From positions 609,220 through 673,219 of the forward strand of contig JAMPHB010000001.1 of NCBI GenBank assembly GCA_023663685.1: DNA of 64,000 bases. The letters are read 5' to 3'. The DNA is from Blautia sp. GTDB lineage: Bacteria > Bacillota > Clostridia > Lachnospirales > Lachnospiraceae. Position numbers and translations under genes: made by a program. Shown here piece by piece: positions 1-64,000 of this stretch (positions are counted from its first letter, which is position 1; each line of letters starts with the position of its first letter). The notes beneath the pieces were generated by a model that saw only the letters and a list, made by a program, of their open reading frames with translations, ran no database searches and was not told the origin of the DNA.

Positions 1-9
1 CTATTACTC

Positions 10-38
10 AATATAATACTATAAACAGGGTTTGTCAA
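10..38 (-). promoter_or_regulatory. sigma-A type promoter reading out of the window to the left
   Basis: On the minus strand a perfect -35 TTGACA (33..38) is followed after 17 bases by TATATT (10..15), a five-of-six match to the -10 consensus. It lies just downstream of the zinc-ribbon gene that ends at 81 and would drive a gene beyond the left edge. The gene itself is not visible. Confidence 0.6.
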
Positions 39-80
39 CCCATATATATACTATAGCTTGTAGTTATAGCGTTAATAACC

Positions 81-512
81 TTAAAACATTGTCGTAAACA
101 TCGAAGAGAGAATCGTAGCGCAAATAAGCACAACAATCAGCTTAAGCACAAGCGCTATTCCGCTGCAGACGATTCCGGCAATCGCCATGTCCTTCCCCGT
201 CGTATGCCTGTTAAGCGCCAGCGCACCCAACACAATGGAGACGACTGCAAGGGCAAGTGTCAGCCACCACCATTTCACGCAGCAGCAAACCAGCAGCGCG
301 ATGATTCCCAGCACCATGGAGGTAACTGCCATTCCGGTCGCGCCTCCGTCCATATTGTCCGGGGGAGCTCCATAGCCCGTCCCGGGATTCTGATACTGGT
401 TATTACCGGCATTCTGATACTGGTTATTACCGGCATTCGTCACCGGAGTCCCACAGTAACCGCACACATTTGCGCCGTCCGGCATCTCATTTCCACAATT
501 CTTACAAAACAT
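81..512 (-). CDS. zinc-ribbon membrane protein, DUF4190-like
   Basis: A 143-residue protein that starts with a short zinc ribbon: Cys3, Cys6, Cys18 and Cys21 in two CxxC pairs. A low-complexity linker follows in which NAGNNQYQ is repeated, then two hydrophobic segments (roughly residues 60-100 and 108-140) separated by a short polar stretch with a conserved-looking GKDMAIAGI motif. This layout, a zinc ribbon joined to a two-helix DUF4190-type membrane domain, is common in Firmicutes and has no settled function; a role as a small membrane sensor or scaffold is only a guess. It ends 12 bases after the stop of nothing else and begins 12 bases downstream of the cohesin/dockerin gene stop, so the two are probably co-transcribed. 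Confidence 0.7.
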   Translation of the reverse strand: MFCKNCGNEMPDGANVCGYCGTPVTNAGNNQYQNAGNNQYQNPGTGYGAPPDNMDGGATGMAVTSMVLGIIALLVCCCVKWWWLTLALAVVSIVLGALALNRHTTGKDMAIAGIVCSGIALVLKLIVVLICATILSSMFTTMF

Positions 513-524
513 TTTTCTCTCCCG

Positions 525-1706
525 TTAATTAAATGATGTAATACTTCCGTTGTAATAACGCATGATCAGAGTCGCATCCACAAGGTTCACCTTACCATCC
601 TTATTAACGTCCGCGTTCGTCTGCTGTGCGGCTGTCAGCGTCTTGACGTCGTTGTAATACTGGACAACGTAGAGCGCATCCACCAGATCCACCTTTCCGT
701 TGCCATTGACGTCTCCAAGAATGCTGCTGCTTCCCACAGTCCCTCCGCTGCCGCTGCTGCTCCCGCTCCCAGTTCCCAGCGTCACTGTGCTGGTAACATC
801 GTTCGCGTTGTAGGCAATCTCCTCCTTGCCCCTGATGGAATCCACCGTAAACAGTACATTGGTGGTAGGCGCTGTGCCTGACGTGGTCGTCGATACAGCA
901 GAGGCCGTCTTAAAGTTCATGTTGAGAAGCAGCCCCGTATCCTTGAGCTCGTCCGTCGCCTTGAGCTTCACCAGCGCTTTTCCGTTGGACAGATTCGTCA
1001 CTGTGGATTCCGTCAGTTTACTCTTAAAAGGATCCTCAAAGGTTACAGAGTCCAGTGTCAGACGTGAAGAGTCATAGCTTGCCGTAAGCTCCATCTCTGT
1101 AAAACCATCGTTGGCTGTCAGCCTCACCGGAACAGTAACAGAGCCTGTGCCGGAGGCATTGCTGGAAGCAAGGGTGACATTTTTAACCTTGCTGCTGGTA
1201 AGCGTCGCCCGCACAGTACCGTAATTCACCAGACCTATGTATCCATTGTTGTTTCGATAAGACACCAGCACATTGCGCAGGGTGACTGTCGTAGACACAA
1301 CCGACCGGGTCACTGTAAAGGGAATGCTCGTGAACATGTTCGACGTATCCTTGGGAAGCTCGCCGCCATAAGCCGAAATATCCACCGCACCGGTCGTGTA
1401 GTTGTAGGTCGTGTATACGGAGGGAATATCTCCTATGGACAGCGCGGTCTGGTCGTACTCCAGCACCCCTGAAAAGCCGGTAATCCGCGCGCCGTAGGCG
1501 TACAGCCGCAGCTCGACCTTATCACTGACATTCAGCGTCGGCGCATTTGTGGTGGTGGAAGATGCTGTGGTGGAACCTGAAGCGGTCACCAGCCTCGCCT
1601 CAAAAACTCCGTCGTTTGTGACATCCGCACGCACCGGCGCCGGGTTCACTCCGACAGCCACAAGAATAAGTGCGCACGCCAGCAAATATGCTGCAAATTT
1701 TTTCAT
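525..1706 (-). CDS. secreted protein with two cohesin-like domains and a C-terminal dockerin
   Basis: About 393 residues. The chosen ATG (1706) gives the signal peptide MKKFAAYLLACALILVAVG and has a GGGG ribosome site; an ATG nine codons upstream is possible. After the signal peptide come two beta-rich domains (about 30-170 and 175-310) of the cohesin/carbohydrate-binding type, with motifs such as GFSGVLEYDQTALS and TEMELTASYDSSRLTL. A Gly/Ser linker follows. The C-terminus is a type I dockerin with two duplicated calcium loops, GDVNGNGKVDLVDA and ADVNKDGKVNLVDA, each followed by a helix. The protein should be exported and bind calcium. Dockerins normally dock onto cohesins of a scaffoldin; carrying both kinds of domain in one chain suggests self-association or a non-cellulosomal surface role. 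No glycosidase is seen nearby. Confidence 0.75.
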   Translation of the reverse strand: MKKFAAYLLACALILVAVGVNPAPVRADVTNDGVFEARLVTASGSTTASSTTTNAPTLNVSDKVELRLYAYGARITGFSGVLEYDQTALSIGDIPSVYTTYNYTTGAVDISAYGGELPKDTSNMFTSIPFTVTRSVVSTTVTLRNVLVSYRNNNGYIGLVNYGTVRATLTSSKVKNVTLASSNASGTGSVTVPVRLTANDGFTEMELTASYDSSRLTLDSVTFEDPFKSKLTESTVTNLSNGKALVKLKATDELKDTGLLLNMNFKTASAVSTTTSGTAPTTNVLFTVDSIRGKEEIAYNANDVTSTVTLGTGSGSSSGSGGTVGSSSILGDVNGNGKVDLVDALYVVQYYNDVKTLTAAQQTNADVNKDGKVNLVDATLIMRYYNGSITSFN

Positions 1707-1754
1707 AATTTTCGCCCCATTTCTTAAATTCATATATGTTGTCCTATGTTTCCT

Positions 1755-1783
1755 ATTTTATCATTTCCTATCCGGATTAGCAA
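1755..1783 (-). promoter_or_regulatory. promoter of the cohesin/dockerin gene
   Basis: Minus-strand TTGCTA (1778..1783), 17-base spacer, TAAAAT (1755..1760), located about 50 bases before the start codon at 1706. It is divergent from the RelA/SpoT-like gene promoter. Confidence 0.55.
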
Positions 1784-1806
1784 TCCTTAAATGTCCTTCT
1801 TTCCAG

Positions 1807-1835
1807 TTGCATTTTTATGCTCAATTGTCTATAAT
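1807..1835 (+). promoter_or_regulatory. promoter of the RelA/SpoT-like gene
   Basis: TTGCAT (1807..1812), exactly 17 bases, then a perfect TATAAT (1830..1835). The ATG at 1843 is eight bases after the -10 element, where transcription would be expected to start, and no Shine-Dalgarno sequence fits between them. Confidence 0.65.
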
Positions 1836-1842
1836 CTTTTCT

Positions 1843-2832
1843 ATGATTACTTTAAATGACTATTTATACTCCGGGGATACCATCTTAAAAATACTAAAGA
1901 ACTATGCGGCTGACTTAAAGGGAGACGTAAGTATAAGCCACAACCAGATTGATCTCATGCACTGCAATTTTCTGCTGCAGCTTACTGAGCTTCTGCAGCA
2001 CAATGACTTTTTGAACTCCCAATCCCAGAGAATCCGGGAGTTCTACAAATTCATGGCCAAAGAATATCCGTTTTTGGCCTTCACCTTCAAGGGGCGTATC
2101 AAGTCCCTGATTCGGGCGGAGGAAAAATTCAACGGCAATATTGCGGAGTACATCTACGACTATTATAGTACATATAACAGCTATCCGTCCCTGCCAGAGC
2201 TTAAAAACCGTCTGAACTGCTTTCGGGATCTGATTGCGTACCGCATCGTGATTTCTTTGCCCAAATGTCATCTGAAAAAGGGGGAGGATATACGCGTAGA
2301 GGAAGAAAAATATCTCTACAGTATCGCGGGCTGCCTGCCCTCCTTTTTGGAGGAAAGAGGTTTTACTGCAGAGCTGTCGGCACTCTCCTCCGGTCAGGCG
2401 TCCCCGCTTCTGCCCGCTGACCTGCGCCCCTACTACCGGGATTATATTGCAAGCCCCACGCCCTACGGCTATCAGTCTTTGCATATCACATTTTATGATA
2501 ATCTCGCCCGCTGCTATGTGGAGGTGCAGCTTCGCACCAAGGCGATGGACGACTACGCGGAAATCGGCCCTGCCAACCATCTCGGCTATGAAAAACGTCA
2601 GGAAAGCGACCGCATCCGCAGAGCGGCAATCCCACAGGGCGAATGTGTCTATTTTGACGATGCCTACGAGCGGGGACTCCTGCTCCAGAATCTTGATCTC
2701 TCGCAACTGGACGTGAATATGTTCTCCGCCATTGATAATCTGTTGATCAATGACGGATGCGGGCTGTTCCGCGGCAGGGCCATCCTTCCCTATGAGCATC
2801 TGTCCCGCTTTCAAAATGACCTGATTGATTAG
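1843..2832 (+). CDS. RelA/SpoT-domain protein, probable (p)ppGpp synthetase
   Basis: A 329-residue protein with one RelA/SpoT synthetase domain in its middle and C-terminal part. Visible hallmarks are RIKSLIRAEEK (85-95), RDLIAYRIV (128-136), DYIASPTPYGYQSLHITF (200-217), VEVQLRTKAMDDYAE (226-240) and NHLGYE (245-250). These match the nucleotide-binding and catalytic segments of alarmone synthetases, including the Glu228-Gln229-x-Arg231 motif. The usual HxWxYK-like end motif is altered to HLGYE. There is no HD hydrolase, TGS or ACT domain, so by family knowledge it would make but not degrade (p)ppGpp, like a small alarmone synthetase with about 75 extra N-terminal residues. The reading frame stays open upstream to 1549, but that part is antisense to the dockerin gene and has no promoter, so ATG 1843 was chosen. 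The start codon lies almost at the expected transcription start. Confidence 0.75.
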   Translation: MITLNDYLYSGDTILKILKNYAADLKGDVSISHNQIDLMHCNFLLQLTELLQHNDFLNSQSQRIREFYKFMAKEYPFLAFTFKGRIKSLIRAEEKFNGNIAEYIYDYYSTYNSYPSLPELKNRLNCFRDLIAYRIVISLPKCHLKKGEDIRVEEEKYLYSIAGCLPSFLEERGFTAELSALSSGQASPLLPADLRPYYRDYIASPTPYGYQSLHITFYDNLARCYVEVQLRTKAMDDYAEIGPANHLGYEKRQESDRIRRAAIPQGECVYFDDAYERGLLLQNLDLSQLDVNMFSAIDNLLINDGCGLFRGRAILPYEHLSRFQNDLID

Positions 2833-2897
2833 GTTGACGGGCACAGCACAAACATTTCATTCGACAGGATTTTTAAGCTTCTTGAATTGTATGTAAA

Positions 2898-2927
2898 AGC
2901 ACCACAATTCGCAGGAATTGTGGTGCT
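2898..2927. terminator. bidirectional terminator between convergent genes
   Basis: A perfect 13-bp stem, AGCACCACAATTC and GAATTGTGGTGCT, with loop GCAG. On the minus strand it is followed by TTTTAC and on the plus strand by a T-rich stretch, so it can stop both the RelA-like gene and the GGGtGRT gene. Confidence 0.85.
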
Positions 2928-2967
2928 CTCTGTCTTTATATTCTTATATGCATTTTACTTAACTCTC

Positions 2968-3978
2968 TTAGCATTTACCTGCCTTGTGAGCCTCCTCCAC
3001 AGCTACTGCAACCGACACGGTCATGCCGACCATCGGGTTATTTCCGGCACCGATCAGTCCCATCATTTCCACATGCGCGGGCACGGAAGAAGAGCCTGCA
3101 AACTGCGCATCGGAATGCATACGTCCGAGGGTATCGGTCATACCATAAGAAGCCGGACCTGCAGCCATATTGTCCGGATGGAGGGTACGTCCCGTACCGC
3201 CGCCGGAAGCCACTGAGAAGTATTTCTTGCCCAGCTCATTGCACTCCTTCTTGTAGGTACCTGCCACCGGATGCTGGAAGCGGGTCGGATTCGTGGAGTT
3301 ACCGGTAATGGAAACGCCCACGTTCTCATGGTGCATAATTGCCACACCCTCCTGCACATCATCTGCACCGTAGCATTTCACAGTCGCGCGAAGGCCGTCC
3401 GAATAAGGCTTCTCATATACGATATTGAGCTTTGCCTCCTTGTAGTCATACTGGGTCTCCACAAAGGTAAAGCCATTGATTCTCGAGATAATCTGAGCCG
3501 CATCCTTGCCAAGTCCGTTTAAGATTACGCGAAGGGGCTTCTGGCGCACCTTGTTCGCTTTCTCCGCGATTCCGATTGCGCCCTCGGCAGCGGCAAAGGA
3601 TTCATGCCCGGCCAGGAAACAGAAGCACTCGGTCTCCTCCTCCAGGAGCATCTTGCCGAGATTGCCGTGTCCCAGTCCAACCTTGCGGTGATCCGCAACA
3701 GAGCCCGGGATACAGAAAGCCTGCAGACCCTCTCCAATTGCAGCGGCCGCATCCGCAGCCCTCACTGCCCCCTTCTTGATGGCAATCGCCGCGCCTACAA
3801 TATATGCCCAGCAGGCATTCTCAAAACAGATCGGCTGGATTTTCTTAATCTGCTCGTATACATCAAGTCCAGCGTCCTTCGTGATTTTCTCCGCTTCCTC
3901 AATGGAACTGATGCCATAGCTGTTCAGCACCGCGTTAATCTGAGGAATTCTTCTCTCATATGATTCAAATAAAGCCAT
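2968..3978 (-). CDS. GGGtGRT family protein
   Basis: A 336-residue soluble protein recognised by its family motif GGGTGRT near the C-terminus, followed by LHPDNMAAGPASYGMTDTLG and MHSDAQFAGSSSVPAHVEMM. The N-terminus (MALFESYERRIPQINAVLNSY) and a mid-section with FENACWAYIVGAAIAIKKG are typical. The biochemical role of this family is not established. It lies 30 bases downstream of an iron-sulfur cluster scaffold-like gene, and the same pairing is the usual annotation context in Clostridia, which suggests a role connected with that protein. The C-terminus ends in Cys (HKAGKC). The start has a GGAGAATACATA ribosome site region. Confidence is high for the family and low for any function. Confidence 0.85.
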   Translation of the reverse strand: MALFESYERRIPQINAVLNSYGISSIEEAEKITKDAGLDVYEQIKKIQPICFENACWAYIVGAAIAIKKGAVRAADAAAAIGEGLQAFCIPGSVADHRKVGLGHGNLGKMLLEEETECFCFLAGHESFAAAEGAIGIAEKANKVRQKPLRVILNGLGKDAAQIISRINGFTFVETQYDYKEAKLNIVYEKPYSDGLRATVKCYGADDVQEGVAIMHHENVGVSITGNSTNPTRFQHPVAGTYKKECNELGKKYFSVASGGGTGRTLHPDNMAAGPASYGMTDTLGRMHSDAQFAGSSSVPAHVEMMGLIGAGNNPMVGMTVSVAVAVEEAHKAGKC

Positions 3979-4008
3979 GATTATGTATTCTCCTTTCCCT
4001 CGTCCGTT

Positions 4009-4701
4009 CTACTCAACACGCGGATCGATAATCTTCACAGCGTCGTCCACGCGGCCGTACTGACCCTTCGCCTTCTCCCATGCGGTGTTCGGATCGTCAC
4101 CCTTCTTGATAAAATCTGTCATCTTTCCGAGAGAAACGAACTGATAGCCGATTACCTCATTGTCTGCGTCCAGTGCAATGCCGGTCACATAGCCCTCGGC
4201 CATCTCAAGATAACGCACACCCTTCTCCTTAGTCGCATACATCGTGCCGACCTGGGAGCGAAGTCCCTTTCCAAGATCCTCAAGCCCTGCGCCGATTGCA
4301 AGACCGTCATCAGAAAACGCACTCTGGGTACGTCCATACACAATCTGTAAAAACAGCTCTCTCATCGCCGTATTGATGGCGTCACAGACCAGATCCGTGT
4401 TGAGTGCCTCCAGAATCGTCTTGCCCTGAAGAACCTCCGCCGCCATAGCCGCCGAGTGAGTCATGCCGGAGCATCCAATCGTCTCGACCAGCGCCTCCTC
4501 AATCACGCCGTTCTTCACGTTCAGGGAAAGCTTGCAGGCTCCCTGCTGCGGCGCACACCAGCCCACGCCGTGTGTAAAGCCGGAAATGTCCTCGATTTTC
4601 TTGGAATGAACCCACTTTCCCTCCTCCGGGATCGGAGCCGGCTCATGCTTTGCGCCCTTGGCAACCGGACACATGTTTTCAACTTCCTTCGTGTAAATCA
4701 T
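4009..4701 (-). CDS. iron-sulfur cluster assembly scaffold-like protein (NifU/IscU N-type)
   Basis: A 230-residue protein with an IscU/NifU-like fold signature: VGWCAPQQGACKLSLNVKNG, then VETIGCSGMTHSAAMAAEVL and GKTILEALNTDLVCDAI, which resemble the cysteine-bearing ligand segments of Fe-S scaffolds. The second half (GVRYLEMAEGYVTGIALDAD onward) is not part of classic IscU and is peculiar to this family. The likely role is binding or handling an Fe-S cluster, but whether it is a true scaffold is not shown. The start codon has an excellent AAAGGAG site seven bases upstream. It is the first gene of a two-gene operon with the GGGtGRT protein, with 30 bases between them. Confidence 0.75.
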   Translation of the reverse strand: MIYTKEVENMCPVAKGAKHEPAPIPEEGKWVHSKKIEDISGFTHGVGWCAPQQGACKLSLNVKNGVIEEALVETIGCSGMTHSAAMAAEVLQGKTILEALNTDLVCDAINTAMRELFLQIVYGRTQSAFSDDGLAIGAGLEDLGKGLRSQVGTMYATKEKGVRYLEMAEGYVTGIALDADNEVIGYQFVSLGKMTDFIKKGDDPNTAWEKAKGQYGRVDDAVKIIDPRVE

Positions 4702-4808
4702 CTTAAGACTCCTTTCATGTTACTGTTATCATCTTAACATATCTCTAATATTTTTGCACATTTTGCCTCATAAGTCTAGTACCAAATTGCTATTTTTCAT
4801 GGTTTTTC

Positions 4809-5483
4809 CTAATACTTTTTCACCACATGCTCTGCATCCTTGAAGATGGAATCTGCGGGGATGATTCCCCGCACCGAGGACAGTGGATATACGTTTGTGT
4901 GCGTTCCGATTACAGTGCCCGGATTTAACACACTGTTGCAGCCCACTTCCACAAAATCACCGAGCATCGCGCCAAATTTTTTAAGTCCCGTTTCAATTTC
5001 TTCTCCCGTACCATATTTATCCTTGACAATCACCAGCGTCTTGTCTGATTTCACATTGGAGGTGATGGAGCCCGCCCCCATATGGGAACGGTAGCCTAAA
5101 ATCGAATCCCCCACATAATTATAGTGAGGCGCCTGCACTGAATCAAAAATAATGTCATTCTTGACCTCTGTGGAGTTGCCCACCACGGAGCATTTCCCGA
5201 TGACTGCGCTTCCGCGGATAAAGGCACAATGCCGGATTTCCGCCTCCTCATCAATAATCAGCGGCCCGTTCAGGCAGGCGCTCTCCGCCACTTTCGCAGA
5301 TTTTGCCACCCATATATCCTCCCCGCGCCTCTCATAACGCCCGGCATCGAGGGTCGGCCCCAGCCTCCGGATAAAATCCGAAATTCCCGCCAGCGCCTCC
5401 CACGGATAAGTGAACTCTGCGAGGTATTCTCCCGCGATTGTCTTGGTCAAATCAAACATATTACAAATTTTTGCTGTCTCCAT
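4809..5483 (-). CDS. left-handed beta-helix (hexapeptide repeat) protein, GlmU C-domain-like
   Basis: A 224-residue protein. The first about 55 residues are helical (MFDLTKTIAGEYLAEFTYPW); the rest is a left-handed beta-helix of imperfect hexapeptides, e.g. VWVAKSAKVAESACLNGPLIID, IRGSAVIGKCSVVGNSTEV, then GAMLGDFVEVGCNSVLNPGT and VYPLSSVRGIIP. Relatives are annotated as UDP-N-acetylglucosamine pyrophosphorylase-like, corresponding to the acetyltransferase part of GlmU, but no nucleotidyltransferase domain is present here, so the substrate is open. The start codon lies 23 bases inside the end of the topoisomerase gene, which implies translational coupling. The gene ends with AAGTATTAG. Confidence 0.65.
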   Translation of the reverse strand: METAKICNMFDLTKTIAGEYLAEFTYPWEALAGISDFIRRLGPTLDAGRYERRGEDIWVAKSAKVAESACLNGPLIIDEEAEIRHCAFIRGSAVIGKCSVVGNSTEVKNDIIFDSVQAPHYNYVGDSILGYRSHMGAGSITSNVKSDKTLVIVKDKYGTGEEIETGLKKFGAMLGDFVEVGCNSVLNPGTVIGTHTNVYPLSSVRGIIPADSIFKDAEHVVKKY

Positions 5484-8400
5484 CCTTCATTTCCTTTCCT
5501 TCACTCTCTTCCTGACCTGCGGCTTTAACCTGAGGTTTCTTCCCTGCCTGCTCCTGCGGCTCTCCCGGATTATCAAAATCGAAGGAGATCTGCCCGTTCT
5601 CGTACTTTAGGCAGGCGTCGAAGGTATTTCCCGCTTTGGAGGTAAAACCCAAAACCTTATGCCTTGTCCTTCCCGTGGCAAAAAGCTCCTTTAAGATATC
5701 CTCTGAAAGTTCCACATGCGCCAGTGTATGCCATATCTGAAATCCACAGTCACAAGTGTATTTCCATTGAGAGCAAAATAACAGCCTGCCACAGCGGGGA
5801 CAGGGCAGCTTCGACTCCACGGGTTTGGGCTTTTCGGGAAAATCAAAGACGATATCCCCCTCCTCTGACAGCTTTAGGGGCGCGTCAAATTTCATTCCCG
5901 TCTTTGCCACAAAGCCGGAGATCACATCTGTTTTTTTCTTCGTCAAAAGCTCCTTTAGCTGCGCCTCTTTAATACTGACGCTGGCAATCCTGCCCACCAG
6001 AAAACGGCAGCTCTGCGGATCCTCCTTCTGATAGCCGGCACAGGCAAAGCCAAAGGGCGTCACAACCACCTCCCCGCCGCATTTCGGGCATTTCACGCCC
6101 TTCACCCTCTTTGCCTCCACATGATTAAAATCAAAGCGAAGTCCGGTCACTTTGCCAGCCTCATCCCTGGCCAGTGCCACCCGGGCGTCGAATTTCTTTC
6201 CATTCTTCGATTTGAAGCCACGCATCGTTTCAGTTATACCGTCATTTAATAACTGCTTCACTTGCGATTCTGTAAAGGACTTTTCTGCCATTTTACCGAT
6301 AGAAAAGCGACAGCCGCCCTCCCGGTAGCCGGCACAGCCGTACCCGAAGGGTGTCACAATAATCTCTCCTCCGCAGAGCGGACACTTTACGCCCTTCACC
6401 TTCTTTACCTCTACATGCTCGAAATCGAACTGTACCTCCACCTGCCCGTTTTCATTTTTTCCCAGCACAAGGCAGGCGTCGAACTTTTTTCCGTTCTTCG
6501 ACTTAAATCCCCGTATCGTATCCGTCCTGCCATCCTTTAAAAGCCGGATAACCTGCGCCTCACTCAGGCTCTTTCCCGCAATGGTTCCCACCGAGAAACG
6601 GCAGCTTTCCGCCTCCCCCGGTGTATAATTCACACAACCGTACCCAAAGGAAGTCTTTCGTATTTTCCCTCCGCAGACCGGACAGACTACATCCGGCAAA
6701 AGCTCCGGCTCCACCCCGGAAAAATCAAAATCGACCGACACCCTCCCGGTCTCCTGCTCCCGCCCAAGCTTTAAGCAGGCATCAAACTTTTTCCCATTCT
6801 TCGACTGAAAGCCACGGATTGTTCCAGTGGCTCCTTTTTCAATGAGCACCTTCACCTGCTCTTCCGTCAAAGCTATACCGGCAATATCTCCGATGTTAAA
6901 ATTACATCCTGATTTATCATTCTTATAATTGCTGCATCCATATCCAAAGGGAGTCGTTACCATCTCACCCCCACAGCTCGGACATAAAACCCCGAGTTTT
7001 TTTCTTACTCCCTTCGCATTTTTCCCTGTGAAAGCACTGATTCTCTCCGTCAGGGGTTCCTGCAGATTCTGGTTGCGCATCTTTAGGGTCTCTGTGCGTA
7101 TAAAATCCTCCAGCTTGCCCCGGTATTCCCAGAAATCCACAGTTCCCTGCGTAATTCCCTCCAGTCCCTTCTCCCATGAAGCCGTCATTTTCGGATTCAG
7201 GAGCGCGGGAACAGTCATGTTCACTACCTCGTAGACCATCTCGCCCAGGCTCTCCGGGGTAAGAATCTGCGTTTTTTTATTGAGATTGAGATAGTGGATA
7301 CGAACCAGCTTCTTAATAATTTCCGCCCGTGTCGCCGAGGTGCCGATTCCCGAACCCCGGATCTGCTCCCGAAGCTCCTCGTCCTCAATGAGCTGTCCGG
7401 CATTCTCCATGGCAAGAACCATGGAGCCGGAAGTGTAGCGCTTCGGCGGAGAAGTCTTTCCCTCGCGCATCGCATAGCCGCCCGCCGAAACCTCATCGCC
7501 GCTGCGATACTTTTCCGCAAAGGCAAGAAGAGCCTCCGGATCCGCCGCCTCTTCCTGCTCCGTCTCCCCCTCGCTGCGGCTGTAAGCTCCCGCCGTCACT
7601 CTGTCCAGCCCCCGGCTGGGATTGGTCGGATCATTTTTATCCTTCTTCTTCGGAATGCCTGCAATTTCCAGATAGCCGGGCTTTTTTAAAAGCTTGCAGG
7701 AGGAAAAAAACATCTCCTTCCTGCCCTCTGCCTCCACCGACACCTGCAGCTTTACTGTCTGATACTCCGCCGGAGGATAAAAGATGCTCAAAAAACGCCG
7801 GACAATCAGCTCAAAGACCGCCCTCTGCAGAGCGCTTAACGACCCCAGCTCCGTGAGCTGTCCCGTTGGAATGACTGCATAGTGGTCTGTGATCTTGGAA
7901 TCATCTGTGTACTGGGTTTTCGGCAGCTTCCCATACAGCCGCTCCGAGAGAATTTTCTCCGCATAAACGGCCGTAGGTTCAAATTGTCTCAAGCCCGCAA
8001 TATTTTTATGAATCTCCTTCGCCACAGCTGTCGAAAGTACCCGCGCGTCCGTTCTGGGATAGGTGGTCAGCTTCTTCTCATAGAGCGCCTGCGCCACCTC
8101 CAGCGTCTCATCCGGGCTAATCTTAAAACGCCTGGCGCACTCTGCCTGCAGCTCCGCCAGATTAAAAAGAAGCGGCGCCTTTTTTCGCGCTGTCCCCTTC
8201 TCAAGCGAATGTACATATGCACGCTTTCCACGCAGGCTTTCCATCAAAGCCTTTGCATCCTTCTCCTCCTTAAAACCGTTCTCCTTATACAAGAGGGGCG
8301 ACTCATAATACCCGGAGCCCTCGGCGGCCTTCCATTCCCCCTCGATGCCCGCCTCCGAAAAACGCCCGGTCACACGGTAGAAGGGCGTCTCCTTAAAATC

Positions 8401-9063
8401 CCGAATCTCCCTCTCCCTGATTACCACCATTCCCAGCACGCAGGTCATCACCCGTCCCACCGCAATGGCTGTATAGGAGCGGGTATTCGCCGCATCGTTC
8501 AAAAGCCCCCCGTACCTTACAGACAAGACTCTCGAGAAATTGATTCCCATGGCATAGTCCTCAATCGTCCGCATAATCCCGGAATTGCCGAGATTTTCAT
8601 ACTCCGACATCGGCCTTGCCTCCTTAATGCCCCTTAAAATCTCTTCCTCGGTCTGTGAGTCGATCCACACCCGAAGCTCCTCCATGCCGGGGCGCACGCC
8701 GCCAAACCTGCGGATATTCTCCTCAATGGTCTGCCCTTCCTTCCCGGCGTCGCCAGCCCAGTATACCCGGTCAATATCCTCCCGCATCAGCATACCGTGT
8801 ACAACCCTGTACTGCCTGCTGACCTCCCCAATCACATCGTATTTATATTCCTTCGGCAAAAAGGGGAGATCCTCCAGCCTCCACTTTTTATATTTTATGT
8901 CATAACTCTCAGGATAGACCAGCCCCACCAGATGTCCGACACACCATGTAATTACATATTTGCTGTCCTCTATGTAGCCATCATTCCGTCCATTCACATG
9001 CAGCACCCGCGCAAACTCCTGCGCGACAGAGGGCTTCTCCGTAATAATCAGCGACTTTCCCAT
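5461..9063 (-). CDS. topB: DNA topoisomerase III with five C-terminal zinc modules
   Basis: A 1200-residue type IA topoisomerase. The Toprim region begins with KSLIITEKPSVAQEFARVL and carries DAGKEGQ at 105-111, where most Firmicute TopB have DAGREGE. The catalytic tyrosine is Tyr335 in TTYPRTDA. The later IRGSGIGTSATRAEII segment (569-583) is also diagnostic. From residue 694 there are five modules of about 100 residues (starting near 694, 794, 894, 992 and 1088), each with CPxCGG, a second pair of cysteines, and a GFxSKNGKKFDACLxL hallmark; the last is more divergent. TopB normally ends near 700 residues, so the tail adds some 500 residues. It probably relaxes negatively supercoiled or catenated DNA and uses the tail for single-strand binding. 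The ATG is well conserved, 16 bases below the preceding gene. Confidence 0.9.
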   Translation of the reverse strand: MGKSLIITEKPSVAQEFARVLHVNGRNDGYIEDSKYVITWCVGHLVGLVYPESYDIKYKKWRLEDLPFLPKEYKYDVIGEVSRQYRVVHGMLMREDIDRVYWAGDAGKEGQTIEENIRRFGGVRPGMEELRVWIDSQTEEEILRGIKEARPMSEYENLGNSGIMRTIEDYAMGINFSRVLSVRYGGLLNDAANTRSYTAIAVGRVMTCVLGMVVIREREIRDFKETPFYRVTGRFSEAGIEGEWKAAEGSGYYESPLLYKENGFKEEKDAKALMESLRGKRAYVHSLEKGTARKKAPLLFNLAELQAECARRFKISPDETLEVAQALYEKKLTTYPRTDARVLSTAVAKEIHKNIAGLRQFEPTAVYAEKILSERLYGKLPKTQYTDDSKITDHYAVIPTGQLTELGSLSALQRAVFELIVRRFLSIFYPPAEYQTVKLQVSVEAEGRKEMFFSSCKLLKKPGYLEIAGIPKKKDKNDPTNPSRGLDRVTAGAYSRSEGETEQEEAADPEALLAFAEKYRSGDEVSAGGYAMREGKTSPPKRYTSGSMVLAMENAGQLIEDEELREQIRGSGIGTSATRAEIIKKLVRIHYLNLNKKTQILTPESLGEMVYEVVNMTVPALLNPKMTASWEKGLEGITQGTVDFWEYRGKLEDFIRTETLKMRNQNLQEPLTERISAFTGKNAKGVRKKLGVLCPSCGGEMVTTPFGYGCSNYKNDKSGCNFNIGDIAGIALTEEQVKVLIEKGATGTIRGFQSKNGKKFDACLKLGREQETGRVSVDFDFSGVEPELLPDVVCPVCGGKIRKTSFGYGCVNYTPGEAESCRFSVGTIAGKSLSEAQVIRLLKDGRTDTIRGFKSKNGKKFDACLVLGKNENGQVEVQFDFEHVEVKKVKGVKCPLCGGEIIVTPFGYGCAGYREGGCRFSIGKMAEKSFTESQVKQLLNDGITETMRGFKSKNGKKFDARVALARDEAGKVTGLRFDFNHVEAKRVKGVKCPKCGGEVVVTPFGFACAGYQKEDPQSCRFLVGRIASVSIKEAQLKELLTKKKTDVISGFVAKTGMKFDAPLKLSEEGDIVFDFPEKPKPVESKLPCPRCGRLLFCSQWKYTCDCGFQIWHTLAHVELSEDILKELFATGRTRHKVLGFTSKAGNTFDACLKYENGQISFDFDNPGEPQEQAGKKPQVKAAGQEESEGKEMKDGDSKNL

Positions 9064-9079
9064 AACTTCCTCAAATACT

Positions 9080-10441
9080 TTACAGCTCGTTCATGTCGAT
9101 CAGTTCAAAACGGTCATCCCTCTTGACATACTCCACCAGTGCAGGCTCAAAGGCCTTCGCGGAGAAGAGGTAAAAATGCTCCGACTTGATTTTCGCCTGA
9201 TCCATGGCAAGCGCCATCTCCTCACACATATCCATGGTCATCTGCGGCTTCTCCCAGTTACAGAAGCCGATGATATTCTGCCGGTCGCTGCTCTGCGCAA
9301 TAATATCCAGATTTCCGGTCTTGCCTACCCACGTCCCAATCTTATGAATGGGGAAGGGGACTCTCCCCAGCTTATCCAAAAGCAGCAGATACTCCATACA
9401 CACATTGCGGAAATAGCGGTTCAGATACTCGTCCAGCTCCCCCGCGATATACTTGTCGTAAAACGCGGAGGCACTCAGAAGATACAGATCCGACAAATGA
9501 GGAAACACAAACTTATACCAAAAATTAACATATGTATCCTTAATCTGATACACACCCTTTTTCGCGTTGTCCCAGCCTCCGGTCTGAAAAGATTCCACCT
9601 TCTCCACAATGTCGAAATGGCTCAAATTCTTCATGTATACACTGATCTTCGCTCTGGAAAATCCGGTAGTCAAAAACAGATCGTTCAGCTTATTGTGTCC
9701 TCTTGCAATGGCAGACAAAATTGTATTGTACACCGACAGCTCCCGAAGCTCCGAGGAAATCAGCTCCTGCGCCGCATCAAAGAGCCCGCCCCTCTCGGTG
9801 AGCACAAGACTGCAAATATTTTCCTTGAAGGAGGCTTTTGCATCCCAAAGCTCCATATATCCCGGCACACCGCCGATGGCTCCGTAGATCTTCACGCATT
9901 CACTGACCGGAAGAGAAGAAAATCTGCGTACAACCGACAAAAAATTCATATCTTCAATCTTGATATAATCAGCAATCTTCTTCGCGCCCTCTCCTGCCAG
10001 CTCCTTCAGGTCCTGCTCCACCCACACAATCGAGGAAGAAGCAAGAACTATCATCACCGGCCCCGGATACAGACGCTTCGCCCGCAGCTTAAGAATGCTC
10101 TCAAAAAAAGCCGGGTCACGCTTCATCACATACTGCACCTCATCAATGACGACAAGGAGCCTGCTGGCATCCCCGCTCCGAATGCGGTTAAAAAACTCGT
10201 CATAAGCATATTTCTGTAGCTTCACGTCAAACTGACGGCTAATCTCCTCCCCCATCATGCGAAGCTGATCCTCGGGGGAAACCTCGCGGCAGCGGTAGTA
10301 GAACAGCTTCTTATCCCTGGAAAATTCCCGGATCAGAGCCTCCTTCTTACAGCCCCTTCTCCCATACAGGACAATCATGGAATTCCCCTTCTCCCCGTAA
10401 TACTCTTCAAGTCTTTTTATATCCGCTGTCTTTGCAACCAT
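9080..10441 (-). CDS. AAA-type ATPase / DUF234 family protein with degenerate P-loop
   Basis: A 453-residue protein of the archaeal-type ATPase family (ATPase_2 plus C-terminal DUF234). In this family the P-loop reads GRRRVGKT; here residues 27-34 are GRRGCKKE, lacking the Gly-Lys-Thr. The Walker B segment LLVVIDEVQYV (95-105) is intact, as is LASSS sensor-like sequence. A winged-helix region (FSRAKISVYMKNLSHFDIVEKV) and DTYVNFWYKFVFPH follow, typical of the family. The C-terminal nuclease-like fold keeps GNLDIIAQ but ends FCNWEK instead of the ECKW-type motif. The role of the family is not settled; many are orphan ATPases. Both active sites look weakened, so ATP hydrolysis should not be assumed. 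It has its own promoter and a GGAGGT ribosome site. Confidence 0.75.
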   Translation of the reverse strand: MVAKTADIKRLEEYYGEKGNSMIVLYGRRGCKKEALIREFSRDKKLFYYRCREVSPEDQLRMMGEEISRQFDVKLQKYAYDEFFNRIRSGDASRLLVVIDEVQYVMKRDPAFFESILKLRAKRLYPGPVMIVLASSSIVWVEQDLKELAGEGAKKIADYIKIEDMNFLSVVRRFSSLPVSECVKIYGAIGGVPGYMELWDAKASFKENICSLVLTERGGLFDAAQELISSELRELSVYNTILSAIARGHNKLNDLFLTTGFSRAKISVYMKNLSHFDIVEKVESFQTGGWDNAKKGVYQIKDTYVNFWYKFVFPHLSDLYLLSASAFYDKYIAGELDEYLNRYFRNVCMEYLLLLDKLGRVPFPIHKIGTWVGKTGNLDIIAQSSDRQNIIGFCNWEKPQMTMDMCEEMALAMDQAKIKSEHFYLFSAKAFEPALVEYVKRDDRFELIDMNEL

Positions 10442-10498
10442 ATCAACCTCCGTAATTCCCCTTTTCCTCTTCGGTGGATAAATTTGTCATACTTTGAA

Positions 10499-10527
10499 AT
10501 TATATCATTTTTTAACAAAAGAAACAA
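10499..10527 (-). promoter_or_regulatory. promoter of the DUF234-family ATPase gene
   Basis: Minus-strand TTGTTT (10522..10527), 17 bases, TATAAT (10499..10504), located about 55 bases before the start codon and directly after the asd terminator. Confidence 0.6.
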
Positions 10528-10530
10528 TAG

Positions 10531-10562
10531 AAAAAAGCGGTCATGCCCAAAAACATGACCGC
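10531..10562 (-). terminator. intrinsic terminator of asd
   Basis: A 9-bp perfect stem (GCGGTCATG with CATGACCGC, loop of eight) followed on the minus strand by TTTTTT. It lies 28 bases after the asd stop codon. Confidence 0.9.
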
Positions 10563-10589
10563 CATGAAATATCAGCCCTGACAAATCTC

Positions 10590-11681
10590 CTATTTCTGCG
10601 TAATATAGCCCTTCGCCTTCAACAGCTCCGCACAGAGCACAGCACCACCTGCCGCACCGCGCACAGTGTTGTGGGAGAGCCCTACAAACTTCCAGTCGTA
10701 CACGGTATCCTCCCTGAGACGTCCTACAGAGATTCCCATACCCTTCTCAAAGTCTACGTCCAGCTTAACCTGCGGGCGGTTATCGTCCTCGAGATACTGG
10801 ATAAACTGCTTCGGAGCGCTGGGAAGTCCAAGCTCCTGCGGAACGCCGCTGTAATCCCACAGTGCCTGCACAAGCTGCTCCTTCGACGGATTCTTCCGAA
10901 ACTTCACAAATACCGATGCGGTGTGGCCGTTTAACACCGGAACGCGGATACACTGGCAGGTGATCACCGGTGAGGCTGCGGGAACGATTGCCTTTTTCTC
11001 ATCGTCTACATACCCCCAGATCCGCAAAGGCTCCTTCTCGGACTTCTCCTCCTCACCGCCAATGTAAGGAATAATATTTCCCTCCATCTCCGGCCAGTCC
11101 TTAAAGACCTTGCCCGCGCCGGAAATCGCCTGATAGGTCGATGCCACCACCTCGTAGGGCTCAAACTCCTTCCACGCCGTCAGCACCGGACTGTAGCTCT
11201 GGATCGAACAGTTCGGCTTTACCGCCACAAATCCGCGGGTCGTGCCGAGGCGCTGTCTCTGGTATTTGATAACCTCTATGTGCTCAGGATTGATCTCCGG
11301 GACTACCATCGGCACATCCTCCGTCCAGCGATGTGCGCTGTTATTGGAAACCACAGGAGTCTCCGTCCTGGCATAGTCTTCCTCAATCTTCCTGATCTCG
11401 TCCTTCGTCATATCTACCGCGGAAAACACAAAATCCACCTGGGAAGCCACGGCCTCCACCTCTCCAACATCCATAACGACAATCGGCTTCACGGCCTCCG
11501 GCATCGGCGTATCCATCTTCCAGCGGTCTCCGACCGCCTCCGCATAGGTCTTCCCCGCACTCCTCGGGCTTGCCGCAATCGTCGTAACCTCGAACCAGGG
11601 GTGGTTCTCCAGAAGAGAGATAAATCTCTGTCCCACCATACCGGTTCCGCCTAAAATACCTACCTTTAGCTTTTCACTCAT
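10590..11681 (-). CDS. asd: aspartate-semialdehyde dehydrogenase
   Basis: A 363-residue enzyme that reduces aspartyl phosphate with NADPH to aspartate semialdehyde, the branch point to lysine/diaminopimelate, threonine and methionine. The N-terminus KVGILGGTGMVGQRFISLL is the nucleotide-binding loop; the catalytic cysteine is in KPNCSIQS; SNNSAHRW and QAISGAGKVF are substrate-site segments. Length and these motifs place it in the archaeal/fungal-like class of the family rather than the classic enterobacterial one. The gene stands alone between its own promoter and a strong terminator. The ATG follows a GAGAGGCA ribosome site. The supply of aspartate semialdehyde links to metA at 60 kb. Confidence 0.93.
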   Translation of the reverse strand: MSEKLKVGILGGTGMVGQRFISLLENHPWFEVTTIAASPRSAGKTYAEAVGDRWKMDTPMPEAVKPIVVMDVGEVEAVASQVDFVFSAVDMTKDEIRKIEEDYARTETPVVSNNSAHRWTEDVPMVVPEINPEHIEVIKYQRQRLGTTRGFVAVKPNCSIQSYSPVLTAWKEFEPYEVVASTYQAISGAGKVFKDWPEMEGNIIPYIGGEEEKSEKEPLRIWGYVDDEKKAIVPAASPVITCQCIRVPVLNGHTASVFVKFRKNPSKEQLVQALWDYSGVPQELGLPSAPKQFIQYLEDDNRPQVKLDVDFEKGMGISVGRLREDTVYDWKFVGLSHNTVRGAAGGAVLCAELLKAKGYITQK

Positions 11682-11744
11682 TGCCTCTCATCTCCTCTTC
11701 CCTACACGAGCCGTCTCCAGTGTACGCTTCTCTTTTTAGACAAT

Positions 11745-11773
11745 ATATTACTGGATATGCCCTAAAATAGCAA
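11745..11773 (-). promoter_or_regulatory. promoter of asd
   Basis: Minus-strand TTGCTA (11768..11773), 17 bases, TAATAT (11745..11750). The leader to the start codon is about 60 bases, too short for a lysine riboswitch. Confidence 0.5.
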
Positions 11774-11822
11774 GTTTTATTTCGTACAAAATCACCAAAT
11801 TTTCCGAATGAAATTTGTTAAA

Positions 11823-13259
11823 TCAGACAATTTCCTGCTCCACGTCCTCTATGTACTCCTCCCAGCCGGGAATCTTCCACTCCTCGGAAAGATATGCCTC
11901 CGCAGCAGCTATCGCCTGCTCCATCGCGGTTCTGGAGGGAGCGCCGGTGGTACAGCGGGTATTCACGCAGGTTTCCATGGAAACTGCCTCATACACGTCC
12001 TCTGCAAACACAGGGGAAAACTGATGAAGCTCCTCCATGCTCATATCATCAATCGCAATCTGCTTCTCCATACAGTAAAGCACAATCTGCCCGATAATTC
12101 CATGGGCGTCCCGGAAGGGCACGCCGTGCTTCACCAGATAATCCGCCGCATCCGTGGCGTTGGTAAAGCCGTTGTTTGCACTTTTCCGCATTGCTTCCTT
12201 CTGAAACTGAATCGTATCCAGCATCCCGGCAAACAATGCAATGCAGCCCTTTACCGTATCCATCGCGTCAAAGGAGAGCTCTTTGTCCTCCTGCATGTCC
12301 TTATTATATGCGAGGGGAAGTCCCTTCATCGTTGTGAGCAGCGAAATCAGGGCGCCATATACCCGCCCGGTCTTGCCCCGCACCAGCTCGGCAATATCCG
12401 GATTCTTCTTCTGCGGCATGATGGAGCTTCCGGTGCTGTAAGCGTCGTCAATCTCTACAAAGCCGTACTCGTTCGAATTCCAGATAATAATCTCCTCGGA
12501 AAAACGGCTCAGATGCATCATAATGGTGGACAGCGCCGCCAAAAATTCAATCAGATAATCCCGGTCGGATACGCCGTCCATGCTGTTGATTGTGGGTCCG
12601 AAAAATCCCATAAGCTGTGCCGTGTACTCTCTGTCCAGAGGATAGGTCGTCCCTGCCAGCGCGCCAGAGCCAAGTGGACAGTAGTTCAGGCGCTCAAAAA
12701 TATCGTGCAGACGCATCCGGTCGCGCTTAAACATCTCGAAGTAAGCACCCATGTGATGCGCTAATGTGATGGGCTGCGCCTTCTGCAGATGGGTGAAGCC
12801 GGGCATGATGGTGCCGGTATTTTCCTTCATCAGCCGAAGCAGCACCTTAAGCAGCTCCTCTAACAGCGCGTCCGTCTCCAGAAGCTGAATCCTTGTGTAA
12901 AGCCGCATATCGAGGGCAACCTGATCGTTTCTGCTCCTTCCGGTATGCAGCTTCTTGCCGACATCCCCCAGACGGTCAATGAGGTTCGCCTCCACAAAGC
13001 TGTGAATGTCCTCATACTCCTCTGTAATCGCCAGAGCCCCGCTCTCCACGTCGTTTCGAATCTCATCTAAACACTTTACAATGGCCTGCATCTCCTCTTT
13101 CGTAAGGATTCCCTGCTTTCCCAGCATACACACATGGGCAATCGAGCCCTCAATGTCCTGCTTATAAAATTTCTTGTCGAAGGAAATCGATGCATTGAAA
13201 TTATACACCAACTGGTCTGTCTCCTTCGTAAACCGTCCGCCCCATAACTGAGCCATCAC
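11823..13259 (-). CDS. argH: argininosuccinate lyase
   Basis: A 478-residue enzyme that splits argininosuccinate into arginine and fumarate, the last step of arginine synthesis. The N-terminus AQLWGGRFTKETDQLVYNFN is characteristic, HTGRSRNDQVALDMRLY is the substrate-binding stretch, and GSSIMPQKKNPD is the fumarase/lyase superfamily signature holding the catalytic serine loop. Full length for the family. The start codon lies inside the 3' end of queH (59-base overlap), so it is read from the same transcript as queH and the HD-domain gene. No ARG-box was recognised nearby, although argR is present at 50 kb. Confidence 0.95.
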   Translation of the reverse strand: MMAQLWGGRFTKETDQLVYNFNASISFDKKFYKQDIEGSIAHVCMLGKQGILTKEEMQAIVKCLDEIRNDVESGALAITEEYEDIHSFVEANLIDRLGDVGKKLHTGRSRNDQVALDMRLYTRIQLLETDALLEELLKVLLRLMKENTGTIMPGFTHLQKAQPITLAHHMGAYFEMFKRDRMRLHDIFERLNYCPLGSGALAGTTYPLDREYTAQLMGFFGPTINSMDGVSDRDYLIEFLAALSTIMMHLSRFSEEIIIWNSNEYGFVEIDDAYSTGSSIMPQKKNPDIAELVRGKTGRVYGALISLLTTMKGLPLAYNKDMQEDKELSFDAMDTVKGCIALFAGMLDTIQFQKEAMRKSANNGFTNATDAADYLVKHGVPFRDAHGIIGQIVLYCMEKQIAIDDMSMEELHQFSPVFAEDVYEAVSMETCVNTRCTTGAPSRTAMEQAIAAAEAYLSEEWKIPGWEEYIEDVEQEIV

Positions 13260-13908
13260 TTTTTCCTCCTGCTTCCTTCGCTTTTATCTGCGCATCCCGC
13301 TCCCGCTTTGAGAACACACAGCCACAGTAATACTGCCGGTACATGTCGTATTCTCTGGAAATCTGCGCAGATTTTTTATAGCCATCCTTCTTTTTAAAAT
13401 CTGCATACAGATAGCGCACCTGCAGCTCTTCCTCCAGATGGCTTCCGATCTCGTTGATCTTTTGGGCATTTTTCAATGGACTGACCGAGAGTGTCGTCGC
13501 AAAAAAGTCAAAACCCTTAGCTTTCGCATATTCCGCCGTCTCCCGCAGCCGCAGCCCGTAACACAAAAAACATCTCTCCCCGCCCTCCGATAGCTCCTCC
13601 ATGCCCTGTACTGTGTCATAAAAGCGCTTTACATCGTAAGCCCCCTCCACAAAAGACACGGGATATTTTGTCGGAAACGCTTCAATAAAGCGCTTCTGCT
13701 CCGCCGCACGCATATGATATTCCTCTGGGGGATAAATGTTCGGATTGTAGTAGAACACCGTCACGGAAAAATGTGCGGCAAGACAGTGGATGCAATAGGT
13801 GCTGCAGGGGCCGCAGCAACTGTGCAGTAACAGCTTAGGCACCTCCGGCGATGCGTCCGCCTCCCGGATCAGCCCCTCCATAAGCTCCTGATAATTTATT
13901 TTATTCAT
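13201..13908 (-). CDS. queH: epoxyqueuosine reductase QueH
   Basis: About 235 residues. QueH performs the last step of queuosine synthesis, reducing epoxyqueuosine in tRNA, and replaces the cobalamin-dependent QueG in many bacteria. Key motifs: HSCCGPCSTYC near residue 30, FYYNPNIYPPEEY, RCFLCYGLRLRETAEYA, TTLSVSPLKN and QYYCGC; the cysteines bind an Fe-S cluster and zinc or iron. The ATG at 13908 overlaps the stop of the HD-domain gene in an ATGA, with an AGGAAGAG ribosome site, so translation is coupled; an in-frame ATG 11 codons upstream is less likely. The C-terminal tail extends 59 bases into argH. Confidence 0.9.
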   Translation of the reverse strand: MNKINYQELMEGLIREADASPEVPKLLLHSCCGPCSTYCIHCLAAHFSVTVFYYNPNIYPPEEYHMRAAEQKRFIEAFPTKYPVSFVEGAYDVKRFYDTVQGMEELSEGGERCFLCYGLRLRETAEYAKAKGFDFFATTLSVSPLKNAQKINEIGSHLEEELQVRYLYADFKKKDGYKKSAQISREYDMYRQYYCGCVFSKRERDAQIKAKEAGGKSDGSVMGRTVYEGDRPVGV

Positions 13909-14462
13909 AGCTCTTCCTGAAGCCCGAACATGGTGCGGCACAGCTTTTTGCCGCTCTCTGTCCGGAAAATATTCTGATACGCCTTCTCAATACCCTTGTG
14001 TCCAGTTCCGTCCTCGTAGAGATTTACCAAAAAATCCGCCTCTATCAGGAGCTGGTAATCGATGCCGTCCACATGGTCATAAGTATGGTGATGACCAATC
14101 AGATAACAGATACGCTCTATCATATAGTTCTCAATGCCTACCTCTGAGAGCACCTTCTGGGCAACCGTCGGCCCCTCCTGCTCCTGCAGCTTCCCGTCCG
14201 AGCGGCCGTACTTCTCCTCCGCAGGGCGTATCCCGATATCGTGGGTATAAGCGGTCGCCTCCAGTATAAAAAGCGTCGCCGCATCCAGCTTTTCCATGCA
14301 TCCAAGCATCTGCGCAAAGCTGTGTACCTTAATGAAATGCTGGATCCGCTTCGCATCCCCCGCATAGTATTCCATCATGCGGCTGCACAGCTCCCTTAAC
14401 TGTTGTCGGGCGTATGCATTTTCCTGAAAATGGTCACTCACGCTGAAACTGTCCTGCTCCAT
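13905..14462 (-). CDS. HD-domain phosphohydrolase
   Basis: A 185-residue protein with the HD metal-binding set: His47 in KVHSF, His74-Asp75 in YTHDIG, then the GHHHTYDHVDGID segment with further histidines and a downstream Asp in LIEADFLVNLYED. This is the single-domain HD hydrolase group, whose substrates (nucleotides or small phosphates) cannot be told from sequence. The gene is nine bases below the small membrane protein gene and shares its stop with the queH start, so it belongs to the same transcript as queH and argH. Confidence 0.75.
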   Translation of the reverse strand: MEQDSFSVSDHFQENAYARQQLRELCSRMMEYYAGDAKRIQHFIKVHSFAQMLGCMEKLDAATLFILEATAYTHDIGIRPAEEKYGRSDGKLQEQEGPTVAQKVLSEVGIENYMIERICYLIGHHHTYDHVDGIDYQLLIEADFLVNLYEDGTGHKGIEKAYQNIFRTESGKKLCRTMFGLQEEL

Positions 14463-14471
14463 CCCCTTCTC

Positions 14472-14795
14472 CTATTCGTCCCTGCCAAGCTCCTGCAGCA
14501 CAATAACCGCCGCCACATACATAATGGCGCATAAAAGAACGAGAAAAACTCTCCCCGTAATGATAGCAGCCACAAGCTCCGCCATCACCATGACCGCGTG
14601 TATCCAGAGCTTCGCATTGTGCAGCATCACCGCAATCCCCGCCTCAAGCATCACCAGCACGCACATCGCAACCACCGGCGTATGAAGCACAAAAACGCCG
14701 ACCAAAAGCACGGCAAAGGCAAGCACGCAAAACACCAGCACTGACACCGGCGTACTCTTCTCCTTTAACAGATTCAACATGGATTCTTTTGTCAT
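14472..14795 (-). CDS. small integral membrane protein
   Basis: A 107-residue protein beginning MTKESMLNLLKEKSTPVSVL, with three to four hydrophobic helices covering roughly residues 17-100 and a charged end (LQELGRDE). No family was recognised. The ATG at 14795 has a GAGG site nine bases upstream. The frame stays open upstream to 15092, but that extension runs through the structured repeat array and into the tRNA, so it is not accepted as coding. It is the first gene of the HD-queH-argH transcript. Confidence 0.6.
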   Translation of the reverse strand: MTKESMLNLLKEKSTPVSVLVFCVLAFAVLLVGVFVLHTPVVAMCVLVMLEAGIAVMLHNAKLWIHAVMVMAELVAAIITGRVFLVLLCAIMYVAAVIVLQELGRDE

Positions 14796-14844
14796 AAGCT
14801 CATCCTCACAATAAACTGAGTTCGCGCCTCTGCGCATCATTAAA

Positions 14845-14875
14845 TAAAAAGGTGATACATCGTCAGATGTACCAC
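14845..14875 (-). terminator. terminator at the end of the tRNA-Thr repeat transcript
   Basis: Minus-strand stem GTGGTACATC / GATGTATCAC (ten pairs, one G-T, loop TGAC) followed by CTTTTTATTT. It closes the tRNA and repeat-array transcript before the membrane protein gene. Confidence 0.7.
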
Positions 14876-14882
14876 ATAACAG

Positions 14883-15058
14883 CAGGCATTGCAGCAGCCG
14901 CTGCAATACAAAGGAGCACATGACATGCAAAAAATCCTTCGGATTTGTCATGTGCGTAGGCATTGCAGCAACCGCTGCAATACAGAAAGCACACAACATG
15001 CAAAAAAATCCTTCGGATTTGTCATGTGCGCAGGTATCACAACTAACGTTGCAATACA
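14883..15058 (-). repeat. tandem 74-nt structured repeat array downstream of tRNA-Thr
   Basis: About two and a half copies of a 74-base unit (matching points at 14885, 14959 and 15033). Read on the minus strand each unit holds hairpin A, an 8-bp stem of the ATTGCAGC/GCTGCAAT type (15036..15055, 14962..14981, 14888..14907), and, between consecutive copies of A, hairpin B (14989..15029 and 14916..14955), a 9-bp GCACATGAC outer stem around AAATCC-GAA-GGATTT plus a T-run. Differences between copies preserve pairing: a G-C pair in hairpin A becomes A-U next to the tRNA, and two hairpin B pairs become G-U. The inner part of B resembles a terminator. No coding role is likely. Confidence 0.8.
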
Positions 15059-15060
15059 TA

Positions 15061-15133
<73 letters not shown>

Positions 15134-15154
15134 ATATCAAATACGCGCTTAATT

Positions 15155-15183
15155 ATATTATCAAATCTCTGTCGAAAAATCAA
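15155..15183 (-). promoter_or_regulatory. promoter of tRNA-Thr
   Basis: Minus-strand TTGATT (15178..15183), 17 bases, TAATAT (15155..15160), about 20 bases before the mature tRNA end. A TGTCGAA heptamer (15170..15176, plus strand), the Spo0A-box sequence, falls inside the spacer. Confidence 0.6.
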
Positions 15184-15224
15184 CCTCTAATTTTTGAAAA
15201 TATCATTTTTTATTAAAATAATGA

Positions 15225-15259
15225 ATTTCCCTTGACATTGCAGGGAAATCCGATACAAT
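15225..15259 (+). promoter_or_regulatory. potABCD promoter with flanking inverted repeat
   Basis: Perfect -35 TTGACA (15232..15237), 16 bases, -10 TACAAT (15254..15259). The -35 element is bracketed by the inverted repeat ATTTCCC (15225..15231) and GGGAAAT (15243..15249), which looks like an operator. The leader of about 75 bases carries AAGGAGG and a four-codon mini-ORF before potA. Confidence 0.75.
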
Positions 15260-15340
15260 GATTCGAGAATGTTTATCTATTCAATAGGATAAGGTATACA
15301 CGGCCTTACGGCATAGTGCAAGGAGGTATATGAGACCAGA

Positions 15341-16414
15341 ATGAGCAAGCATTTAATCGAGTTTCAGGATATTTCCAAATCCTTTGACGGCGTTCTCGTG
15401 CTGGATGAACTGAATCTCTACATCCGCGAGAACGAGTTTCTGACGCTGCTTGGGCCAAGCGGCTGCGGCAAGACCACGACCCTGCGGCTTTTAGGCGGTT
15501 TTGAGACACCGGACAAGGGACAGATTTTTTTCGACGGGGCGGATATCACAAATCTTCCCGCCAACGAGCGAAAGCTGAATACTGTGTTCCAAAAGTATTC
15601 CCTGTTCCCCCACATGACTATCGCGGAGAACATTGCTTTTGGTCTGAAAATCAGCAAAAAAAGCAAAACTTATATTAAGGATAAAATTAAATATGCATTA
15701 AAGCTCGTGAACCTGGAGGGCTTTGAGCATCGCTCGGTGGATTCCCTCTCCGGCGGCCAGCAGCAGCGTATCGCCATCGCAAGAGCCATTGTAAACGAGC
15801 CCCGGGTGCTGCTTCTCGACGAGCCCTTAGGCGCGCTGGACCTAAAGCTCCGCCAGAACATGCAGTATGAGCTGATCCGTCTCAAGGAGGAGCTGGGCAT
15901 CACATTTGTCTATGTTACACATGATCAGGAGGAAGCCCTCACCATGTCCGACACCATCGTGGTTATGAACCAGGGCTATATTCAGCAGATCGGCACTCCC
16001 GAGATGATATACAATGAGCCGGAAAATGCCTTTGTCGCAGATTTTATCGGCCACAGCAATATCATCGACGGCACGATGCTGGAGGATAAGCTGGTGGAAA
16101 TCTTAGGAGTAAAGATGCCCTGCGTGGATACGGGCTTTGGCACTAACATGCCGGTGGATGTGGTCATCCGGCCGGAGGACGTGGAGCTGGTTGACCCCGG
16201 TGAGGGCTATATGGAGGGGGATGTAACCTCTCTTATTTTCAAGGGCGTCCACTATGAGCTGGACGTGATGGCGAACGGTTACGAGTGGCTGGTGCACACC
16301 ACAAAGCATGTGCCGGTGGGAAGCCATGTGGGAATCCGCGTGACCCCCTTTAACATTCAGATCATGCACAAACCGGAGTCATCCGACGAAAAGGCGGTGG
16401 AGATTGATGAGTAG
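15341..16414 (+). CDS. potA: spermidine/putrescine ABC transporter ATPase PotA
   Basis: A 357-residue ATPase energising polyamine import. Walker A is [20 protein letters not shown], the signature is [16 protein letters not shown], Walker B is [11 protein letters not shown], and the C-terminal TOBE-type domain includes [15 protein letters not shown]. The Walker-to-TOBE layout and the following potBCD genes fix the assignment. The ATG at 15341 is 14 bases from the AAGGAGG; a closer ATG at 15330 opens a four-codon reading frame (Met-Arg-Pro-Glu) whose TGA overlaps the potA ATG, so potA may be translated by coupling. The stop overlaps the start of potB. Confidence 0.93.
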
Positions 16415-17231
16415 ATTCAAGCAGCAGTTTCTTGCCGGACCCTATCTGATCTGGATTGTCGGCTTTATCCTTCTGCCGCTCCTTATGATCTTGTACTATG
16501 CCTTCACCGGAGACGACGGCGGATTTACCCTGTCCAACCTGACAGCCATCGCCTCGGAGACGAACCGCAGGGCGATGGGGCTTTCCCTGGAGCTGGGGCT
16601 GATATGCACCGCTATCTGCCTCGTCCTCTCCTACCCGCTGGCCATGATATTAAGCAATATGCAGTTTAAAAGCCAGAGCTCTGTCGTGTTCATTTTCATG
16701 CTTCCCATGTGGATGAACTTCATGCTGCGCATACTGGCATGGAAGCTGCTTTTATCTAAAAACGGCGTGTTTAACAGCCTCCTGACCTCATTGGGACTTG
16801 GGCGGATCAATATTATCAATACTTCCGCCGCTGTGGTTCTCGGCATGGTGTACGACTTTTTGCCCTTTATGCTCCTGCCGATCTACAACTCCATGACGAG
16901 GATACGCAGGGACTGGATTGAGGCGGCAAAAGATCTGGGCGCCGGGAGCGTCACCATCTTTTTTAAGATTATTCTGCCCCTGACGGTATCCGGCATTATC
17001 AGCGGCATCGTGATGGTATTCGTCCCCTCCCTGACAAGCTTTGCAATCTCGCAGGTGCTGGGCGGCGGGCAGGTGCTTTTGATTGGAAACGTGATTGAAC
17101 AGGATTTTATGCAGGGTATGCAGTGGAACACCGGCAGCGGGCTTTCCTTCGTACTGATGATTTTTGTAATCGTTAGCATGGCACTCGTAAACCTGTTTGA
17201 CAAAGAGGGGGAGGGAACCGCACTATGGTAA
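16407..17231 (+). CDS. potB: spermidine/putrescine permease PotB
   Basis: A 274-residue membrane permease with about six helices. The EAA loop that contacts PotA reads [20 protein letters not shown], and [17 protein letters not shown] and [20 protein letters not shown] are typical of PotB. ATG 16407 was chosen over a TTG one codon earlier. It overlaps the end of potA by eight bases and the start of potC by seven, so the operon is tightly coupled. Confidence 0.92.
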
Positions 17232-18007
17232 AAAAATGTGCCTCACGGCTCTATATGGCCCTGATTTTTCTCTTTCTGTATCTGCCGATCATTGTGCTGG
17301 TCGTGCTCTCCTTCAACGATTCCCGCACCCGGGTGCTGTGGGGAGGATTCACCCTCAGGTGGTACGCGAACTGTTTTCAGGACGAGAATATCATGTCCGC
17401 CTTTTTTACAACTATCCAGATTACATTTTTGTCCGCTGTCATCTCGACTGTCATTGGAACTCTCGCCGCCCTTGGCATCAGCTCCATGAAAAGGCGGGGA
17501 CACACCATCTACCTTATGGCTACCAACGTTCCTCTCCTGAATGCGGATATTGTGACCGGCATCTCAATGATGCTTTTATTTGTAAAATTTATGGATCTGG
17601 GTTTTGTGACGGTGCTGATCGCTCACATAACTTTTTCTATTCCCTATGTGATCCTAAACGTGCTTCCGAAGCTTAAGTCCATGAACCGCTCCACCTATGA
17701 AGCCGCGCTGGATCTGGGAGCCGGCCCGCTCTATGCTTTTTATAAGGTGACCTGGCCGGAGATTCGTCCGGGTGTCTTTTCCGGCTTTATGATGGCAATC
17801 ACCATGTCGCTGGACGATTTTTCCATCACCTATTTTACCAAAGGGCCGGGCGTCAATACACTGTCCACCATGCTCTACACAGAGCTTAGAAAGGGCGTGA
17901 AGCCGGAGCTGTATGCCCTTTCCACCATACTGTTTTTTGTTGTGCTGCTTGTGCTGCTCATAGGCAATGTACGTCCGGCGAAAAAAGCCGCCATCGAAAG
18001 GAGATAA
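17225..18007 (+). CDS. potC: spermidine/putrescine permease PotC
   Basis: A 260-residue permease, partner of PotB. The N-terminal helix LIFLFLYLPIIVLVVLSFND, the EAA loop EAALDLGAGPLYAFYKVTWPE and the late SLDDFSITYFTKGPG segment are hallmark PotC features. Six membrane helices are predicted by eye. Two bases separate its stop from the potD start. Confidence 0.92.
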   Translation: MVKKCASRLYMALIFLFLYLPIIVLVVLSFNDSRTRVLWGGFTLRWYANCFQDENIMSAFFTTIQITFLSAVISTVIGTLAALGISSMKRRGHTIYLMATNVPLLNADIVTGISMMLLFVKFMDLGFVTVLIAHITFSIPYVILNVLPKLKSMNRSTYEAALDLGAGPLYAFYKVTWPEIRPGVFSGFMMAITMSLDDFSITYFTKGPGVNTLSTMLYTELRKGVKPELYALSTILFFVVLLVLLIGNVRPAKKAAIERR

Positions 18008-18009
18008 AA

Positions 18010-19080
18010 ATGAAAAAGAAAATGCTGATATGCCTTGCCACTGCCCTGCTGGCTTCCCTGACCGCCTGCGGGGGAAACAATTCCTCCAGCCAGGATGAAA
18101 GCAATACCATCACCGTGCTCAACTACGGCAAATATTTCGACGAGGAAGCTCTCAGCCAGTTTGAGGAAGAGACGGGCATCACAGTAAAATACGAAGAATA
18201 TGAAAGTCCCGAGGAGATGTACACCAAGTACAAGGCAGGCTCGATACACTACGATGTAATCTGCTCCTCCGAGTATATGGTGCAGAAGCTGATCGAGGAG
18301 GGGGAGGTTCTTGCCATGGATTATGAGGGTATGGAAAACTATGGAAATCTTGATCCCGCAATCCTCGCGCTGAACGCTTCCTATGACAAGGATCACAGCT
18401 ACTCGCTCCCCTATTTTTACGGAACGCTGGGACTTTTGTACGACAGCTCAAGAATTGACGCTTCGGTGGTATCCAGCTGGGATTGTCTCTGGAATCCGAC
18501 CTACGAGGACGAGATCATTATGGAAAATTCTGTCCGCGATACCTTTGCGCCCGCGATGATTTCCCTCGGTTATTCCTTAAATGACACCGATGAAGCCCAT
18601 CTCCGGGAGGCGCTGGACATTTTAAAACAGCAGAAAGATGACAGCATTGTCTATGCCTACTATGTGGACGAAACCAGCGACGCGATGATTGGCGAGGAGG
18701 CGTCGATCGCCCTCTGCTATTCCGGCGAGGCGGCACTTGCCATGGAAGAGAATGCAAACCTCTCCTACGCGATTCCCACGGAGGGCTCGAATCTCTGGAT
18801 TGACTCGTGGTTTGTCCCGAAGTCCTGTACCAACACGGAAGCGGCTATGAAATTTCTTGATTTTACCTGCCGTGGGGATATCGCCCAGAAAAATTTTGAG
18901 TATGTGCTCTACAGCTCGCCCATCACTTCCGTAACGGAGAATATGGCCGCAGAATACAGAGAAAACCCTTCCATCTGTCCCGCAGAGGAGACTGTGAGCC
19001 GCTGTGAGATCTACACCTCCCTCTCCGACGAGGAGGCTGCTCTCTACAGTAAGCTGTGGCAGGAGCTCTTGTCACATTAA
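18010..19080 (+). CDS. potD: spermidine/putrescine-binding lipoprotein PotD
   Basis: A 356-residue extracellular binding protein. The signal peptide ends in a lipobox, LTACGG, so Cys20 should be lipid-modified. The mature part begins NTITVLNYGKYFDEEALSQF and contains SLPYFYGTLGLLYDSSRID, WIDSWFVPKSCTNTEAAMKF and other PotD-family segments; acidic and aromatic residues such as the WIDSW motif fit polyamine binding. It is last in the operon and is followed by a hairpin. Confidence 0.92.
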   Translation: MKKKMLICLATALLASLTACGGNNSSSQDESNTITVLNYGKYFDEEALSQFEEETGITVKYEEYESPEEMYTKYKAGSIHYDVICSSEYMVQKLIEEGEVLAMDYEGMENYGNLDPAILALNASYDKDHSYSLPYFYGTLGLLYDSSRIDASVVSSWDCLWNPTYEDEIIMENSVRDTFAPAMISLGYSLNDTDEAHLREALDILKQQKDDSIVYAYYVDETSDAMIGEEASIALCYSGEAALAMEENANLSYAIPTEGSNLWIDSWFVPKSCTNTEAAMKFLDFTCRGDIAQKNFEYVLYSSPITSVTENMAAEYRENPSICPAEETVSRCEIYTSLSDEEAALYSKLWQELLSH

Positions 19081-19141
19081 ACAATTATTCAAAATTTATT
19101 ATTTTGCCCATTGCATTTTCATGCAAAATATGTTACCTTGT

Positions 19142-19169
19142 ATCCACGGTGTCCCCATACACCGTGGAT
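19142..19169 (+). terminator. hairpin after potD, probable terminator
   Basis: Perfect 11-bp stem ATCCACGGTGT/ACACCGTGGAT with loop CCCCAT, 61 bases after the potD stop. The following TTTCC is a poor U-tract, so efficiency may be low. Confidence 0.55.
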
Positions 19170-19216
19170 TTCCAGGTGCCATTCGCACAGAAATCTCCAA
19201 TGTATAACAACTACAT

Positions 19217-20107
19217 ATGAATTATCAGGATTTTTTAGCAGATATCCGCACTCAGCTGTCCGCGCAGATAGAGCCTGACGCCATTTTGCGGATACAGACC
19301 ATGCCGAGGAACAACGGCACCTTCTATGACGGGCTCGTCATTTTGCGTCCCGGAAGAAATATCTCGCCCGCCATTTATCTGACCCCCTACTATCACCGCT
19401 ACTTAGCGGGCGTTTCGATGGAGGATATCTACGCAGACATTTTAAGCGCCTACCGCAGGCATCTCCCGGAGGAAGATTTTGACACCAGCATGTTTACAAA
19501 CTTTGAGAAGGTGCATTCCCGCATCATCATGCGGCTGATCAACTACGCCCGCAACGAGGAGCTGCTTCAGGACGTCCCCCACTTCCTCTTTCAGGATCTT
19601 GCGGTTGTATTTTACTGCCTTCTCCATGCCAGCGACGAAAATCAGGCGAGCATTTTAATCCACAACGAGCATCTTGCGCTGTGGGGAATAGACGGGGAGC
19701 AAATCTATGCGCTGGCAAAGAAGAACACGCCGCGGCTCATGCCATTCCATATCAGAAGCATGCAGGAGCTCCTCCACAATTTTCATTCTTCTGAATTTAG
19801 CGCGCACTACGACTGCGATCCCCCCATGCTTGTCATTACCAACCGTTTTCGCACAAACGGTGCATCTGTGTTGCTCTATGAGGGACTGCTTGCCTCCTTC
19901 GCCAGGCATCTCCATGCAAATCTGCTCATCCTCCCCAGCAGCGTCCACGAGATTATCCTGCTCCCGGTGGAGGATGACTCCGCGCTGGCGGCTGCCAGCC
20001 GCATCGTGCAGGAGGTCAACGAGACACAGCTCACCGACGAGGAGGTTCTCTCCGACCACGCCTACTACTACGACCGGCTGACAAAGCGGCTCACCTGCCC
20101 GTCTTAA
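19217..20107 (+). CDS. DUF5688 family protein
   Basis: A 296-residue soluble protein starting MNYQDFLADIRTQLSAQIEP and resembling the DUF5688 family of Lachnospiraceae. Recognisable stretches are NNGTFYDGLVILRPGRNISP, AIYLTPYYHRYLAG, and the closing ETQLTDEEVLSDHAYYYDR. No catalytic motif is evident; function unknown. Members are often found in several copies in gut Clostridia. It may be read through from potABCD, as the potD hairpin has a weak U-tract, but a separate promoter was not identified. It converges with glgA and their stops overlap by four bases. Confidence 0.7.
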   Translation: MNYQDFLADIRTQLSAQIEPDAILRIQTMPRNNGTFYDGLVILRPGRNISPAIYLTPYYHRYLAGVSMEDIYADILSAYRRHLPEEDFDTSMFTNFEKVHSRIIMRLINYARNEELLQDVPHFLFQDLAVVFYCLLHASDENQASILIHNEHLALWGIDGEQIYALAKKNTPRLMPFHIRSMQELLHNFHSSEFSAHYDCDPPMLVITNRFRTNGASVLLYEGLLASFARHLHANLLILPSSVHEIILLPVEDDSALAAASRIVQEVNETQLTDEEVLSDHAYYYDRLTKRLTCPS

Positions 20108-21543
20108 AGATTATCATATAATTTTTCATACTGCCTCGCCGACGTATTCCACGAGAAGTCCTGCTGCATGGCGCGCCGCATCATCTGGTTCCAGTGATCC
20201 CGCTGTTCGATATAGATGCGCTGTGCATAGCGAATGATGAAAAGCATCTCGTGGGCATTGTAATTGCTGAAAGAAAAGCCCGTCCCGGTATTCTCGTATT
20301 CATTGTAGGAGAGCACCGTATCCCTGAGCCCTCCGGTCTCCCTCACGATCGGAATCGTGCCATAGCGCATGGACATCATCTGGCTTAAACCGCAGGGCTC
20401 AAAGAGCGACGGCATAAGAAAAGCGTCCGCCGAGGCATAAATCTTGTGTGCCCGCTCCTCGGAGTAGCCAATGTAGGAGCTCAACTTGTCGGGATACTTA
20501 TTCTGGAAATGGTGGAACATATTTTCATACTGGCTCTCTCCCGTGCCAAGAACCACGAGCTGCACATCCATGGTGGACAGCATCTCATCCAGCACATAGG
20601 CGATCAGGTCAAAGCCCTTCTGGTCTGTCATGCGGGAAACAATTCCTATCATAAAAGCATCCTCCCGCACCGGCAGCCCCGCTTCCTTCTGCAGCGCCTC
20701 TTTATTCTTCTGCTTTCCGGCGAGCATCCCATTCAGGTTAAAGTTTGATTCAATAAAAGGATCCGTCTCCGGATTATACTCATCGTAATCAATGCCATTT
20801 AAGATTCCGAAGATCCTGCTGCGCTTCGCGTTCATCAGCCCCTCCAGACCCTCTCCTCCCTCCGGGGTGCGAATCTCCTCCGCATAGCTCGGGCTGACCG
20901 TGCCCACCGCATCCGCGTAGACCACGCCGCCCTTCAAATAGTTCGCCTCCCCATAGAACTCCAGCTCCCGGGCATTGAAGATCTGCGCGGGAAGTCCCGT
21001 GATATCCATGACCTCCTTCATCTTCCAGCGTCCCTGGAACTTCATATTGTGGATGGAGAACACAGTCTTAATCCCCGCGTAAAAATTATCGTCTCCATGC
21101 GATGTATGCAGATATACCGGAATCAGGCCGGTCTGCCAGTCGTGACAGTGAATAATATCGGGCGAAAAGTCAATGTAGGGCAGGCACTCCAGTACCGCCT
21201 TGGAAAAATAGGCAAACTTCTCCACATCCTCATAGATGTTGTTGTATAAGCCATCCCCCGCAAAATAGAACTCATTGTCTACAAAATAGTAGCGCACGCC
21301 CTTGTACTCCGACGTAAAAATCCCGACATACTGCCTGCGCCAGTTCAGATTCACATAGAAATGGCACACAAACTGCAGCTGTGGCAGAAACGCTGCATCC
21401 ATGCAGGCGTACTTTGGCAAAATCACTCTCACATCGTACTCCTTACGGTCAAAATACTTTGGCAGCGAACCCGCCACATCCGCCAGTCCACCGGTTTTTA
21501 CATACGGCACAGCCTCTGATGCAGCAAACAATATTTTCTTCAT
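20104..21543 (-). CDS. glgA: glycogen synthase GlgA
   Basis: A 479-residue GT5 glycosyltransferase that extends alpha-1,4-glucan from ADP-glucose. The N-terminal KTGGLADVAGSLPK motif binds ADP-glucose; ETGGLRDTV and FEPCGLSQMMSMRYGTIPIV near the C-terminus are the second conserved site. MKKILFAASEAVPYVKTGGL is a canonical start, with a GGGAGGTGCA ribosome site. The substrate-making genes glgC and glgD lie 37 kb away. Its position directly downstream of spo0A (38 bases) suggests possible read-through from spo0A. Confidence 0.95.
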   Translation of the reverse strand: MKKILFAASEAVPYVKTGGLADVAGSLPKYFDRKEYDVRVILPKYACMDAAFLPQLQFVCHFYVNLNWRRQYVGIFTSEYKGVRYYFVDNEFYFAGDGLYNNIYEDVEKFAYFSKAVLECLPYIDFSPDIIHCHDWQTGLIPVYLHTSHGDDNFYAGIKTVFSIHNMKFQGRWKMKEVMDITGLPAQIFNARELEFYGEANYLKGGVVYADAVGTVSPSYAEEIRTPEGGEGLEGLMNAKRSRIFGILNGIDYDEYNPETDPFIESNFNLNGMLAGKQKNKEALQKEAGLPVREDAFMIGIVSRMTDQKGFDLIAYVLDEMLSTMDVQLVVLGTGESQYENMFHHFQNKYPDKLSSYIGYSEERAHKIYASADAFLMPSLFEPCGLSQMMSMRYGTIPIVRETGGLRDTVLSYNEYENTGTGFSFSNYNAHEMLFIIRYAQRIYIEQRDHWNQMMRRAMQQDFSWNTSARQYEKLYDNL

Positions 21544-21581
21544 ATTGCACCTCCCAGTGTCAGGGAGGACAAGCCTCCCCT

Positions 21582-22373
21582 CTATTTACTTTTCATCTGC
21601 AAACGTATTTTATCGGTAATCAGGGCGATAAACTCCGAATTCGTCGGCTTACCCTTCCCGTTACTGATCGTGTAGCCAAACAGCTCATCCAAGGTATCCA
21701 TCTTGCCTCTGCTCCACGCCACCTCAATCGCATGGCGGATTGCCCTCTCGACGCGGCTGGGCGTAGTGTCAAACTTTTTCGCAATCCCCGGATAGAGAAT
21801 CTTTGTGATGGAATTGAGCATGTCCATATTCCCCACAGACATAATGATCGCCTCACGCAGATACTGGTATCCCTTAATATGCGCCGGAACTCCCACCTCG
21901 TGGATAATCTCCGTCACGTCCTCCTCCAGGGTCTGCGCATCCCTTGCCTCTGTCCGCTCAAAGCTGCTTACCCAGTGCGCCTCGCGCACCGGATGATCCG
22001 CCCTCGTCTTCTTAATGTGCTCCAAAATAGATTTGGAGTCAAAGGGCTTCATAATATAATAATCCGCTCCTCTGGAAAAAGCATCGTCTGTGATCCGCTC
22101 ATTGCCGATCGCACTGACCATCAAAATAGATGGCTGCTTCTTGACTGTAGTATCTGCACGGATACGGTCCAGCACGCCCAGACCATCGAGCTTTGGCATC
22201 ACAATATCCAAAAGCACCACGTCCGGCTCCTTCTCCTTAATCATCAGGTACGCTTCTTCTCCATCCTTTGCAGTTCCAATCACCTGAAGCTCTTCGTCGC
22301 TGGATACGATTGCACCCAGCATCTCCAGCATAAGCTCGTTATCATCTGCAATTGCGACATTCAATTTTCCCAT
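21582..22373 (-). CDS. spo0A: sporulation response regulator Spo0A
   Basis: A 263-residue response regulator, the master switch for entry into sporulation. Receiver domain: acidic pair Asp10-Asp11, phosphorylated Asp56 in [13 protein letters not shown], and Lys109 in YIMKPFD. The C-terminal DNA-binding domain contains [34 protein letters not shown] and [18 protein letters not shown], the recognition-helix region that binds TGTCGAA boxes. GTTGGAGGCTGATT precedes the ATG. Two candidate promoters and a TGTCGAA box lie in the 351-base upstream region. In B. subtilis spo0A follows spoIVB; here 24 kb separates them. Confidence 0.97.
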
Positions 22374-22562
22374 AATCAGCCTCCAACTGTCAAATTAAGT
22401 CAAAGTATAATATAAACTTATGACCCAAAAAATTTTGTAAAATATCGTCGATATCATTAAACTGATGATAACACAGAGGCATCGTCCAATTCTAGGCGAT
22501 TATTAGAAAAATTCAATCACTTTTAAACTTCAAATAGTTCAATTATGAGCCATTTATACATA

Positions 22563-22590
22563 ATTCTATCTTAATTTACTTTTTTCGACA
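22563..22590 (-). promoter_or_regulatory. sigma-H-like promoter overlapped by a Spo0A box
   Basis: Minus-strand GTCGAAAAA (22581..22589; seven of nine matches to RnAGGAwWW), 11 bases, ATAGAAT (22563..22569; full match to RnnGAAT). The perfect Spo0A box TGTCGAA (22584..22590) overlaps the -35 element. B. subtilis spo0A is likewise controlled by sigma-H and by Spo0A itself. Confidence 0.5.
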
Positions 22591-22662
22591 AACGCTGAAA
22601 TTGCTTGTCCGGCGCGCTTTTCCTCCTTTTCTTTTAGCAATTTTTCCAAATTATTTAGTATT

Positions 22663-22691
22663 ATTTTATCACATTCATGCATTTTTCACAA
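22663..22691 (-). promoter_or_regulatory. distal sigma-A-like promoter for spo0A
   Basis: Minus-strand TTGTGA (22686..22691), 17 bases, TAAAAT (22663..22668). It would give a spo0A leader of about 280 nucleotides. Confidence 0.45.
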
Positions 22692-22724
22692 TGGAGAAAC
22701 ACAAAAATCCAAAACTTCTGCAAA

Positions 22725-24506
22725 TTATCCCGCATTCTGGAACTGGCTGTTATACAAATCCGCATAAAACCCATTTTTCTCCAAAAGCTCCTCATGGTTT
22801 CCCTGCTCCACGATATCGCCGTCCCGCATGACAAGAATCAAATCTGCATCGCGGATCGTGGAGAGTCTGTGGGCAATGATGAAGCTTGTGCGGCCGCGCG
22901 TCAGATTGTCCAGCGCCTTTTGAATCCGGATTTCCGTGCGGGTATCGACGGAGGAGGTTGCCTCGTCCAGAATCAGTATCGGATTGTCCGCTAAGATTGC
23001 CCGGGCAATCGTCAGAAGCTGTTTCTGCCCCTGCGATACATTGCTGGCATCCTCGTTTAACTCCATCTGATAGCCCCCGGGAAGAGTCTGGATAAAGTGG
23101 TGGGCATGAGCCGCCCGCGCCGCCGCGATCACCTCCTCGTCGGATGCGTCAAGCCGCCCGTAGCGGATATTTTCCATAATCGTTCCGTGGAACAGCCATG
23201 TATCCTGAAGCACCATCCCGAAGGCCTCCCGCAGATCTGTGCGGTTAAAATCCCGTATATCGTGCCCATCTACCTGTATGGAGCCGGAATTCACATCGTA
23301 AAAGCGCATCAAAAGCTTTACCATCGTGGTCTTGCCCGCCCCGGTCGGGCCGACAATCGCAATCTTCTGCCCCGGTGAGACGCTTGCCGAAAAATCCTTC
23401 ACAATAATCTGCGCTTTATCATATCCAAAGCTTACATGCGAAAACTCCACCCGCCCTTCAATCTGCGAAAGATGTACCGGATTTAAAACGGTCACCTCTT
23501 CCTCTTCTTCATCTAAAAACTCAAAGACACGCTCTGCCGCTGCCGCCATGAGCTGTAACTGGTTTGCCACCTGCGCGATCTGCATGATGGGCTGGGTGAA
23601 ATTCTTCACATACTGAATAAACGCCTGGATTTCACCAATCGTTATCACTTTTCGAACCGCAAGGATGGCGCCGGAAATCGCCACGCCGACATACCCAAGA
23701 TTCCCTACAAACTGCATGATGGGCTGCATCAGACCGGACAGAAACTGGGATTTTCTCGCAGAATCATACAGAATCTGATTGGTCTTTTGAAAGGAGTCGA
23801 TCGTATCCTCCTCCTTATTGTATGCCTGTACCACCAGATGGCCGCTGTATACTTCCTCCACCTGCCCGTTGATGTGCCCCAGATATTCCTGCTGCTGACG
23901 GAAATATTTCTGTGAATGGCGAATCACCAGCGAGATCAGCATCACGGAAATGGGAAGTATCACGAGGGAGATCAGTGTCATAAGTCCCGAGATTGACAGC
24001 ATCATAATCAGCGTTCCCACCAGCGTCGCAATGCTTGTGATAATCTGCGTGATGCTCTGGCTTATGCTCTGCCCCAGCGTATCCACATCGTTCGTGATCC
24101 TCGAAAGCACTTCCCCGTAGGTTTTACTCTCAAAATACTTCATAGGCATACGGTTGATTTTTCTGGAAATGTCCCCCCGCAGCCGGTAGCAGGTTTTTTG
24201 AGTGATACCCGTCATTATCATGCCCTGCACAAAGGAGAAGAGCGCACTGCACAGATAGAGTCCCAGCGTAAAAAGAAGCACCTTTGCCAGATAGGAAAAG
24301 TCAATGCCTCCCGTCCCCGCAAGCTTCTTCATCAGTCCCTCCGCCAGCGCCGTGGTCGCACGCCCCATCACCTTAGGGCCAAGCACAGAAAAAATCGTGG
24401 AGACTGCCGCTGTAATCATCACCACAACGATTGCGACCCAGTAGTGCCCCAGATATCTCACCAGTTTCTTTAATGAGCCTTTAAAATTCTTCGGTTTCTC
24501 CGCCAC
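22725..24506 (-). CDS. ABC exporter, ATPase-permease subunit (second of a pair)
   Basis: A 593-residue half-transporter: six membrane helices in the first about 330 residues, then a nucleotide-binding domain with Walker A GPTGAGKTTMVKLL, signature NVSQGQKQLLTIARAI and Walker B ILILDEATSSVDTRTE, whose catalytic Glu is present. It follows its partner at 24509 by two bases. Together they form a heterodimeric multidrug/lipid-type exporter. The substrate cannot be read from sequence. The catalytic site is canonical here and degenerate in the partner, the usual asymmetry of such pairs. Confidence 0.88.
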   Translation of the reverse strand: MAEKPKNFKGSLKKLVRYLGHYWVAIVVVMITAAVSTIFSVLGPKVMGRATTALAEGLMKKLAGTGGIDFSYLAKVLLFTLGLYLCSALFSFVQGMIMTGITQKTCYRLRGDISRKINRMPMKYFESKTYGEVLSRITNDVDTLGQSISQSITQIITSIATLVGTLIMMLSISGLMTLISLVILPISVMLISLVIRHSQKYFRQQQEYLGHINGQVEEVYSGHLVVQAYNKEEDTIDSFQKTNQILYDSARKSQFLSGLMQPIMQFVGNLGYVGVAISGAILAVRKVITIGEIQAFIQYVKNFTQPIMQIAQVANQLQLMAAAAERVFEFLDEEEEEVTVLNPVHLSQIEGRVEFSHVSFGYDKAQIIVKDFSASVSPGQKIAIVGPTGAGKTTMVKLLMRFYDVNSGSIQVDGHDIRDFNRTDLREAFGMVLQDTWLFHGTIMENIRYGRLDASDEEVIAAARAAHAHHFIQTLPGGYQMELNEDASNVSQGQKQLLTIARAILADNPILILDEATSSVDTRTEIRIQKALDNLTRGRTSFIIAHRLSTIRDADLILVMRDGDIVEQGNHEELLEKNGFYADLYNSQFQNAG

Positions 24507-24508
24507 GC

Positions 24509-26665
24509 TTACGCCTCCCTTCCTTCTGCGATTCCCAGCTCTTCTGCGGAGAGCTGGCTTGTCGCGATCTGTCTGTAGACCTCACAGCCTGCCAGCAGCT
24601 CCCCGTGCCTTCCCTTTCCCACAAGCTCTCCGTCGTCCAGCACAAGAATCTGATCGGCCTGCAAAATCGTGCTGATGCGCTGTGCCACAATGATTACCGT
24701 CGCATCGCCTGTCTCCTCAAAAAGTGCCTGCCTGAGTTTCGCGTCCGTTTTCATATCAAGGGCGGAAAAGCTGTCGTCAAAGACATAGATTCCCGGATTT
24801 TTGGCAATCGCCCGTGCAATGGCAAGCCTCTGCTTCTGCCCTCCCGACACATTGCTGCCGCCCTGCGCAATGTGGCTGTCAAATTTGTCCTCTTTCTCCG
24901 CAATGAACTCTGTTGCCTGCGCAATTTCTGCGGCTCGCTGAATCTGCGCATCCTCTGCATTCTCCGCGCCAAATCTTAAATTAGAGGCAATCGTTCCTGA
25001 GAATAAAATTCCCTTCTGCGGGACAAAGCCAATACTCTCCCGCAGCTCGTGCAGGGAAAGCTCCTTAATATCTATTCCATCCACCGTGATGCGTCCGGCC
25101 GTCACATCATAAAAGCGCGGCAGAAGATTCACCAGCGTGGATTTGCCGCAGCCGGTACTTCCAATGATTGCGGTGGTTTTTCCCGGCTCCGCCACAAAAC
25201 TGATGTCGTGCAGCACATCTTCCCCGGCGCCGGGATAACGGAAGGTCACATGGGAAAACTCCACAATTCCCCGGCACGCGCCCAGAGTCTTTGGATTTTC
25301 GCTCTCTGTGATCGAGCTCTCTGTCCGAATCACCTCGTCGATCCGCTCCGCCGCTACGCCTGCCCTCGGCAGCATGATCGACATGGCCGTGAGCATAAGG
25401 AATGCCATCACAATCGTCATCGTATAGGTGATAAAAGCGGTCATTGCCCCCACCTGCATACAGCCCGCGTCAATCCTCTGCGCCGCCACCCATACTATGA
25501 GCAATGTAATACAATACATAATCATCATCATTCCCGGCATCATAAAGGTCATCACCCGGTTTGTGAAAAGCTGGGTCTTCGTCAGGCTCCGGTTCGCCTC
25601 CTCAAAACGCTCTTCCTCCCGCTTTTCCCTGCCAAATGCCCGAATGACGCTAAGTCCCGTCAAAATTTCCCGGGAGACCAGATTCAGCTTATCTACCAGA
25701 TTCTGCATAATCTTAAACTTTGGCATAGTGATGGAGACCAGCACGCCCACGAAGCCGAGAATCAGGAGCACCGCCAGCACGATCACCCACTCCATGCCCG
25801 CCCGCGTCTGAGCCACCTTGATGATACCGCCGACTCCGACGATGGGCGCGTAGAGAATCATGCGCAGAAATACTGCCGTCACCATCTGAATCTGCTGAAC
25901 ATCGTTCGTACTCCTCGTAATCAGGGAGGCCGTCGAAAACCTGTCCATCTCTGCGTTCGAGTAGCGCACTACATTCTGAAAAGTTTTCTCCCTGAGATCC
26001 CGGCCCACCGCCGCACCCACCAGAGAGGCGGCATAGCCCACCACTACAGCCGCCAGCACCATGAGCAGCGTAAAACCCAGCATTTTCGCCCCGGTCGTCC
26101 ACAGATAAGCAATCTGCACTCTCTCCACATCCAGTCCCGCCGCCCGGTCCGCCGCAATCGCGTAGGCCGTGCCCATGGATTTTAAAGAGGAGGCGCCGAT
26201 GGCTTCTATCTGCTCTGACAGAGACTCCCGCATGGCGAGAAGCATCGTCTGATCCAAAGTCCCGCCTCCGTAGGAAGACAAATCCACACTGGCCTCCTCC
26301 ATCTGCGTCATCTGATAGACCATCACGATTGGAATTAAAAGCTCTTCGTCCAGCTGCTTAAGCATCCCCCTGTCACAATCCAGAATATAAGCTCCTCTGT
26401 CCGTATCCGTTTCACCGGGCTTATAGCAGGCCGCAAAGCTCTCCTTCTCCGCATCTGTCATAAAAAGCTGTGCCTCCCGGTAATCCTCCTCTGTCATACG
26501 CTCTGGAAGAATATGCTCCACCCCGCTGTTCATAATCCCCACGTCTATGATATCAGAGGTGTACTGCGGCAGCGACAGGTCACAGAAGGCCTGCACGATC
26601 AAAAAGGCGAAAATCAGCAGAACCCATCGCCAGTAGGGAAGCATGTTTTTTAAGATCTTACTCAT
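24509..26665 (-). CDS. ABC exporter, ATPase-permease subunit with large external loop (first of a pair)
   Basis: About 718 residues. ATG 26665 was chosen for its AAGGAGGACAAC ribosome site; another ATG lies seven codons upstream. The first helix (WRWVLLIFAFLIVQAFCDLS) is followed by an insertion of about 150 mostly polar residues before the second helix (LWTTGAKMLGFTLLMVLAAVV), which should lie outside the cell. The ATPase part has Walker A GSTGCGKSTLVNLL, signature NVSGGQKQRLAIARAI and Walker B IYVFDDSFSALD, with Asp where the catalytic Glu should be. This is the degenerate-site partner of the 593-residue subunit downstream. It is 56 bases after the DUF5057 gene, with a hairpin between. Confidence 0.88.
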   Translation of the reverse strand: MSKILKNMLPYWRWVLLIFAFLIVQAFCDLSLPQYTSDIIDVGIMNSGVEHILPERMTEEDYREAQLFMTDAEKESFAACYKPGETDTDRGAYILDCDRGMLKQLDEELLIPIVMVYQMTQMEEASVDLSSYGGGTLDQTMLLAMRESLSEQIEAIGASSLKSMGTAYAIAADRAAGLDVERVQIAYLWTTGAKMLGFTLLMVLAAVVVGYAASLVGAAVGRDLREKTFQNVVRYSNAEMDRFSTASLITRSTNDVQQIQMVTAVFLRMILYAPIVGVGGIIKVAQTRAGMEWVIVLAVLLILGFVGVLVSITMPKFKIMQNLVDKLNLVSREILTGLSVIRAFGREKREEERFEEANRSLTKTQLFTNRVMTFMMPGMMMIMYCITLLIVWVAAQRIDAGCMQVGAMTAFITYTMTIVMAFLMLTAMSIMLPRAGVAAERIDEVIRTESSITESENPKTLGACRGIVEFSHVTFRYPGAGEDVLHDISFVAEPGKTTAIIGSTGCGKSTLVNLLPRFYDVTAGRITVDGIDIKELSLHELRESIGFVPQKGILFSGTIASNLRFGAENAEDAQIQRAAEIAQATEFIAEKEDKFDSHIAQGGSNVSGGQKQRLAIARAIAKNPGIYVFDDSFSALDMKTDAKLRQALFEETGDATVIIVAQRISTILQADQILVLDDGELVGKGRHGELLAGCEVYRQIATSQLSAEELGIAEGREA

Positions 26666-26688
26666 GTTGTCCTCCTTGCCATACAAAG

Positions 26689-26710
26689 AGTCCGGCAGAA
26701 TTGCCGGACT
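26689..26710 (-). terminator. terminator at the end of the pilus operon
   Basis: Perfect 9-bp stem AGTCCGGCA/TGCCGGACT, loop of four, then CTTTGT on the minus strand. It lies 12 bases after the DUF5057 stop and before the ABC exporter ribosome site; the short U-tract suggests partial read-through. Confidence 0.6.
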
Positions 26711-26721
26711 CCGATGTCTGT

Positions 26722-29700
26722 TTAATTCAGATTAAAGAGAGGTAAAAGCATAACCTCCGCATTTGTTGTCTTGGTAGAGGTCGTTACGAAGCGCTTGCTC
26801 TTCGTGTAGGTCGCATAGGTTCCGATGGAGTAATCCGAGATTCCGTCCCCGTCTGTAACGTCCTCATAGGGCACATACATAATGTAGCGCACGCCCGCAT
26901 CCGTATCGTCCGCGTCCACTGAATAATAGGGCTGCAGAGTCTCCTTGCCCTCGAGAGGAATGATATCCCCGATGACAGAGTTGCCCTCGGCATCCTTCTC
27001 CAGCTTTCGGACAATGACATTGTTCTCATCAATGGCCGTCCCGTCGTGGTAGAGACGCATATAGCACTTTTTATTTGTCAACTGATTCGTGCCGCCTTTA
27101 TCGTGGATAGAAAACTCAATCCCCACCATCACTCTTCCATTGATAGTAACCACACGGCTGTCCAGTCCGTTCTTCACCGGGCCGGGCAGCGCCGGGGCAT
27201 TCTCATCATCCGGATCCGGAGTACTCTGATACTGATAGCCGTCGTAATCCAGATAAAGCACACTGGTTCCGCTCACAGCCGTCGTATCCGCATTGTCGAT
27301 TGCCGCATAAGGCTGCGACTCCGGCTGACGGTAGGCCGCGATCATGGTATTGACAAACAGCTTGACCTCATCGTCCGGCATGACTGTTCCCGTCGTATGC
27401 CCGCTTCCCGTGTAGGTAATATTTCCCTTGTTATAAATAAAGAAGCTGTTGCGGCAATCCTGATCCCTTGCAGAATACAGATTGGTGGAGGTATTTTTTC
27501 CATTCCCTTTTCCGCTCTCCTTTAAGTATGCCCGTACCTGGTCGTCCTTCGTATCCGAGAGATTAAACCATACATTGACGTCTCCCTCCTCCAGATACTC
27601 GAGATCGAGCTGGTAATACTGCAGATGGGAGGTCAGCACCTCAATCGTATCATTGATATGGTACGGGTAAGTAGTAATCTGCCCGTTGTTCGTCATCTTG
27701 ACATAACTGGTCACCGCACCGTTTGTCCAGCCGTTTCGATTGAGCCAGTTATCCTTAGTCACACGGTCTGTCTTATAGTTCGTGTAATTCACCAGAGTGC
27801 GCAGATACAGGAAGTTACTATTATCCGCCCAGTCATTTACATACGTCCCCCAAAAACGGGAATATACGGTGTCCCCGTCCACATCCTGCGACAACTGCTT
27901 AAAATACTGCCTGTAACTTCCATTATTGAGGTTACTCTGGGAGGCAAAGGTCACTGTCGTGCCGTTCGACTTCACATCTGTGTAGGATTTCTCGTAAGTC
28001 CCGTCACTCTGCTTATTGTAGTAGGAGCGGCGCTGTCCCGCCATTGTCCGAAGCCATGAGGTATAATTATTATACAGATAACTGTGCCCGGTATAATAGG
28101 CATCGGAACCGTAGACCGTATCGTGGCTGAAAATAACCGACTTTCCCTGCGCGATGTAATCCTTAAGCCCTTCCGCGAATACCTGATTCTCTGTAAACTC
28201 ACAACTGTCGATAAAACCAAACACCAGCATGTCGTAATTCGTCAAAAACGCCTCCCAGTTGGCCAGCTTCACCTCGTAAGGTTCATTCGTATTAAACAGT
28301 TTGCGCCAGTCGCTGTTGTACAGAAACTGAATGGTCACGTCAAACTCATTCACAGGATCCAGATAGGTTCTGAACTTTTTCGCCGTGGCATTGTCCAGGC
28401 TGGCGGTAGTCTCCGGCGCTCCATCTTTATCATACGCAATGCGTCTCGTATCAAAGGCCGAATAGCTCTCCCCGTTCTTCACAACAATACGATCCTTCGT
28501 GAAGGAGGTTCCGACCCGGTCTGTCTTCATATCCTTCGACAGATTCATCTGCAGGACTAAGATGCCATCCTTCTCGCTGTTAAATACCGCTGTGTAGTCG
28601 ATGGCACTAGAGCGCAGATAACTGTTTGTGCGCGACTGCACCTCGAGCTTCCACGGTATGATGCCCTGCTGGGAAGAAGGAATCACGCGCGTCGCATAGT
28701 ACTCCGTGTTTGCCTGCAGCGCAAAGCTGCCCGACGGATTTTTGGGATCCGTCGTCCCCAACAGATTACGGTTCGCATCGTAAATATTCATCCCGAGCGC
28801 CGGCTCTGAGGTGTCAACCGTGTGCGGGCTTTCCGGCTCCGCATCGTTCATATTATAGACCTCGTTGAGTTGCTTCAGAGAGCCCGAGTACACACCATCG
28901 CCGTCCAGATCCAGATTCAGATAGACATTGTAGGTGTCCGCCGCATTTCCATAGATATAGAAGTGGTACTCAAGTACCGCCGTATTATCGCTCTCCTTGG
29001 CATGGTAAACCTCGTGATTGATGACACCTCTCGCCATTCCTCCGCCGTAATTCTTATCGACCTCCGAGTAGGTGTACTCAATCGGATATCCCTCCTCATA
29101 GAACTCGAGGCGGCAGACATTCTGGGAAATCAGCGACTTCATTTTTGCACTCTCGATGCTGTCATGCACAAACAGATTTTCATGCCCTATTCCGCTGTAG
29201 GTCAAAAGGTCGTAAATCTTCGAGTCGCGGTCTACCTTCGATGTATCCACCTGATTTCCTGCATAGAGCCCCTCGTCCACTACGATCGGCTTGCCTGCCC
29301 GCAGGAAATCCTCACACTCCAAGAGCTTCTTTAGCGTAATATCGTTGCCCGCATAGCGCATATCCAGATTCGTGGACAGACGAATTCCCTCAATCTGTCT
29401 GTTCGGATTGTCTGTCAGCGTTCCGCCAATCGACGTATACACCAGCCGCCCAAGATCCACGCCATAGGAATATTTATTGTAACCGGTCTTTCCGTTCGAC
29501 TCATCCTGTTTCGAGCCAAAAATGATCATATCATACTTCGCAGTCAGATCGTCCGAGCTCTCGGTCGTCAGGCGCACAAGATTCCCCGTATCGTCCAGCT
29601 CCCCATAGTCGTAGCGCCCCGTGCTTCCGATAAACTCCCACGTCGGCATCGTCGTGACCTCAATCAGACTGGAATCTTCCAGCCAGCTGTTATTTTTGCT

Positions 29701-31386
29701 GGACTTGGGGTGATACCACGGAAACAGTGCCTGATAATAGTCTTTCCAGCCATCCGAGCCGTAAATATACTGGTCGCAGGGCTGCACCTCCAGAATTCTG
29801 AGCTTCGGCGTGTAGGAGGGCTGCTCCAGAATAAATTCAATCGCATCAAGGAAGGACATACTGTTCCCATCCCTGTCCACAAAGGCGTCAACAGTGGAAT
29901 TGTTCGTCCATAGGCCGTCTTTATCCATTCCGCTCTCTGTGATATTGCCCCCGGTTAAAAGCTGCTGGAGCGTCGCCTGATCGCCCTGATAGGTAAAAAT
30001 CTTGTCAAACACGTCGTTTCCGCCGCCGCCGATATTGTAATAGCGGACGTCATCAATCAGGCAGGCGCCCGTCTCCGGGTGGAACAGGAAGGGCGTCGTG
30101 GTATTCGTGTAGGTCGAACCCTTATAAGTCCACGGATCGCACGACTCCGAAATTCCCCAGAAGCGCGAGGTGGGATAGGCTCCTTCCTTTCCCCCCTTCG
30201 TGTACTCCACCTTCGTCGTACCGTCCGCGCCGGTATAAGGCTGCAGATATGCACCGAAATAATTCCAGAAGGTCTGGGGCTTATACATCAGCACCATATA
30301 CAAAAGCTTGTGGCAATTGTACTCCTTCCGGTCATTATTGCCCGCAAACATATTCGCCTTGTCAAGCATCAGCGCCGCCGGTTTGTCGGACGCCATTCTT
30401 TTCGTAATCTGTATGACCTCATTGTAGGTCAGGTCATTCCCCGGATCCCAGAAGGAGGGGCCGTCTTTCGGAATTTTGAAGGTCTTATTGCCGTTTCCGT
30501 CCTCTGTATATTCCGTCGTATCGCCGTTTTTATTCAGCTGGTAATAGATATTCGCAATTCCGCTATAGTTTCCCGAGCCCGGATGAATGTAGATTAAATC
30601 TGCATCATCAATCAGATTCAGGTTTGATTCCAGCTCCGACGGCGTCATGGTAATGACCTGCGACTGGAAGCTCGTAGACTTTGCCCCGTTAAAGGTTCTC
30701 TGTATGAACTCGTCCTTGTGCTTATACTCGATATAGCTGTAGGCAAAGAGATCCCCGTTGGGCTTGCGCACAAAATTGCCGTCCTCCGAAGCTACCCAGC
30801 GGTATTCGCCCGCTCCCTCGCCCACATAGCTGTAGTTCTCTCCGTTCTTCTGAAAGCCGCCGCCTTCCTCCTGCACATAGTAGCCCTTCTGGCTGTAATC
30901 GTTATTGTATTCTGTCCGCCACTGTCCGTAATTTGTCCACTTGTCGGTATAATTCAGATCATTCCTGGTCTTAAACCGGTTATCCCATGTGTTGATTGTG
31001 AGGACAGAATTCACCGGAATCTGGTCATAAAAGGCATACTGCTTCTTATCCGAGATATCATAGACACTGCCCAGGGCAGACTGAAAATCTCCCTTTGCCG
31101 CCTCGGTATATTTGGCCAGCTCCATATCCACCGGCTCACAGCCCGGAATAAAATACCCAAACTGCGCTTCCTCATGGCTGGGAACAATCTCTAAGACCGT
31201 AAAGGGATTGCCCTCTGTGCCAAGCTCTGCGTTTTTGTCCGTCTTAGGCTTTAGCTCCGAAGGCTGTGTCGTCCCGATATTCAGCGCCGTACCCAGCGCC
31301 TCAAAGGCTCCGCTCTGATACAGAAGCCCTCCCAGCAGACAAATACACAGTACAATTGATATGATTTTAATATTCCTGCGCTTCAT
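26722..31386 (-). CDS. giant surface protein with DUF5057, last gene of the pilus operon
   Basis: A 1554-residue protein. One N-terminal hydrophobic helix (IKIISIVLCICLLGGLLYQS) acts as signal or anchor, without a prepilin cleavage motif; the rest is external, rich in Tyr, Asn, Asp and Thr, with few cysteines. I assign it to the DUF5057 group by overall appearance and by its place in Lachnospiraceae type IV pilus loci. Internal echoes are FTVLEIVPS (62-70) and LRILEVQPC (529-537), and YDMIIFG (618-624) and YDMLVFG (1051-1057), each followed later by GKPIVVDEG or GKSVIFSHD, which look like Rossmann/amidotransferase-like strands. LDLDGDGVYSG (825-835) resembles a calcium loop. It starts 38 bases after the last minor pilin. 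A role as pilus-tip adhesin or surface partner is inference only. Confidence 0.7.
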   Translation of the reverse strand: MKRRNIKIISIVLCICLLGGLLYQSGAFEALGTALNIGTTQPSELKPKTDKNAELGTEGNPFTVLEIVPSHEEAQFGYFIPGCEPVDMELAKYTEAAKGDFQSALGSVYDISDKKQYAFYDQIPVNSVLTINTWDNRFKTRNDLNYTDKWTNYGQWRTEYNNDYSQKGYYVQEEGGGFQKNGENYSYVGEGAGEYRWVASEDGNFVRKPNGDLFAYSYIEYKHKDEFIQRTFNGAKSTSFQSQVITMTPSELESNLNLIDDADLIYIHPGSGNYSGIANIYYQLNKNGDTTEYTEDGNGNKTFKIPKDGPSFWDPGNDLTYNEVIQITKRMASDKPAALMLDKANMFAGNNDRKEYNCHKLLYMVLMYKPQTFWNYFGAYLQPYTGADGTTKVEYTKGGKEGAYPTSRFWGISESCDPWTYKGSTYTNTTTPFLFHPETGACLIDDVRYYNIGGGGNDVFDKIFTYQGDQATLQQLLTGGNITESGMDKDGLWTNNSTVDAFVDRDGNSMSFLDAIEFILEQPSYTPKLRILEVQPCDQYIYGSDGWKDYYQALFPWYHPKSSKNNSWLEDSSLIEVTTMPTWEFIGSTGRYDYGELDDTGNLVRLTTESSDDLTAKYDMIIFGSKQDESNGKTGYNKYSYGVDLGRLVYTSIGGTLTDNPNRQIEGIRLSTNLDMRYAGNDITLKKLLECEDFLRAGKPIVVDEGLYAGNQVDTSKVDRDSKIYDLLTYSGIGHENLFVHDSIESAKMKSLISQNVCRLEFYEEGYPIEYTYSEVDKNYGGGMARGVINHEVYHAKESDNTAVLEYHFYIYGNAADTYNVYLNLDLDGDGVYSGSLKQLNEVYNMNDAEPESPHTVDTSEPALGMNIYDANRNLLGTTDPKNPSGSFALQANTEYYATRVIPSSQQGIIPWKLEVQSRTNSYLRSSAIDYTAVFNSEKDGILVLQMNLSKDMKTDRVGTSFTKDRIVVKNGESYSAFDTRRIAYDKDGAPETTASLDNATAKKFRTYLDPVNEFDVTIQFLYNSDWRKLFNTNEPYEVKLANWEAFLTNYDMLVFGFIDSCEFTENQVFAEGLKDYIAQGKSVIFSHDTVYGSDAYYTGHSYLYNNYTSWLRTMAGQRRSYYNKQSDGTYEKSYTDVKSNGTTVTFASQSNLNNGSYRQYFKQLSQDVDGDTVYSRFWGTYVNDWADNSNFLYLRTLVNYTNYKTDRVTKDNWLNRNGWTNGAVTSYVKMTNNGQITTYPYHINDTIEVLTSHLQYYQLDLEYLEEGDVNVWFNLSDTKDDQVRAYLKESGKGNGKNTSTNLYSARDQDCRNSFFIYNKGNITYTGSGHTTGTVMPDDEVKLFVNTMIAAYRQPESQPYAAIDNADTTAVSGTSVLYLDYDGYQYQSTPDPDDENAPALPGPVKNGLDSRVVTINGRVMVGIEFSIHDKGGTNQLTNKKCYMRLYHDGTAIDENNVIVRKLEKDAEGNSVIGDIIPLEGKETLQPYYSVDADDTDAGVRYIMYVPYEDVTDGDGISDYSIGTYATYTKSKRFVTTSTKTTNAEVMLLPLFNLN

Positions 31387-31423
31387 TCCTCACACCTCTT
31401 CCTGCTTCCTGGATAATTCTTTC

Positions 31424-33601
31424 CTAATCCGGCATCCAGCCCCGCCATGTAGAATTGTAGGTATAGCCCTTTCCGTCGTACACAACATGATATTTACTGT
31501 TTTTTGTTCCATAGACGATCTGTTTGCCGCTCACGGTAAAGAGCACGGCTGTCTCACTTCCCGACGGCGTAGAAAGCTGGCTGCTGTAACTCGTCAGATC
31601 CGTTGCCCTCGGAAGGAACAGATTCGTCCGGTTTCCATTTGCATCTGTGAACACGTTCGCCTCCCCCGGCACAAAGGTCAGGTCGCAGGAAATTCCATCC
31701 AGCACATTCCCATCTGACGTGCGCACACCAAAGTGGAAGGTCTTGGACTGTGTCTGTCCCGAGGCAACCGTTACAGATGCCTCCGCCCCGCTGATTGCAA
31801 GGTATATGCTGGAACGGCTGCCTGCGTCGCCGTCCGCCAGACAGAGCGTGCCCCCATCCAGATTTTCTATGACAAAGGACATGGTATCCGTCTCTCCCCT
31901 CGTCACCGGGAAGCGCGTCTGGCTTCCGGTCACACTGGCAAGCCTTAACCTTACCGGCTCAAAGGAAAGTATCACTCCGGGCCCCGGCTGGCTTTTTCCC
32001 GTTGTATCCGTGTAGAAGGTGGTCAGATTGACTGAAACCTTCTTAGTATAATCCTTCACCCCGAGCTTTAGCTCATAGCCGCTTACGCCCTCCGATACCA
32101 CTATGCTCGGATTGTCAGCCGTAATGCCCCACTCTGCCGCCTCCATGGGAACCCAGCTTGCGCCGCCCTTGTACATAACCTGCATCTCCAAGTTTTTAGT
32201 ACCCCCCCGGTTCGCGCGGGTCTGGGTAGATCCCGTGGCGTCGTAAACAATATTGTCCGTCGTATCCATAAGACGCACAGCCGTGATTTCCGCGCCCTCC
32301 TCCACGATTGAGGGCGTAAAGATAATATTGTCCACCTGCGCAGTCTGTACTTTTCCGTTCAGAGTATATCCCACCACAAGCGTATAAGACTTATTCACAT
32401 AGTCGGCCGGACGGCGCACTTTCACCCTCCAGCGCAGGCTTGTAGGCCCGCTCTCCTCCGGGAGCTTCTCAAAGGTTGCCGTGACGGTGCTTCCCGCCGC
32501 CACAAATGGCATTCCCGCCATATCCACATCCTTTTCCAGATTGTTGCCGTTGGCCGCAAAAACAGCCTCATAAATCTTGTGATTGTCCTCGGACTGGGGC
32601 TGCGGCTGGGTCAGCGTCGCACCGCCGTCAAAGGACTTGATATGTACGGTCGCGGTAGCGGAGACATACTTGGTGGTATCTCCCATCGCCGCATTGATGC
32701 TGCTTAAGGACGTGGCCTCCACCGTTATGTCTCCGGTCACATTATCTCCCACCTTAATGAGCCCGGAAGTGCGGCCGATAGACGCATCCACACCCTCCGG
32801 CGACTTGACATTCCAGATGACCTGCGCGCCTGTTTTCGTCTGACCGTCCACCGTAGCGGATATGCTGAAAGGATTCGGCAGGGATGTGCCCTGCCACACA
32901 TAGACATCCGCGGGCGTGATGGAGATTGCCGTAATCGACTGCTGGCGGTCTGCCTCCGCATCCTGCCTAAAGTAATCATCCGCACTGCCGTCCGCCTTCT
33001 TCACCACCCCATTACGGAGAAGAAAGGTATTGCCTGTGGTATAGCTCTTGTCCATATTCTCAAAATCTACCTGAATATCCACGGCATTTTTGTCGATTAA
33101 ATTGGTCAGATCTACATTGAAATCCTTGATGAACTCTGAAAGTATCTCCGGATTCACCTTATCTGCGGTCAGTGAGGATGTACCGGAAGCGTCAAGGCTA
33201 TAGGTTCTGTGACAGTAGAGAAGCCGGCTTCCCTCCTGGTAGATATGGACAATGTCATACTGCCCCTGCACATAGCTTCCTCCGCCAATCTCCTTACGGT
33301 TATAGACAAAGAGATCCTTTCCGGTGAGCGTCGAGGGAGCCCCTCCTCCCCCGGGAAGCCCTCCCGCCGGGTCTGTAACGCTGCATCCATGACTCGCATT
33401 CACAATCAGCGACTGGAGCCGTGTCATCGTAAGCTGCGCCTCATTCTGCAGGCTCGACTCCCTGCTTCCACGGTTATAGATTCCCACCGCGCGGACGACA
33501 AAGCCCATGCCAATAGCGAGAACAACCGCAAGAATTGTGATGGACACCAGAAGCTCCACCAGCGTAAAGCCCATATGTTTTCTTTGTCTGCTTTTCCTCA
33601 T
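31424..33601 (-). CDS. large minor pilin-like protein (PilW/GspJ type) with Ig-like domains
   Basis: About 725 residues. The N-terminus has a prepilin motif: HMG|FTLVELLVSITILAVVLA, with Glu at +5 and the long hydrophobic helix. ATG 33601 was preferred because GGGAG precedes it. After a pilin-like head (about 1-200) comes a long extracellular part with beta-sandwich stretches such as DVYVWQGTSLPNPFSISATV and TSGLIKVGDNVTGDITVEAT, resembling bacterial Ig-like (Big) domains, and further beta-rich segments to the end. Minor pilins are normally 150-250 residues, so this one carries about 500 extra. Prepilin peptidase encoded at 40.3 kb should process it. Probably part of a pilus-initiating or tip complex. 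Confidence 0.75.
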   Translation of the reverse strand: MRKSRQRKHMGFTLVELLVSITILAVVLAIGMGFVVRAVGIYNRGSRESSLQNEAQLTMTRLQSLIVNASHGCSVTDPAGGLPGGGGAPSTLTGKDLFVYNRKEIGGGSYVQGQYDIVHIYQEGSRLLYCHRTYSLDASGTSSLTADKVNPEILSEFIKDFNVDLTNLIDKNAVDIQVDFENMDKSYTTGNTFLLRNGVVKKADGSADDYFRQDAEADRQQSITAISITPADVYVWQGTSLPNPFSISATVDGQTKTGAQVIWNVKSPEGVDASIGRTSGLIKVGDNVTGDITVEATSLSSINAAMGDTTKYVSATATVHIKSFDGGATLTQPQPQSEDNHKIYEAVFAANGNNLEKDVDMAGMPFVAAGSTVTATFEKLPEESGPTSLRWRVKVRRPADYVNKSYTLVVGYTLNGKVQTAQVDNIIFTPSIVEEGAEITAVRLMDTTDNIVYDATGSTQTRANRGGTKNLEMQVMYKGGASWVPMEAAEWGITADNPSIVVSEGVSGYELKLGVKDYTKKVSVNLTTFYTDTTGKSQPGPGVILSFEPVRLRLASVTGSQTRFPVTRGETDTMSFVIENLDGGTLCLADGDAGSRSSIYLAISGAEASVTVASGQTQSKTFHFGVRTSDGNVLDGISCDLTFVPGEANVFTDANGNRTNLFLPRATDLTSYSSQLSTPSGSETAVLFTVSGKQIVYGTKNSKYHVVYDGKGYTYNSTWRGWMPD

Positions 33602-33631
33602 TCTTATCACTCCCACCATAAACAGCCAAAC

Positions 33632-34189
33632 CTACAGCTTTTGTTTATCATGCTTTCCGGTCTCCGGGTACAGTGTCAGCTCATATGTCGATTTCCCGTT
33701 GGAGACCGTAATCTTTGTACAGTACTCATTGCCGGACACATAATTGTAAACCGCGCTTCTGGAGCCGTCGTCATAGGTACCGACGGTAACTGAGCTGATC
33801 CGGTATGTGAACGCCCCGCTTCCCCTGTTATAGCTTATGATCAGCGGCGTCGCCGTCACATCATAGTCCGTTCCCGTTGTCGATCCTGACGGCTTTGACT
33901 CAAATGTAATATCAAAGTGGTCGCCCAGCACCACATCCTTACTGTAGGATGTGGAAATGACATAACCGTTCGTACTGTCATATTTCAGTTCCATCCATGC
34001 GTTGGCCTTTGCGAGCGCCTGCGTCCTTGTCTCAGAGAGAGCCGTGCTGAGCTCGTCTGCCGCCTTGCGGCAATACCAGTCCGACTGGGAGAGCACGATG
34101 TTGACAACTCCCGTCGTCAGAAGCGCCATGATTGCAATCACAACGACCAGTTCAATTAAAGAAAAGCCTGCGTTCTTTTTCAAATCCAT
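33632..34189 (-). CDS. minor pilin, GspH/FimT-like
   Basis: A 185-residue prepilin with cleavage site NAG|FSLIELVVVIAIMALLTTG and Glu at +5. The following DWYCRKAADELSTALSETRTQALAKANAW helix is typical of GspH/FimT minor pilins, and the remainder is beta-rich. ATG 34189 is preferred over a GTG one codon upstream; the ribosome site is poor (AGGCGGG) and the gene starts eight bases after the preceding stop, so coupling is likely. Confidence 0.78.
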   Translation of the reverse strand: MDLKKNAGFSLIELVVVIAIMALLTTGVVNIVLSQSDWYCRKAADELSTALSETRTQALAKANAWMELKYDSTNGYVISTSYSKDVVLGDHFDITFESKPSGSTTGTDYDVTATPLIISYNRGSGAFTYRISSVTVGTYDDGSRSAVYNYVSGNEYCTKITVSNGKSTYELTLYPETGKHDKQKL

Positions 34190-34196
34190 CACCCGC

Positions 34197-36620
34197 CTAT
34201 TGCTTCGTCCAGTTACTGTAGGTCACATAATCGGAATAGTTGATCTGTCCATAGGTATTCTGTCCGGTTCCGGTCGTGTCGATCAGATAACTCTGCCCGT
34301 TGATCAGATAGTCCACCGCACAGACGCCATCCGCGTTTGGAATGCGGAGTGCCTGCTGAACCATGTTGCTGTCCGCGGAAACGTTTAACGCCTTACTTGA
34401 AAAAGTTACCTTCCCGCCCGCGATGATGAGTCCCTGAAAATTACAGTCAACGGTCACATCGCCGGAAGCAATCAAAAGATGCACGGGAAGCGTGTCTGAG
34501 CCCACCGTCTCATAGGCATCCGTCCCTGTTCCCGTTAAGGTGTAATTTCCATTGACTACCAGCGCGCACATCTGTGAGTCCGGCGCAATTCCTGCCGTAC
34601 CGGTGCTGAATACCTTTTTAGAGCCTGGCGCAATATTTTTTGTCACGCCCTCCGTCCCGGTAAATCCTGCCATCGGGTAGATTAAATTGTCGTAAATCTC
34701 CGACTGCCGCTGGGTCGCATCCAGCTGGGAATAATCTGACACCAGATAGTGGCTTAGCGCCGCAAAGGTATTCTGATAGCTTTTTGCCTGCGATGCCAGT
34801 GTCTGCGCCGGAAGTGAATTCAGCCTTGTACACTGGCCGCTGACGATCTTTGTCTTCGTCTGCTGTGTATTCTTCGGCACTAAGATACTTCCATTGTAAT
34901 AAAAGCGGAAATCCGCAATCGGATCCTGCGTGTCCGCGTTCATCTCTGTGTACAGCTCGGAGGGGTAGACAATATTCGTCCTGTAGTGATCCTCGTCCAC
35001 CCGCACCTGCATGGACTTTAGATTCTTCTCCTTGGCAAACTCGCTGTCTGCATATTTCATCGCATCCTGCTCGCTTGCAAAAATCAGGAAAAAGTATACC
35101 ATATTCATAGTGCCGTTCTGCGTCGCGACCTGATACACTGCCCGTCTTATGCCCGTCACATGATACTTCGTACTCAGCTCTGTCGGAATCGAGGGCTGTG
35201 CATTCGCACTGCTCCGCAGATAATCCAGCTCCTGAATATCCGTCGTAGAACCATAGCCCAGCAAATCCCTCATCTCCTCCTGAAGCGCATTGTAGCTGTC
35301 GGCACTCATAGGATTCATACCGCCGTGCGTACAGTAGGGAGCAATCATTCCTGCCGGCACAAGGTACGCCCGCTGGCTCGTCTTAAGCGCGATGGACTCT
35401 CCCATCCGCACATCCGAGTTGCTCACGTCCTCCGCACCTGCCGCCACATAGGCATTTCCGGCAATGATCATATCCTCCAGACCGCTCATATCCAGCGTTG
35501 CGTTGCGCCCGTTAATCAGTATTGCACTGGAATAGTTCGCCGGATGATCCATGAGATCCTGCATCATAAGCGAATTCATCATAAAGGCGTCCGCATTGCC
35601 CGCTGTGAGAGCATTTCCGTAGGCGTAGAGCCGTCCTCCCAGATTCACCTTCACCTCGCCGGTTCCGAGGGAATTGGAAATCACCAGATCGTCGTTCAGA
35701 TAGATACTTCCATTGACCGAAAGCTCCCTCGCCGAATCTACATAGATTTCGTGTGCCCATGTACTGTAGCCCACATTGATATTCACCTTTGCCCCGTTTC
35801 TCGCATAGAGCTGTCCCGAAGTCACAAGCTTTCCCCCGCCGTTTACCGCCGTCGGTGAGAACTCCACCTCGCCCACAGAGAAATCCGTCCCGTTGTTGCC
35901 GAGGTAGGCGTTACCCGTCACATGGATGCTGCCTCCCCTCACAACAGTCTGGTCGTTTGCCACCATCACATAGGTGCTCAGCTCCTGCACCTCCGTTTTC
36001 TTCTGGGTAAAATCAATCTTTGGGCAGGAAAGCACAATATCCGTCCGAATCTCTGTCATGTATTCCCGGTCGTCCACATAGCGCACCAGAAGATTTTTAA
36101 TCGTGTAAGTGCCTGCATCCACATCCTGATTCAGGGAATAATTGCCGTCTGCGGAGGAAAGCATCGGAATATCCACAGAGCTGGCATTCTTCGCCCCGCT
36201 CTTCACCGCGGGGGACACAAGAGAATCCAGCTTTGTAATGTCGTACTGCTGGGAGTACAGTCCGGCAGACGGATTCTGGATGCGTTTTAGAAGCTCCTCC
36301 TGAAACTTAAGCAGGTAGTTGCTCTTGCGCTGATTCTCGGTGGAATTGCTGTAATTTTCCAGCGTCCATGTATAGGCGGCTCCTGCGGCATCCGCCACAT
36401 ACTGCTGGAGTCCGACCCTGATATCGTCCATCACGCTCTCCGCATCGTAAAAGTTCTTCTGGGAGCCCATGTAGGTCTGCTTCATTCGAAAAGTCGCAAG
36501 GGAGACCGACAACAGCACTGCCGCCAGAATCCCGACGATCGCCATAATGGTAATTACCAGCGCGAGGGAAGATCCCCGGTTATTCGATTTTCGTTCCTTC
36601 CATCGTTGTGAGAAGCTCAT
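34197..36620 (-). CDS. PilX-like pilus assembly protein with beta-solenoid body
   Basis: About 807 residues. The N-terminal segment NRGSSLALVITIMAIVGILAAVLL has the position and hydrophobicity of a PilX-type N-terminus but lacks the Gly-Phe-Thr-Leu-x-Glu core, as PilX proteins often do. The body is rich in short repeated strands such as GGSIHVTGNAYLGNNG, GQLYARNGAKVNINVG, VNGSIYLNDDLVIS and GLIIAGGKVTFSSKALNVS, which suggests a beta-solenoid similar to polymer-forming bactofilin-like proteins. Start choice is uncertain: ATG 36620 has GGAGG very close; an earlier ATG at 36653 is possible. It overlaps the upstream minor pilin by about 41 bases. Confidence 0.65.
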   Translation of the reverse strand: MSFSQRWKERKSNNRGSSLALVITIMAIVGILAAVLLSVSLATFRMKQTYMGSQKNFYDAESVMDDIRVGLQQYVADAAGAAYTWTLENYSNSTENQRKSNYLLKFQEELLKRIQNPSAGLYSQQYDITKLDSLVSPAVKSGAKNASSVDIPMLSSADGNYSLNQDVDAGTYTIKNLLVRYVDDREYMTEIRTDIVLSCPKIDFTQKKTEVQELSTYVMVANDQTVVRGGSIHVTGNAYLGNNGTDFSVGEVEFSPTAVNGGGKLVTSGQLYARNGAKVNINVGYSTWAHEIYVDSARELSVNGSIYLNDDLVISNSLGTGEVKVNLGGRLYAYGNALTAGNADAFMMNSLMMQDLMDHPANYSSAILINGRNATLDMSGLEDMIIAGNAYVAAGAEDVSNSDVRMGESIALKTSQRAYLVPAGMIAPYCTHGGMNPMSADSYNALQEEMRDLLGYGSTTDIQELDYLRSSANAQPSIPTELSTKYHVTGIRRAVYQVATQNGTMNMVYFFLIFASEQDAMKYADSEFAKEKNLKSMQVRVDEDHYRTNIVYPSELYTEMNADTQDPIADFRFYYNGSILVPKNTQQTKTKIVSGQCTRLNSLPAQTLASQAKSYQNTFAALSHYLVSDYSQLDATQRQSEIYDNLIYPMAGFTGTEGVTKNIAPGSKKVFSTGTAGIAPDSQMCALVVNGNYTLTGTGTDAYETVGSDTLPVHLLIASGDVTVDCNFQGLIIAGGKVTFSSKALNVSADSNMVQQALRIPNADGVCAVDYLINGQSYLIDTTGTGQNTYGQINYSDYVTYSNWTKQ

Positions 36621-37785
36621 ATCCTCCACCAGCTTTCTGTTCATAAATCTCAATGGTTGCCTTGTAAATCCGAATGTCGTAATCTACCCGTGCCAGCCCG
36701 CCTGAACCTGCCTCCGATATATCTAAAACCTCCGAGAGCCGGTATCCCGCCAGGTAACTCACGCCATTATAAGTGAGCTGAAGCTCATTGTTCGTATAAT
36801 TGTTATCCGTATACGCGAGGTTGGTAGCCACTTTTGTCACATAGACTTTATTCCCGTCCGCATCTACTTCTGCCAGATTCCTCGGAGCTTCTTTAATATC
36901 CAGCCCCACACTGTAACGGCTCTCCTGCACCGCCGACGGATTCGACTCCTGCCGAATCACATAGACGCCAACCGGATAATTGCTCAGAGTATTATCCACG
37001 GTAATCGTCTCCGTCGGACTTGTTCTCCCGCTGTTGTTGTACATTGGATAAAAGCAGATGAACAGGTTTTTTAGTTCGTTTGTGAGCTCTGTCCCATTGT
37101 TATAAATCTCCTGCTGATCCATGGAGAGAAAGCTCACGGAATTATATGTGTATGTAACGCTGGCCTTGACAATGCTCACGCCGCTGACAGCACCGTGGGA
37201 AATACTCAGATCAATCCTTCTCTCCAGGCCGTCCAAGATATCCTGCTTTGCGGTTCCGGGCATCTGCAGCGCCAGCTCATCCGCCGCCTTTGACGCGTCG
37301 TCCGCCTGCAGAATCAAAAAGGCATTGTCCGGCTTTGAGAGACTCGACAGCTGTGACCAGCCTGCACTGTTGTAATCCGTAGCTGCGGGCGACGCCACTC
37401 CGACGGGAGGCGTCTGGGTCGTATAATCCTGGGGATCGAGCGTCACTTTCACGCGAAAGCTGATTCCATTCACCGTCCGGTCTACCTCTCCCCACCGGGC
37501 ATAGATTGCATTCCCCTCACTGTCAAGCTTTCCGGTATCTGTCTGCCCGCTGTTCACCGCATTCGTCATAAAATCCGCCACCGTATTGGCCTTTAGCTCC
37601 TCGAACACGTTCTGCCCCACCGTGGTGGCCTCCATCGTTCTCTTGGCCTTGGTGTTGGTTCGCGTCGCCGTCACAAAGCTGTGCATAAGCGGAATGAATA
37701 TCGCCGCCAGAATCGTGATTGCCGCCAGAAGCTCAATCAGGGAAAAACCGCCGTTATTTATTTTTTTGGAACGCTCCTTCTTCAT
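36580..37785 (-). CDS. minor pilin, PilV/GspI-like
   Basis: A 401-residue prepilin: short basic leader, cleavage site NNGG|FSLIELLAAITILAAIFI, Glu at +5, then the helix TRTNTKAKRTMEATTVGQNV. The C-terminal part is beta-rich, with ETITVDNTLSNYPVGVYVIR and YNGVSYLAGYRLSEVLD. It is about twice the length of ordinary PilV. It is the first of four consecutive minor-pilin-like genes, an arrangement resembling the fimU-pilVWX or gspHIJK sets that prime pilus assembly. Confidence 0.75.
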   Translation of the reverse strand: MKKERSKKINNGGFSLIELLAAITILAAIFIPLMHSFVTATRTNTKAKRTMEATTVGQNVFEELKANTVADFMTNAVNSGQTDTGKLDSEGNAIYARWGEVDRTVNGISFRVKVTLDPQDYTTQTPPVGVASPAATDYNSAGWSQLSSLSKPDNAFLILQADDASKAADELALQMPGTAKQDILDGLERRIDLSISHGAVSGVSIVKASVTYTYNSVSFLSMDQQEIYNNGTELTNELKNLFICFYPMYNNSGRTSPTETITVDNTLSNYPVGVYVIRQESNPSAVQESRYSVGLDIKEAPRNLAEVDADGNKVYVTKVATNLAYTDNNYTNNELQLTYNGVSYLAGYRLSEVLDISEAGSGGLARVDYDIRIYKATIEIYEQKAGGGYELLTTMEGTKIE

Positions 37786-37806
37786 AGCCCGCTCCCTTCC
37801 GCACTG

Positions 37807-38586
37807 CTAACGCACTGTGCCAAAAATATTCTCATTGCCCTTGATCACGGTACCTGCATCCGGCTTCTCGTAAACCTTATCCGTACCGCTCAGATAGTAC
37901 ATATTCACACCCAGATTGCCAACGATCAGCCCCGTCTCCGTGTCGTAGGTCATGGACATATCCGCAACATTGCGCCGGTTCCGGTTCGACATCAGACGCG
38001 CAAACACAGACTTCATGTCCGTGTAATCCGATGTGAAATCATAGCTGACTACCATGACAAAAAAGTTGTAATCGGGACATACGATCTGGCTCTCGTCCAA
38101 AATGCCAAGATCCACGCCCGTGGGCGCTGCCGCCGCTGTCTCTGCCTCTCCCGTCTCGGCGGAAGCATCCGCCGCCGTATCGTCGGCGACTGCCACTCCC
38201 CCGTCGGTGAGCACCGGAGCGTTTAAGGCATACAAAAGATTCGCCGGATTGATAGTAATGCTCGTGACATCAATATCCGCCCCCTCCGTCAGATCCCTGG
38301 CATAAAGAACCACATCCTCCTCCCTGACGTTCGAAGGATATTTGTCAATAATCTCCGCAATCTGCTTCTCAAACATATCTGTCTGCTGGGTGTAGGTGGA
38401 GAGATTTGCCTCCAGATCGCGCACCTGCTGAAGCTGGCCTGCCAGCACGCCATTCTCCGCCTCCAGTGTCGTCCTCTCCTCCTCAAACCTTGGCCGAAGG
38501 AGAGCCACCACCACGATAAACACCAGAAGGGCGACTCCATCCAGAACCGCTAACATTATTCTCTTTGAGCTTCCACTCTTTTCCAT
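37807..38586 (-). CDS. PilO-like inner-membrane alignment protein
   Basis: A 259-residue protein with a short cytoplasmic N-terminus, one helix (MLAVLDGVALLVFIVVVALL), a coiled coil (residues about 34-80, RFEEERTTLEAENGVLAGQL), then a mixed domain with SSYPSN-like IAEIIDKYPSNVREEDVVLY. This architecture and its place after the PilM-PilN gene point to PilO, which joins PilN in the membrane alignment complex. Sequence similarity to named PilO proteins is not obvious by eye, so the call is from layout. An Ala/Thr-rich acidic insert lies near residue 130-145. Confidence 0.65.
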   Translation of the reverse strand: MEKSGSSKRIMLAVLDGVALLVFIVVVALLRPRFEEERTTLEAENGVLAGQLQQVRDLEANLSTYTQQTDMFEKQIAEIIDKYPSNVREEDVVLYARDLTEGADIDVTSITINPANLLYALNAPVLTDGGVAVADDTAADASAETGEAETAAAAPTGVDLGILDESQIVCPDYNFFVMVVSYDFTSDYTDMKSVFARLMSNRNRRNVADMSMTYDTETGLIVGNLGVNMYYLSGTDKVYEKPDAGTVIKGNENIFGTVR

Positions 38587-38595
38587 CGGTACCTC

Positions 38596-40281
38596 CTACT
38601 GCGCTTCCGTCGTCTCCATATCTGCGTCTCCGTCTGCCGTCTCTTCACTCTCTTCTTCACTTACGGGCGGCTTGTAAGTCAGTGTGATATCGAAATGCTC
38701 CTCCTTTACCCCCGCATCGTTCTCCTCCTCGGATACGCCGCTGCAGGTAACGTCTAAGATCGTGTCAAAGGTTCGAAGCTGCATCAGCGCCTCCGCCACG
38801 GATGGCTTATTGGTACACACGGCGGCAATCGTCATAATGTTCTCCGAAACACTCAGGCTTTCCACGCGCAGATCCTTCGGCATATGCTCTTCCATCTCTT
38901 CCAGAAAATCCAGAAACGCCTCGTTGGGAACCGAAGCATTGCTGTCCGCCGCGACCATGCCGACATTCGTTTTTCTCTGCACCAGATAGTTATTGTAGAT
39001 CTCTACGACGGACTGCTTCGATAAAATCTCCGTGCGCATACTCTCGTTATCCTGCTCAAGGCTCATATTCTGCATAAGTGGAATCACCGCCATGGCAGCA
39101 GACGCGCCCAGGAGCACAAGAAACGCAAGCAGCATGAGCGCTGAGTAATCTCCGCCCGACGAGGTCTTTCCCTTCGTCGCGACCTGCGTCTCCATCGCAA
39201 AATTGAAAGGCTCAAAAGTTGCCCCCACCGCGACCATATACTCCGCCAGCCGGAACTGGTTCCGGCTAAGGCTCCTCGCAATGCTGATTCCCTTCTTATC
39301 CCGCGCTACCTGTACATCCACTCCCAGCTCATTTGCCAGAAGCTTATCCAGTCCCTTACACTCCGCGCCAAGGCCGATCAGCTCAATCTCCTCCAGCTTC
39401 ACTTCCTGATTTCTGGAAGTATAGTAATCCAGAATCCGGGCGACATTGCCAATCAGCATGTTCAGGGACTGGGTGGCATTTCCCCGGACGTCCATAATCT
39501 CCTGATCCTCATAATCGTCCCAGTCGTCCATGTCGGAATCCTGCTGGAACTGCTGGTTGATGCAAACCTTCTCCCGCAACAGATCGAGCGCCTGCTGATA
39601 GGTGGCTTTACTTTCAAATGCCTTGCTCTTTCGAACCGTCTCCACCACCTCGTCAATTCCGTAGGCGACCGTCCTCTGCAGCTCCACCCGGCCATCCTTT
39701 ATGATCGTGAGCATAGTGCTTTTATCATTCACACAGACCGTCACCGCCAGCGCCTGATCCATCGTGTGCATCATCGCCTGGTAGATACTGTTGCCGCTGT
39801 AGTCCATACCCAAAAGCTGGAAATTCCATGCTCTTGCAAGCTGCTGGTAGGAGACAATCAGAGATCTTGGAACCGCGTACACGGAGAGCTTGATCTGCTT
39901 CTCCTCCTTCAGTCTCTCCGTGATTCTGTACACCAGCTCATACTGGGATAGATCCACAGGAAAGTAATCCCTTGAATTTGCAAGCAAAAGCTGTTTAATC
40001 TTGTTATCCTTCACCACCGGAATCGTAACATCCCGATTGGCGATACGCGAGGAGGAGATGGTAAATATCGCCTTATTCGTACGGATTCCGTTCTGGCTCA
40101 GACCCTGCCGCATCAGCGAGAGCATAGCGTCATTCACCGCGACGCCCTCTTCTGTCAGCGTGTTCGGGGGCGTCTCAAAGGAAAACGCATTATAAATCTT
40201 CGGGGTCTTCGTCCCCTGATCCATCTCGATTACTTTGGTGCTGCTCTCTCCCACCTCGATACTCAGTACTTTTGCCGCCAT
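38596..40281 (-). CDS. PilM-PilN fusion, pilus assembly platform protein
   Basis: A 561-residue protein. Residues 1 to about 375 form an actin-like PilM ATPase domain (MAAKVLSIEVGESSTKVIEM, NRDVTIPVV, DYSGNSIYQAMM, LIGLGAECKGLDKLL). A single membrane helix (ALMLLAFLVLLGASAAMAVI) follows, then a coiled-coil and a small alpha-beta domain (EEMEEHMPKDLRVESLSVSE) typical of PilN. In most species PilM (cytoplasmic) and PilN (membrane) are separate and bind through the PilN N-terminal peptide; here they appear covalently joined. The acidic C-terminus SEEESEETADGDADMETTEA is unusual. It sits ten bases above the PilO-like gene, consistent with a PilMNO complex. Confidence 0.75.
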   Translation of the reverse strand: MAAKVLSIEVGESSTKVIEMDQGTKTPKIYNAFSFETPPNTLTEEGVAVNDAMLSLMRQGLSQNGIRTNKAIFTISSSRIANRDVTIPVVKDNKIKQLLLANSRDYFPVDLSQYELVYRITERLKEEKQIKLSVYAVPRSLIVSYQQLARAWNFQLLGMDYSGNSIYQAMMHTMDQALAVTVCVNDKSTMLTIIKDGRVELQRTVAYGIDEVVETVRKSKAFESKATYQQALDLLREKVCINQQFQQDSDMDDWDDYEDQEIMDVRGNATQSLNMLIGNVARILDYYTSRNQEVKLEEIELIGLGAECKGLDKLLANELGVDVQVARDKKGISIARSLSRNQFRLAEYMVAVGATFEPFNFAMETQVATKGKTSSGGDYSALMLLAFLVLLGASAAMAVIPLMQNMSLEQDNESMRTEILSKQSVVEIYNNYLVQRKTNVGMVAADSNASVPNEAFLDFLEEMEEHMPKDLRVESLSVSENIMTIAAVCTNKPSVAEALMQLRTFDTILDVTCSGVSEEENDAGVKEEHFDITLTYKPPVSEEESEETADGDADMETTEAQ

Positions 40282-40337
40282 GTTTTCTCCAATCCTCTGT
40301 TTATGTTATATCTATATGAAATAGTACTCATTATTTT

Positions 40338-41096
40338 CTAATTTAACAGCCACTGCAGATACGTCTGTATCCACACATCGCCCCAAAGGGCGGAAAGCAT
40401 AATGCCAAGAGACAGATAGGGGCCTAATGCCAGCACATGCTCAGCGTCTGACACCTTCATGCGGATCAGATGTATGACGGAGCCCGCCACGCAGCCGATC
40501 AGAAACGCCAGAAGGATTTTTCTCCAGCCGAGCAGAAGCCCGGCCGCCGCCATAAGACGGACGTCACCGCCGCCAATGGCCCTTCCCCCGCTAATCAGCA
40601 GGATTGCCTCTAAGGGTAAACTGACTGCCAAAAGACCGATCACATAATCGGGCCAGCTCTTCTCCAGCGCCATATGTATCAGTCCCAGCAACAGTATAAA
40701 CAGATTGATTCCAAAAGGAATCTCATAGGTTCTAAAATCAATTACGGTCAGCACAATGAGCGCAGACCCGAGCAGACAATAAATAACGCTTGTCCACGTC
40801 ATGCCACAGACCAGAAAGACTATGACATACAGAATTCCGTTCGCCCCCTCGATCAGAGGGTACTGAGCGGAAATTTTGGTCCTGCACTTGCGGCATCTTC
40901 CGCGAAGCGCAAGGTAGCTTGCGACCGGTATCATGTCATACCAGCTCAACTGGTAGCCGCATTTCATACAGTGGGATCTCTCGGTAACTATTGTTTTCCC
41001 TTCCGGTATACGCAGGATGCACACATTCAGAAAGCTGCCGATAATCAGACCGTAGCAAAATGCGGCTATCAGTATAATAATGAATGCTGGTTGCAT
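40338..41096 (-). CDS. pilD: prepilin peptidase PilD
   Basis: A 252-residue polytopic membrane aspartyl protease/N-methyltransferase that cleaves prepilin leaders after Gly and methylates the new N-terminus. FLNVCILRIPEGK opens the methylase domain, with zinc-type cysteine pairs CMKC and CRKC. The catalytic aspartates are in TVIDFRTYEIP and GGGDVRLMAAAGLLLG, and about eight helices span the protein. All six prepilin-motif proteins in this locus are potential substrates. The gene lies 121 bases after pilin A1, separated by a strong hairpin. Confidence 0.92.
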   Translation of the reverse strand: MQPAFIIILIAAFCYGLIIGSFLNVCILRIPEGKTIVTERSHCMKCGYQLSWYDMIPVASYLALRGRCRKCRTKISAQYPLIEGANGILYVIVFLVCGMTWTSVIYCLLGSALIVLTVIDFRTYEIPFGINLFILLLGLIHMALEKSWPDYVIGLLAVSLPLEAILLISGGRAIGGGDVRLMAAAGLLLGWRKILLAFLIGCVAGSVIHLIRMKVSDAEHVLALGPYLSLGIMLSALWGDVWIQTYLQWLLN

Positions 41097-41161
41097 GATA
41101 AATCCTTTCCAAAACAGTTCTTAGGCATATTCCTGTAGGGTCTCCTATGCCGTTATCATTT

Positions 41162-41190
41162 CTCTCCTGCGGGAATATCCCGCAGGAGAG
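41162..41190 (-). other. strong hairpin between pilin A1 and pilD
   Basis: A perfect 13-bp stem, CTCTCCTGCGGGA/TCCCGCAGGAGAG, with a three-base loop. On the minus strand no U-run follows (AAATGATAAC), so it is more likely a transcript-stabilising or attenuating element that lets the pilin message exceed that of pilD than a full terminator. Confidence 0.6.
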
Positions 41191-41217
41191 GTATGTACAA
41201 TTCTCGAATGCACAAGA

Positions 41218-41682
41218 TTACGTTGTGGGTGTAGGCCATGCGCCAACCACCTCGTATGCCTGTCTGGTAGCATTGTATGTAACTGTTATCGTATAATTCT
41301 GGGCTGAATGTGTCTTGGAAGACATTTTCACCGTGGAACCAACTGTAGCCTCTACATCTGCCTTTAACTTTGTAGCAGACGCCGGGAATGTCATAGCTCC
41401 AGTACTGCCAGTCAGTGTTATCGTAAACGAATTGGTCGCACCTGTTGCTATAGTACCCGCCTCTACATAGATGTCCTCCTGCGCCAGTGCGAGCTCAACT
41501 GCATGTGCAACCTCTGCCGCCGCAGACTCATCTTTCTGTACTCTTGACTTCTCCACATAACGGAGCATTGCCGGAGCCAGCACTACCATCAGCACTGCCA
41601 TGATGGCGATAACTACGATCAGCTCGACAAGCGAGAAACCTTTGTTGTTGCGCTTCTTTGTTTCTGTTACTTCCTTTTTCAT
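41218..41682 (-). CDS. type IV pilin (probable major subunit, PilA1)
   Basis: A 154-residue prepilin with basic leader MKKEVTETKKRNNKG|FSLVELIVVIAIM, Glu at +5, and the extended N-terminal helix ending VEKSRVQKDESAAAEVAHAV. The C-terminal half is a small Thr/Ala-rich beta-domain without cysteines. The ATG at 41682 has AAAGGAG spaced well, and the frame upstream of it is not coding. A private strong promoter precedes it and a strong hairpin follows, which fits a highly expressed main pilin. It is a paralogue of the pilin at 42408, the two being almost identical over the first about 50 mature residues. Confidence 0.88.
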   Translation of the reverse strand: MKKEVTETKKRNNKGFSLVELIVVIAIMAVLMVVLAPAMLRYVEKSRVQKDESAAAEVAHAVELALAQEDIYVEAGTIATGATNSFTITLTGSTGAMTFPASATKLKADVEATVGSTVKMSSKTHSAQNYTITVTYNATRQAYEVVGAWPTPTT

Positions 41683-41761
41683 ACCTTTTTCTCCTTTTCT
41701 TTGAACTTTGATTGTATTTATCTTAAAATTCCCGCTCCCTACAAGCAGAAACTTTAATTCA

Positions 41762-41790
41762 ATTATACACAAAATCTATCGTCATGTATA
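41762..41790 (-). promoter_or_regulatory. private promoter of pilin A1
   Basis: Minus-strand TATACA (41785..41790), 17 bases, perfect TATAAT (41762..41767). The leader is about 75 bases. Confidence 0.65.
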
Positions 41791-41825
41791 GTCATATGTC
41801 GTCTATTGCAAAATTTCTATGACTT

Positions 41826-42008
41826 CTATCGCAATATCTCTATGACCTCTTCACGGCTGATCCCTACCTCTTCGGCTATGGTGTCTATGTCACAGCCCTG
41901 CTGTTCCAGCTTAAATATTCTTTTCGTTAGATGTTTCCCTCTTTCCAAGCCTTCTTCTATTCCTGCATATCTAAACATTTCCTCCCTCGAAAATGTTGCC
42001 ACCGTCAT
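41826..42008 (-). CDS. intact C-terminal ORF of a decayed Rpn-type nuclease gene
   Basis: A 60-residue ORF, MTVATFSREEMFRYAGIEEG at the start and a helix-turn-helix-like end (CDIDTIAEEVGISREEVIEIL). It is the extreme C-terminus of a PD-(D/E)XK nuclease/transposase of the Rpn type, whose upstream part is frameshifted. The ATG has AAGGAGG exactly eight bases upstream, an unexpectedly good ribosome site for a position inside a gene. Rpn-family genes are reported to make a small C-terminal product from an internal start that blocks the nuclease; if that applies, this remnant could still be translated. Expression is unproven. Confidence 0.5.
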   Translation of the reverse strand: MTVATFSREEMFRYAGIEEGLERGKHLTKRIFKLEQQGCDIDTIAEEVGISREEVIEILR

Positions 42009-42403
42009 ATCGCACACCTCCTTTTTCTCAAACAGCTCCCGGAAAATCCCCCTCTCTTTTAAGAGCCTGCATACATCTGCCGCTGTCTCCAGACCACCGG
42101 GTCTCTTATATGTGCTGTCATGCTCCGCCTGCAGGATATAGGTCAGGCTGTTGGCTGTCAGGGCATACCAGAACAGCTCTTCGTCCCGGTATTTCTCAAA
42201 ACTACCATTTTGTTTCTATAGAGCATATCCTCCGACTCGATCAGTCCCCGCAGGCCTGCCGTGATATATTCCAGCAGGCGGTACGGTATATTGGGATTCG
42301 GCGACGCCTGCGCCTCTATCATATAGTATATCACATGATTGGCCAGAATACCTAAATCATTTTCCTTCCTCCCGAAAATGTTGCTACCGCCATATCACAC
42401 TTC
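41826..42403 (-). pseudogene. remnant of Rpn-family PD-(D/E)XK nuclease (putative transposase)
   Basis: Read on the minus strand the region gives pieces of one protein in three frames: LGILANHVIYYMIEAQASPN and PYRLLEYITAGLRGLIESED (nuclease core, with an ExQ-type motif), then DEELFWYALTANSLTYILQA with GLETAADVCRLLKERG, then the intact C-terminus. At least two frameshifts and a missing N-terminus make it a pseudogene. At 42373..42399 a second, partial copy of the sequence at 41988..42014 abuts the stop of the neighbouring pilin gene, so two copies of the family have decayed here. The remnant lies between two paralogous pilin genes inside the operon. Confidence 0.75.
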
Positions 42404-42407
42404 CTTG

Positions 42408-42875
42408 TCAGGTGACTGTCCAGTTGAGGTCGGGATCGGACGCGTTGGGTCTCACAATGTATGCACCCCTCGTACTGCTATACTCAAAAACTATGGTAAA
42501 GGTCTTACCTCTGTACTGCTGGGAACTAAAGGCTATCTTATCCCCCACTGTCGCGCGGATATCCGTCTCAAGGTTTCCGGCCGCCGCGGGGGCTGAATGA
42601 CCGCCCGCACATGCTACCGTAATATTTGTATTGTCCGCAACTGTCACGGTAATGGTATCGCCTCCCGCCTCGGTATACAGTTTATCGTCTGTCAACGCCA
42701 GCTCAATCGTTCTCACGACCTCCGAGACTGCGGACTCGTCCTTCTGCACTCTCGTCTTTTCCACATAGCGGAGCATCGCCGGCGCCAGCACCACCATCAG
42801 CACTGCCATAATGGTAATCACTACGATTAACTCTACCAGCGAAAAGCCCTTATTATTTTCCCTTTTTCCTGCCAT
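42408..42875 (-). CDS. type IV pilin paralogue (PilA2)
   Basis: A 155-residue prepilin, MAGKRENNKG|FSLVELIVVITIM, Glu at +5, with the helix VEKTRVQKDESAVSEVVRTI. The first about 50 mature residues almost match pilin A1, while the C-terminal domains differ (here NTGCAG-like TNITVACAGGHSAP and SSTRGAYIVRPNASDP). The chosen ATG 42875 follows GAGAGAGG closely; another ATG four codons upstream (42887) is three bases from the pilC stop and also possible. Being directly behind pilC it is expressed from the operon promoter, unlike A1. Confidence 0.85.
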   Translation of the reverse strand: MAGKRENNKGFSLVELIVVITIMAVLMVVLAPAMLRYVEKTRVQKDESAVSEVVRTIELALTDDKLYTEAGGDTITVTVADNTNITVACAGGHSAPAAAGNLETDIRATVGDKIAFSSQQYRGKTFTIVFEYSSTRGAYIVRPNASDPDLNWTVT

Positions 42876-42889
42876 AACCTCTCTCATTT

Positions 42890-44104
42890 CTACAGATTAT
42901 CCATCTGGTTGTACATTGCGAGCATCGGAGCCATGACTGCACCGAGTAGCAATATTACCGCCCCTGCCAGCACCAGAATAATCATGGGCTCCATCGCGGC
43001 GAGAACTGTCTGGGTGGCCATCTCCACCTCTTCGTCGTAATAGTCCGCGAGCTTATTGAGCATTCCTTCCAGATCTCCGGTCTCCTCACCGATTTTTGCC
43101 ATATGCCCCACCATCGGAGGAAAAAGATTGTCCCGAAGCAAAGGCTCCGAGAGCGGCACGCCACGGATAACTTCATCCCTCGTCTGCTCGAGTTTTTCTC
43201 TATATAGGAAATTCGACATCGTCCCCGCTGTAATCGCCAGCGCTTCCACCATGGGAAGGCCGGAGTAGATTAAGGTACTCAGGGTGCGGGAAAAGTTCGA
43301 CGCTGCCGTCTTTACCGTCAGTTTTCCAAAAATAGGAGCATTTTTACTGAGCTTGGCAAACAAGAGCTGTCCGGTGGGAGTCTTTTTAAAGGCTTTAATG
43401 CCAAATACCACCGCAAGCACAATGGCAATCAGGATATACCACCGCTGCATCACAAAATCACTGGCCTTCACCACCGCGATGGTGAGTGCCGGGAGCTCAA
43501 AATCCATAGTCTCAAACATTTCCGTGTACTTGGGAATAACAAAGGCCAGCATCACAACCACGACAATCACTGCCACCAGTCCTACCATAATCGGATAAAC
43601 GGCAGCTTTTTTCATAATGGCTTTCAGCTTTGCGCTCTTCTCGAAATGGGTCGCCATACGGTCAAACGCCACATCCAGCTTACCGGAGGCCTCTCCCGCA
43701 TTCACCATCTTCACCATAATGTCCGGAAACACCTTCGGATAGAGTGCCAGCGCATTCGCCAGTGTCTCGCCCTTGCCAATCTCCATTTTTACGCCGCCGA
43801 TAGCGGATGCCATCGTCTTGTTCTCTGTCTGCTCCTCGAGCATGGCCAGGGAATCTATAATCGTGACTCCCGCATCGATCATACTGATGAACTGTCTGCA
43901 GAACACGGAAAGATCCCGGGGTTTCACTGCCCCTCCGATACTGATGGAAACCTCTCTCGTAAGAATGGAGGCTGGATTCACCTCCATAGGTGTCATTCCA
44001 TCCGACCGCAGGCTCTCGTATGCCGCCTCCAGCGAATCAATCGTAATATTTCCTTTTTTCTCCTTGCCAAACCTGTCTATGGCCTTGTAAGTAAACTCCG
44101 GCAC
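42890..44104 (-). CDS. pilC: type IV pilus platform protein PilC
   Basis: A 404-residue GspF/PilC-family inner-membrane protein that forms the assembly platform contacted by the PilB and PilT motors. It starts MPEFTYKAIDRFGKEKKGNI and has two repeats of the GspF domain: SVFCRQFISMIDAGVTIIDS with FPDIMVKMVNAGEASGKLD, and NFSRTLSTLIYSGLPMVEAL with FPPMVGHMAKIGEETGDLEG. Three membrane helices are visible, the last AAMEPMIILVLAGAVILLLG. Length is normal for the family. It begins 22 bases after pilT and ends 14 bases before the pilin A2 ATG chosen here. Confidence 0.94.
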   Translation of the reverse strand: MPEFTYKAIDRFGKEKKGNITIDSLEAAYESLRSDGMTPMEVNPASILTREVSISIGGAVKPRDLSVFCRQFISMIDAGVTIIDSLAMLEEQTENKTMASAIGGVKMEIGKGETLANALALYPKVFPDIMVKMVNAGEASGKLDVAFDRMATHFEKSAKLKAIMKKAAVYPIMVGLVAVIVVVVMLAFVIPKYTEMFETMDFELPALTIAVVKASDFVMQRWYILIAIVLAVVFGIKAFKKTPTGQLLFAKLSKNAPIFGKLTVKTAASNFSRTLSTLIYSGLPMVEALAITAGTMSNFLYREKLEQTRDEVIRGVPLSEPLLRDNLFPPMVGHMAKIGEETGDLEGMLNKLADYYDEEVEMATQTVLAAMEPMIILVLAGAVILLLGAVMAPMLAMYNQMDNL

Positions 44105-44126
44105 GATATCTCCCTCTGTCTGTCAA

Positions 44127-45206
44127 TCAATAAAACATCGAAGTCTTTGAAATCATTGTATTTTGATCCAGCGCAAACTGAATCGCCGTATCCCTTGTAA
44201 TTATATTCTGCATCAGAATTTTATAGATGGTATCGTCCATGGTCTGCATCCCCTCCTTCTTGCCCGTCTGGAGCACGGAAGGAATCTGAAATGCTTTGCC
44301 CTCACGAATCAGGTTGCGGATTGCAGGATTGGCGAGAAGCACCTCAAAGGCAGCAATCCGGCCGCCGTCTACCTTGGGAAGAAGCTGCTGGGCAACCACT
44401 CCCTCGATCACCGAGGCAAGCTGCACGCGGATCTGCTGCTGCTGGTGGGGCGGGAAAACATCAATCATACGGTCAATAGCGTCCGCCGTACTGTTTGTAT
44501 GCAGGGTGGAGAACACGAGATGTCCGGTCTCCGCCGCTGTAATCGCGATAGAAATCGTATCCAGGTCACGCATCTCTCCCACAAGAATCACATCCGGATC
44601 CTGCCGGAGTGCCGCACGCAGGGCATTGGCATAGCTTTGTGTATCAAGTCCAACCTCCCTCTGGTTTACAATCGAGCGCTTATGCTTGTGAAGATACTCG
44701 ATCGGATCCTCCAGAGTGATGATATTCTTCGCGTAATTCTCGGAGATAATATTGATCAATGATGCCAGTGTGGTGGACTTTCCGCTTCCGGTAGCTCCCG
44801 TGACCAGTACCAGTCCCCTCTTTTTGCGGGTCAGATCCACCACCGCCCTTGGCAGCCCAAGCTGCTCGGGAGCCGGAACCTCCACGGAGAGAATCCGAAG
44901 CGCAATGCCATAAGTCCCCCTCTGCTTAAAGGTATTCACCCGAACCCGGGAAAAACCCGGGAAAGAGTATGCAAAGTCCAGCTCTCCCATCTTCTCCAGC
45001 TCTTCCCACTGCTTGTCATCCATGATTGAGCGCGCCACCTGCTCTGTCTCCTCTGGCGACAGGCTGTGGTCTGAAGCGGGAACAAGCTCTCCGTCCACCC
45101 GGATCATCAGCGGGCTCATGGGAGCCAGGTGTATATCAGATGCGCGGCGTGCGCATGAATACTCCATAATGTCCCGTGCCGAAATCTGTCCTACAAGTAA
45201 ATTCAT
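44127..45206 (-). CDS. pilT: pilus retraction ATPase PilT
   Basis: A 359-residue hexameric ATPase that depolymerises the pilus. Walker A GATGSGKSTT (137-146), Walker B ILVGEMRDLDT, Asp box ITLEDPIEYLHKHKRS and His box GHLVFSTLHTNS are all intact. The C-terminal AIRNLIREGKAFQIPSVLQT segment is the PilT-specific AIRNLIRE motif needed for retraction. Its presence means the pili can be retracted, so twitching or DNA uptake functions are possible. It lies 54 bases after pilB. Confidence 0.94.
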   Translation of the reverse strand: MNLLVGQISARDIMEYSCARRASDIHLAPMSPLMIRVDGELVPASDHSLSPEETEQVARSIMDDKQWEELEKMGELDFAYSFPGFSRVRVNTFKQRGTYGIALRILSVEVPAPEQLGLPRAVVDLTRKKRGLVLVTGATGSGKSTTLASLINIISENYAKNIITLEDPIEYLHKHKRSIVNQREVGLDTQSYANALRAALRQDPDVILVGEMRDLDTISIAITAAETGHLVFSTLHTNSTADAIDRMIDVFPPHQQQQIRVQLASVIEGVVAQQLLPKVDGGRIAAFEVLLANPAIRNLIREGKAFQIPSVLQTGKKEGMQTMDDTIYKILMQNIITRDTAIQFALDQNTMISKTSMFY

Positions 45207-45260
45207 ATTTATCCTCCATAATGGAACGATTCTGCCCTAACTCTGTAAAATCTCCACTTC

Positions 45261-46967
45261 CTAACCTGCATCATTGTCAAAGGATACCTTCATCATCTCT
45301 GAGAAGGAGGTAACGCCCTGAAGCACCAGTGCAGAAGAACTCATGCGCAGGGTGTGCATCCCTTCTGTGAGAGCCGCATCCTTAATCTCCTCCGCCGTCC
45401 CCCGTTTGGAGATCACATGACGGATCTTTGGTGTGATCGTCATAATCTCGTAGACGCCGATTCTCCCTTTGTAGCCGGTATTATTGCACTGGTCGCAGCC
45501 ACAGGGTTCATAGATCGTCAACGGCTCATAAGCGGGTCTTCCGAGAAGCTTTTTCTCCTCCTCGTCCGCCTCGTGTACTTTCTTGCACACGGGACAAAGC
45601 CGCCGCACCAGACGCTGGGCGATTACGCCCACCATGGAATCCGCAAGCAGATAGCTCTCGATTCCCATATCCATCAAACGCGTAAGCGTACTGGCAGAAC
45701 TGTTTGTATGCAGCGTGCTCACCACCAGGTGTCCGGTAATGGATGCCTGCACTGCAATCGCCGCTGTCTCGGTATCTCGAATCTCTCCAATCATAATGAT
45801 ATCCGGATCCTGACGCAAAATGGAGCGGAGCGCTGACGCAAAGGTCAAATCAGCCTTCGTATTGGTCTGCACCTGATTGATTCCATCAATATTGGCCTCC
45901 ACCGGATCCTCGACGGTGATGATATTGACGTCTTCCTTGTTCAGCTCACTGAGCGCCGTATACAAGGTGGTGGACTTTCCACTTCCGGTAGGCCCGGTCA
46001 CAAGAATGATTCCATTCGGATTCTTTAGTATATTTTCAAACTGCCGCATCTCCTCGGGCGTGAAGCCAAGCTCGCTCTTATCCTTCGTCAGCATTTTCTT
46101 CTGGGCGAGACGCATAACGCATTTCTCCCCGTATACTGTGGGAAGAATGGATGCACGGATATCATACTCCACACGGTCTACTATATAAGTGATACGCCCG
46201 TCCTGCGGCTTACGCTTCTCGGAGATATCCATACCGCCGATAATCTTAAGGCGGGCAATGATTGCCGGAAGCAGATGAATGTCATAAGTGAATTTCTCGT
46301 AGAGTGCGCCGTCGATTCGGAAGCGAATCCTCACGATGCGCTCCAGCGCCTCAATATGTATATCGGAAGCCCTCTGTCTCGCTGCCTGCTCAATTGTCGA
46401 ATTCACAATCTTGACGATTGGGGAATTGTTGACATTCTCATCGTAATCGTCGTCCTGGCTCGCTTCCTCAATGGCACGGCGCTCATCCGCATACTTCTGC
46501 GCCGCCTCCATATTCTCATCGTCGCCGAAATACCGGTCGAGCGTCACCATAATCTCATTCGGCAGAGCCAGAACCGGCTCCACCTGCAGATTCGTAATGA
46601 TCGTGAAATCATCTATGGCAGCCATGTCCATGGGATCTGCCATGGCGACCTCTACAATATTCATATTTCCCTGAAAAAATCCTAAGGGCACCATGCGGTT
46701 CTTACGCAAAATTGAAGAGTTCACCAGCGTCATCATCTCTTCCGGAATCCGGACGCCAATCAGGGAGACGATTCCGATGTGCAGCTGATTCGACAGTGCA
46801 TGCATGATGGCATCGTCTGTGGTAAAGCCAATCTCAACCAGCGTCTCTCCGATTCTCTTGCCCTTTTCCTTTGCGACAGCCAATGCCTTCCCCAGCTGTT
46901 CATCTGTAATCAGCCCCTCTTCAATCAGCATATCGCCGAGACGTTTTTTATTTCCCCGGAATGCCAT
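45261..46967 (-). CDS. pilB: pilus extension ATPase PilB
   Basis: A 568-residue GspE/PilB-family ATPase and first gene of the operon. The N-terminal MshEN-type domain (1-150; LGDMLIEEGLITDEQLGKAL, IGETLVEIGFTTDD) is a possible cyclic-di-GMP-binding module in this family. The motor part has RASDIHIEALE, Walker A GPTGSGKSTT (325-334), Asp box TVEDPVEANI, Walker B IIMIGEIRDTET and His box TGHLVVSTLHTNS. Zinc cysteines are at 458/461 and 491/494. The ATG is preceded by GGAGGGGGATAGG. A promoter with a palindrome in its spacer lies upstream. Confidence 0.94.
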   Translation of the reverse strand: MAFRGNKKRLGDMLIEEGLITDEQLGKALAVAKEKGKRIGETLVEIGFTTDDAIMHALSNQLHIGIVSLIGVRIPEEMMTLVNSSILRKNRMVPLGFFQGNMNIVEVAMADPMDMAAIDDFTIITNLQVEPVLALPNEIMVTLDRYFGDDENMEAAQKYADERRAIEEASQDDDYDENVNNSPIVKIVNSTIEQAARQRASDIHIEALERIVRIRFRIDGALYEKFTYDIHLLPAIIARLKIIGGMDISEKRKPQDGRITYIVDRVEYDIRASILPTVYGEKCVMRLAQKKMLTKDKSELGFTPEEMRQFENILKNPNGIILVTGPTGSGKSTTLYTALSELNKEDVNIITVEDPVEANIDGINQVQTNTKADLTFASALRSILRQDPDIIMIGEIRDTETAAIAVQASITGHLVVSTLHTNSSASTLTRLMDMGIESYLLADSMVGVIAQRLVRRLCPVCKKVHEADEEEKKLLGRPAYEPLTIYEPCGCDQCNNTGYKGRIGVYEIMTITPKIRHVISKRGTAEEIKDAALTEGMHTLRMSSSALVLQGVTSFSEMMKVSFDNDAG

Positions 46968-47022
46968 CCTATCCCCCTCCGACGCGTTATGTTCTCATAG
47001 TTTACCCTTTGCTTCATTCTAT

Positions 47023-47050
47023 ATTATAGCACTTTTTACATGTAAATCAA
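47023..47050 (-). promoter_or_regulatory. pilus operon promoter with palindromic operator
   Basis: Minus-strand TTGATT (47045..47050), 16 bases, perfect TATAAT (47023..47028). The 12-base palindrome TTTACATGTAAA (47035..47046) fills most of the spacer and touches the -35 element, as expected of a repressor site. The leader is about 50 bases. Confidence 0.65.
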
Positions 47051-47097
47051 GAAAAATCAACTATAAAATAGACATTTTTCCCAATTAGCCTGCGTTA

Positions 47098-48366
47098 CTA
47101 TTTTTCAAGCATGGATTCAATAAAAATCCCATATCCCTGCGTGGGTTCATTCACGAGCACATGGGTAACAGCTCCAATCAGGCGGCCATTCTGGATAATC
47201 GGCGAGCCGCTTAAGCCCTGCACAATCCCGCCGGTGAGCTCCAAAAGAGCCTCGTCGTCCACATGGAAACGAATCCCCTTATTCCGGTCTGTGGGCGAAT
47301 AATCCAGTGAATCAATCTGTATATGGTAGGTGCATGGTTCTCCCGAAACATCCGAGAGAATCACCGCATCCTTTAGCTGGACATCCTGTTTGTAGCCCAC
47401 CGGATAGCAGCTGTCCATGCCACTGTAAAGGCTGTATCTGTCTGCATCCAGCCTGCCATAGATTCCGATATCCGTATTGTCAGTGACCGCACCGATCTGA
47501 TTCTCCTTCCCATAGTAGACCACACCCTGCAGCTCTCCCGGTGAGCCACGGCTCCCCTTGGTAATCCCTAAGACCTCCGACTCGTAGAGCTCCCCTTCCC
47601 GGATGCGCAGAAGCTCCCCCGTCTCCCCGTCTCCGATTCCATGACCGAGCGCGCCGAAGCTGCCGGCCGCATCATAGTAGGTCAGCGTGCCGATGCCCGC
47701 CATATCGTCCTTCACCCACAGTCCCAGCATGTAGTCTTTCCCCGAGGCATCCGTCTGAACGGCACGCACAGACACGTCGATGAGCTCCTCTCCCCGCCAG
47801 AGTGACAAAACCAGGGGAGAGTCCCCAAATTCATCTATCAGTCGAATTAAATCTTCTTTCTCCTTCACCTGCACATCGTTCACTGCCACAATATAATCGC
47901 CCGAAAACACAAGATTTTTAGCCGGCTCGACCCGGTCTCCCTCCGCCGTCTCAACCGGAGAGCTCGCAAGCACCAGCACGCCCTGCGTCGCGCCATAGAT
48001 TCCTACGACACGCCCCGCCGCGTAGAGCTCCTCACCCTCTACCACCGACACCTCTACCTCTTTGACCGGCAGGATTCCAAACAGATAACAGACGACCTCG
48101 TGCTCCCCGGCGGCCAGACTTTTGCACTCCGTGCTCCTTCGCATCTGCAGGGTCTCATAGGTACTGTCCGCCATCGCCATAACTTCTGTCCCGTCGTTGA
48201 CCGCAAGACTCACCGGAAGCTTATGATCCAGCGCCAGCTCCTCCCCTTCCTTTATATATACATGATCGGGAATAGCGGAAAGCATGGAGGAGTAAGCGAA
48301 GCAGCCGAGGGCACACAAATAAATCCAGATAATATTTTTATAAAATTGAGCCAAAAATTTGGACAT
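47098..48366 (-). CDS. spoIVB: SpoIVB serine peptidase
   Basis: A 422-residue signalling protease made in the forespore; in B. subtilis it cleaves SpoIVFA to trigger sigma-K activation. It has an N-terminal membrane helix (IWIYLCALGCFAYSSMLSAI), a PDZ domain (about 110-200; SPVETAEGDRVEPAKNLVFS and GDYIVAVNDVQVKEKEDLI) and an S55 peptidase domain with the catalytic His in FGALGHGIGD and Ser in GLSGSPIIQNGRLIGAVTHV. The start codon has AGAGG nine bases upstream but both lie in a 16-bp hairpin with the end of recN. In related genomes spo0A follows directly; here the pilus operon does. Confidence 0.95.
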   Translation of the reverse strand: MSKFLAQFYKNIIWIYLCALGCFAYSSMLSAIPDHVYIKEGEELALDHKLPVSLAVNDGTEVMAMADSTYETLQMRRSTECKSLAAGEHEVVCYLFGILPVKEVEVSVVEGEELYAAGRVVGIYGATQGVLVLASSPVETAEGDRVEPAKNLVFSGDYIVAVNDVQVKEKEDLIRLIDEFGDSPLVLSLWRGEELIDVSVRAVQTDASGKDYMLGLWVKDDMAGIGTLTYYDAAGSFGALGHGIGDGETGELLRIREGELYESEVLGITKGSRGSPGELQGVVYYGKENQIGAVTDNTDIGIYGRLDADRYSLYSGMDSCYPVGYKQDVQLKDAVILSDVSGEPCTYHIQIDSLDYSPTDRNKGIRFHVDDEALLELTGGIVQGLSGSPIIQNGRLIGAVTHVLVNEPTQGYGIFIESMLEK

Positions 48367-48409
48367 ACTATCTACCTCTTCTAATTACATTACAGATAAT
48401 ATGTCCAAA
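48358..48409 (-). other. 16-bp hairpin covering the recN-spoIVB junction
   Basis: Minus-strand arms TTTGGACATATTATCT and AGATAGTATGTCCAAA pair over all 16 positions (one G-U), with a 20-base loop that contains the spoIVB ribosome site AGAGG. The spoIVB ATG is in the 3' arm and TTTTT follows the stem, so the element could block translation of read-through message or act as a terminator inside spoIVB. Confidence 0.65.
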
Positions 48410-48426
48410 AAGTTATTTTTTCATGT
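48397..48426 (-). promoter_or_regulatory. sigma-G/sigma-F-like promoter of spoIVB
   Basis: Minus-strand ACATG (48422..48426; four of five to GHATR), 18 bases, CATATTA (48397..48403; full match to CATnHTA). The wider GGACATATTA also matches the sigma-F -10 in nine of ten positions. B. subtilis spoIVB is transcribed by sigma-G (and sigma-F). Confidence 0.5.
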
Positions 48427-50083
48427 GCGCCATTGCACGCATTTCTCTCGCATTCTGTCGAACGGTATCCGTAATCTCCACACCGCCCAGCATTCGCGCC
48501 AGCTCCTCCACACTGTTCTCCTCGTCCAACCGCCGGATCCGGGATACGGTAGACTGCTGTTCTACTGACTTTTCAATCAAAAAATGACTGTCCGCCATCG
48601 CCGCGATCTGTGGAAGATGGGTAATACAGATCATCTGGTGATTTTTCGCCAGATAGCTCATTTTTTCAGCCACCATCTGGGCTGTTCTGCCGCTAATGCC
48701 ACTGTCAATCTCATCAAAAATCAGTGTCTCGATGGCATCCGCGTCCGCCATGACCGTCTTGATTGCAAGCATGATTCTTGAAAGCTCACCTCCTGACGCG
48801 ACCTGCGCCAGCGGCTTTTGCGGCTCCCCGGGATTCGTGGAAATATAAAATTCTGCCTCGTCCGTCCCCCCCGCGGTATAATCTGTCCGGGTGAAGCTCA
48901 TCGCAAATTCCACCTCCAAAAAATTCAAATCGCACAATGCCTCCCGGATTGCCGCGCAAAGTCCCCCGCTCTCCCTCCTGCGAATGGCCGACACCTCCCC
49001 GCAAAGAGCGTCAAGCTCCTTTTGCTTTTCTTTTAAGGAAGTTGAAAGCTGATTTAAGTATTCGTCATAATCCTTTAAGACAACTATACGCTGTTGTTTT
49101 TTCTCATATGCCGCAAGAATCTCCTCTATCGTTGACCCATACTTGGATTTCAGGTGGTTGATGAGATCCAGGCGCTTTTCTGTCTCATAATAGGTCTTCT
49201 CGTCGAATTCCTCCTCCGACAGATAAGCCGCCGCCTCGTGATTGAAATCCGCCATCAGATCGTCAATCTCCATAAGCTGGTTCTGCATGTCCTCCACCCG
49301 TTTATCATACTCCGATACAGCGGAGAGCTCCCGGATGGCGCGGCCGAGAAGTCCGGTAGCGCTCTCTCCCTCGCCGCCGACAGCGCTGTGCGCGGCGTTT
49401 ACCGCATCCATGAGACGCCTGCCGTTTTCATACTTTCGAAACAACTGCTCCAGCTCCTCATCCTCCCCCGGACGCAGGCTGGCATCCGAAAGCTCCTTCA
49501 CCTCATATTCCAGGAAGGAAAGCTCGCGTGTTCTCTCCTCTGTATCCATCTTCGAGCTCTCCCACTCCTCCTTAAGCTTCCGGTAATCCTGATAACATGC
49601 TGCCAGCCGCTTCGGCCTGTCCGATAGCTGTTCCCTCGCGTAGGCATCCAAAATCTCCAAATGCTTTTTTCTGTGAAGCAGGGACTGATGCTCATGCTGT
49701 CCGTGAATGTCTATGAGCAGAGCCGCCACTGCCTTAAGCTTAGAAGCCGGCACTGCCTCTCCATTGATTCTTGCAACTGTTCTCCCGGATGTTATCTTTC
49801 GATTTAATATAATGGTATCGTCCTCCATGGGAATGCCAAGGCTGCGGACAGCCTCCAGCGTGTCCTTATCCTCCACAGAGAAGATCAGCTCTACAAAAGC
49901 TGTATCCTCATCCTCCGGCAGCAGCCCCCTGGATGCCTTTTCCCCCAGTGCCAGACCGATAGAGCCGATAATAATGGACTTTCCTGCCCCGGTCTCTCCT
50001 GAAAGAATATTGAGCCCCTCTGTAAATTCTACCTCCGCCTCGTCGATTAAGGCAAGATTTTTCACATGTAAATTTTGTAGCAT
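48413..50083 (-). CDS. recN: DNA repair protein RecN
   Basis: A 556-residue SMC-like ATPase for double-strand-break repair. Walker A is LSGETGAGKSIIIGSIGLALG near residue 30, a long coiled coil occupies about 150-370, the signature is ASGGELSRIMLAIKTVM and Walker B is TLIFDEIDSGISGRTAQMVA. MLQNLHVKNLALIDEAEVEF is the canonical N-terminus. It lies 12 bases after argR and 46 bases before spoIVB, exactly the conserved Firmicute order. Confidence 0.96.
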   Translation of the reverse strand: MLQNLHVKNLALIDEAEVEFTEGLNILSGETGAGKSIIIGSIGLALGEKASRGLLPEDEDTAFVELIFSVEDKDTLEAVRSLGIPMEDDTIILNRKITSGRTVARINGEAVPASKLKAVAALLIDIHGQHEHQSLLHRKKHLEILDAYAREQLSDRPKRLAACYQDYRKLKEEWESSKMDTEERTRELSFLEYEVKELSDASLRPGEDEELEQLFRKYENGRRLMDAVNAAHSAVGGEGESATGLLGRAIRELSAVSEYDKRVEDMQNQLMEIDDLMADFNHEAAAYLSEEEFDEKTYYETEKRLDLINHLKSKYGSTIEEILAAYEKKQQRIVVLKDYDEYLNQLSTSLKEKQKELDALCGEVSAIRRRESGGLCAAIREALCDLNFLEVEFAMSFTRTDYTAGGTDEAEFYISTNPGEPQKPLAQVASGGELSRIMLAIKTVMADADAIETLIFDEIDSGISGRTAQMVAEKMSYLAKNHQMICITHLPQIAAMADSHFLIEKSVEQQSTVSRIRRLDEENSVEELARMLGGVEITDTVRQNAREMRAMAHMKK

Positions 50084-50095
50084 TCTTTCCCCCTG

Positions 50096-50545
50096 TTATT
50101 CCATCACTTTGTGCAGCCTTCGCATGATATTTACCGCATCTTCCTCCGTGCGCACGACGCACATCAGCGTGTCGTCTCCCGCAATCGAGCCAATGATCTC
50201 CTTGAGCTCCATGGCATCGACCGCCGCCCCCACCGCCGAAGCCATGCCGGAAACGGTATGAATGACAAGAATATTCCCGGCGGCGTCCATATGGACAAAG
50301 CCTTCCTTTAAGACCCGCACATATTTATCTGTCATATTACCGCCCCTGTCTGCAAAGGCTGCATATTTCTGCCTGCCGTTTTCTCTTGCGACCTTGGTGA
50401 GCTTTAAATCCCTGATATCCCGGGATACTGTCGCCTGCGTGACCTGAAAGCCCTCCCCCGTCAGATACGCCAAAAGCTCTTCCTGCGTCTCAATATCATA
50501 TTTTCGTATCAGTTCAAGGATTTTGTTCTGTCTCTTTGTTTTCAT
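50096..50545 (-). CDS. argR: arginine repressor ArgR
   Basis: A 149-residue hexameric repressor/activator of arginine genes. The N-terminal winged helix reads KRQNKILELIRKYDIETQEE with TQATVSRDIRDLKLTKVA; the C-terminal arginine-binding core has GDDTLMCVVRTEEDA after IGSIAGDD. Likely targets include argH at 12 kb, although no ARG-box was recognised there. Eight bases separate it from nadK. Confidence 0.96.
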   Translation of the reverse strand: MKTKRQNKILELIRKYDIETQEELLAYLTGEGFQVTQATVSRDIRDLKLTKVARENGRQKYAAFADRGGNMTDKYVRVLKEGFVHMDAAGNILVIHTVSGMASAVGAAVDAMELKEIIGSIAGDDTLMCVVRTEEDAVNIMRRLHKVME

Positions 50546-50553
50546 GTTACCCC

Positions 50554-51399
50554 CTATCTGCTCATTTTCTTGCGGAGGATCTCCAAAAAGCTGCGGTTAC
50601 TGAGCTTACAGATTCGAATGATATTCGTCGCCCTTGCAATCATCACCCTCTCTCCCGCCACAAGGGAGAGACATGCATCCCCGTCGAAGCTGACGCTGGC
50701 GCGCTCATTTTCCCCGTAGCGGCGGCTCCCCATCTCAATCTCCACCACATCCTCATCTCCCAGCACAATACTTTTGGAATTGAGATCGTGCGCATTGATT
50801 GGCGTAAGCAGAAGCATTCTCGCCTTCGGGTCCACGATAGGACCTCCCGCCGACATACTGTAGCCCGTCGAGCCCGTGGGAGTCGCCACGACCACACCGT
50901 CCGCATGGTAGGTGGTCAAATATTCCCCGTTCACATAAACCATGAGCTTTAGCATCGATAAATCTCCTGCCCAGTGGATTACGATATCATTGAGTGCAAG
51001 CCTCGGCGGCGTCCTCTCTGCTCCATCCCGAAAGCCACAGAGCATGATGCGCTCCTCGGTTATGTAATCGTCCGCCATCAGGCGGTCGATGGCCGAAAAC
51101 ACCGTCCCCTCCTCCAGCTCACAGAGATAGCCGAGCGTTCCAAGATTCACGCCGATCAGTGGAATCCGCAGGGATTCCACCTGAGTGGCCGCCCGTATGA
51201 GCGTGCCGTCGCCCCCCAGCACTAAGATACACTCTGTATCCCCCGGAATCTCCGAGAGGGAAAAGCCCTCCTCCATGTCCCGGCTGTTTTTGACAATGGA
51301 CGCCCGGCCTCCCTGCTCCTCTATATAAGAAACTATGCGCTTCGAGAGCGCGAGGCCTTTGTCCTTGTATGCATTGGTAATCAATAAAAATCTGCGCAT
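50554..51399 (-). CDS. nadK: NAD kinase
   Basis: A 281-residue enzyme phosphorylating NAD to NADP. The diagnostic LVLGGDGTLIRAATQ motif and the later GVVVATPTGSTGYSMSAGGP and LTPINAHDLNSKSIVLGDED segments are present. MRRFLLITNAYKDKGLALSK is a normal Clostridial N-terminus. It lies between tlyA and argR with gaps of two and eight bases. Confidence 0.95.
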   Translation of the reverse strand: MRRFLLITNAYKDKGLALSKRIVSYIEEQGGRASIVKNSRDMEEGFSLSEIPGDTECILVLGGDGTLIRAATQVESLRIPLIGVNLGTLGYLCELEEGTVFSAIDRLMADDYITEERIMLCGFRDGAERTPPRLALNDIVIHWAGDLSMLKLMVYVNGEYLTTYHADGVVVATPTGSTGYSMSAGGPIVDPKARMLLLTPINAHDLNSKSIVLGDEDVVEIEMGSRRYGENERASVSFDGDACLSLVAGERVMIARATNIIRICKLSNRSFLEILRKKMSR

Positions 51400-51401
51400 G
51401 G

Positions 51402-52202
51402 CTAATCCAACTCTCCGTGGGCGCAGGCTGCCAGCGCCTGCACATTCATACCCTCATTTTTTCGAGGATTCTCACTTTTTTCCAAATAAATCAGATACTC
51501 AATATTGCCCTCCGGCCCCTTGATAGGAGAAAAATCCAGCCCCAGCACCGAAAAACCCTCTGAAAATGCAAAGGAAACGACATTCTCCACGACCTCCTCA
51601 TGCACTTTTTTGTCCCGCACGACCCCTTTCTTTCCGACCTTCTCTCTTCCGGCCTCAAACTGGGGTTTGATCAGGCAGATCATCTGCCCGCTTTCCCTTA
51701 AAAGCTCCCGCACGGGTTCCAGCACCTTCGAGAGAGAGATAAAGGAAACGTCCACCGAAGCAAAATCCAGCACGTCTTCAATGTCCGCGGGAGTGACATA
51801 GCGAATGTTCGTCTTTTCCATGCACACGACCCTGGGGTCGTTTCGCAGCTTCCACGCAAACTGTCCGTAGCCCACGTCCACGGCGTAGACCTTCTTTGCT
51901 CCATTTTGCAGCATACAGTCGGTGAATCCCCCCGTAGATGCTCCCACATCCATACAGATCTTCCCCTCTAAAGAGATATCAAAACCTGTGACTGCCTTCT
52001 CCAGCTTCAGGCCGCCGCGGCTGACATATTTTAAGGGGCTGCCATGAATCTCTATCCCGCAATCCTCCGAAAAGACAGCCCCCGCTTTATCCTCCCGGTT
52101 GTTATTCACAAAGACAAGCCCCTCCATGATCATGCTCTTTGCCTTTTCCCGGGAGGGCGCAAGCCCTCTCTGTACCAAAAGTACGTCCAATCGTTCTTTC
52201 AT
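51402..52202 (-). CDS. tlyA: TlyA family 2'-O-methyltransferase / hemolysin-like
   Basis: A 266-residue protein with an N-terminal S4 RNA-binding domain (MKERLDVLLVQRGLAPSREK, SMIMEGLVFVNN) and an FtsJ-type SAM-dependent methyltransferase domain (ICMDVGASTGGFTDCMLQNG, KKVYAVDVGYGQFAWKLRND, SVDVSFISLSKVL). TlyA methylates ribose 2'-hydroxyls in 16S/23S rRNA in other bacteria. ATG 52202 is supported by AGGAAGAG and by sitting just after the dxs stop; the open frame above it is antiphase to dxs and rejected. Confidence 0.93.
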   Translation of the reverse strand: MKERLDVLLVQRGLAPSREKAKSMIMEGLVFVNNNREDKAGAVFSEDCGIEIHGSPLKYVSRGGLKLEKAVTGFDISLEGKICMDVGASTGGFTDCMLQNGAKKVYAVDVGYGQFAWKLRNDPRVVCMEKTNIRYVTPADIEDVLDFASVDVSFISLSKVLEPVRELLRESGQMICLIKPQFEAGREKVGKKGVVRDKKVHEEVVENVVSFAFSEGFSVLGLDFSPIKGPEGNIEYLIYLEKSENPRKNEGMNVQALAACAHGELD

Positions 52203-52213
52203 TACTCTTCCTT

Positions 52214-54085
52214 TCACAGCCCAAATGCCTGCATCCGCTCCCGGATACGCTCCGCCACCGAATCCGCATCCAGCGCCAGCGCCTTTTTGAGCTCCTCCAC
52301 ACTGCCGTGCTCCACAAAACAATCCGGGATTGCAACTGCCAAAAGCGACGTCTGCTGCCCTTCTCTCTCCAGAAAAGCCGCTACATGCTCGCCCACACCT
52401 CCGGCGGCTACATTTTCCTCCATGGTAACCAAAAGTCTGTGCCCATCTGCAAGCCGACGGATACAGTCTGTATCTAAAGGAGCTGCAAAGCGGGCATTCA
52501 CAAGGCTTACGGAATAGCCCCACTCTTCTAAAATCTGCCGTACCTCCCCGGCAGTCTGCACCATGCTTCCCATTGCAAAGAGAGCGATATCCCGCCCCTC
52601 GCAGATCACCTCGCTTTTTCCATGTGCAATGGGCGCACGGTTCTTTTCAAGCCCGTCGTATGCCATGCCGCGCGGATAGCGCAGGGCAACAGGGCCGCCG
52701 AAGGAGACGGCAAATTTCATCATATCCGACAGCTCCCATTTGTTTTTCGGAGCCATCACCGTCATGCCGGGAATCGTAGTCAGGTAGGACAGATCAAAAA
52801 TCCCCTGATGGGTAGCCCCGTCGACTCCCACAAGCCCTGCCCGGTCAATCAGAAATACCACCGGAAGCCCCTGCAGGCACACATCATGCAGAATCTGGTC
52901 ATACGCCCGCTGTAAAAAGGAGGAATAGACCGCAAACACCGGAATGAGTCCTGCCTTTGCAAGACCCGCCGCAAAAGTCACCGCATGTCCCTCCGCAATC
53001 CCCACATCAAAGAAACGCTCCGGGTAGAGACGGGCAAAGCGGGCAAGCCCCGTGCCGTCCGCCATGGCCGCTGTGATGGCAACCACCCTGGGATTCCGCT
53101 CCCCCAGCTTTTTCATCACGGTGGAAACCACGTCCGTATAGCCCGCCTTTCTCTTCTTCTCATGGGGCAGCCCCGTCTCCACATCAAAGGCGCCTGTGCC
53201 GTGAAACCGGGCGGGGTGGCGCTCGGCGGGCAGATAGCCTCTCCCTTTTTTGGTCAGCACATGCACGAGCACCGGCCCACGGAGGCGTTTCGCCTCCTCA
53301 AAGGCCCTGCGCATCCCCTTAATGTCTGTGCCGTCCACCGGGCCGATATAAAGGATTCCCATCTGCTCGAAGAACATGCCCGGCACAAAAAGCTGCTTGA
53401 TACCGCTTTTTGCCCTGCGAATCCGCTTTACAAGCCGCTCGCCATACAGCGGAATCCGGCTCAGGGAATTCACGACGCCGTCCTTTAAATCCAGATAAGC
53501 GTCCGACGTGCGCAGACTGCTCAGATATCGGTTCAGTCCGCCCACATTCTCGGATATGGACATATTGTTGTCGTTTAAAACAATAATAAAATTCGACTTC
53601 ATGCGGGAAACGTTGTTCATGGCTTCAAAGGCAAGCCCTCCCGTCAGAGCCCCGTCGCCAATCACAGCCACAACATAGTACTGCTCTCCCTCCAGCTCCC
53701 TCGCATGGGCATATCCAAGCCCGGCGGAAATGGAGGTGGAGCTGTGCCCCGTATCAAAGCTGTCACAGACACTCTCGCTCCCCTTTGGAAAACCACTCAT
53801 GCCCCCGTACTGCCGCAGGCTTGCAAAGCCGTCCCTCCTGCCTGTCAAAAGCTTGTGGGTGTAGGACTGGTGTCCCACGTCCCACAGAAGCTTATCCTCC
53901 GGGAGTGTAAAGCTCAGATGCAGCGCCATCGTCAACTCCACCACACCGAGATTCGATGCCAGATGACCGCCTGTCTTTGCAAGGCTTTCAATCAAAAACG
54001 CCCGAATTTCCTCTGCAAGAAGGGGAAGCTCTTCCTCATTCAGTTGTTTGATATCGTTTTCTCTCTGAATACGCTCTAATATCAT
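52214..54085 (-). CDS. dxs: 1-deoxy-D-xylulose-5-phosphate synthase
   Basis: A 623-residue thiamine-diphosphate enzyme condensing pyruvate and glyceraldehyde 3-phosphate, first step of the MEP isoprenoid pathway. LLWDVGHQSYTHKLLTGRRD and FGHSSTSISAGLGYA-like DTGHSSTSISAGLG are substrate motifs; GDGALTGGLAFEAMNN is the TPP-binding motif; YSSFLQRAYDQILHDVCLQG and FLIDRAGLVGVDGATHQGIF are also diagnostic. It starts four bases after ispA, its usual partner. Confidence 0.96.
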   Translation of the reverse strand: MILERIQRENDIKQLNEEELPLLAEEIRAFLIESLAKTGGHLASNLGVVELTMALHLSFTLPEDKLLWDVGHQSYTHKLLTGRRDGFASLRQYGGMSGFPKGSESVCDSFDTGHSSTSISAGLGYAHARELEGEQYYVVAVIGDGALTGGLAFEAMNNVSRMKSNFIIVLNDNNMSISENVGGLNRYLSSLRTSDAYLDLKDGVVNSLSRIPLYGERLVKRIRRAKSGIKQLFVPGMFFEQMGILYIGPVDGTDIKGMRRAFEEAKRLRGPVLVHVLTKKGRGYLPAERHPARFHGTGAFDVETGLPHEKKRKAGYTDVVSTVMKKLGERNPRVVAITAAMADGTGLARFARLYPERFFDVGIAEGHAVTFAAGLAKAGLIPVFAVYSSFLQRAYDQILHDVCLQGLPVVFLIDRAGLVGVDGATHQGIFDLSYLTTIPGMTVMAPKNKWELSDMMKFAVSFGGPVALRYPRGMAYDGLEKNRAPIAHGKSEVICEGRDIALFAMGSMVQTAGEVRQILEEWGYSVSLVNARFAAPLDTDCIRRLADGHRLLVTMEENVAAGGVGEHVAAFLEREGQQTSLLAVAIPDCFVEHGSVEELKKALALDADSVAERIRERMQAFGL

Positions 54086-54089
54086 AAAC

Positions 54090-55004
54090 CTACTTTTCCC
54101 TATTGATCAGATAGCGAAACAGCGCCTTTAGAAAATCACTGTCTCCCATCCCCTCCAGATCCATCACAGCCTCCTCAGACTGGCGCTCTACCTCCCGTCT
54201 TGCCTGCTCCATGCCATAAAGCGCGACATAGGTGGCCTTGTTGTTCTTCTCATCACTTCCGATGGGCTTTCCCAGCACCTCAAGCGTACTGGTCACATCC
54301 AAAATATCATCCTGAATCTGAAAAGCCATGCCGAGATGTCCTCCGGCGCTTTGCAGCCTGCCGACCTCATTTTCCCCGGCTCCCGCAAGTATCGCGCCCA
54401 TCATCAGCGCCGCCTGAAGCAGCGCCGCCGTCTTACAGCGATAGATATAGGTAAGCTTCACTTCCCGCTCCCTGTCCTGCAAAAGCGTCCCCTCACTCTC
54501 CACGTCCACAGACTGTCCCCCCACCATGCCCTTTGCCCCGGCGTGGGAGGAAAGGCAGGCGAAGGCTCTTGCCATATTCACATCACAGGCACCGTGTTCT
54601 AATGCCTCCTTTACCATCGCCTCCGCTACAATCTCGTAGGCATGGTTTAGGAGTGCATCTCCGGCGAGGATTCCCATCGCCTCCCCATACACGGCATGGG
54701 TGGTTTTCTTGCCCCTGCGGTACTCGTCGTTGTCCATGGCGGGAAGATCGTCATGCACCAGCGAATATGTGTGAATGCACTCGATAGCCGCCATAAAAGG
54801 ATAGGGTCTCTCCCCCCTCCCTCCAAACATCTCATAGGCCGCCTCCAGCAGCAGCGGTCTGAGCCGCTTGCCTCCCGCTGTCACGCTGTATTCCATAGCC
54901 GAGCGCAGGGTCGTGGCATACCCCGTCTCCTCTCCCGGAAGATATTGTAAAAGCACCTCGTCTATATGCGCCGCCCGCGCCGCGATCTCCTCTGCGATTC
55001 CCAT
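54090..55004 (-). CDS. ispA: polyprenyl (farnesyl/geranyl) diphosphate synthase
   Basis: A 304-residue prenyltransferase. The first aspartate-rich motif is VHDDLPAMDNDEYRRGKKTTH, the second FQIQDDILDVTSTLEVLGKP. The size and the ISPA-type sequence MEYSVTAGGKRLRPLLLEAA support a short-chain product such as farnesyl diphosphate. Its start codon overlaps the xseB stop by one base. Confidence 0.95.
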   Translation of the reverse strand: MGIAEEIAARAAHIDEVLLQYLPGEETGYATTLRSAMEYSVTAGGKRLRPLLLEAAYEMFGGRGERPYPFMAAIECIHTYSLVHDDLPAMDNDEYRRGKKTTHAVYGEAMGILAGDALLNHAYEIVAEAMVKEALEHGACDVNMARAFACLSSHAGAKGMVGGQSVDVESEGTLLQDREREVKLTYIYRCKTAALLQAALMMGAILAGAGENEVGRLQSAGGHLGMAFQIQDDILDVTSTLEVLGKPIGSDEKNNKATYVALYGMEQARREVERQSEEAVMDLEGMGDSDFLKALFRYLINREK

Positions 55005-55243
55005 CAGAATTCCTCCAGACTGCCATCCTCCATCATTACCAGCATGGCCTTTTCCATATCATCCAGCATACTGTTTGCAACATTCAGCTCCTTAAGTCCC
55101 TGCTGATACAGTGCAAAGGACTGCTCTAAAGTCGCTTCAGGCTTCTCCATCGCATCTAAAATCTCCTCAATTGCCGCAAACCGCTCCTCAAGCCCCGTCT
55201 CCTGCTCTCTGCCGGGGTTCTCTTCCATCTCCCTGATTTCCAT
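55004..55243 (-). CDS. xseB: exodeoxyribonuclease VII small subunit
   Basis: A 79-residue protein, with EERFAAIEEILDAMEKPEAT and LEQSFALYQQGLKELNVANS, the XseB family core. ATG 55243 was picked because of AGGAGAG upstream; the frame is open earlier but that part lies in xseA. It overlaps xseA by 56 bases in another frame, so the two subunits are made from coupled reading frames. Confidence 0.9.
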   Translation of the reverse strand: MEIREMEENPGREQETGLEERFAAIEEILDAMEKPEATLEQSFALYQQGLKELNVANSMLDDMEKAMLVMMEDGSLEEF

Positions 55244-56507
55244 ATCCACTCTCCTGTCTGTCCTCTGTGCGCCCTTCGCCCGGACGCCCCTCCCGGATTT
55301 CCTCTCTGTCCACGGCATTCACCGCCAGCACCCGGGCACGGATATCCCCGTCCAAAAGTGCAATCTGCAGCTCCTCCCCCGTCCGTACCTGCGAGACAGA
55401 GGAAAGCACTCTCCTATTTGTCGTCACATAGGCGTAGCCGGTCCGCAGCTTTTTCGTGGGAGAACTGCTGTCCATACGCTCTGCCAGCAATGCAAGTCTG
55501 TGGCGGTTCTCCTTCAACAACTCCTGCATACGGGCACAAAGCCTCTCCTCATAGTCCACGGCTCTGCTGCGATTTTCGCGCAGGCGGCTCTGGGGACTCA
55601 AATAGCGCATCCGCATCCTCCGGTGCTCCAGCGCCGCCCTTGCCTGCTCCAGCCGGCGTCTCATTTCCGTCTCCATACGGCGCTTAAGCTTTCCCAGCTC
55701 TCCCAGTGTCTGTGCGTAATCGTACACCGCAAGCTCCGCCGCCGCAGAGGGCGTCGGGGCGCGCAGATCCGCCACAAAATCCGCAATCGTCCAATCCGTC
55801 TGATGCCCCACAGCCGAAATAATCGGAACGGAGCATTCAAAGATTGCCCGGGCGACAATCTCCTCATTAAAAGCCCAGAGATCCTCGATGGAGCCGCCGC
55901 CCCTCCCCACAATGATAATGTCCACGCCAAGCTGCTCGAGCGCGCGGATACCATCTACGATGGAGGAAGCGGCTCCCTCCCCCTGCACTAAGGCCGGATA
56001 AAGAATGAGCTGCACAAAGGGATTTCTTCTTGCAGAAATATTCCGGATATCCTGCACTGCCGCTCCAGTGGGCGCCGTAACCACGCCAACCCTGCGGGCA
56101 AAGCGTGGGATGGGCTGCTTGTACTCTTCAGCAAACATCCCCATCTCCTCCAGCTCGCGCTTTAGCGCCTCAAAACGCAGATAGAGGCTGCCCTCGCCCT
56201 CGAGCTCAATCTGCCTTGCGTAGACCTGATAGCTTCCGTCCCGCTCATAGACCTCCACAGAGCCGGTCACAACGACCTTATCCCCCTCCTTCATGGAAAA
56301 GGCAAGCCCTCTGCGGTTTCCCGCAAACATAACCGCGCGAAGCGTCCCGGAGGCGTCCTTTAAGGTGAAATAGATGTGCCCGCTGCTGTGGTACTTGCAA
56401 TTGGACACCTCGCCCTTGATACGGATGTCATGCAGAAGGAAGTCCTGCGCGAACATATCCTTAATATATTTATTTACCTGTCCTACGGAATATATATTTT
56501 TCGTCAT
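55188..56507 (-). CDS. xseA: exodeoxyribonuclease VII large subunit
   Basis: A 439-residue subunit that with XseB degrades single-stranded DNA. The N-terminal OB-fold (YSVGQVNKYIKDMFAQDFLL) and the catalytic domain (VGVVTAPTGAAVQDIRNISA, IIIVGRGGGSIEDLWAFNEE, SVGHQTDWTIADFVADLRAP-like AVGHQTDWTIADF) are all present. It overlaps nusB by four bases. Confidence 0.95.
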   Translation of the reverse strand: MTKNIYSVGQVNKYIKDMFAQDFLLHDIRIKGEVSNCKYHSSGHIYFTLKDASGTLRAVMFAGNRRGLAFSMKEGDKVVVTGSVEVYERDGSYQVYARQIELEGEGSLYLRFEALKRELEEMGMFAEEYKQPIPRFARRVGVVTAPTGAAVQDIRNISARRNPFVQLILYPALVQGEGAASSIVDGIRALEQLGVDIIIVGRGGGSIEDLWAFNEEIVARAIFECSVPIISAVGHQTDWTIADFVADLRAPTPSAAAELAVYDYAQTLGELGKLKRRMETEMRRRLEQARAALEHRRMRMRYLSPQSRLRENRSRAVDYEERLCARMQELLKENRHRLALLAERMDSSSPTKKLRTGYAYVTTNRRVLSSVSQVRTGEELQIALLDGDIRARVLAVNAVDREEIREGRPGEGRTEDRQESGYGNQGDGREPRQRAGDGA

Positions 56508-56899
56508 GCGAGCTTCGCCAAAATTCCGTTTACAAAGGAGGGAGAGGCGTCCGTACCGTACCTTTTTGCCAGCTCCACCGCCTCGTTGATGGACACTGCC
56601 ACCGGAATATCCTCCTCGTGGCGCATCTCATACACTGCCAGCCGGATAATTGTCAGATCCACCTTGCCCATCCGGCTAGTCTTCCAGCCGGACGACACCT
56701 TGTTGACTGCCGCATCCAGCTCCTCCACACAGGCAAACACCGCATTACACTTTTCCGTGAGGTATTCCAGATCCTTTCCCTGAAGCTGCTCCTGTTCCTC
56801 CTCAAAAAGCGAAAGCTGCTCCGGCAGCTCCTCCTCCCCGTGAAATTCGATGCGAAATAGCATTTTAAAGATATTTTCCCGTAATTCCCGTCTCGTCAT
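56504..56899 (-). CDS. nusB: transcription antitermination factor NusB
   Basis: A 131-residue all-helical protein for rRNA antitermination. MTRRELRENIFKMLFRIEFH and VDLTIIRLAVYEMRHEEDIP, VSINEAVELAKRYGTDASPS and FVNGILAKLA are canonical. ATG 56899 is preceded by AAAGGTATCAC. The open frame upstream to 56983 runs through direct repeats and is not accepted. A leader with 23-base and 9-base tandem repeats and a hairpin precedes the gene. Confidence 0.93.
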   Translation of the reverse strand: MTRRELRENIFKMLFRIEFHGEEELPEQLSLFEEEQEQLQGKDLEYLTEKCNAVFACVEELDAAVNKVSSGWKTSRMGKVDLTIIRLAVYEMRHEEDIPVAVSINEAVELAKRYGTDASPSFVNGILAKLA

Positions 56900-56988
56900 G
56901 TGATACCTTTCTTTGTTGTAGGGTGATACCCTTTTTTGTTGTAGGGCAATACCCCTTTGGGGCATTGCAAGCATTGCAAGCATTACAA
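56899..56988 (-). repeat. tandem repeats in the nusB leader (23-base and 9-base units)
   Basis: A 23-base unit containing TTTGTTGTAGGG and a GATACCC-like box occurs in full at 56912..56934 and 56935..56957 and partly at 56899..56911, so the nusB ribosome-site region itself is repeated. Next to it the 9-mer GCATTGCAA occurs twice and GCATTACAA once (56962..56988). No protein-coding sense is apparent. Confidence 0.7.
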
Positions 56989-56989
56989 T

Positions 56990-57016
56990 AGGACATCTAA
57001 TTGTCTTAGATGTCCT
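56990..57016 (-). other. leader hairpin before nusB
   Basis: A 10-bp stem AGGACATCTA/TAGATGTCCT with a seven-base loop, between the asp23 stop and nusB. It overlaps the position where a TATAAT at 57019..57024 would start transcription. No U-run follows, so a terminator is less likely than a 5'-end hairpin. Confidence 0.5.
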
Positions 57017-57054
57017 CTATTATACAACAGTGATGAAAATTAAGAAACCCCAAA

Positions 57055-57432
57055 TTATTGGTTGCCATCCATATCAACGCTTGCAATGCGGACATTGACT
57101 GTCGCCACTGTAAGCCCGGTCATATTTTCAATGGCCGACTTCACCCGGTCCTGCACCTTCGTCGATACCTCTGGAATAGAGAAGCCATAAGCAATATTGA
57201 TGGCCACGTCCACCTTCACCTCATCTTCAAGCACTTCGACCATGATTCCCTTCGACAGATTCTTCATGCCAAGCCTGCTGACAATCTCATTGGTGATATT
57301 GCCCGCCATGGAGCTGACTCCCTCCGCTTCTGTGGCCGCCAGTCCCGCGATAATCGCAACTACCTCATCTGCCACCCGAACCTCGCCGATATCATCGGAT
57401 TTTATCCTGAATGTTTTCCTGCTATCAGCCAT
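57055..57432 (-). CDS. Asp23/Gls24 family envelope stress protein
   Basis: A 125-residue protein: GEVRVADEVVAIIAGLAATE, GVSSMAGNITNEIVSRLGMK and VDVAINIAYGFSIPEVSTKV, then AIENMTGLTVATVNVRIASV. These are the standard Asp23 blocks. Homologues are envelope- or stress-associated; the B. subtilis homologue YqhY likewise precedes nusB, which supports orthology. A promoter with TATAAT lies about 40 bases upstream. Confidence 0.9.
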   Translation of the reverse strand: MADSRKTFRIKSDDIGEVRVADEVVAIIAGLAATEAEGVSSMAGNITNEIVSRLGMKNLSKGIMVEVLEDEVKVDVAINIAYGFSIPEVSTKVQDRVKSAIENMTGLTVATVNVRIASVDMDGNQ

Positions 57433-57469
57433 ACCAAAATGCCTCCTAATGTCTTTTTACTAAAATAGT

Positions 57470-57497
57470 ATTATAGCAGACCTGACTCCTTTTGCAA
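57470..57497 (-). promoter_or_regulatory. promoter of the Asp23-family gene
   Basis: Minus-strand TTGCAA (57492..57497), 16 bases, perfect TATAAT (57470..57475). The ribosome site AGGAGG follows before the ATG at 57432. Confidence 0.6.
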
Positions 57498-57504
57498 AGC
57501 TTTT

Positions 57505-58647
57505 TTACACGATCTGCCCTTTGGAGACATATACCTGGAAAGAATCATTACCGGTCAGGGACTTGCCCTTGCTGATCGTCACATTCTTGTCCGTAATCAC
57601 ATAGTCCACATTCGCGCCTTCCTCAACGACTGTATCCTGCATGAGCACACAGTTTTTTACCACTGCGCCCCTGCCAATCTTAACACCCCTGAACAGAATG
57701 CTGTTCTCCACAGTGCCTTCCACCACGCAGCCGTCCGCGAGCATAACGTTCTTTGCCACGGAGCCGTTGATATAGCGGGTCGGATTGTCGTCGCGGATCT
57801 TGGTGTAGATCTGGTTGCCGGAAAAGAGAGCGTCCAGATTCTCCTCGTCCAGAAGCCGCATGTTCTCCTCAAAGTAGCTCTTCATATCGTGAATATGCGC
57901 CACATAGCCCTCATAGCAATAGCCCCGGATATCAAGCTGCTCCACCTGCGGCTCTAAGAGATCCCTCACAAAATAGGTCAGGCCATGTACATATGCCTCG
58001 TCGATCAGGCGGATCAAAAGCTCCCGCTCAATGACATAGATATTCAGACTGAAATTCATCTCCCCGTCCTCGCTGGGGTTGATGTAGATCTTGCTCACTC
58101 TGTCCCCGTTCAGGCCGAGAGAATAATACAGGTCAATCGTGTCTGTGCTCTGGCGGATCAGCGCCTCCGGGATTTCCTGCTTCCGGTACACCATTGTCAC
58201 GTCCGCGCCGCTTTTTATATGGGCGTCCAAAAGATCCCGGAAATCAAAGTTGACCGCGATGTTCGCGTCACTCATAATCACATACTTTTCTGTCTGCTTC
58301 TTGAGAAAGCCCTTGATGCTCTCCAATGCCTCGATACGGCCTGCGTATACCTTCACCTGCCGCTGTGCGAAGGGAGGAACAATGTTCAGACCGCCCTTCT
58401 TTCTCGTCAGATCCCACTCACGGCCGGAACCGAGATGATCCAGCAGCGAATGGTAATTTTTGCGGACGATCACGGAAATATTGTCAATGCCGCTGTGCAC
58501 CATGCTTGAGAGCAAAAAGTCACACATGCGGTATCTGCCTGCAAACGGAATGGAGGCCATCAGACGCTCGGATACCAGATCCGGAACCAGGGAATCATAG
58601 CTGTTCGGGAAGATAATTCCCAATGCCTCTGCCTTTGAATTTACCAT
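57505..58647 (-). CDS. glgD: ADP-glucose pyrophosphorylase regulatory subunit GlgD
   Basis: A 380-residue GlgC-like protein that lacks the catalytic GGxGxRL loop (here [20 protein letters not shown]) and so is the non-catalytic partner. [20 protein letters not shown] and the C-terminal beta-helix ([40 protein letters not shown]) fit the family. It overlaps the end of glgC by seven bases, with GAGGAGAA as ribosome site, so equal amounts of both subunits are expected. Confidence 0.94.
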
Positions 58648-59852
58648 TTCTCCTCACCCTCCTTCACATCTTCATAGACCATAGCGTTCGGCCCAACCTT
58701 TGCGCCGGAGCCAACCGTCACTCCCGAAGCGACCGTAGCCACCTCTCCTACGCCCTCGCCCTCCGGCTGTGCGCCGACGGCTGCATTCTCTCCAATAACA
58801 ACATTCTCGGCAATGATACAGTGCTTCACTACCGCGCCCGCCCTGATCACCGTGCGGCCCATGATCACCGCATCCTCCACGACTGCGCCCGCCTCCACGG
58901 TAACGCCCGCAAAGAGAATCGAGTGCTTCACGGTACCCTGAATGCTGCAGCCGTCTGTAATCATGGAATCTACAACCACCGCGTCCTTGCCGATACGGTG
59001 TCCGGTCATACCGCTGTTGCGGCTGAAAATCTTCCACTGTTCATCAAAAAGGTCGATACCGCTGTGCTCCGGATCCAAAACCTCCATATTGGCCTCCCAG
59101 AGTGAGGGAATCGTTCCCACGTCCTTCCAGTAACCGTTAAAGTGGTAGGCATACATCTGCCGTCCGTCTCTGAGAAGATTAGGGATAATATTTTTCCCGA
59201 AGTCATTCTCAGAATTCGGGTCTGCCTCGTCCTCGACGAGGTACTTGCGGAGAATATCCCAGTTAAAAATATAGATACCCATGGATGCCAGATTGGACTT
59301 CGGCTCCTTCGGCTTCTCCTGAAACTCTGTGATCTTGTCATTCTCGTCCGCCACCATCAGGCCGAAGCGGGATGCCTCCTCCCACGGAACCTCCATGACC
59401 GCCACGGAAAACTCCGCGCCCTTTTTCTTGTGGAACTCCAGAAAATCGCTGTAGTCCTGCTTGCAGATCTGGTCGCCGGAGAGAATAATCACATACTCCG
59501 GGTCATAGCGCTCAATAAATGCGATATTCTGATAGATTGCGTTGGCCGTTCCCTTGTACCAGTCAGAGCCGGAGGCCTTCTGGTAAGGCGGGAGCACATG
59601 TACGCCTCCGTAAAGACGATCCAAATCCCAGGGCTGTCCATTTCCGATATACTCATTCAGCACAAAGGGCTGATACTGCGTAAGGATTCCGACCGTGTCA
59701 ATCCCGGAATTCACACAATTCGACAACGGAAAGTCGATGATCCGATACTTGCCGCCGAAAGGCACCGCAGGCTTCGCGAGCTTCTGCGTCAGGGCGTAGA
59801 GTCTGGAACCCTGTCCGCCGGCAAGCAGCATTGCAACTAATTCTTTTGCCAT
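58641..59852 (-). CDS. glgC: glucose-1-phosphate adenylyltransferase GlgC
   Basis: A 403-residue enzyme making ADP-glucose for glycogen. [20 protein letters not shown] carries the catalytic loop, [20 protein letters not shown] the substrate site; [38 protein letters not shown] and [15 protein letters not shown] complete the catalytic domain. The C-terminal beta-helix follows from about 290. Product goes to GlgA at 20 kb. Confidence 0.96.
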
Positions 59853-59909
59853 AATTACTAAAACTCCTTCCTATTTTATGATTTTATTGTTCATGTTTTA
59901 CATATTTTC

Positions 59910-59938
59910 ATCATATCACAAATGATTCTGTATGCCTA
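59910..59938 (-). promoter_or_regulatory. candidate promoter of glgCD
   Basis: Minus-strand TAGGCA (59933..59938), 17 bases, TATGAT (59910..59915), ending 58 bases before the glgC ATG. Only four of six -35 positions match, so the call is tentative. Confidence 0.4.
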
Positions 59939-59949
59939 GTACTATTTTG

Positions 59950-60882
59950 CTATTTTCCCAAAATTTCTGCGGTATTGATGAACTCGTAAGGTGTCTGCTG
60001 GTACACATAATAATTTAGCCAGTTTGCGTAAAGGATATTCCCATGGGAGCGCCATTGGAGCAAAGGCTTTTGGGTGTCGTCGTCATTTGGATAATAATTC
60101 ACAGGAAGCCCGATCGGCAGCCCCTTGTCCTTGTCCCTCTTATATTCTTTATGCAGGGTCACCCGATCATATTCCGGGTGTCCCATCATAAAAATCTGAC
60201 TTCCATCCTGATTGATGACAAGAAATACCCCCGCCTCCACAGATTCTGCCAGAATCGTGAGATTTTCCTGCCGGACAATATCCTCCCTGCGCACCTCGGT
60301 ATGACGGGAATGGGGCGCGAAAAAGAGATCGTCGAAGCCTCTGACCAGCGGAATCTTCCGGTTCTTTACTCTGTGCTCATAGATGCCGAACATCTTTTTT
60401 TCAAGCGGATATTTGGGGATTCCATAGTGGTAATACAAAGCGGCCTGCGCCCCCCAGCACAGATGAAGCGTGGAGGTCACATGTGTCTTTGACCACTCCA
60501 TCACCCCGCAGATCTCCTGCCAGTAATCCACCTGCTCATATTCCATCAGCTCCACCGGAGCTCCCGTGATGATCAGTCCGTCAAAATACTGATTTTTGAT
60601 ATCCGAAAAGGTCTGATAAAATTTGTTCAGATGGCTCACCGAGGTGTGGGTGGACTGGTGGGTGTCCATCATTACAAAGGATACGTCTACCTGCAGGGGT
60701 GTGTTGGATAAGGAGCGCAGAATCTGAAGCTCTGTGTCTTCCTTAAGGGGCATCAGGTTCACAATCACAATATGAATCGGGCGGATATCCTGATGCATGG
60801 CCCGCGTCTCGTCCATCACAAAAATATTTTCTCTCTCTAATATCTCCTTGGTAGGAAGATCGCTCTGTGTCCTAATCGGCAT
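59950..60882 (-). CDS. metA: homoserine O-acetyltransferase MetA
   Basis: A 310-residue MetA-family acyltransferase, first dedicated step of methionine synthesis. Catalytic Cys142 is in LHLCWGAQA; the His is in PHSRHTEV and the Glu in MGHPEYDR. Position 111, which selects the acyl donor, is Glu (ITGAPVE), the acetyl-CoA type; succinyl-CoA enzymes have Gly. Homoserine is made from the product of Asd (10.6 kb). The gene is 31 bases after ligA and probably shares its transcript. No SAM riboswitch fits in that gap. Confidence 0.93.
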   Translation of the reverse strand: MPIRTQSDLPTKEILERENIFVMDETRAMHQDIRPIHIVIVNLMPLKEDTELQILRSLSNTPLQVDVSFVMMDTHQSTHTSVSHLNKFYQTFSDIKNQYFDGLIITGAPVELMEYEQVDYWQEICGVMEWSKTHVTSTLHLCWGAQAALYYHYGIPKYPLEKKMFGIYEHRVKNRKIPLVRGFDDLFFAPHSRHTEVRREDIVRQENLTILAESVEAGVFLVINQDGSQIFMMGHPEYDRVTLHKEYKRDKDKGLPIGLPVNYYPNDDDTQKPLLQWRSHGNILYANWLNYYVYQQTPYEFINTAEILGK

Positions 60883-60913
60883 TCCCGTTTTCCCTCTTTT
60901 CTATACATTCCTC

Positions 60914-62875
60914 TTATTTTTCTCCAAAGCGGGCGATAAATTCCTCCTCCGTGAGAATCGGAATCTGCAGCTCCCGCGCCTTGCGGTTCTTGGAGGATTC
61001 GGATGCTGCGTCGTTGTTCACCAGAAAACTGGTCTTTTTTGAAACGCCTGCGGTCACCTTTCCTCCCTGCTCTTCCACAAAGGCCTTAAATTCGTCACGA
61101 TTTTTATAGATGTGTACATCCCCGGTGATTACAAAGACAAGCCCCATGCAGCTTCCCCCCGTGCGCTCTGCCACCGGTACATGCTCCACATTCACCTCCT
61201 GAAGAAGCCTCTTAAGCCCCTCCCGGTTCTTCTCATTCTTATACCAGTTTAAAATAGAGTTGGAGCGCTCTCCCCCGATGCCTTCCACATCCTCAAAGCC
61301 CATGCCCTCTTCCATGCGCTGTAAAAAGGCATCAAAGCCAATGTATGTAACAATTTTTTTTGCCGCATCGATTCCAATCAGCGGAATACACAGTGCAAAA
61401 ATAAAATTCACCGGATGTACATGACGGCTCTTTTCGATGGAACTGTCCATGTTCGCCACCGACTTCTCCCCAAAGCCCTCCTGCTGTGCAATGGTCTCGA
61501 AGTGCTCCCGCAAATGATAGATGTCCGCAAACTCCCGGATATACCCATCATTGATGAATTTTAACATGGTTTGGGTCGAAAGACCGTCAATTTCCATGGC
61601 GTTTTTGCCGACAAAGCGGGCAAATTTCTTTACATTTTTCGCAGTACAGTCCGGGTTGGTGCAATGCAGGGTCTTTGTCCCGCCGGGGCTGACATTGATT
61701 CTTGTTTTGGCATGGCACACCGGACACTCCCCGGGGATCTCCACCTCCCCGACAGCATCGCTTACGGCGATACACTTCGGAATGATCTTGTTGGCCTTAA
61801 TGACGGTCAGCGTACACTCCCTGCCCAGCCCCAGCCGCTCAATCTCACTCAGATTACAGAGACTTGCCCTCGACACCGTGGTTCCCTCCAGCTGCACCGG
61901 CTCAAATACTGCTACCGGAGAGATTGTAGACACCGCGCAGGACCACTCGATATAGGAAAGCTTTGTGTCCGCCGAGGCGTCCTCCCACTTAAAGGCAAGC
62001 CCGGCTCTGGTGGCATGGTGCCCGGTCACGCTTCCACTGGATGCATAGTCCGTATCGTCATAGCACAGAACCAGGCCGTCCACCGGAATATCCATCTGCC
62101 GGTTCTCCACCTGACCCGTCCAGCGTTCTACCACCTCGGGAAGATGTTTTCTGTCTGTCTTTTCATAGTCTACCACGGTAAAACCCAGCGTTTTCAGATA
62201 TTCCATCCGCTCGCCCCATGAGACAAGCTCCTGCTCCATATAAACAAGCGTAAAGGCGTGAAATTGTACGCACCGCTCCTTCACCTGCGCCGGATCGTCT
62301 AGATTCAGTGTCCCGGAAGCAAGATTTCTCGGATTGGCATATTTCTCGTTGTCGTCCTCGATCGTATCGTTGATGACGGCAAAATCTGTGTAGGAGATAG
62401 CCGCCTCGCCGCGCACTACCATATGCCCCTTGTATTTGATTCTCGGCGGAATGCCGGAAATCGCACTTTTCAGGAAAGTGATATTTTTACCAACCTCCCC
62501 GTTTCCACGGGTGAGAATCTTTACGAGCTTTCCCTCGTCATAGGTCAGCACCAGCGTCAGACCGTCCAGCTTCCAGCTCAGCCAGACGGGACGCTCCCCC
62601 GCCCACTCCTGCAGCTGGGAAATCAGCTTGGTTTTTGCCAGAGAGAGCGCTGGAAATTCGTGTATCTCTTTCTCCCCGCCGGACTCATAGCCCACATTCT
62701 GGGTAGGGCTGTCCGGCCGCACATAGTCCGTCTCCTGCTCAAGTTCCATGAGCTCATCCAGGAGCATGTCCCACTCATAATTGGACATTGCCTCCTGCCC
62801 GCTGTTATAGTAGGAGCCCGAAGCAAGGTTCAGCTGCTCTACCAGTTTGTCAATGCGCATACGTTTTTCTTCCAT
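60914..62875 (-). CDS. ligA: NAD-dependent DNA ligase, divergent form
   Basis: A 653-residue ligase. The adenylation motif with nucleophile Lys102 is WLSWKLDGLTLVL; SPTQNVG is present; OB-fold, a four-cysteine zinc site (CPVC... and HCTNPDC), helix-hairpin-helix region (VEGIGGERSNSILNWY) and a C-terminal BRCT domain (GLVFVITGDVHIYKNRDEFK) follow in the usual order. The N-terminal Ia domain, which binds the NMN half of NAD, is odd: where E. coli has DAEYD this protein has NYEWD, so two contact residues differ. ATG 62875 has AGGAGGG and overlaps the upstream gene by 26 bases. Confidence 0.88.
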   Translation of the reverse strand: MEEKRMRIDKLVEQLNLASGSYYNSGQEAMSNYEWDMLLDELMELEQETDYVRPDSPTQNVGYESGGEKEIHEFPALSLAKTKLISQLQEWAGERPVWLSWKLDGLTLVLTYDEGKLVKILTRGNGEVGKNITFLKSAISGIPPRIKYKGHMVVRGEAAISYTDFAVINDTIEDDNEKYANPRNLASGTLNLDDPAQVKERCVQFHAFTLVYMEQELVSWGERMEYLKTLGFTVVDYEKTDRKHLPEVVERWTGQVENRQMDIPVDGLVLCYDDTDYASSGSVTGHHATRAGLAFKWEDASADTKLSYIEWSCAVSTISPVAVFEPVQLEGTTVSRASLCNLSEIERLGLGRECTLTVIKANKIIPKCIAVSDAVGEVEIPGECPVCHAKTRINVSPGGTKTLHCTNPDCTAKNVKKFARFVGKNAMEIDGLSTQTMLKFINDGYIREFADIYHLREHFETIAQQEGFGEKSVANMDSSIEKSRHVHPVNFIFALCIPLIGIDAAKKIVTYIGFDAFLQRMEEGMGFEDVEGIGGERSNSILNWYKNEKNREGLKRLLQEVNVEHVPVAERTGGSCMGLVFVITGDVHIYKNRDEFKAFVEEQGGKVTAGVSKKTSFLVNNDAASESSKNRKARELQIPILTEEEFIARFGEK

Positions 62876-63653
62876 ATCTACCCTCCTGACTATGCTCTCT
62901 GCTGTTTACGCTCTCCTTATTTTTCTCCCGGACGGGTGCATTGGAGGATCCTGCAAGTCCCTCCATGAGCGCCTCATACTCCCCGCCCGCGATTTCCCTA
63001 TACTCTCCAACAGCCAGATTCCCCAGCCGGATATTCATTATCCGAACCCGGACCAGCCGCACCACCCGGTAACCGAATGCCTCGCACATACGCCGAATCT
63101 GCCGGTTCATCCCCTGCGTCAGTACAATGCGGAGCTTTCTTTCCGCGACCTTCTCCACCACACACTCTCTGGTTGTGACGGAAAGCTCCTCTATGTAGAC
63201 ACCCGAGGCCATTCCCCGTATAAATTCGGGGGTCACTGCCTTATTCACCGTGACAATGTACTCTTTTTCATGTCTATTGCCCGCCCGCATCATTCGATTG
63301 ACAATGTCCCCGTTGTTTGTAAGCAGCAAAAGCCCCTCGGAATTTTTGTCCAGTCGCCCGATGGGATAGATCCGCTTCGGATAATGCAGAAAATCCACAA
63401 CATTATCCTTTTCCCGCTTTTCTGCGGTACAGACAATGCCCTTGGGTTTATTCAATGCAATGAGTACCCTCTCCTCCTCCGGCCGAACCTCCCTGCCCCG
63501 GCAACAGACTCTCTGTCCCGGCAGCACCTGGTCTCCGAGTACGGCAACCTGGCCTTCGATCGTAACAGCGCCCTCTGCAATCAGCCGGTCCGCCTCCCTG
63601 CGGGAGCAGACACCCGACTCACTTAAATATTTATTGACACGAATACCTTCCAT
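62850..63653 (-). CDS. RNA pseudouridine synthase, RluF/RluB type
   Basis: A 267-residue RsuA/RluB/RluF-family synthase: N-terminal S4 domain (RVNKYLSESGVCSRREADRL), catalytic Asp in YPIGRLDKNSEGLLLLTNNG, and TQGMNRQIRRMCEAFGYRVV. The second motif set resembles RluF, acting on 23S rRNA, but the exact site cannot be told. The C-terminus has a basic, disordered-looking tail of about 40 residues. AAAGGAAACG precedes the ATG. It overlaps ligA. Confidence 0.88.
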   Translation of the reverse strand: MEGIRVNKYLSESGVCSRREADRLIAEGAVTIEGQVAVLGDQVLPGQRVCCRGREVRPEEERVLIALNKPKGIVCTAEKREKDNVVDFLHYPKRIYPIGRLDKNSEGLLLLTNNGDIVNRMMRAGNRHEKEYIVTVNKAVTPEFIRGMASGVYIEELSVTTRECVVEKVAERKLRIVLTQGMNRQIRRMCEAFGYRVVRLVRVRIMNIRLGNLAVGEYREIAGGEYEALMEGLAGSSNAPVREKNKESVNSREHSQEGRYGRKTYAH

Positions 63654-63680
63654 CGTTTCCTTTCTTATCTAATTGGAAAA

Positions 63681-63702
63681 TGCGGAGACTGTTGTCTCCG
63701 CA
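63681..63702 (-). terminator. terminator of the SH3-domain gene
   Basis: Perfect 9-bp stem TGCGGAGAC/GTCTCCGCA with a four-base loop, followed by TTTTCC on the minus strand, 27 bases after the stop codon at 63730. Confidence 0.85.
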
Positions 63703-63729
63703 ATTCCTGCTTATCCTCTCCGCCGGCTG

Positions 63730-64000
63730 TTACACCTTTTTAAGCAGATCGCTCCTTATATATCCGGTTCCGCCCTGGAATTCTACCTTTGTCCAGTCTC
63801 CCTCCGTGCCGAGAGCCGTCAGCTCTGTGTCTGCCAGCACGCGCCCGAGCATCTCTCCGTCGGTACCAGGCGTCGCGCGGACATTACAGATATCCAGAGT
63901 CTGCACCGTGTAAGTGCCATCCTCCGGCTCCTGCCCATTTTCCTGTGTATCCTCCGGCTTCTCATTGTCACCGGGCTCCTGCGTATTTTGCTCTGTCGTC
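63730..64000 (-). CDS. C-terminal part of an SH3-domain protein (5' end beyond the window)
   Basis: Only the last 89 residues are in the window. A Glu/Pro/Gln-rich acidic linker (TQEPGDNEKPEDTQENGQEP) precedes a bacterial SH3 domain: TYTVQTLDICNVRATPGTDG, then GRVLADTELTALGTEGDW, TKVEFQGGTGYIRSDLLKKV and stop. SH3b domains usually bind cell-wall peptides, so the full protein is probably secreted or membrane-anchored. The catalytic or anchoring part, if any, is outside the window. Confidence 0.8.
   Translation of the reverse strand, partial: TTEQNTQEPGDNEKPEDTQENGQEPEDGTYTVQTLDICNVRATPGTDGEMLGRVLADTELTALGTEGDWTKVEFQGGTGYIRSDLLKKV

Follow-up and report, generated by a model that had tools for sequence, protein, structure and literature searches.

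In the window, that is, the whole 64-kb stretch of DNA analysed here, the gene for tRNA-Thr(CGT) is followed by a short series of hairpins, and the locus raises the question whether this series is a chain of RNA structures belonging to the tRNA transcript, as a sequence-only reading had proposed, or a repeat of another kind. The series is probably a tandem array of a dispersed, two-hairpin, non-coding repeat, to which the tRNA is a bystander. On the minus strand the order is tRNA-Thr(CGT), A0-B1-A1-B2-A2 and then a terminator-like hairpin, listed here with the scores of R1, a covariance model built from six copies of the repeat:

15061..15133, minus strand: tRNA-Thr(CGT), called by ARAGORN and Rfam; neighbour of the array, outside the repeat family
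15034..15057, minus strand: hairpin A0, 10-bp stem and 4-nt loop; folds alone
14983..15033, minus strand: hairpin B1, a degenerate copy; R1 match of 34.5 bits; folds alone
14960..14983, minus strand: hairpin A1; folds alone
14910..14959, minus strand: hairpin B2; R1 match of 62.4 bits, B2 itself being one of the six copies used to build R1; folds alone
14886..14909, minus strand: hairpin A2; folds alone
14842..14875, minus strand: intrinsic-terminator-like hairpin (14875-14852) with a T tail, 3' of the array, from the terminator scan; also present in the sister genome G037

The tandem two-hairpin units described earlier behind the tRNA are real: within the array a 74-nt unit recurs about 2.5 times, with a period of 74 nt, and each hairpin folds on its own. 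The 221-nt stretch holding the array was predicted to fold at -96.8 kcal/mol (z = -9.4), a value matched in 0 of 200 shuffles. B2 consists of a CTACG foot, the outer stem GCACATGACA/TGTCATGTGC, an inner stem with a GAA loop, a bulge ending in CAT and a CTCCTT foot; B1 has a 10-bp outer stem with two wobble pairs, the inner stem AAATCC/GGATTT and a one-sided bulge. The compensatory changes that had been listed for A0 and B1 are present as well, since A0 carries A-T where A1 and A2 carry G-C, with both arms changed, and B1 has two wobble pairs at positions that are Watson-Crick in B2. A0 has wobble pairs of its own in addition. Elsewhere in the window, at 56941-56969 on the plus strand, a GTAG-tagged hairpin (GGCAATACCCC-TTT-GGGGCATTGCC) adjoins a 23-nt tandem repeat and resembles an A hairpin of this family standing alone.

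Searching the own genome (G000) with the whole array gave no second copy at E <= 0.001. A looser search of the genus (E up to 10) returned two weak 18-nt matches, 80 bases apart on the same contig, which led to a second A-B-A-B-A array of period 80 in the same genome, between rpoA and rplQ (genes assigned by Pfam). Its outer B stem is nearly the same as that in the window (GCACATGCCA...TGGCATGTGC), and its inner stem and A hairpin differ. Further copies were then found in G056, G055 and G038. R1 was run on 62 genomes of the genus with stricter filters and no more than 95 candidates scored in each, its counts being lower bounds, and gave full-length B matches (E < 0.001) in 11 of them, with at least 1 to 32 matches each: G000, G001, G005, G010, G018, G027, G033, G037, G038, G055 and G056. 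The richest were G033 (at least 32 matches), G018 (at least 18 at E <= 1) and G027, and G037 had at least one. Only partial core matches were obtained in G020 and G053, and R1 at E < 0.001 had no match at all in the other 49 of the 62 genomes; the 51 without a full-length match at this threshold include several that are 99-100% complete. Among the carriers or their close relatives, all three contigs with names come from metagenome assemblies, and most carriers are incomplete.

The window, L098, L137, L138, L139 and 60 fetched regions made up 65 sources, with 89 R1 matches in 86 distinct rows, and the 89 matches were used to build a second covariance model, R2. Run on 329 genomes of the family, R2 was positive in six, with counts that are again lower bounds, no more than 20 candidates being scored in each genome: the own genome (at least 8 copies), G324 (at least 13), G186 (at least 11), G382 and G145 (at least one each) and G152 (at least one, weak). 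When the R1 and R2 lists were merged, the own genome was found to hold nine B copies at six loci. Copies in G186 are near-identical at several loci, which suggests that the family has spread recently in that genome. The copy number is moderate and dispersed, not hundreds per genome. Pattern searches were less productive: the inner-stem core pattern in 12 genomes and strict B patterns in 62 genus and 397 family genomes, taken together, recovered the own genome and one chance-like match in G180. Their low yield reflects overly strict patterns, as is plain from the copies that R1 and R2 found. An exact pattern had no match in genome_contigs, three patterns had none in viral_contigs, and an origin from a phage or plasmid was rejected, the array being without a match in the phage and plasmid collections. 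At the Rfam gathering score the repeat itself matched no family.

Seen across its copies, the family is a non-coding dispersed repeat of about 70-85 bp in which one hairpin directly follows another. The first, hairpin A, has its end at the motif CTACG. The second, hairpin B, comprises an outer stem, an inner stem around a loop of the C-GAA-G type, a bulge of roughly 7 nt with CAT at its end, and a CTCCTT foot. The 57 distinct A hairpins have stems of 8-18 bp, mostly 10-13, and loops of 3-5 nt. Hairpin A is counted among the parts of the unit because its frequency upstream of B is far above that in controls (of the 86 copies whose flank was long enough, 63 have a hairpin there with a score >= 10, as do 25 of 1028 control 50-mers); downstream of B the corresponding figures were 25 of 87 copies and 35 of 1028 controls. 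On the opposite strand, the foot of A in 84 copies read GTAG in 52 and GCAG in 15, and the foot of B was instead AGGA in 64 of 85 copies. Two or more B hairpins lay within 120 nt at 25 of 82 loci, and 26 of the 27 pairs of neighbouring B hairpins had the same orientation, with spacings of 50-104 nt (24 of them at 62-83).

A second subfamily of the same plan, with the feet CAGCGTC and GACGTTCC, was seen at L199 (501-624), L200 (501-554) and L232 (501-546). Its foot is reminiscent of the CGTC-tagged REPs, and the core matches in G020 and G053 may belong to it. Three copies in G010 (L188, L190 and L191) have longer similar flanks in common (ggcggacacgaatcat...), as if a larger segment had been copied.

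The earlier statement that pairing survives sequence drift gained strong support once relatives were added. In the six-copy set, pairing holds in 94 of 94 cells of the 17-pair structure, and seven pairs change on both sides, in rows that were padded by hand to align the stems and are biased towards structure. Among the 86 distinct copies, pairing was kept in 98.5% of 1233 cells, as against 70.5% in shuffles, and 303 cells showed double changes, where shuffles averaged 78 (sd 7) and 0 of 500 reached the observed number. Some double-sided change was present in 15 of the 17 pairs (12.0 in shuffles, with 15 reached by 1 of 500), and sliding the partners lowered pairing to 31-48%; the 86-row alignment was fitted to the model and leans to structure, but the controls are far off. 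Copies at what look like corresponding sites in different genomes (rnpB, tRNA-Arg, rpoA-rplQ, SRP RNA, the C22 locus and one further tRNA) gave 186 unchanged pairs; in 87 pairs both sides had changed, in 15 a single side via G-T, and 0 were broken, these comparisons being non-independent and the common origin of each set being judged from position.

Wobble pairs are distributed differently in the two hairpins. The second outer pair of B is T-G in 28 of 84 copies; with this pair left out, G-T/T-G and A-C/C-A account for 9 cells each among 1149. For comparison, G-T was found in 22 of 555 pairs of a tRNA control (26 distinct tRNAs from 38 fetched loci). In 70 A hairpins, scored neutrally, 51 G-T/T-G cells stand against 13 A-C/C-A cells, and since the wobbles of A are mostly G-T, the fold is better kept on the strand that reads A and then B. 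This asymmetry could fit an RNA role as well as single-stranded DNA. Purely Watson-Crick stems, which would have pointed to pairing at the DNA level, were rejected as a general description; they fit most of B and not A, which has wobbles.

The sites occupied by the repeat are diverse. A copy lies inside a structured RNA, or within about 10 nt of one, in 18 of the 65 sources (Rfam, with distances taken from coordinates by eye). Four genomes hold a copy in antisense inside rnpB (L139, L187, L194 and L215), at a position that we take from its sequence to be the P12 region. A cobalamin riboswitch has a copy inside it (L205), a lysine riboswitch is flush with one (L210) and the 3' end of SRP RNA is adjoined by one in L138 and L203. 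Copies flush with a tRNA were found in the window and in L185, L193, L196, L201, L211, L216, L217, L231 and L234. In L214 (G033:C70) an FMN-like riboswitch, seen by eye and not called by Rfam, seems to have a copy in its variable loop. In L293 (G324:C54) the gene for the ATP synthase gamma subunit (PF00231) is flanked by two copies, and the repeat seems to be in the atp operon of G324 too. A crude length rule placed 23 of 82 loci within an ORF, often spuriously. It is clear that the copies are dispersed, that their stems covary and that they form head-to-tail arrays.

Five of the six loci of the own genome were compared with the sister genome G037, whose two blocks beside the array match the window at 96% and 90% identity. 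Behind tRNA-Thr, G037 has one A hairpin and then the same terminator, A0 being the sole hairpin of the array common to both genomes. It has one A at rpoA-rplQ, one A and no B behind csrA, and the same A-B-A as G000 at the C22 locus. Behind the alanine racemase gene (L296, G037:C21:47831-48281) the 5' arms alone remain of both B hairpins, the two cuts being at almost identical positions. Pfam assigned the racemase and csrA genes, and the next genes look MazF-like and flagellin-like by eye. In G037, R2 found no B behind csrA or behind the alanine racemase gene, and an intact B is lacking at four of the five loci compared. The leftover arms show that the difference at the racemase locus, the clearest between the two genomes, is a loss in G037 and not an insertion in G000. 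The pairs of loci from G000 and G037 gave no clean empty site.

A family of this kind would most readily be understood as a non-autonomous mobile palindromic element, whose folded single strand would be handled by an enzyme in the manner of REP or IS200-type elements. A narrower form of this reading is possible, if on the doubtful side: it places the repeat among the GTAG-type, BIME-like REP families and ascribes its movement to a RAYT transposase, by now either absent through loss or divergent. GTAG REPs resemble the present repeat in being small clustered palindromes, mostly extragenic but in some cases within genes, with GTAG or GYAG at the foot, and in having subfamilies with alternative complementary stem residues (PMC3733652). 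The same paper lists GYAG among the degenerate forms, along with stem lengths of 6-13 bp, and the GTAG and GCAG feet of hairpin A (52 and 15 of 84) agree with this. The rule given in PMC6006769, that a GTAG-type tetranucleotide lies 0-2 nt away on the 5' side of the hairpin, holds for hairpin A and not for B; palindromic stems with a short loop and a dispersed, multicopy, mostly extragenic distribution are also found here. Unlike GTAG REPs, the repeat is a head-to-tail composite of two hairpins, B has the foot AAGGA(G), and the wobble pairs favour the opposite strand, that is, the CTAC strand and not the GTAG strand. REPs are recognised and cleaved in a strand-specific way by TnpA-REP, and the wobble asymmetry of the present repeat points to the other strand. 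The main text of PMC3733652 is without the words Firmicutes or Clostridi.

The RAYT (HUH/Y1) gene that accompanies REPs, often with the repeats on its flanks, was also not found in most carriers. Y1_Tnp (PF01797) was detected in 2 of the 11 carriers (G027 and G033), most carrier genomes being incomplete, and in 20 of the 51 other genus genomes. R2 had no match in 30 fetched Y1 loci (0/30), among which L243 and L263 (G033) and L247 (G027) come from carriers. A Y1 transposase was therefore not supported as the mobiliser, and membership in the REP family is unproven, since 9 of the 11 carriers lack this enzyme. Of four ORFs lying between neighbouring copies, Pfam identified one as a methyltransferase and one as ATP synthase gamma, had no match for the other two and gave no transposase. 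Flanks in G186, inspected for the target-site duplication expected of a classical MITE, showed matched direct repeats at some copies and not at others.

Other known repeats are likewise similar in part. BOX elements of Streptococcus pneumoniae are built of modular hairpin units in variable tandem copy number; their modules differ from those of the repeat, the two being likened by description. Minimal, non-autonomous elements of the IS200/IS605 type carry two end hairpins and insert in tandem. Hairpins with a short 5' tag are a further likeness (guide sequences are described in PMC8266576), whereas for the repeat neither a link to a transposase nor a defined site of cleavage or targeting was found, and no empty site shows the exact insert. 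Rickettsia palindromic elements, compared by description alone, also enter RNA genes, RNase P RNA included (PMC2229807), but they are 105-146 bp long with terminal inverted repeats, occur in Rickettsia and are often fused in protein genes.

A class of mobile element recognised almost wholly by its shape and spread in Lachnospiraceae without a Y1 transposase, by a single-strand nuclease or a polymerase-linked process, is a tentative and rather unlikely alternative. It would agree with the observation that the short feet, the loop motif and the bulge are kept, the stem sequence being rewritten freely. On the broader reading of a non-autonomous mobile element, A-B-A-B-A arrays would grow and shrink via recombination or replication slippage between A copies. 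Pairing in the stems may persist through structure-specific recognition, through template-switch repair in which one arm serves to restore its partner, or through both. Template switching has been proposed as a way to keep hairpins paired (PMC8794818), and we infer that the rewriting of both arms with few broken intermediates fits such a process.

An RNA element selected for a function in RNA, such as a 3'-end stabiliser of mRNA or tRNA, a processing site or an attenuator, and spread by duplication, is distinctly unlikely as an explanation of the family. Strong covariation, the preference of wobbles for one strand and positions at the ends of RNAs and between operon genes all favour it. However, orientation relative to flanking ORFs is mixed, with 12 sense and 20 antisense among the 32 of 82 loci that have co-directional neighbours (crude ORF rule), the copies in rnpB are antisense in four genomes, 51 of 62 genus genomes lack a full-length match at E < 0.001 and no Rfam family was assigned.

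It is very improbable that the array is a chain of RNA structures borne by the tRNA transcript or a set of serial terminators protecting the downstream operon, although it does lie between tRNA-Thr and a terminator-like hairpin. The same units occur away from tRNAs, at rpoA-rplQ, in antisense in rnpB and in a riboswitch, and a tRNA-specific array was rejected since the units are dispersed. Serial terminators were rejected too: the units adjoin many protein genes in both orientations, copies lie between operon genes and the T-run is not conserved. The inner B stem had been called terminator-like together with its T-run; the T-run is present, but it is no trait of the family, in which bulges such as CTTTCAT and AAAGCAT also occur, and the terminator scan of the array did not call B as a terminator. 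Unrelated sequence behind the tRNA in close relatives had been named as evidence against the tRNA-centred reading. The sister genome has one A and no B at this tRNA; at the other 21 tRNA loci inspected, out of 29 fetched (L003-L031), what follows the tRNA shows no relation by eye; and R1, run on 22 of these loci (L003-L024), found no copy behind the tRNA. The R1 scan did place one copy near the orthologous tRNA-Thr of G018 (L016, 1295-1341), some 160 nt ahead of the gene and so on the opposite side from the array in the window. The observation made from the sequence is confirmed and its tRNA-centred reading is not. Local tandem duplication of the terminator region with chance pairing, to which the two and a half units and the exact 74-nt period might point, has a practically negligible probability and is refuted by the dispersed family, in which the same structure and foot motifs recur at many unrelated loci.

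Because copies lie in diverse sites and in both orientations, the array is to be regarded as a dispersed palindromic repeat and not as a small-RNA array or terminator chain, and it is best accounted for as a small dispersed family of two-hairpin repeats, REP-like in plan. In literature searches that covered titles and abstract openings, mostly of open-access papers, no such repeat turned up for the Lachnospiraceae or Clostridia. If this account is true, a family with an unusual plan would be added to the Lachnospiraceae. The copies that seemingly occupy the same site with very different, still paired stems (rnpB, tRNA-Arg, SRP RNA and rpoA-rplQ) would offer a natural test of what lies behind compensatory change, selection or template switching, a point that studies of RNA evolution have yet to settle. 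The family is also a warning that strong covariation beside a tRNA need not imply a functional RNA.
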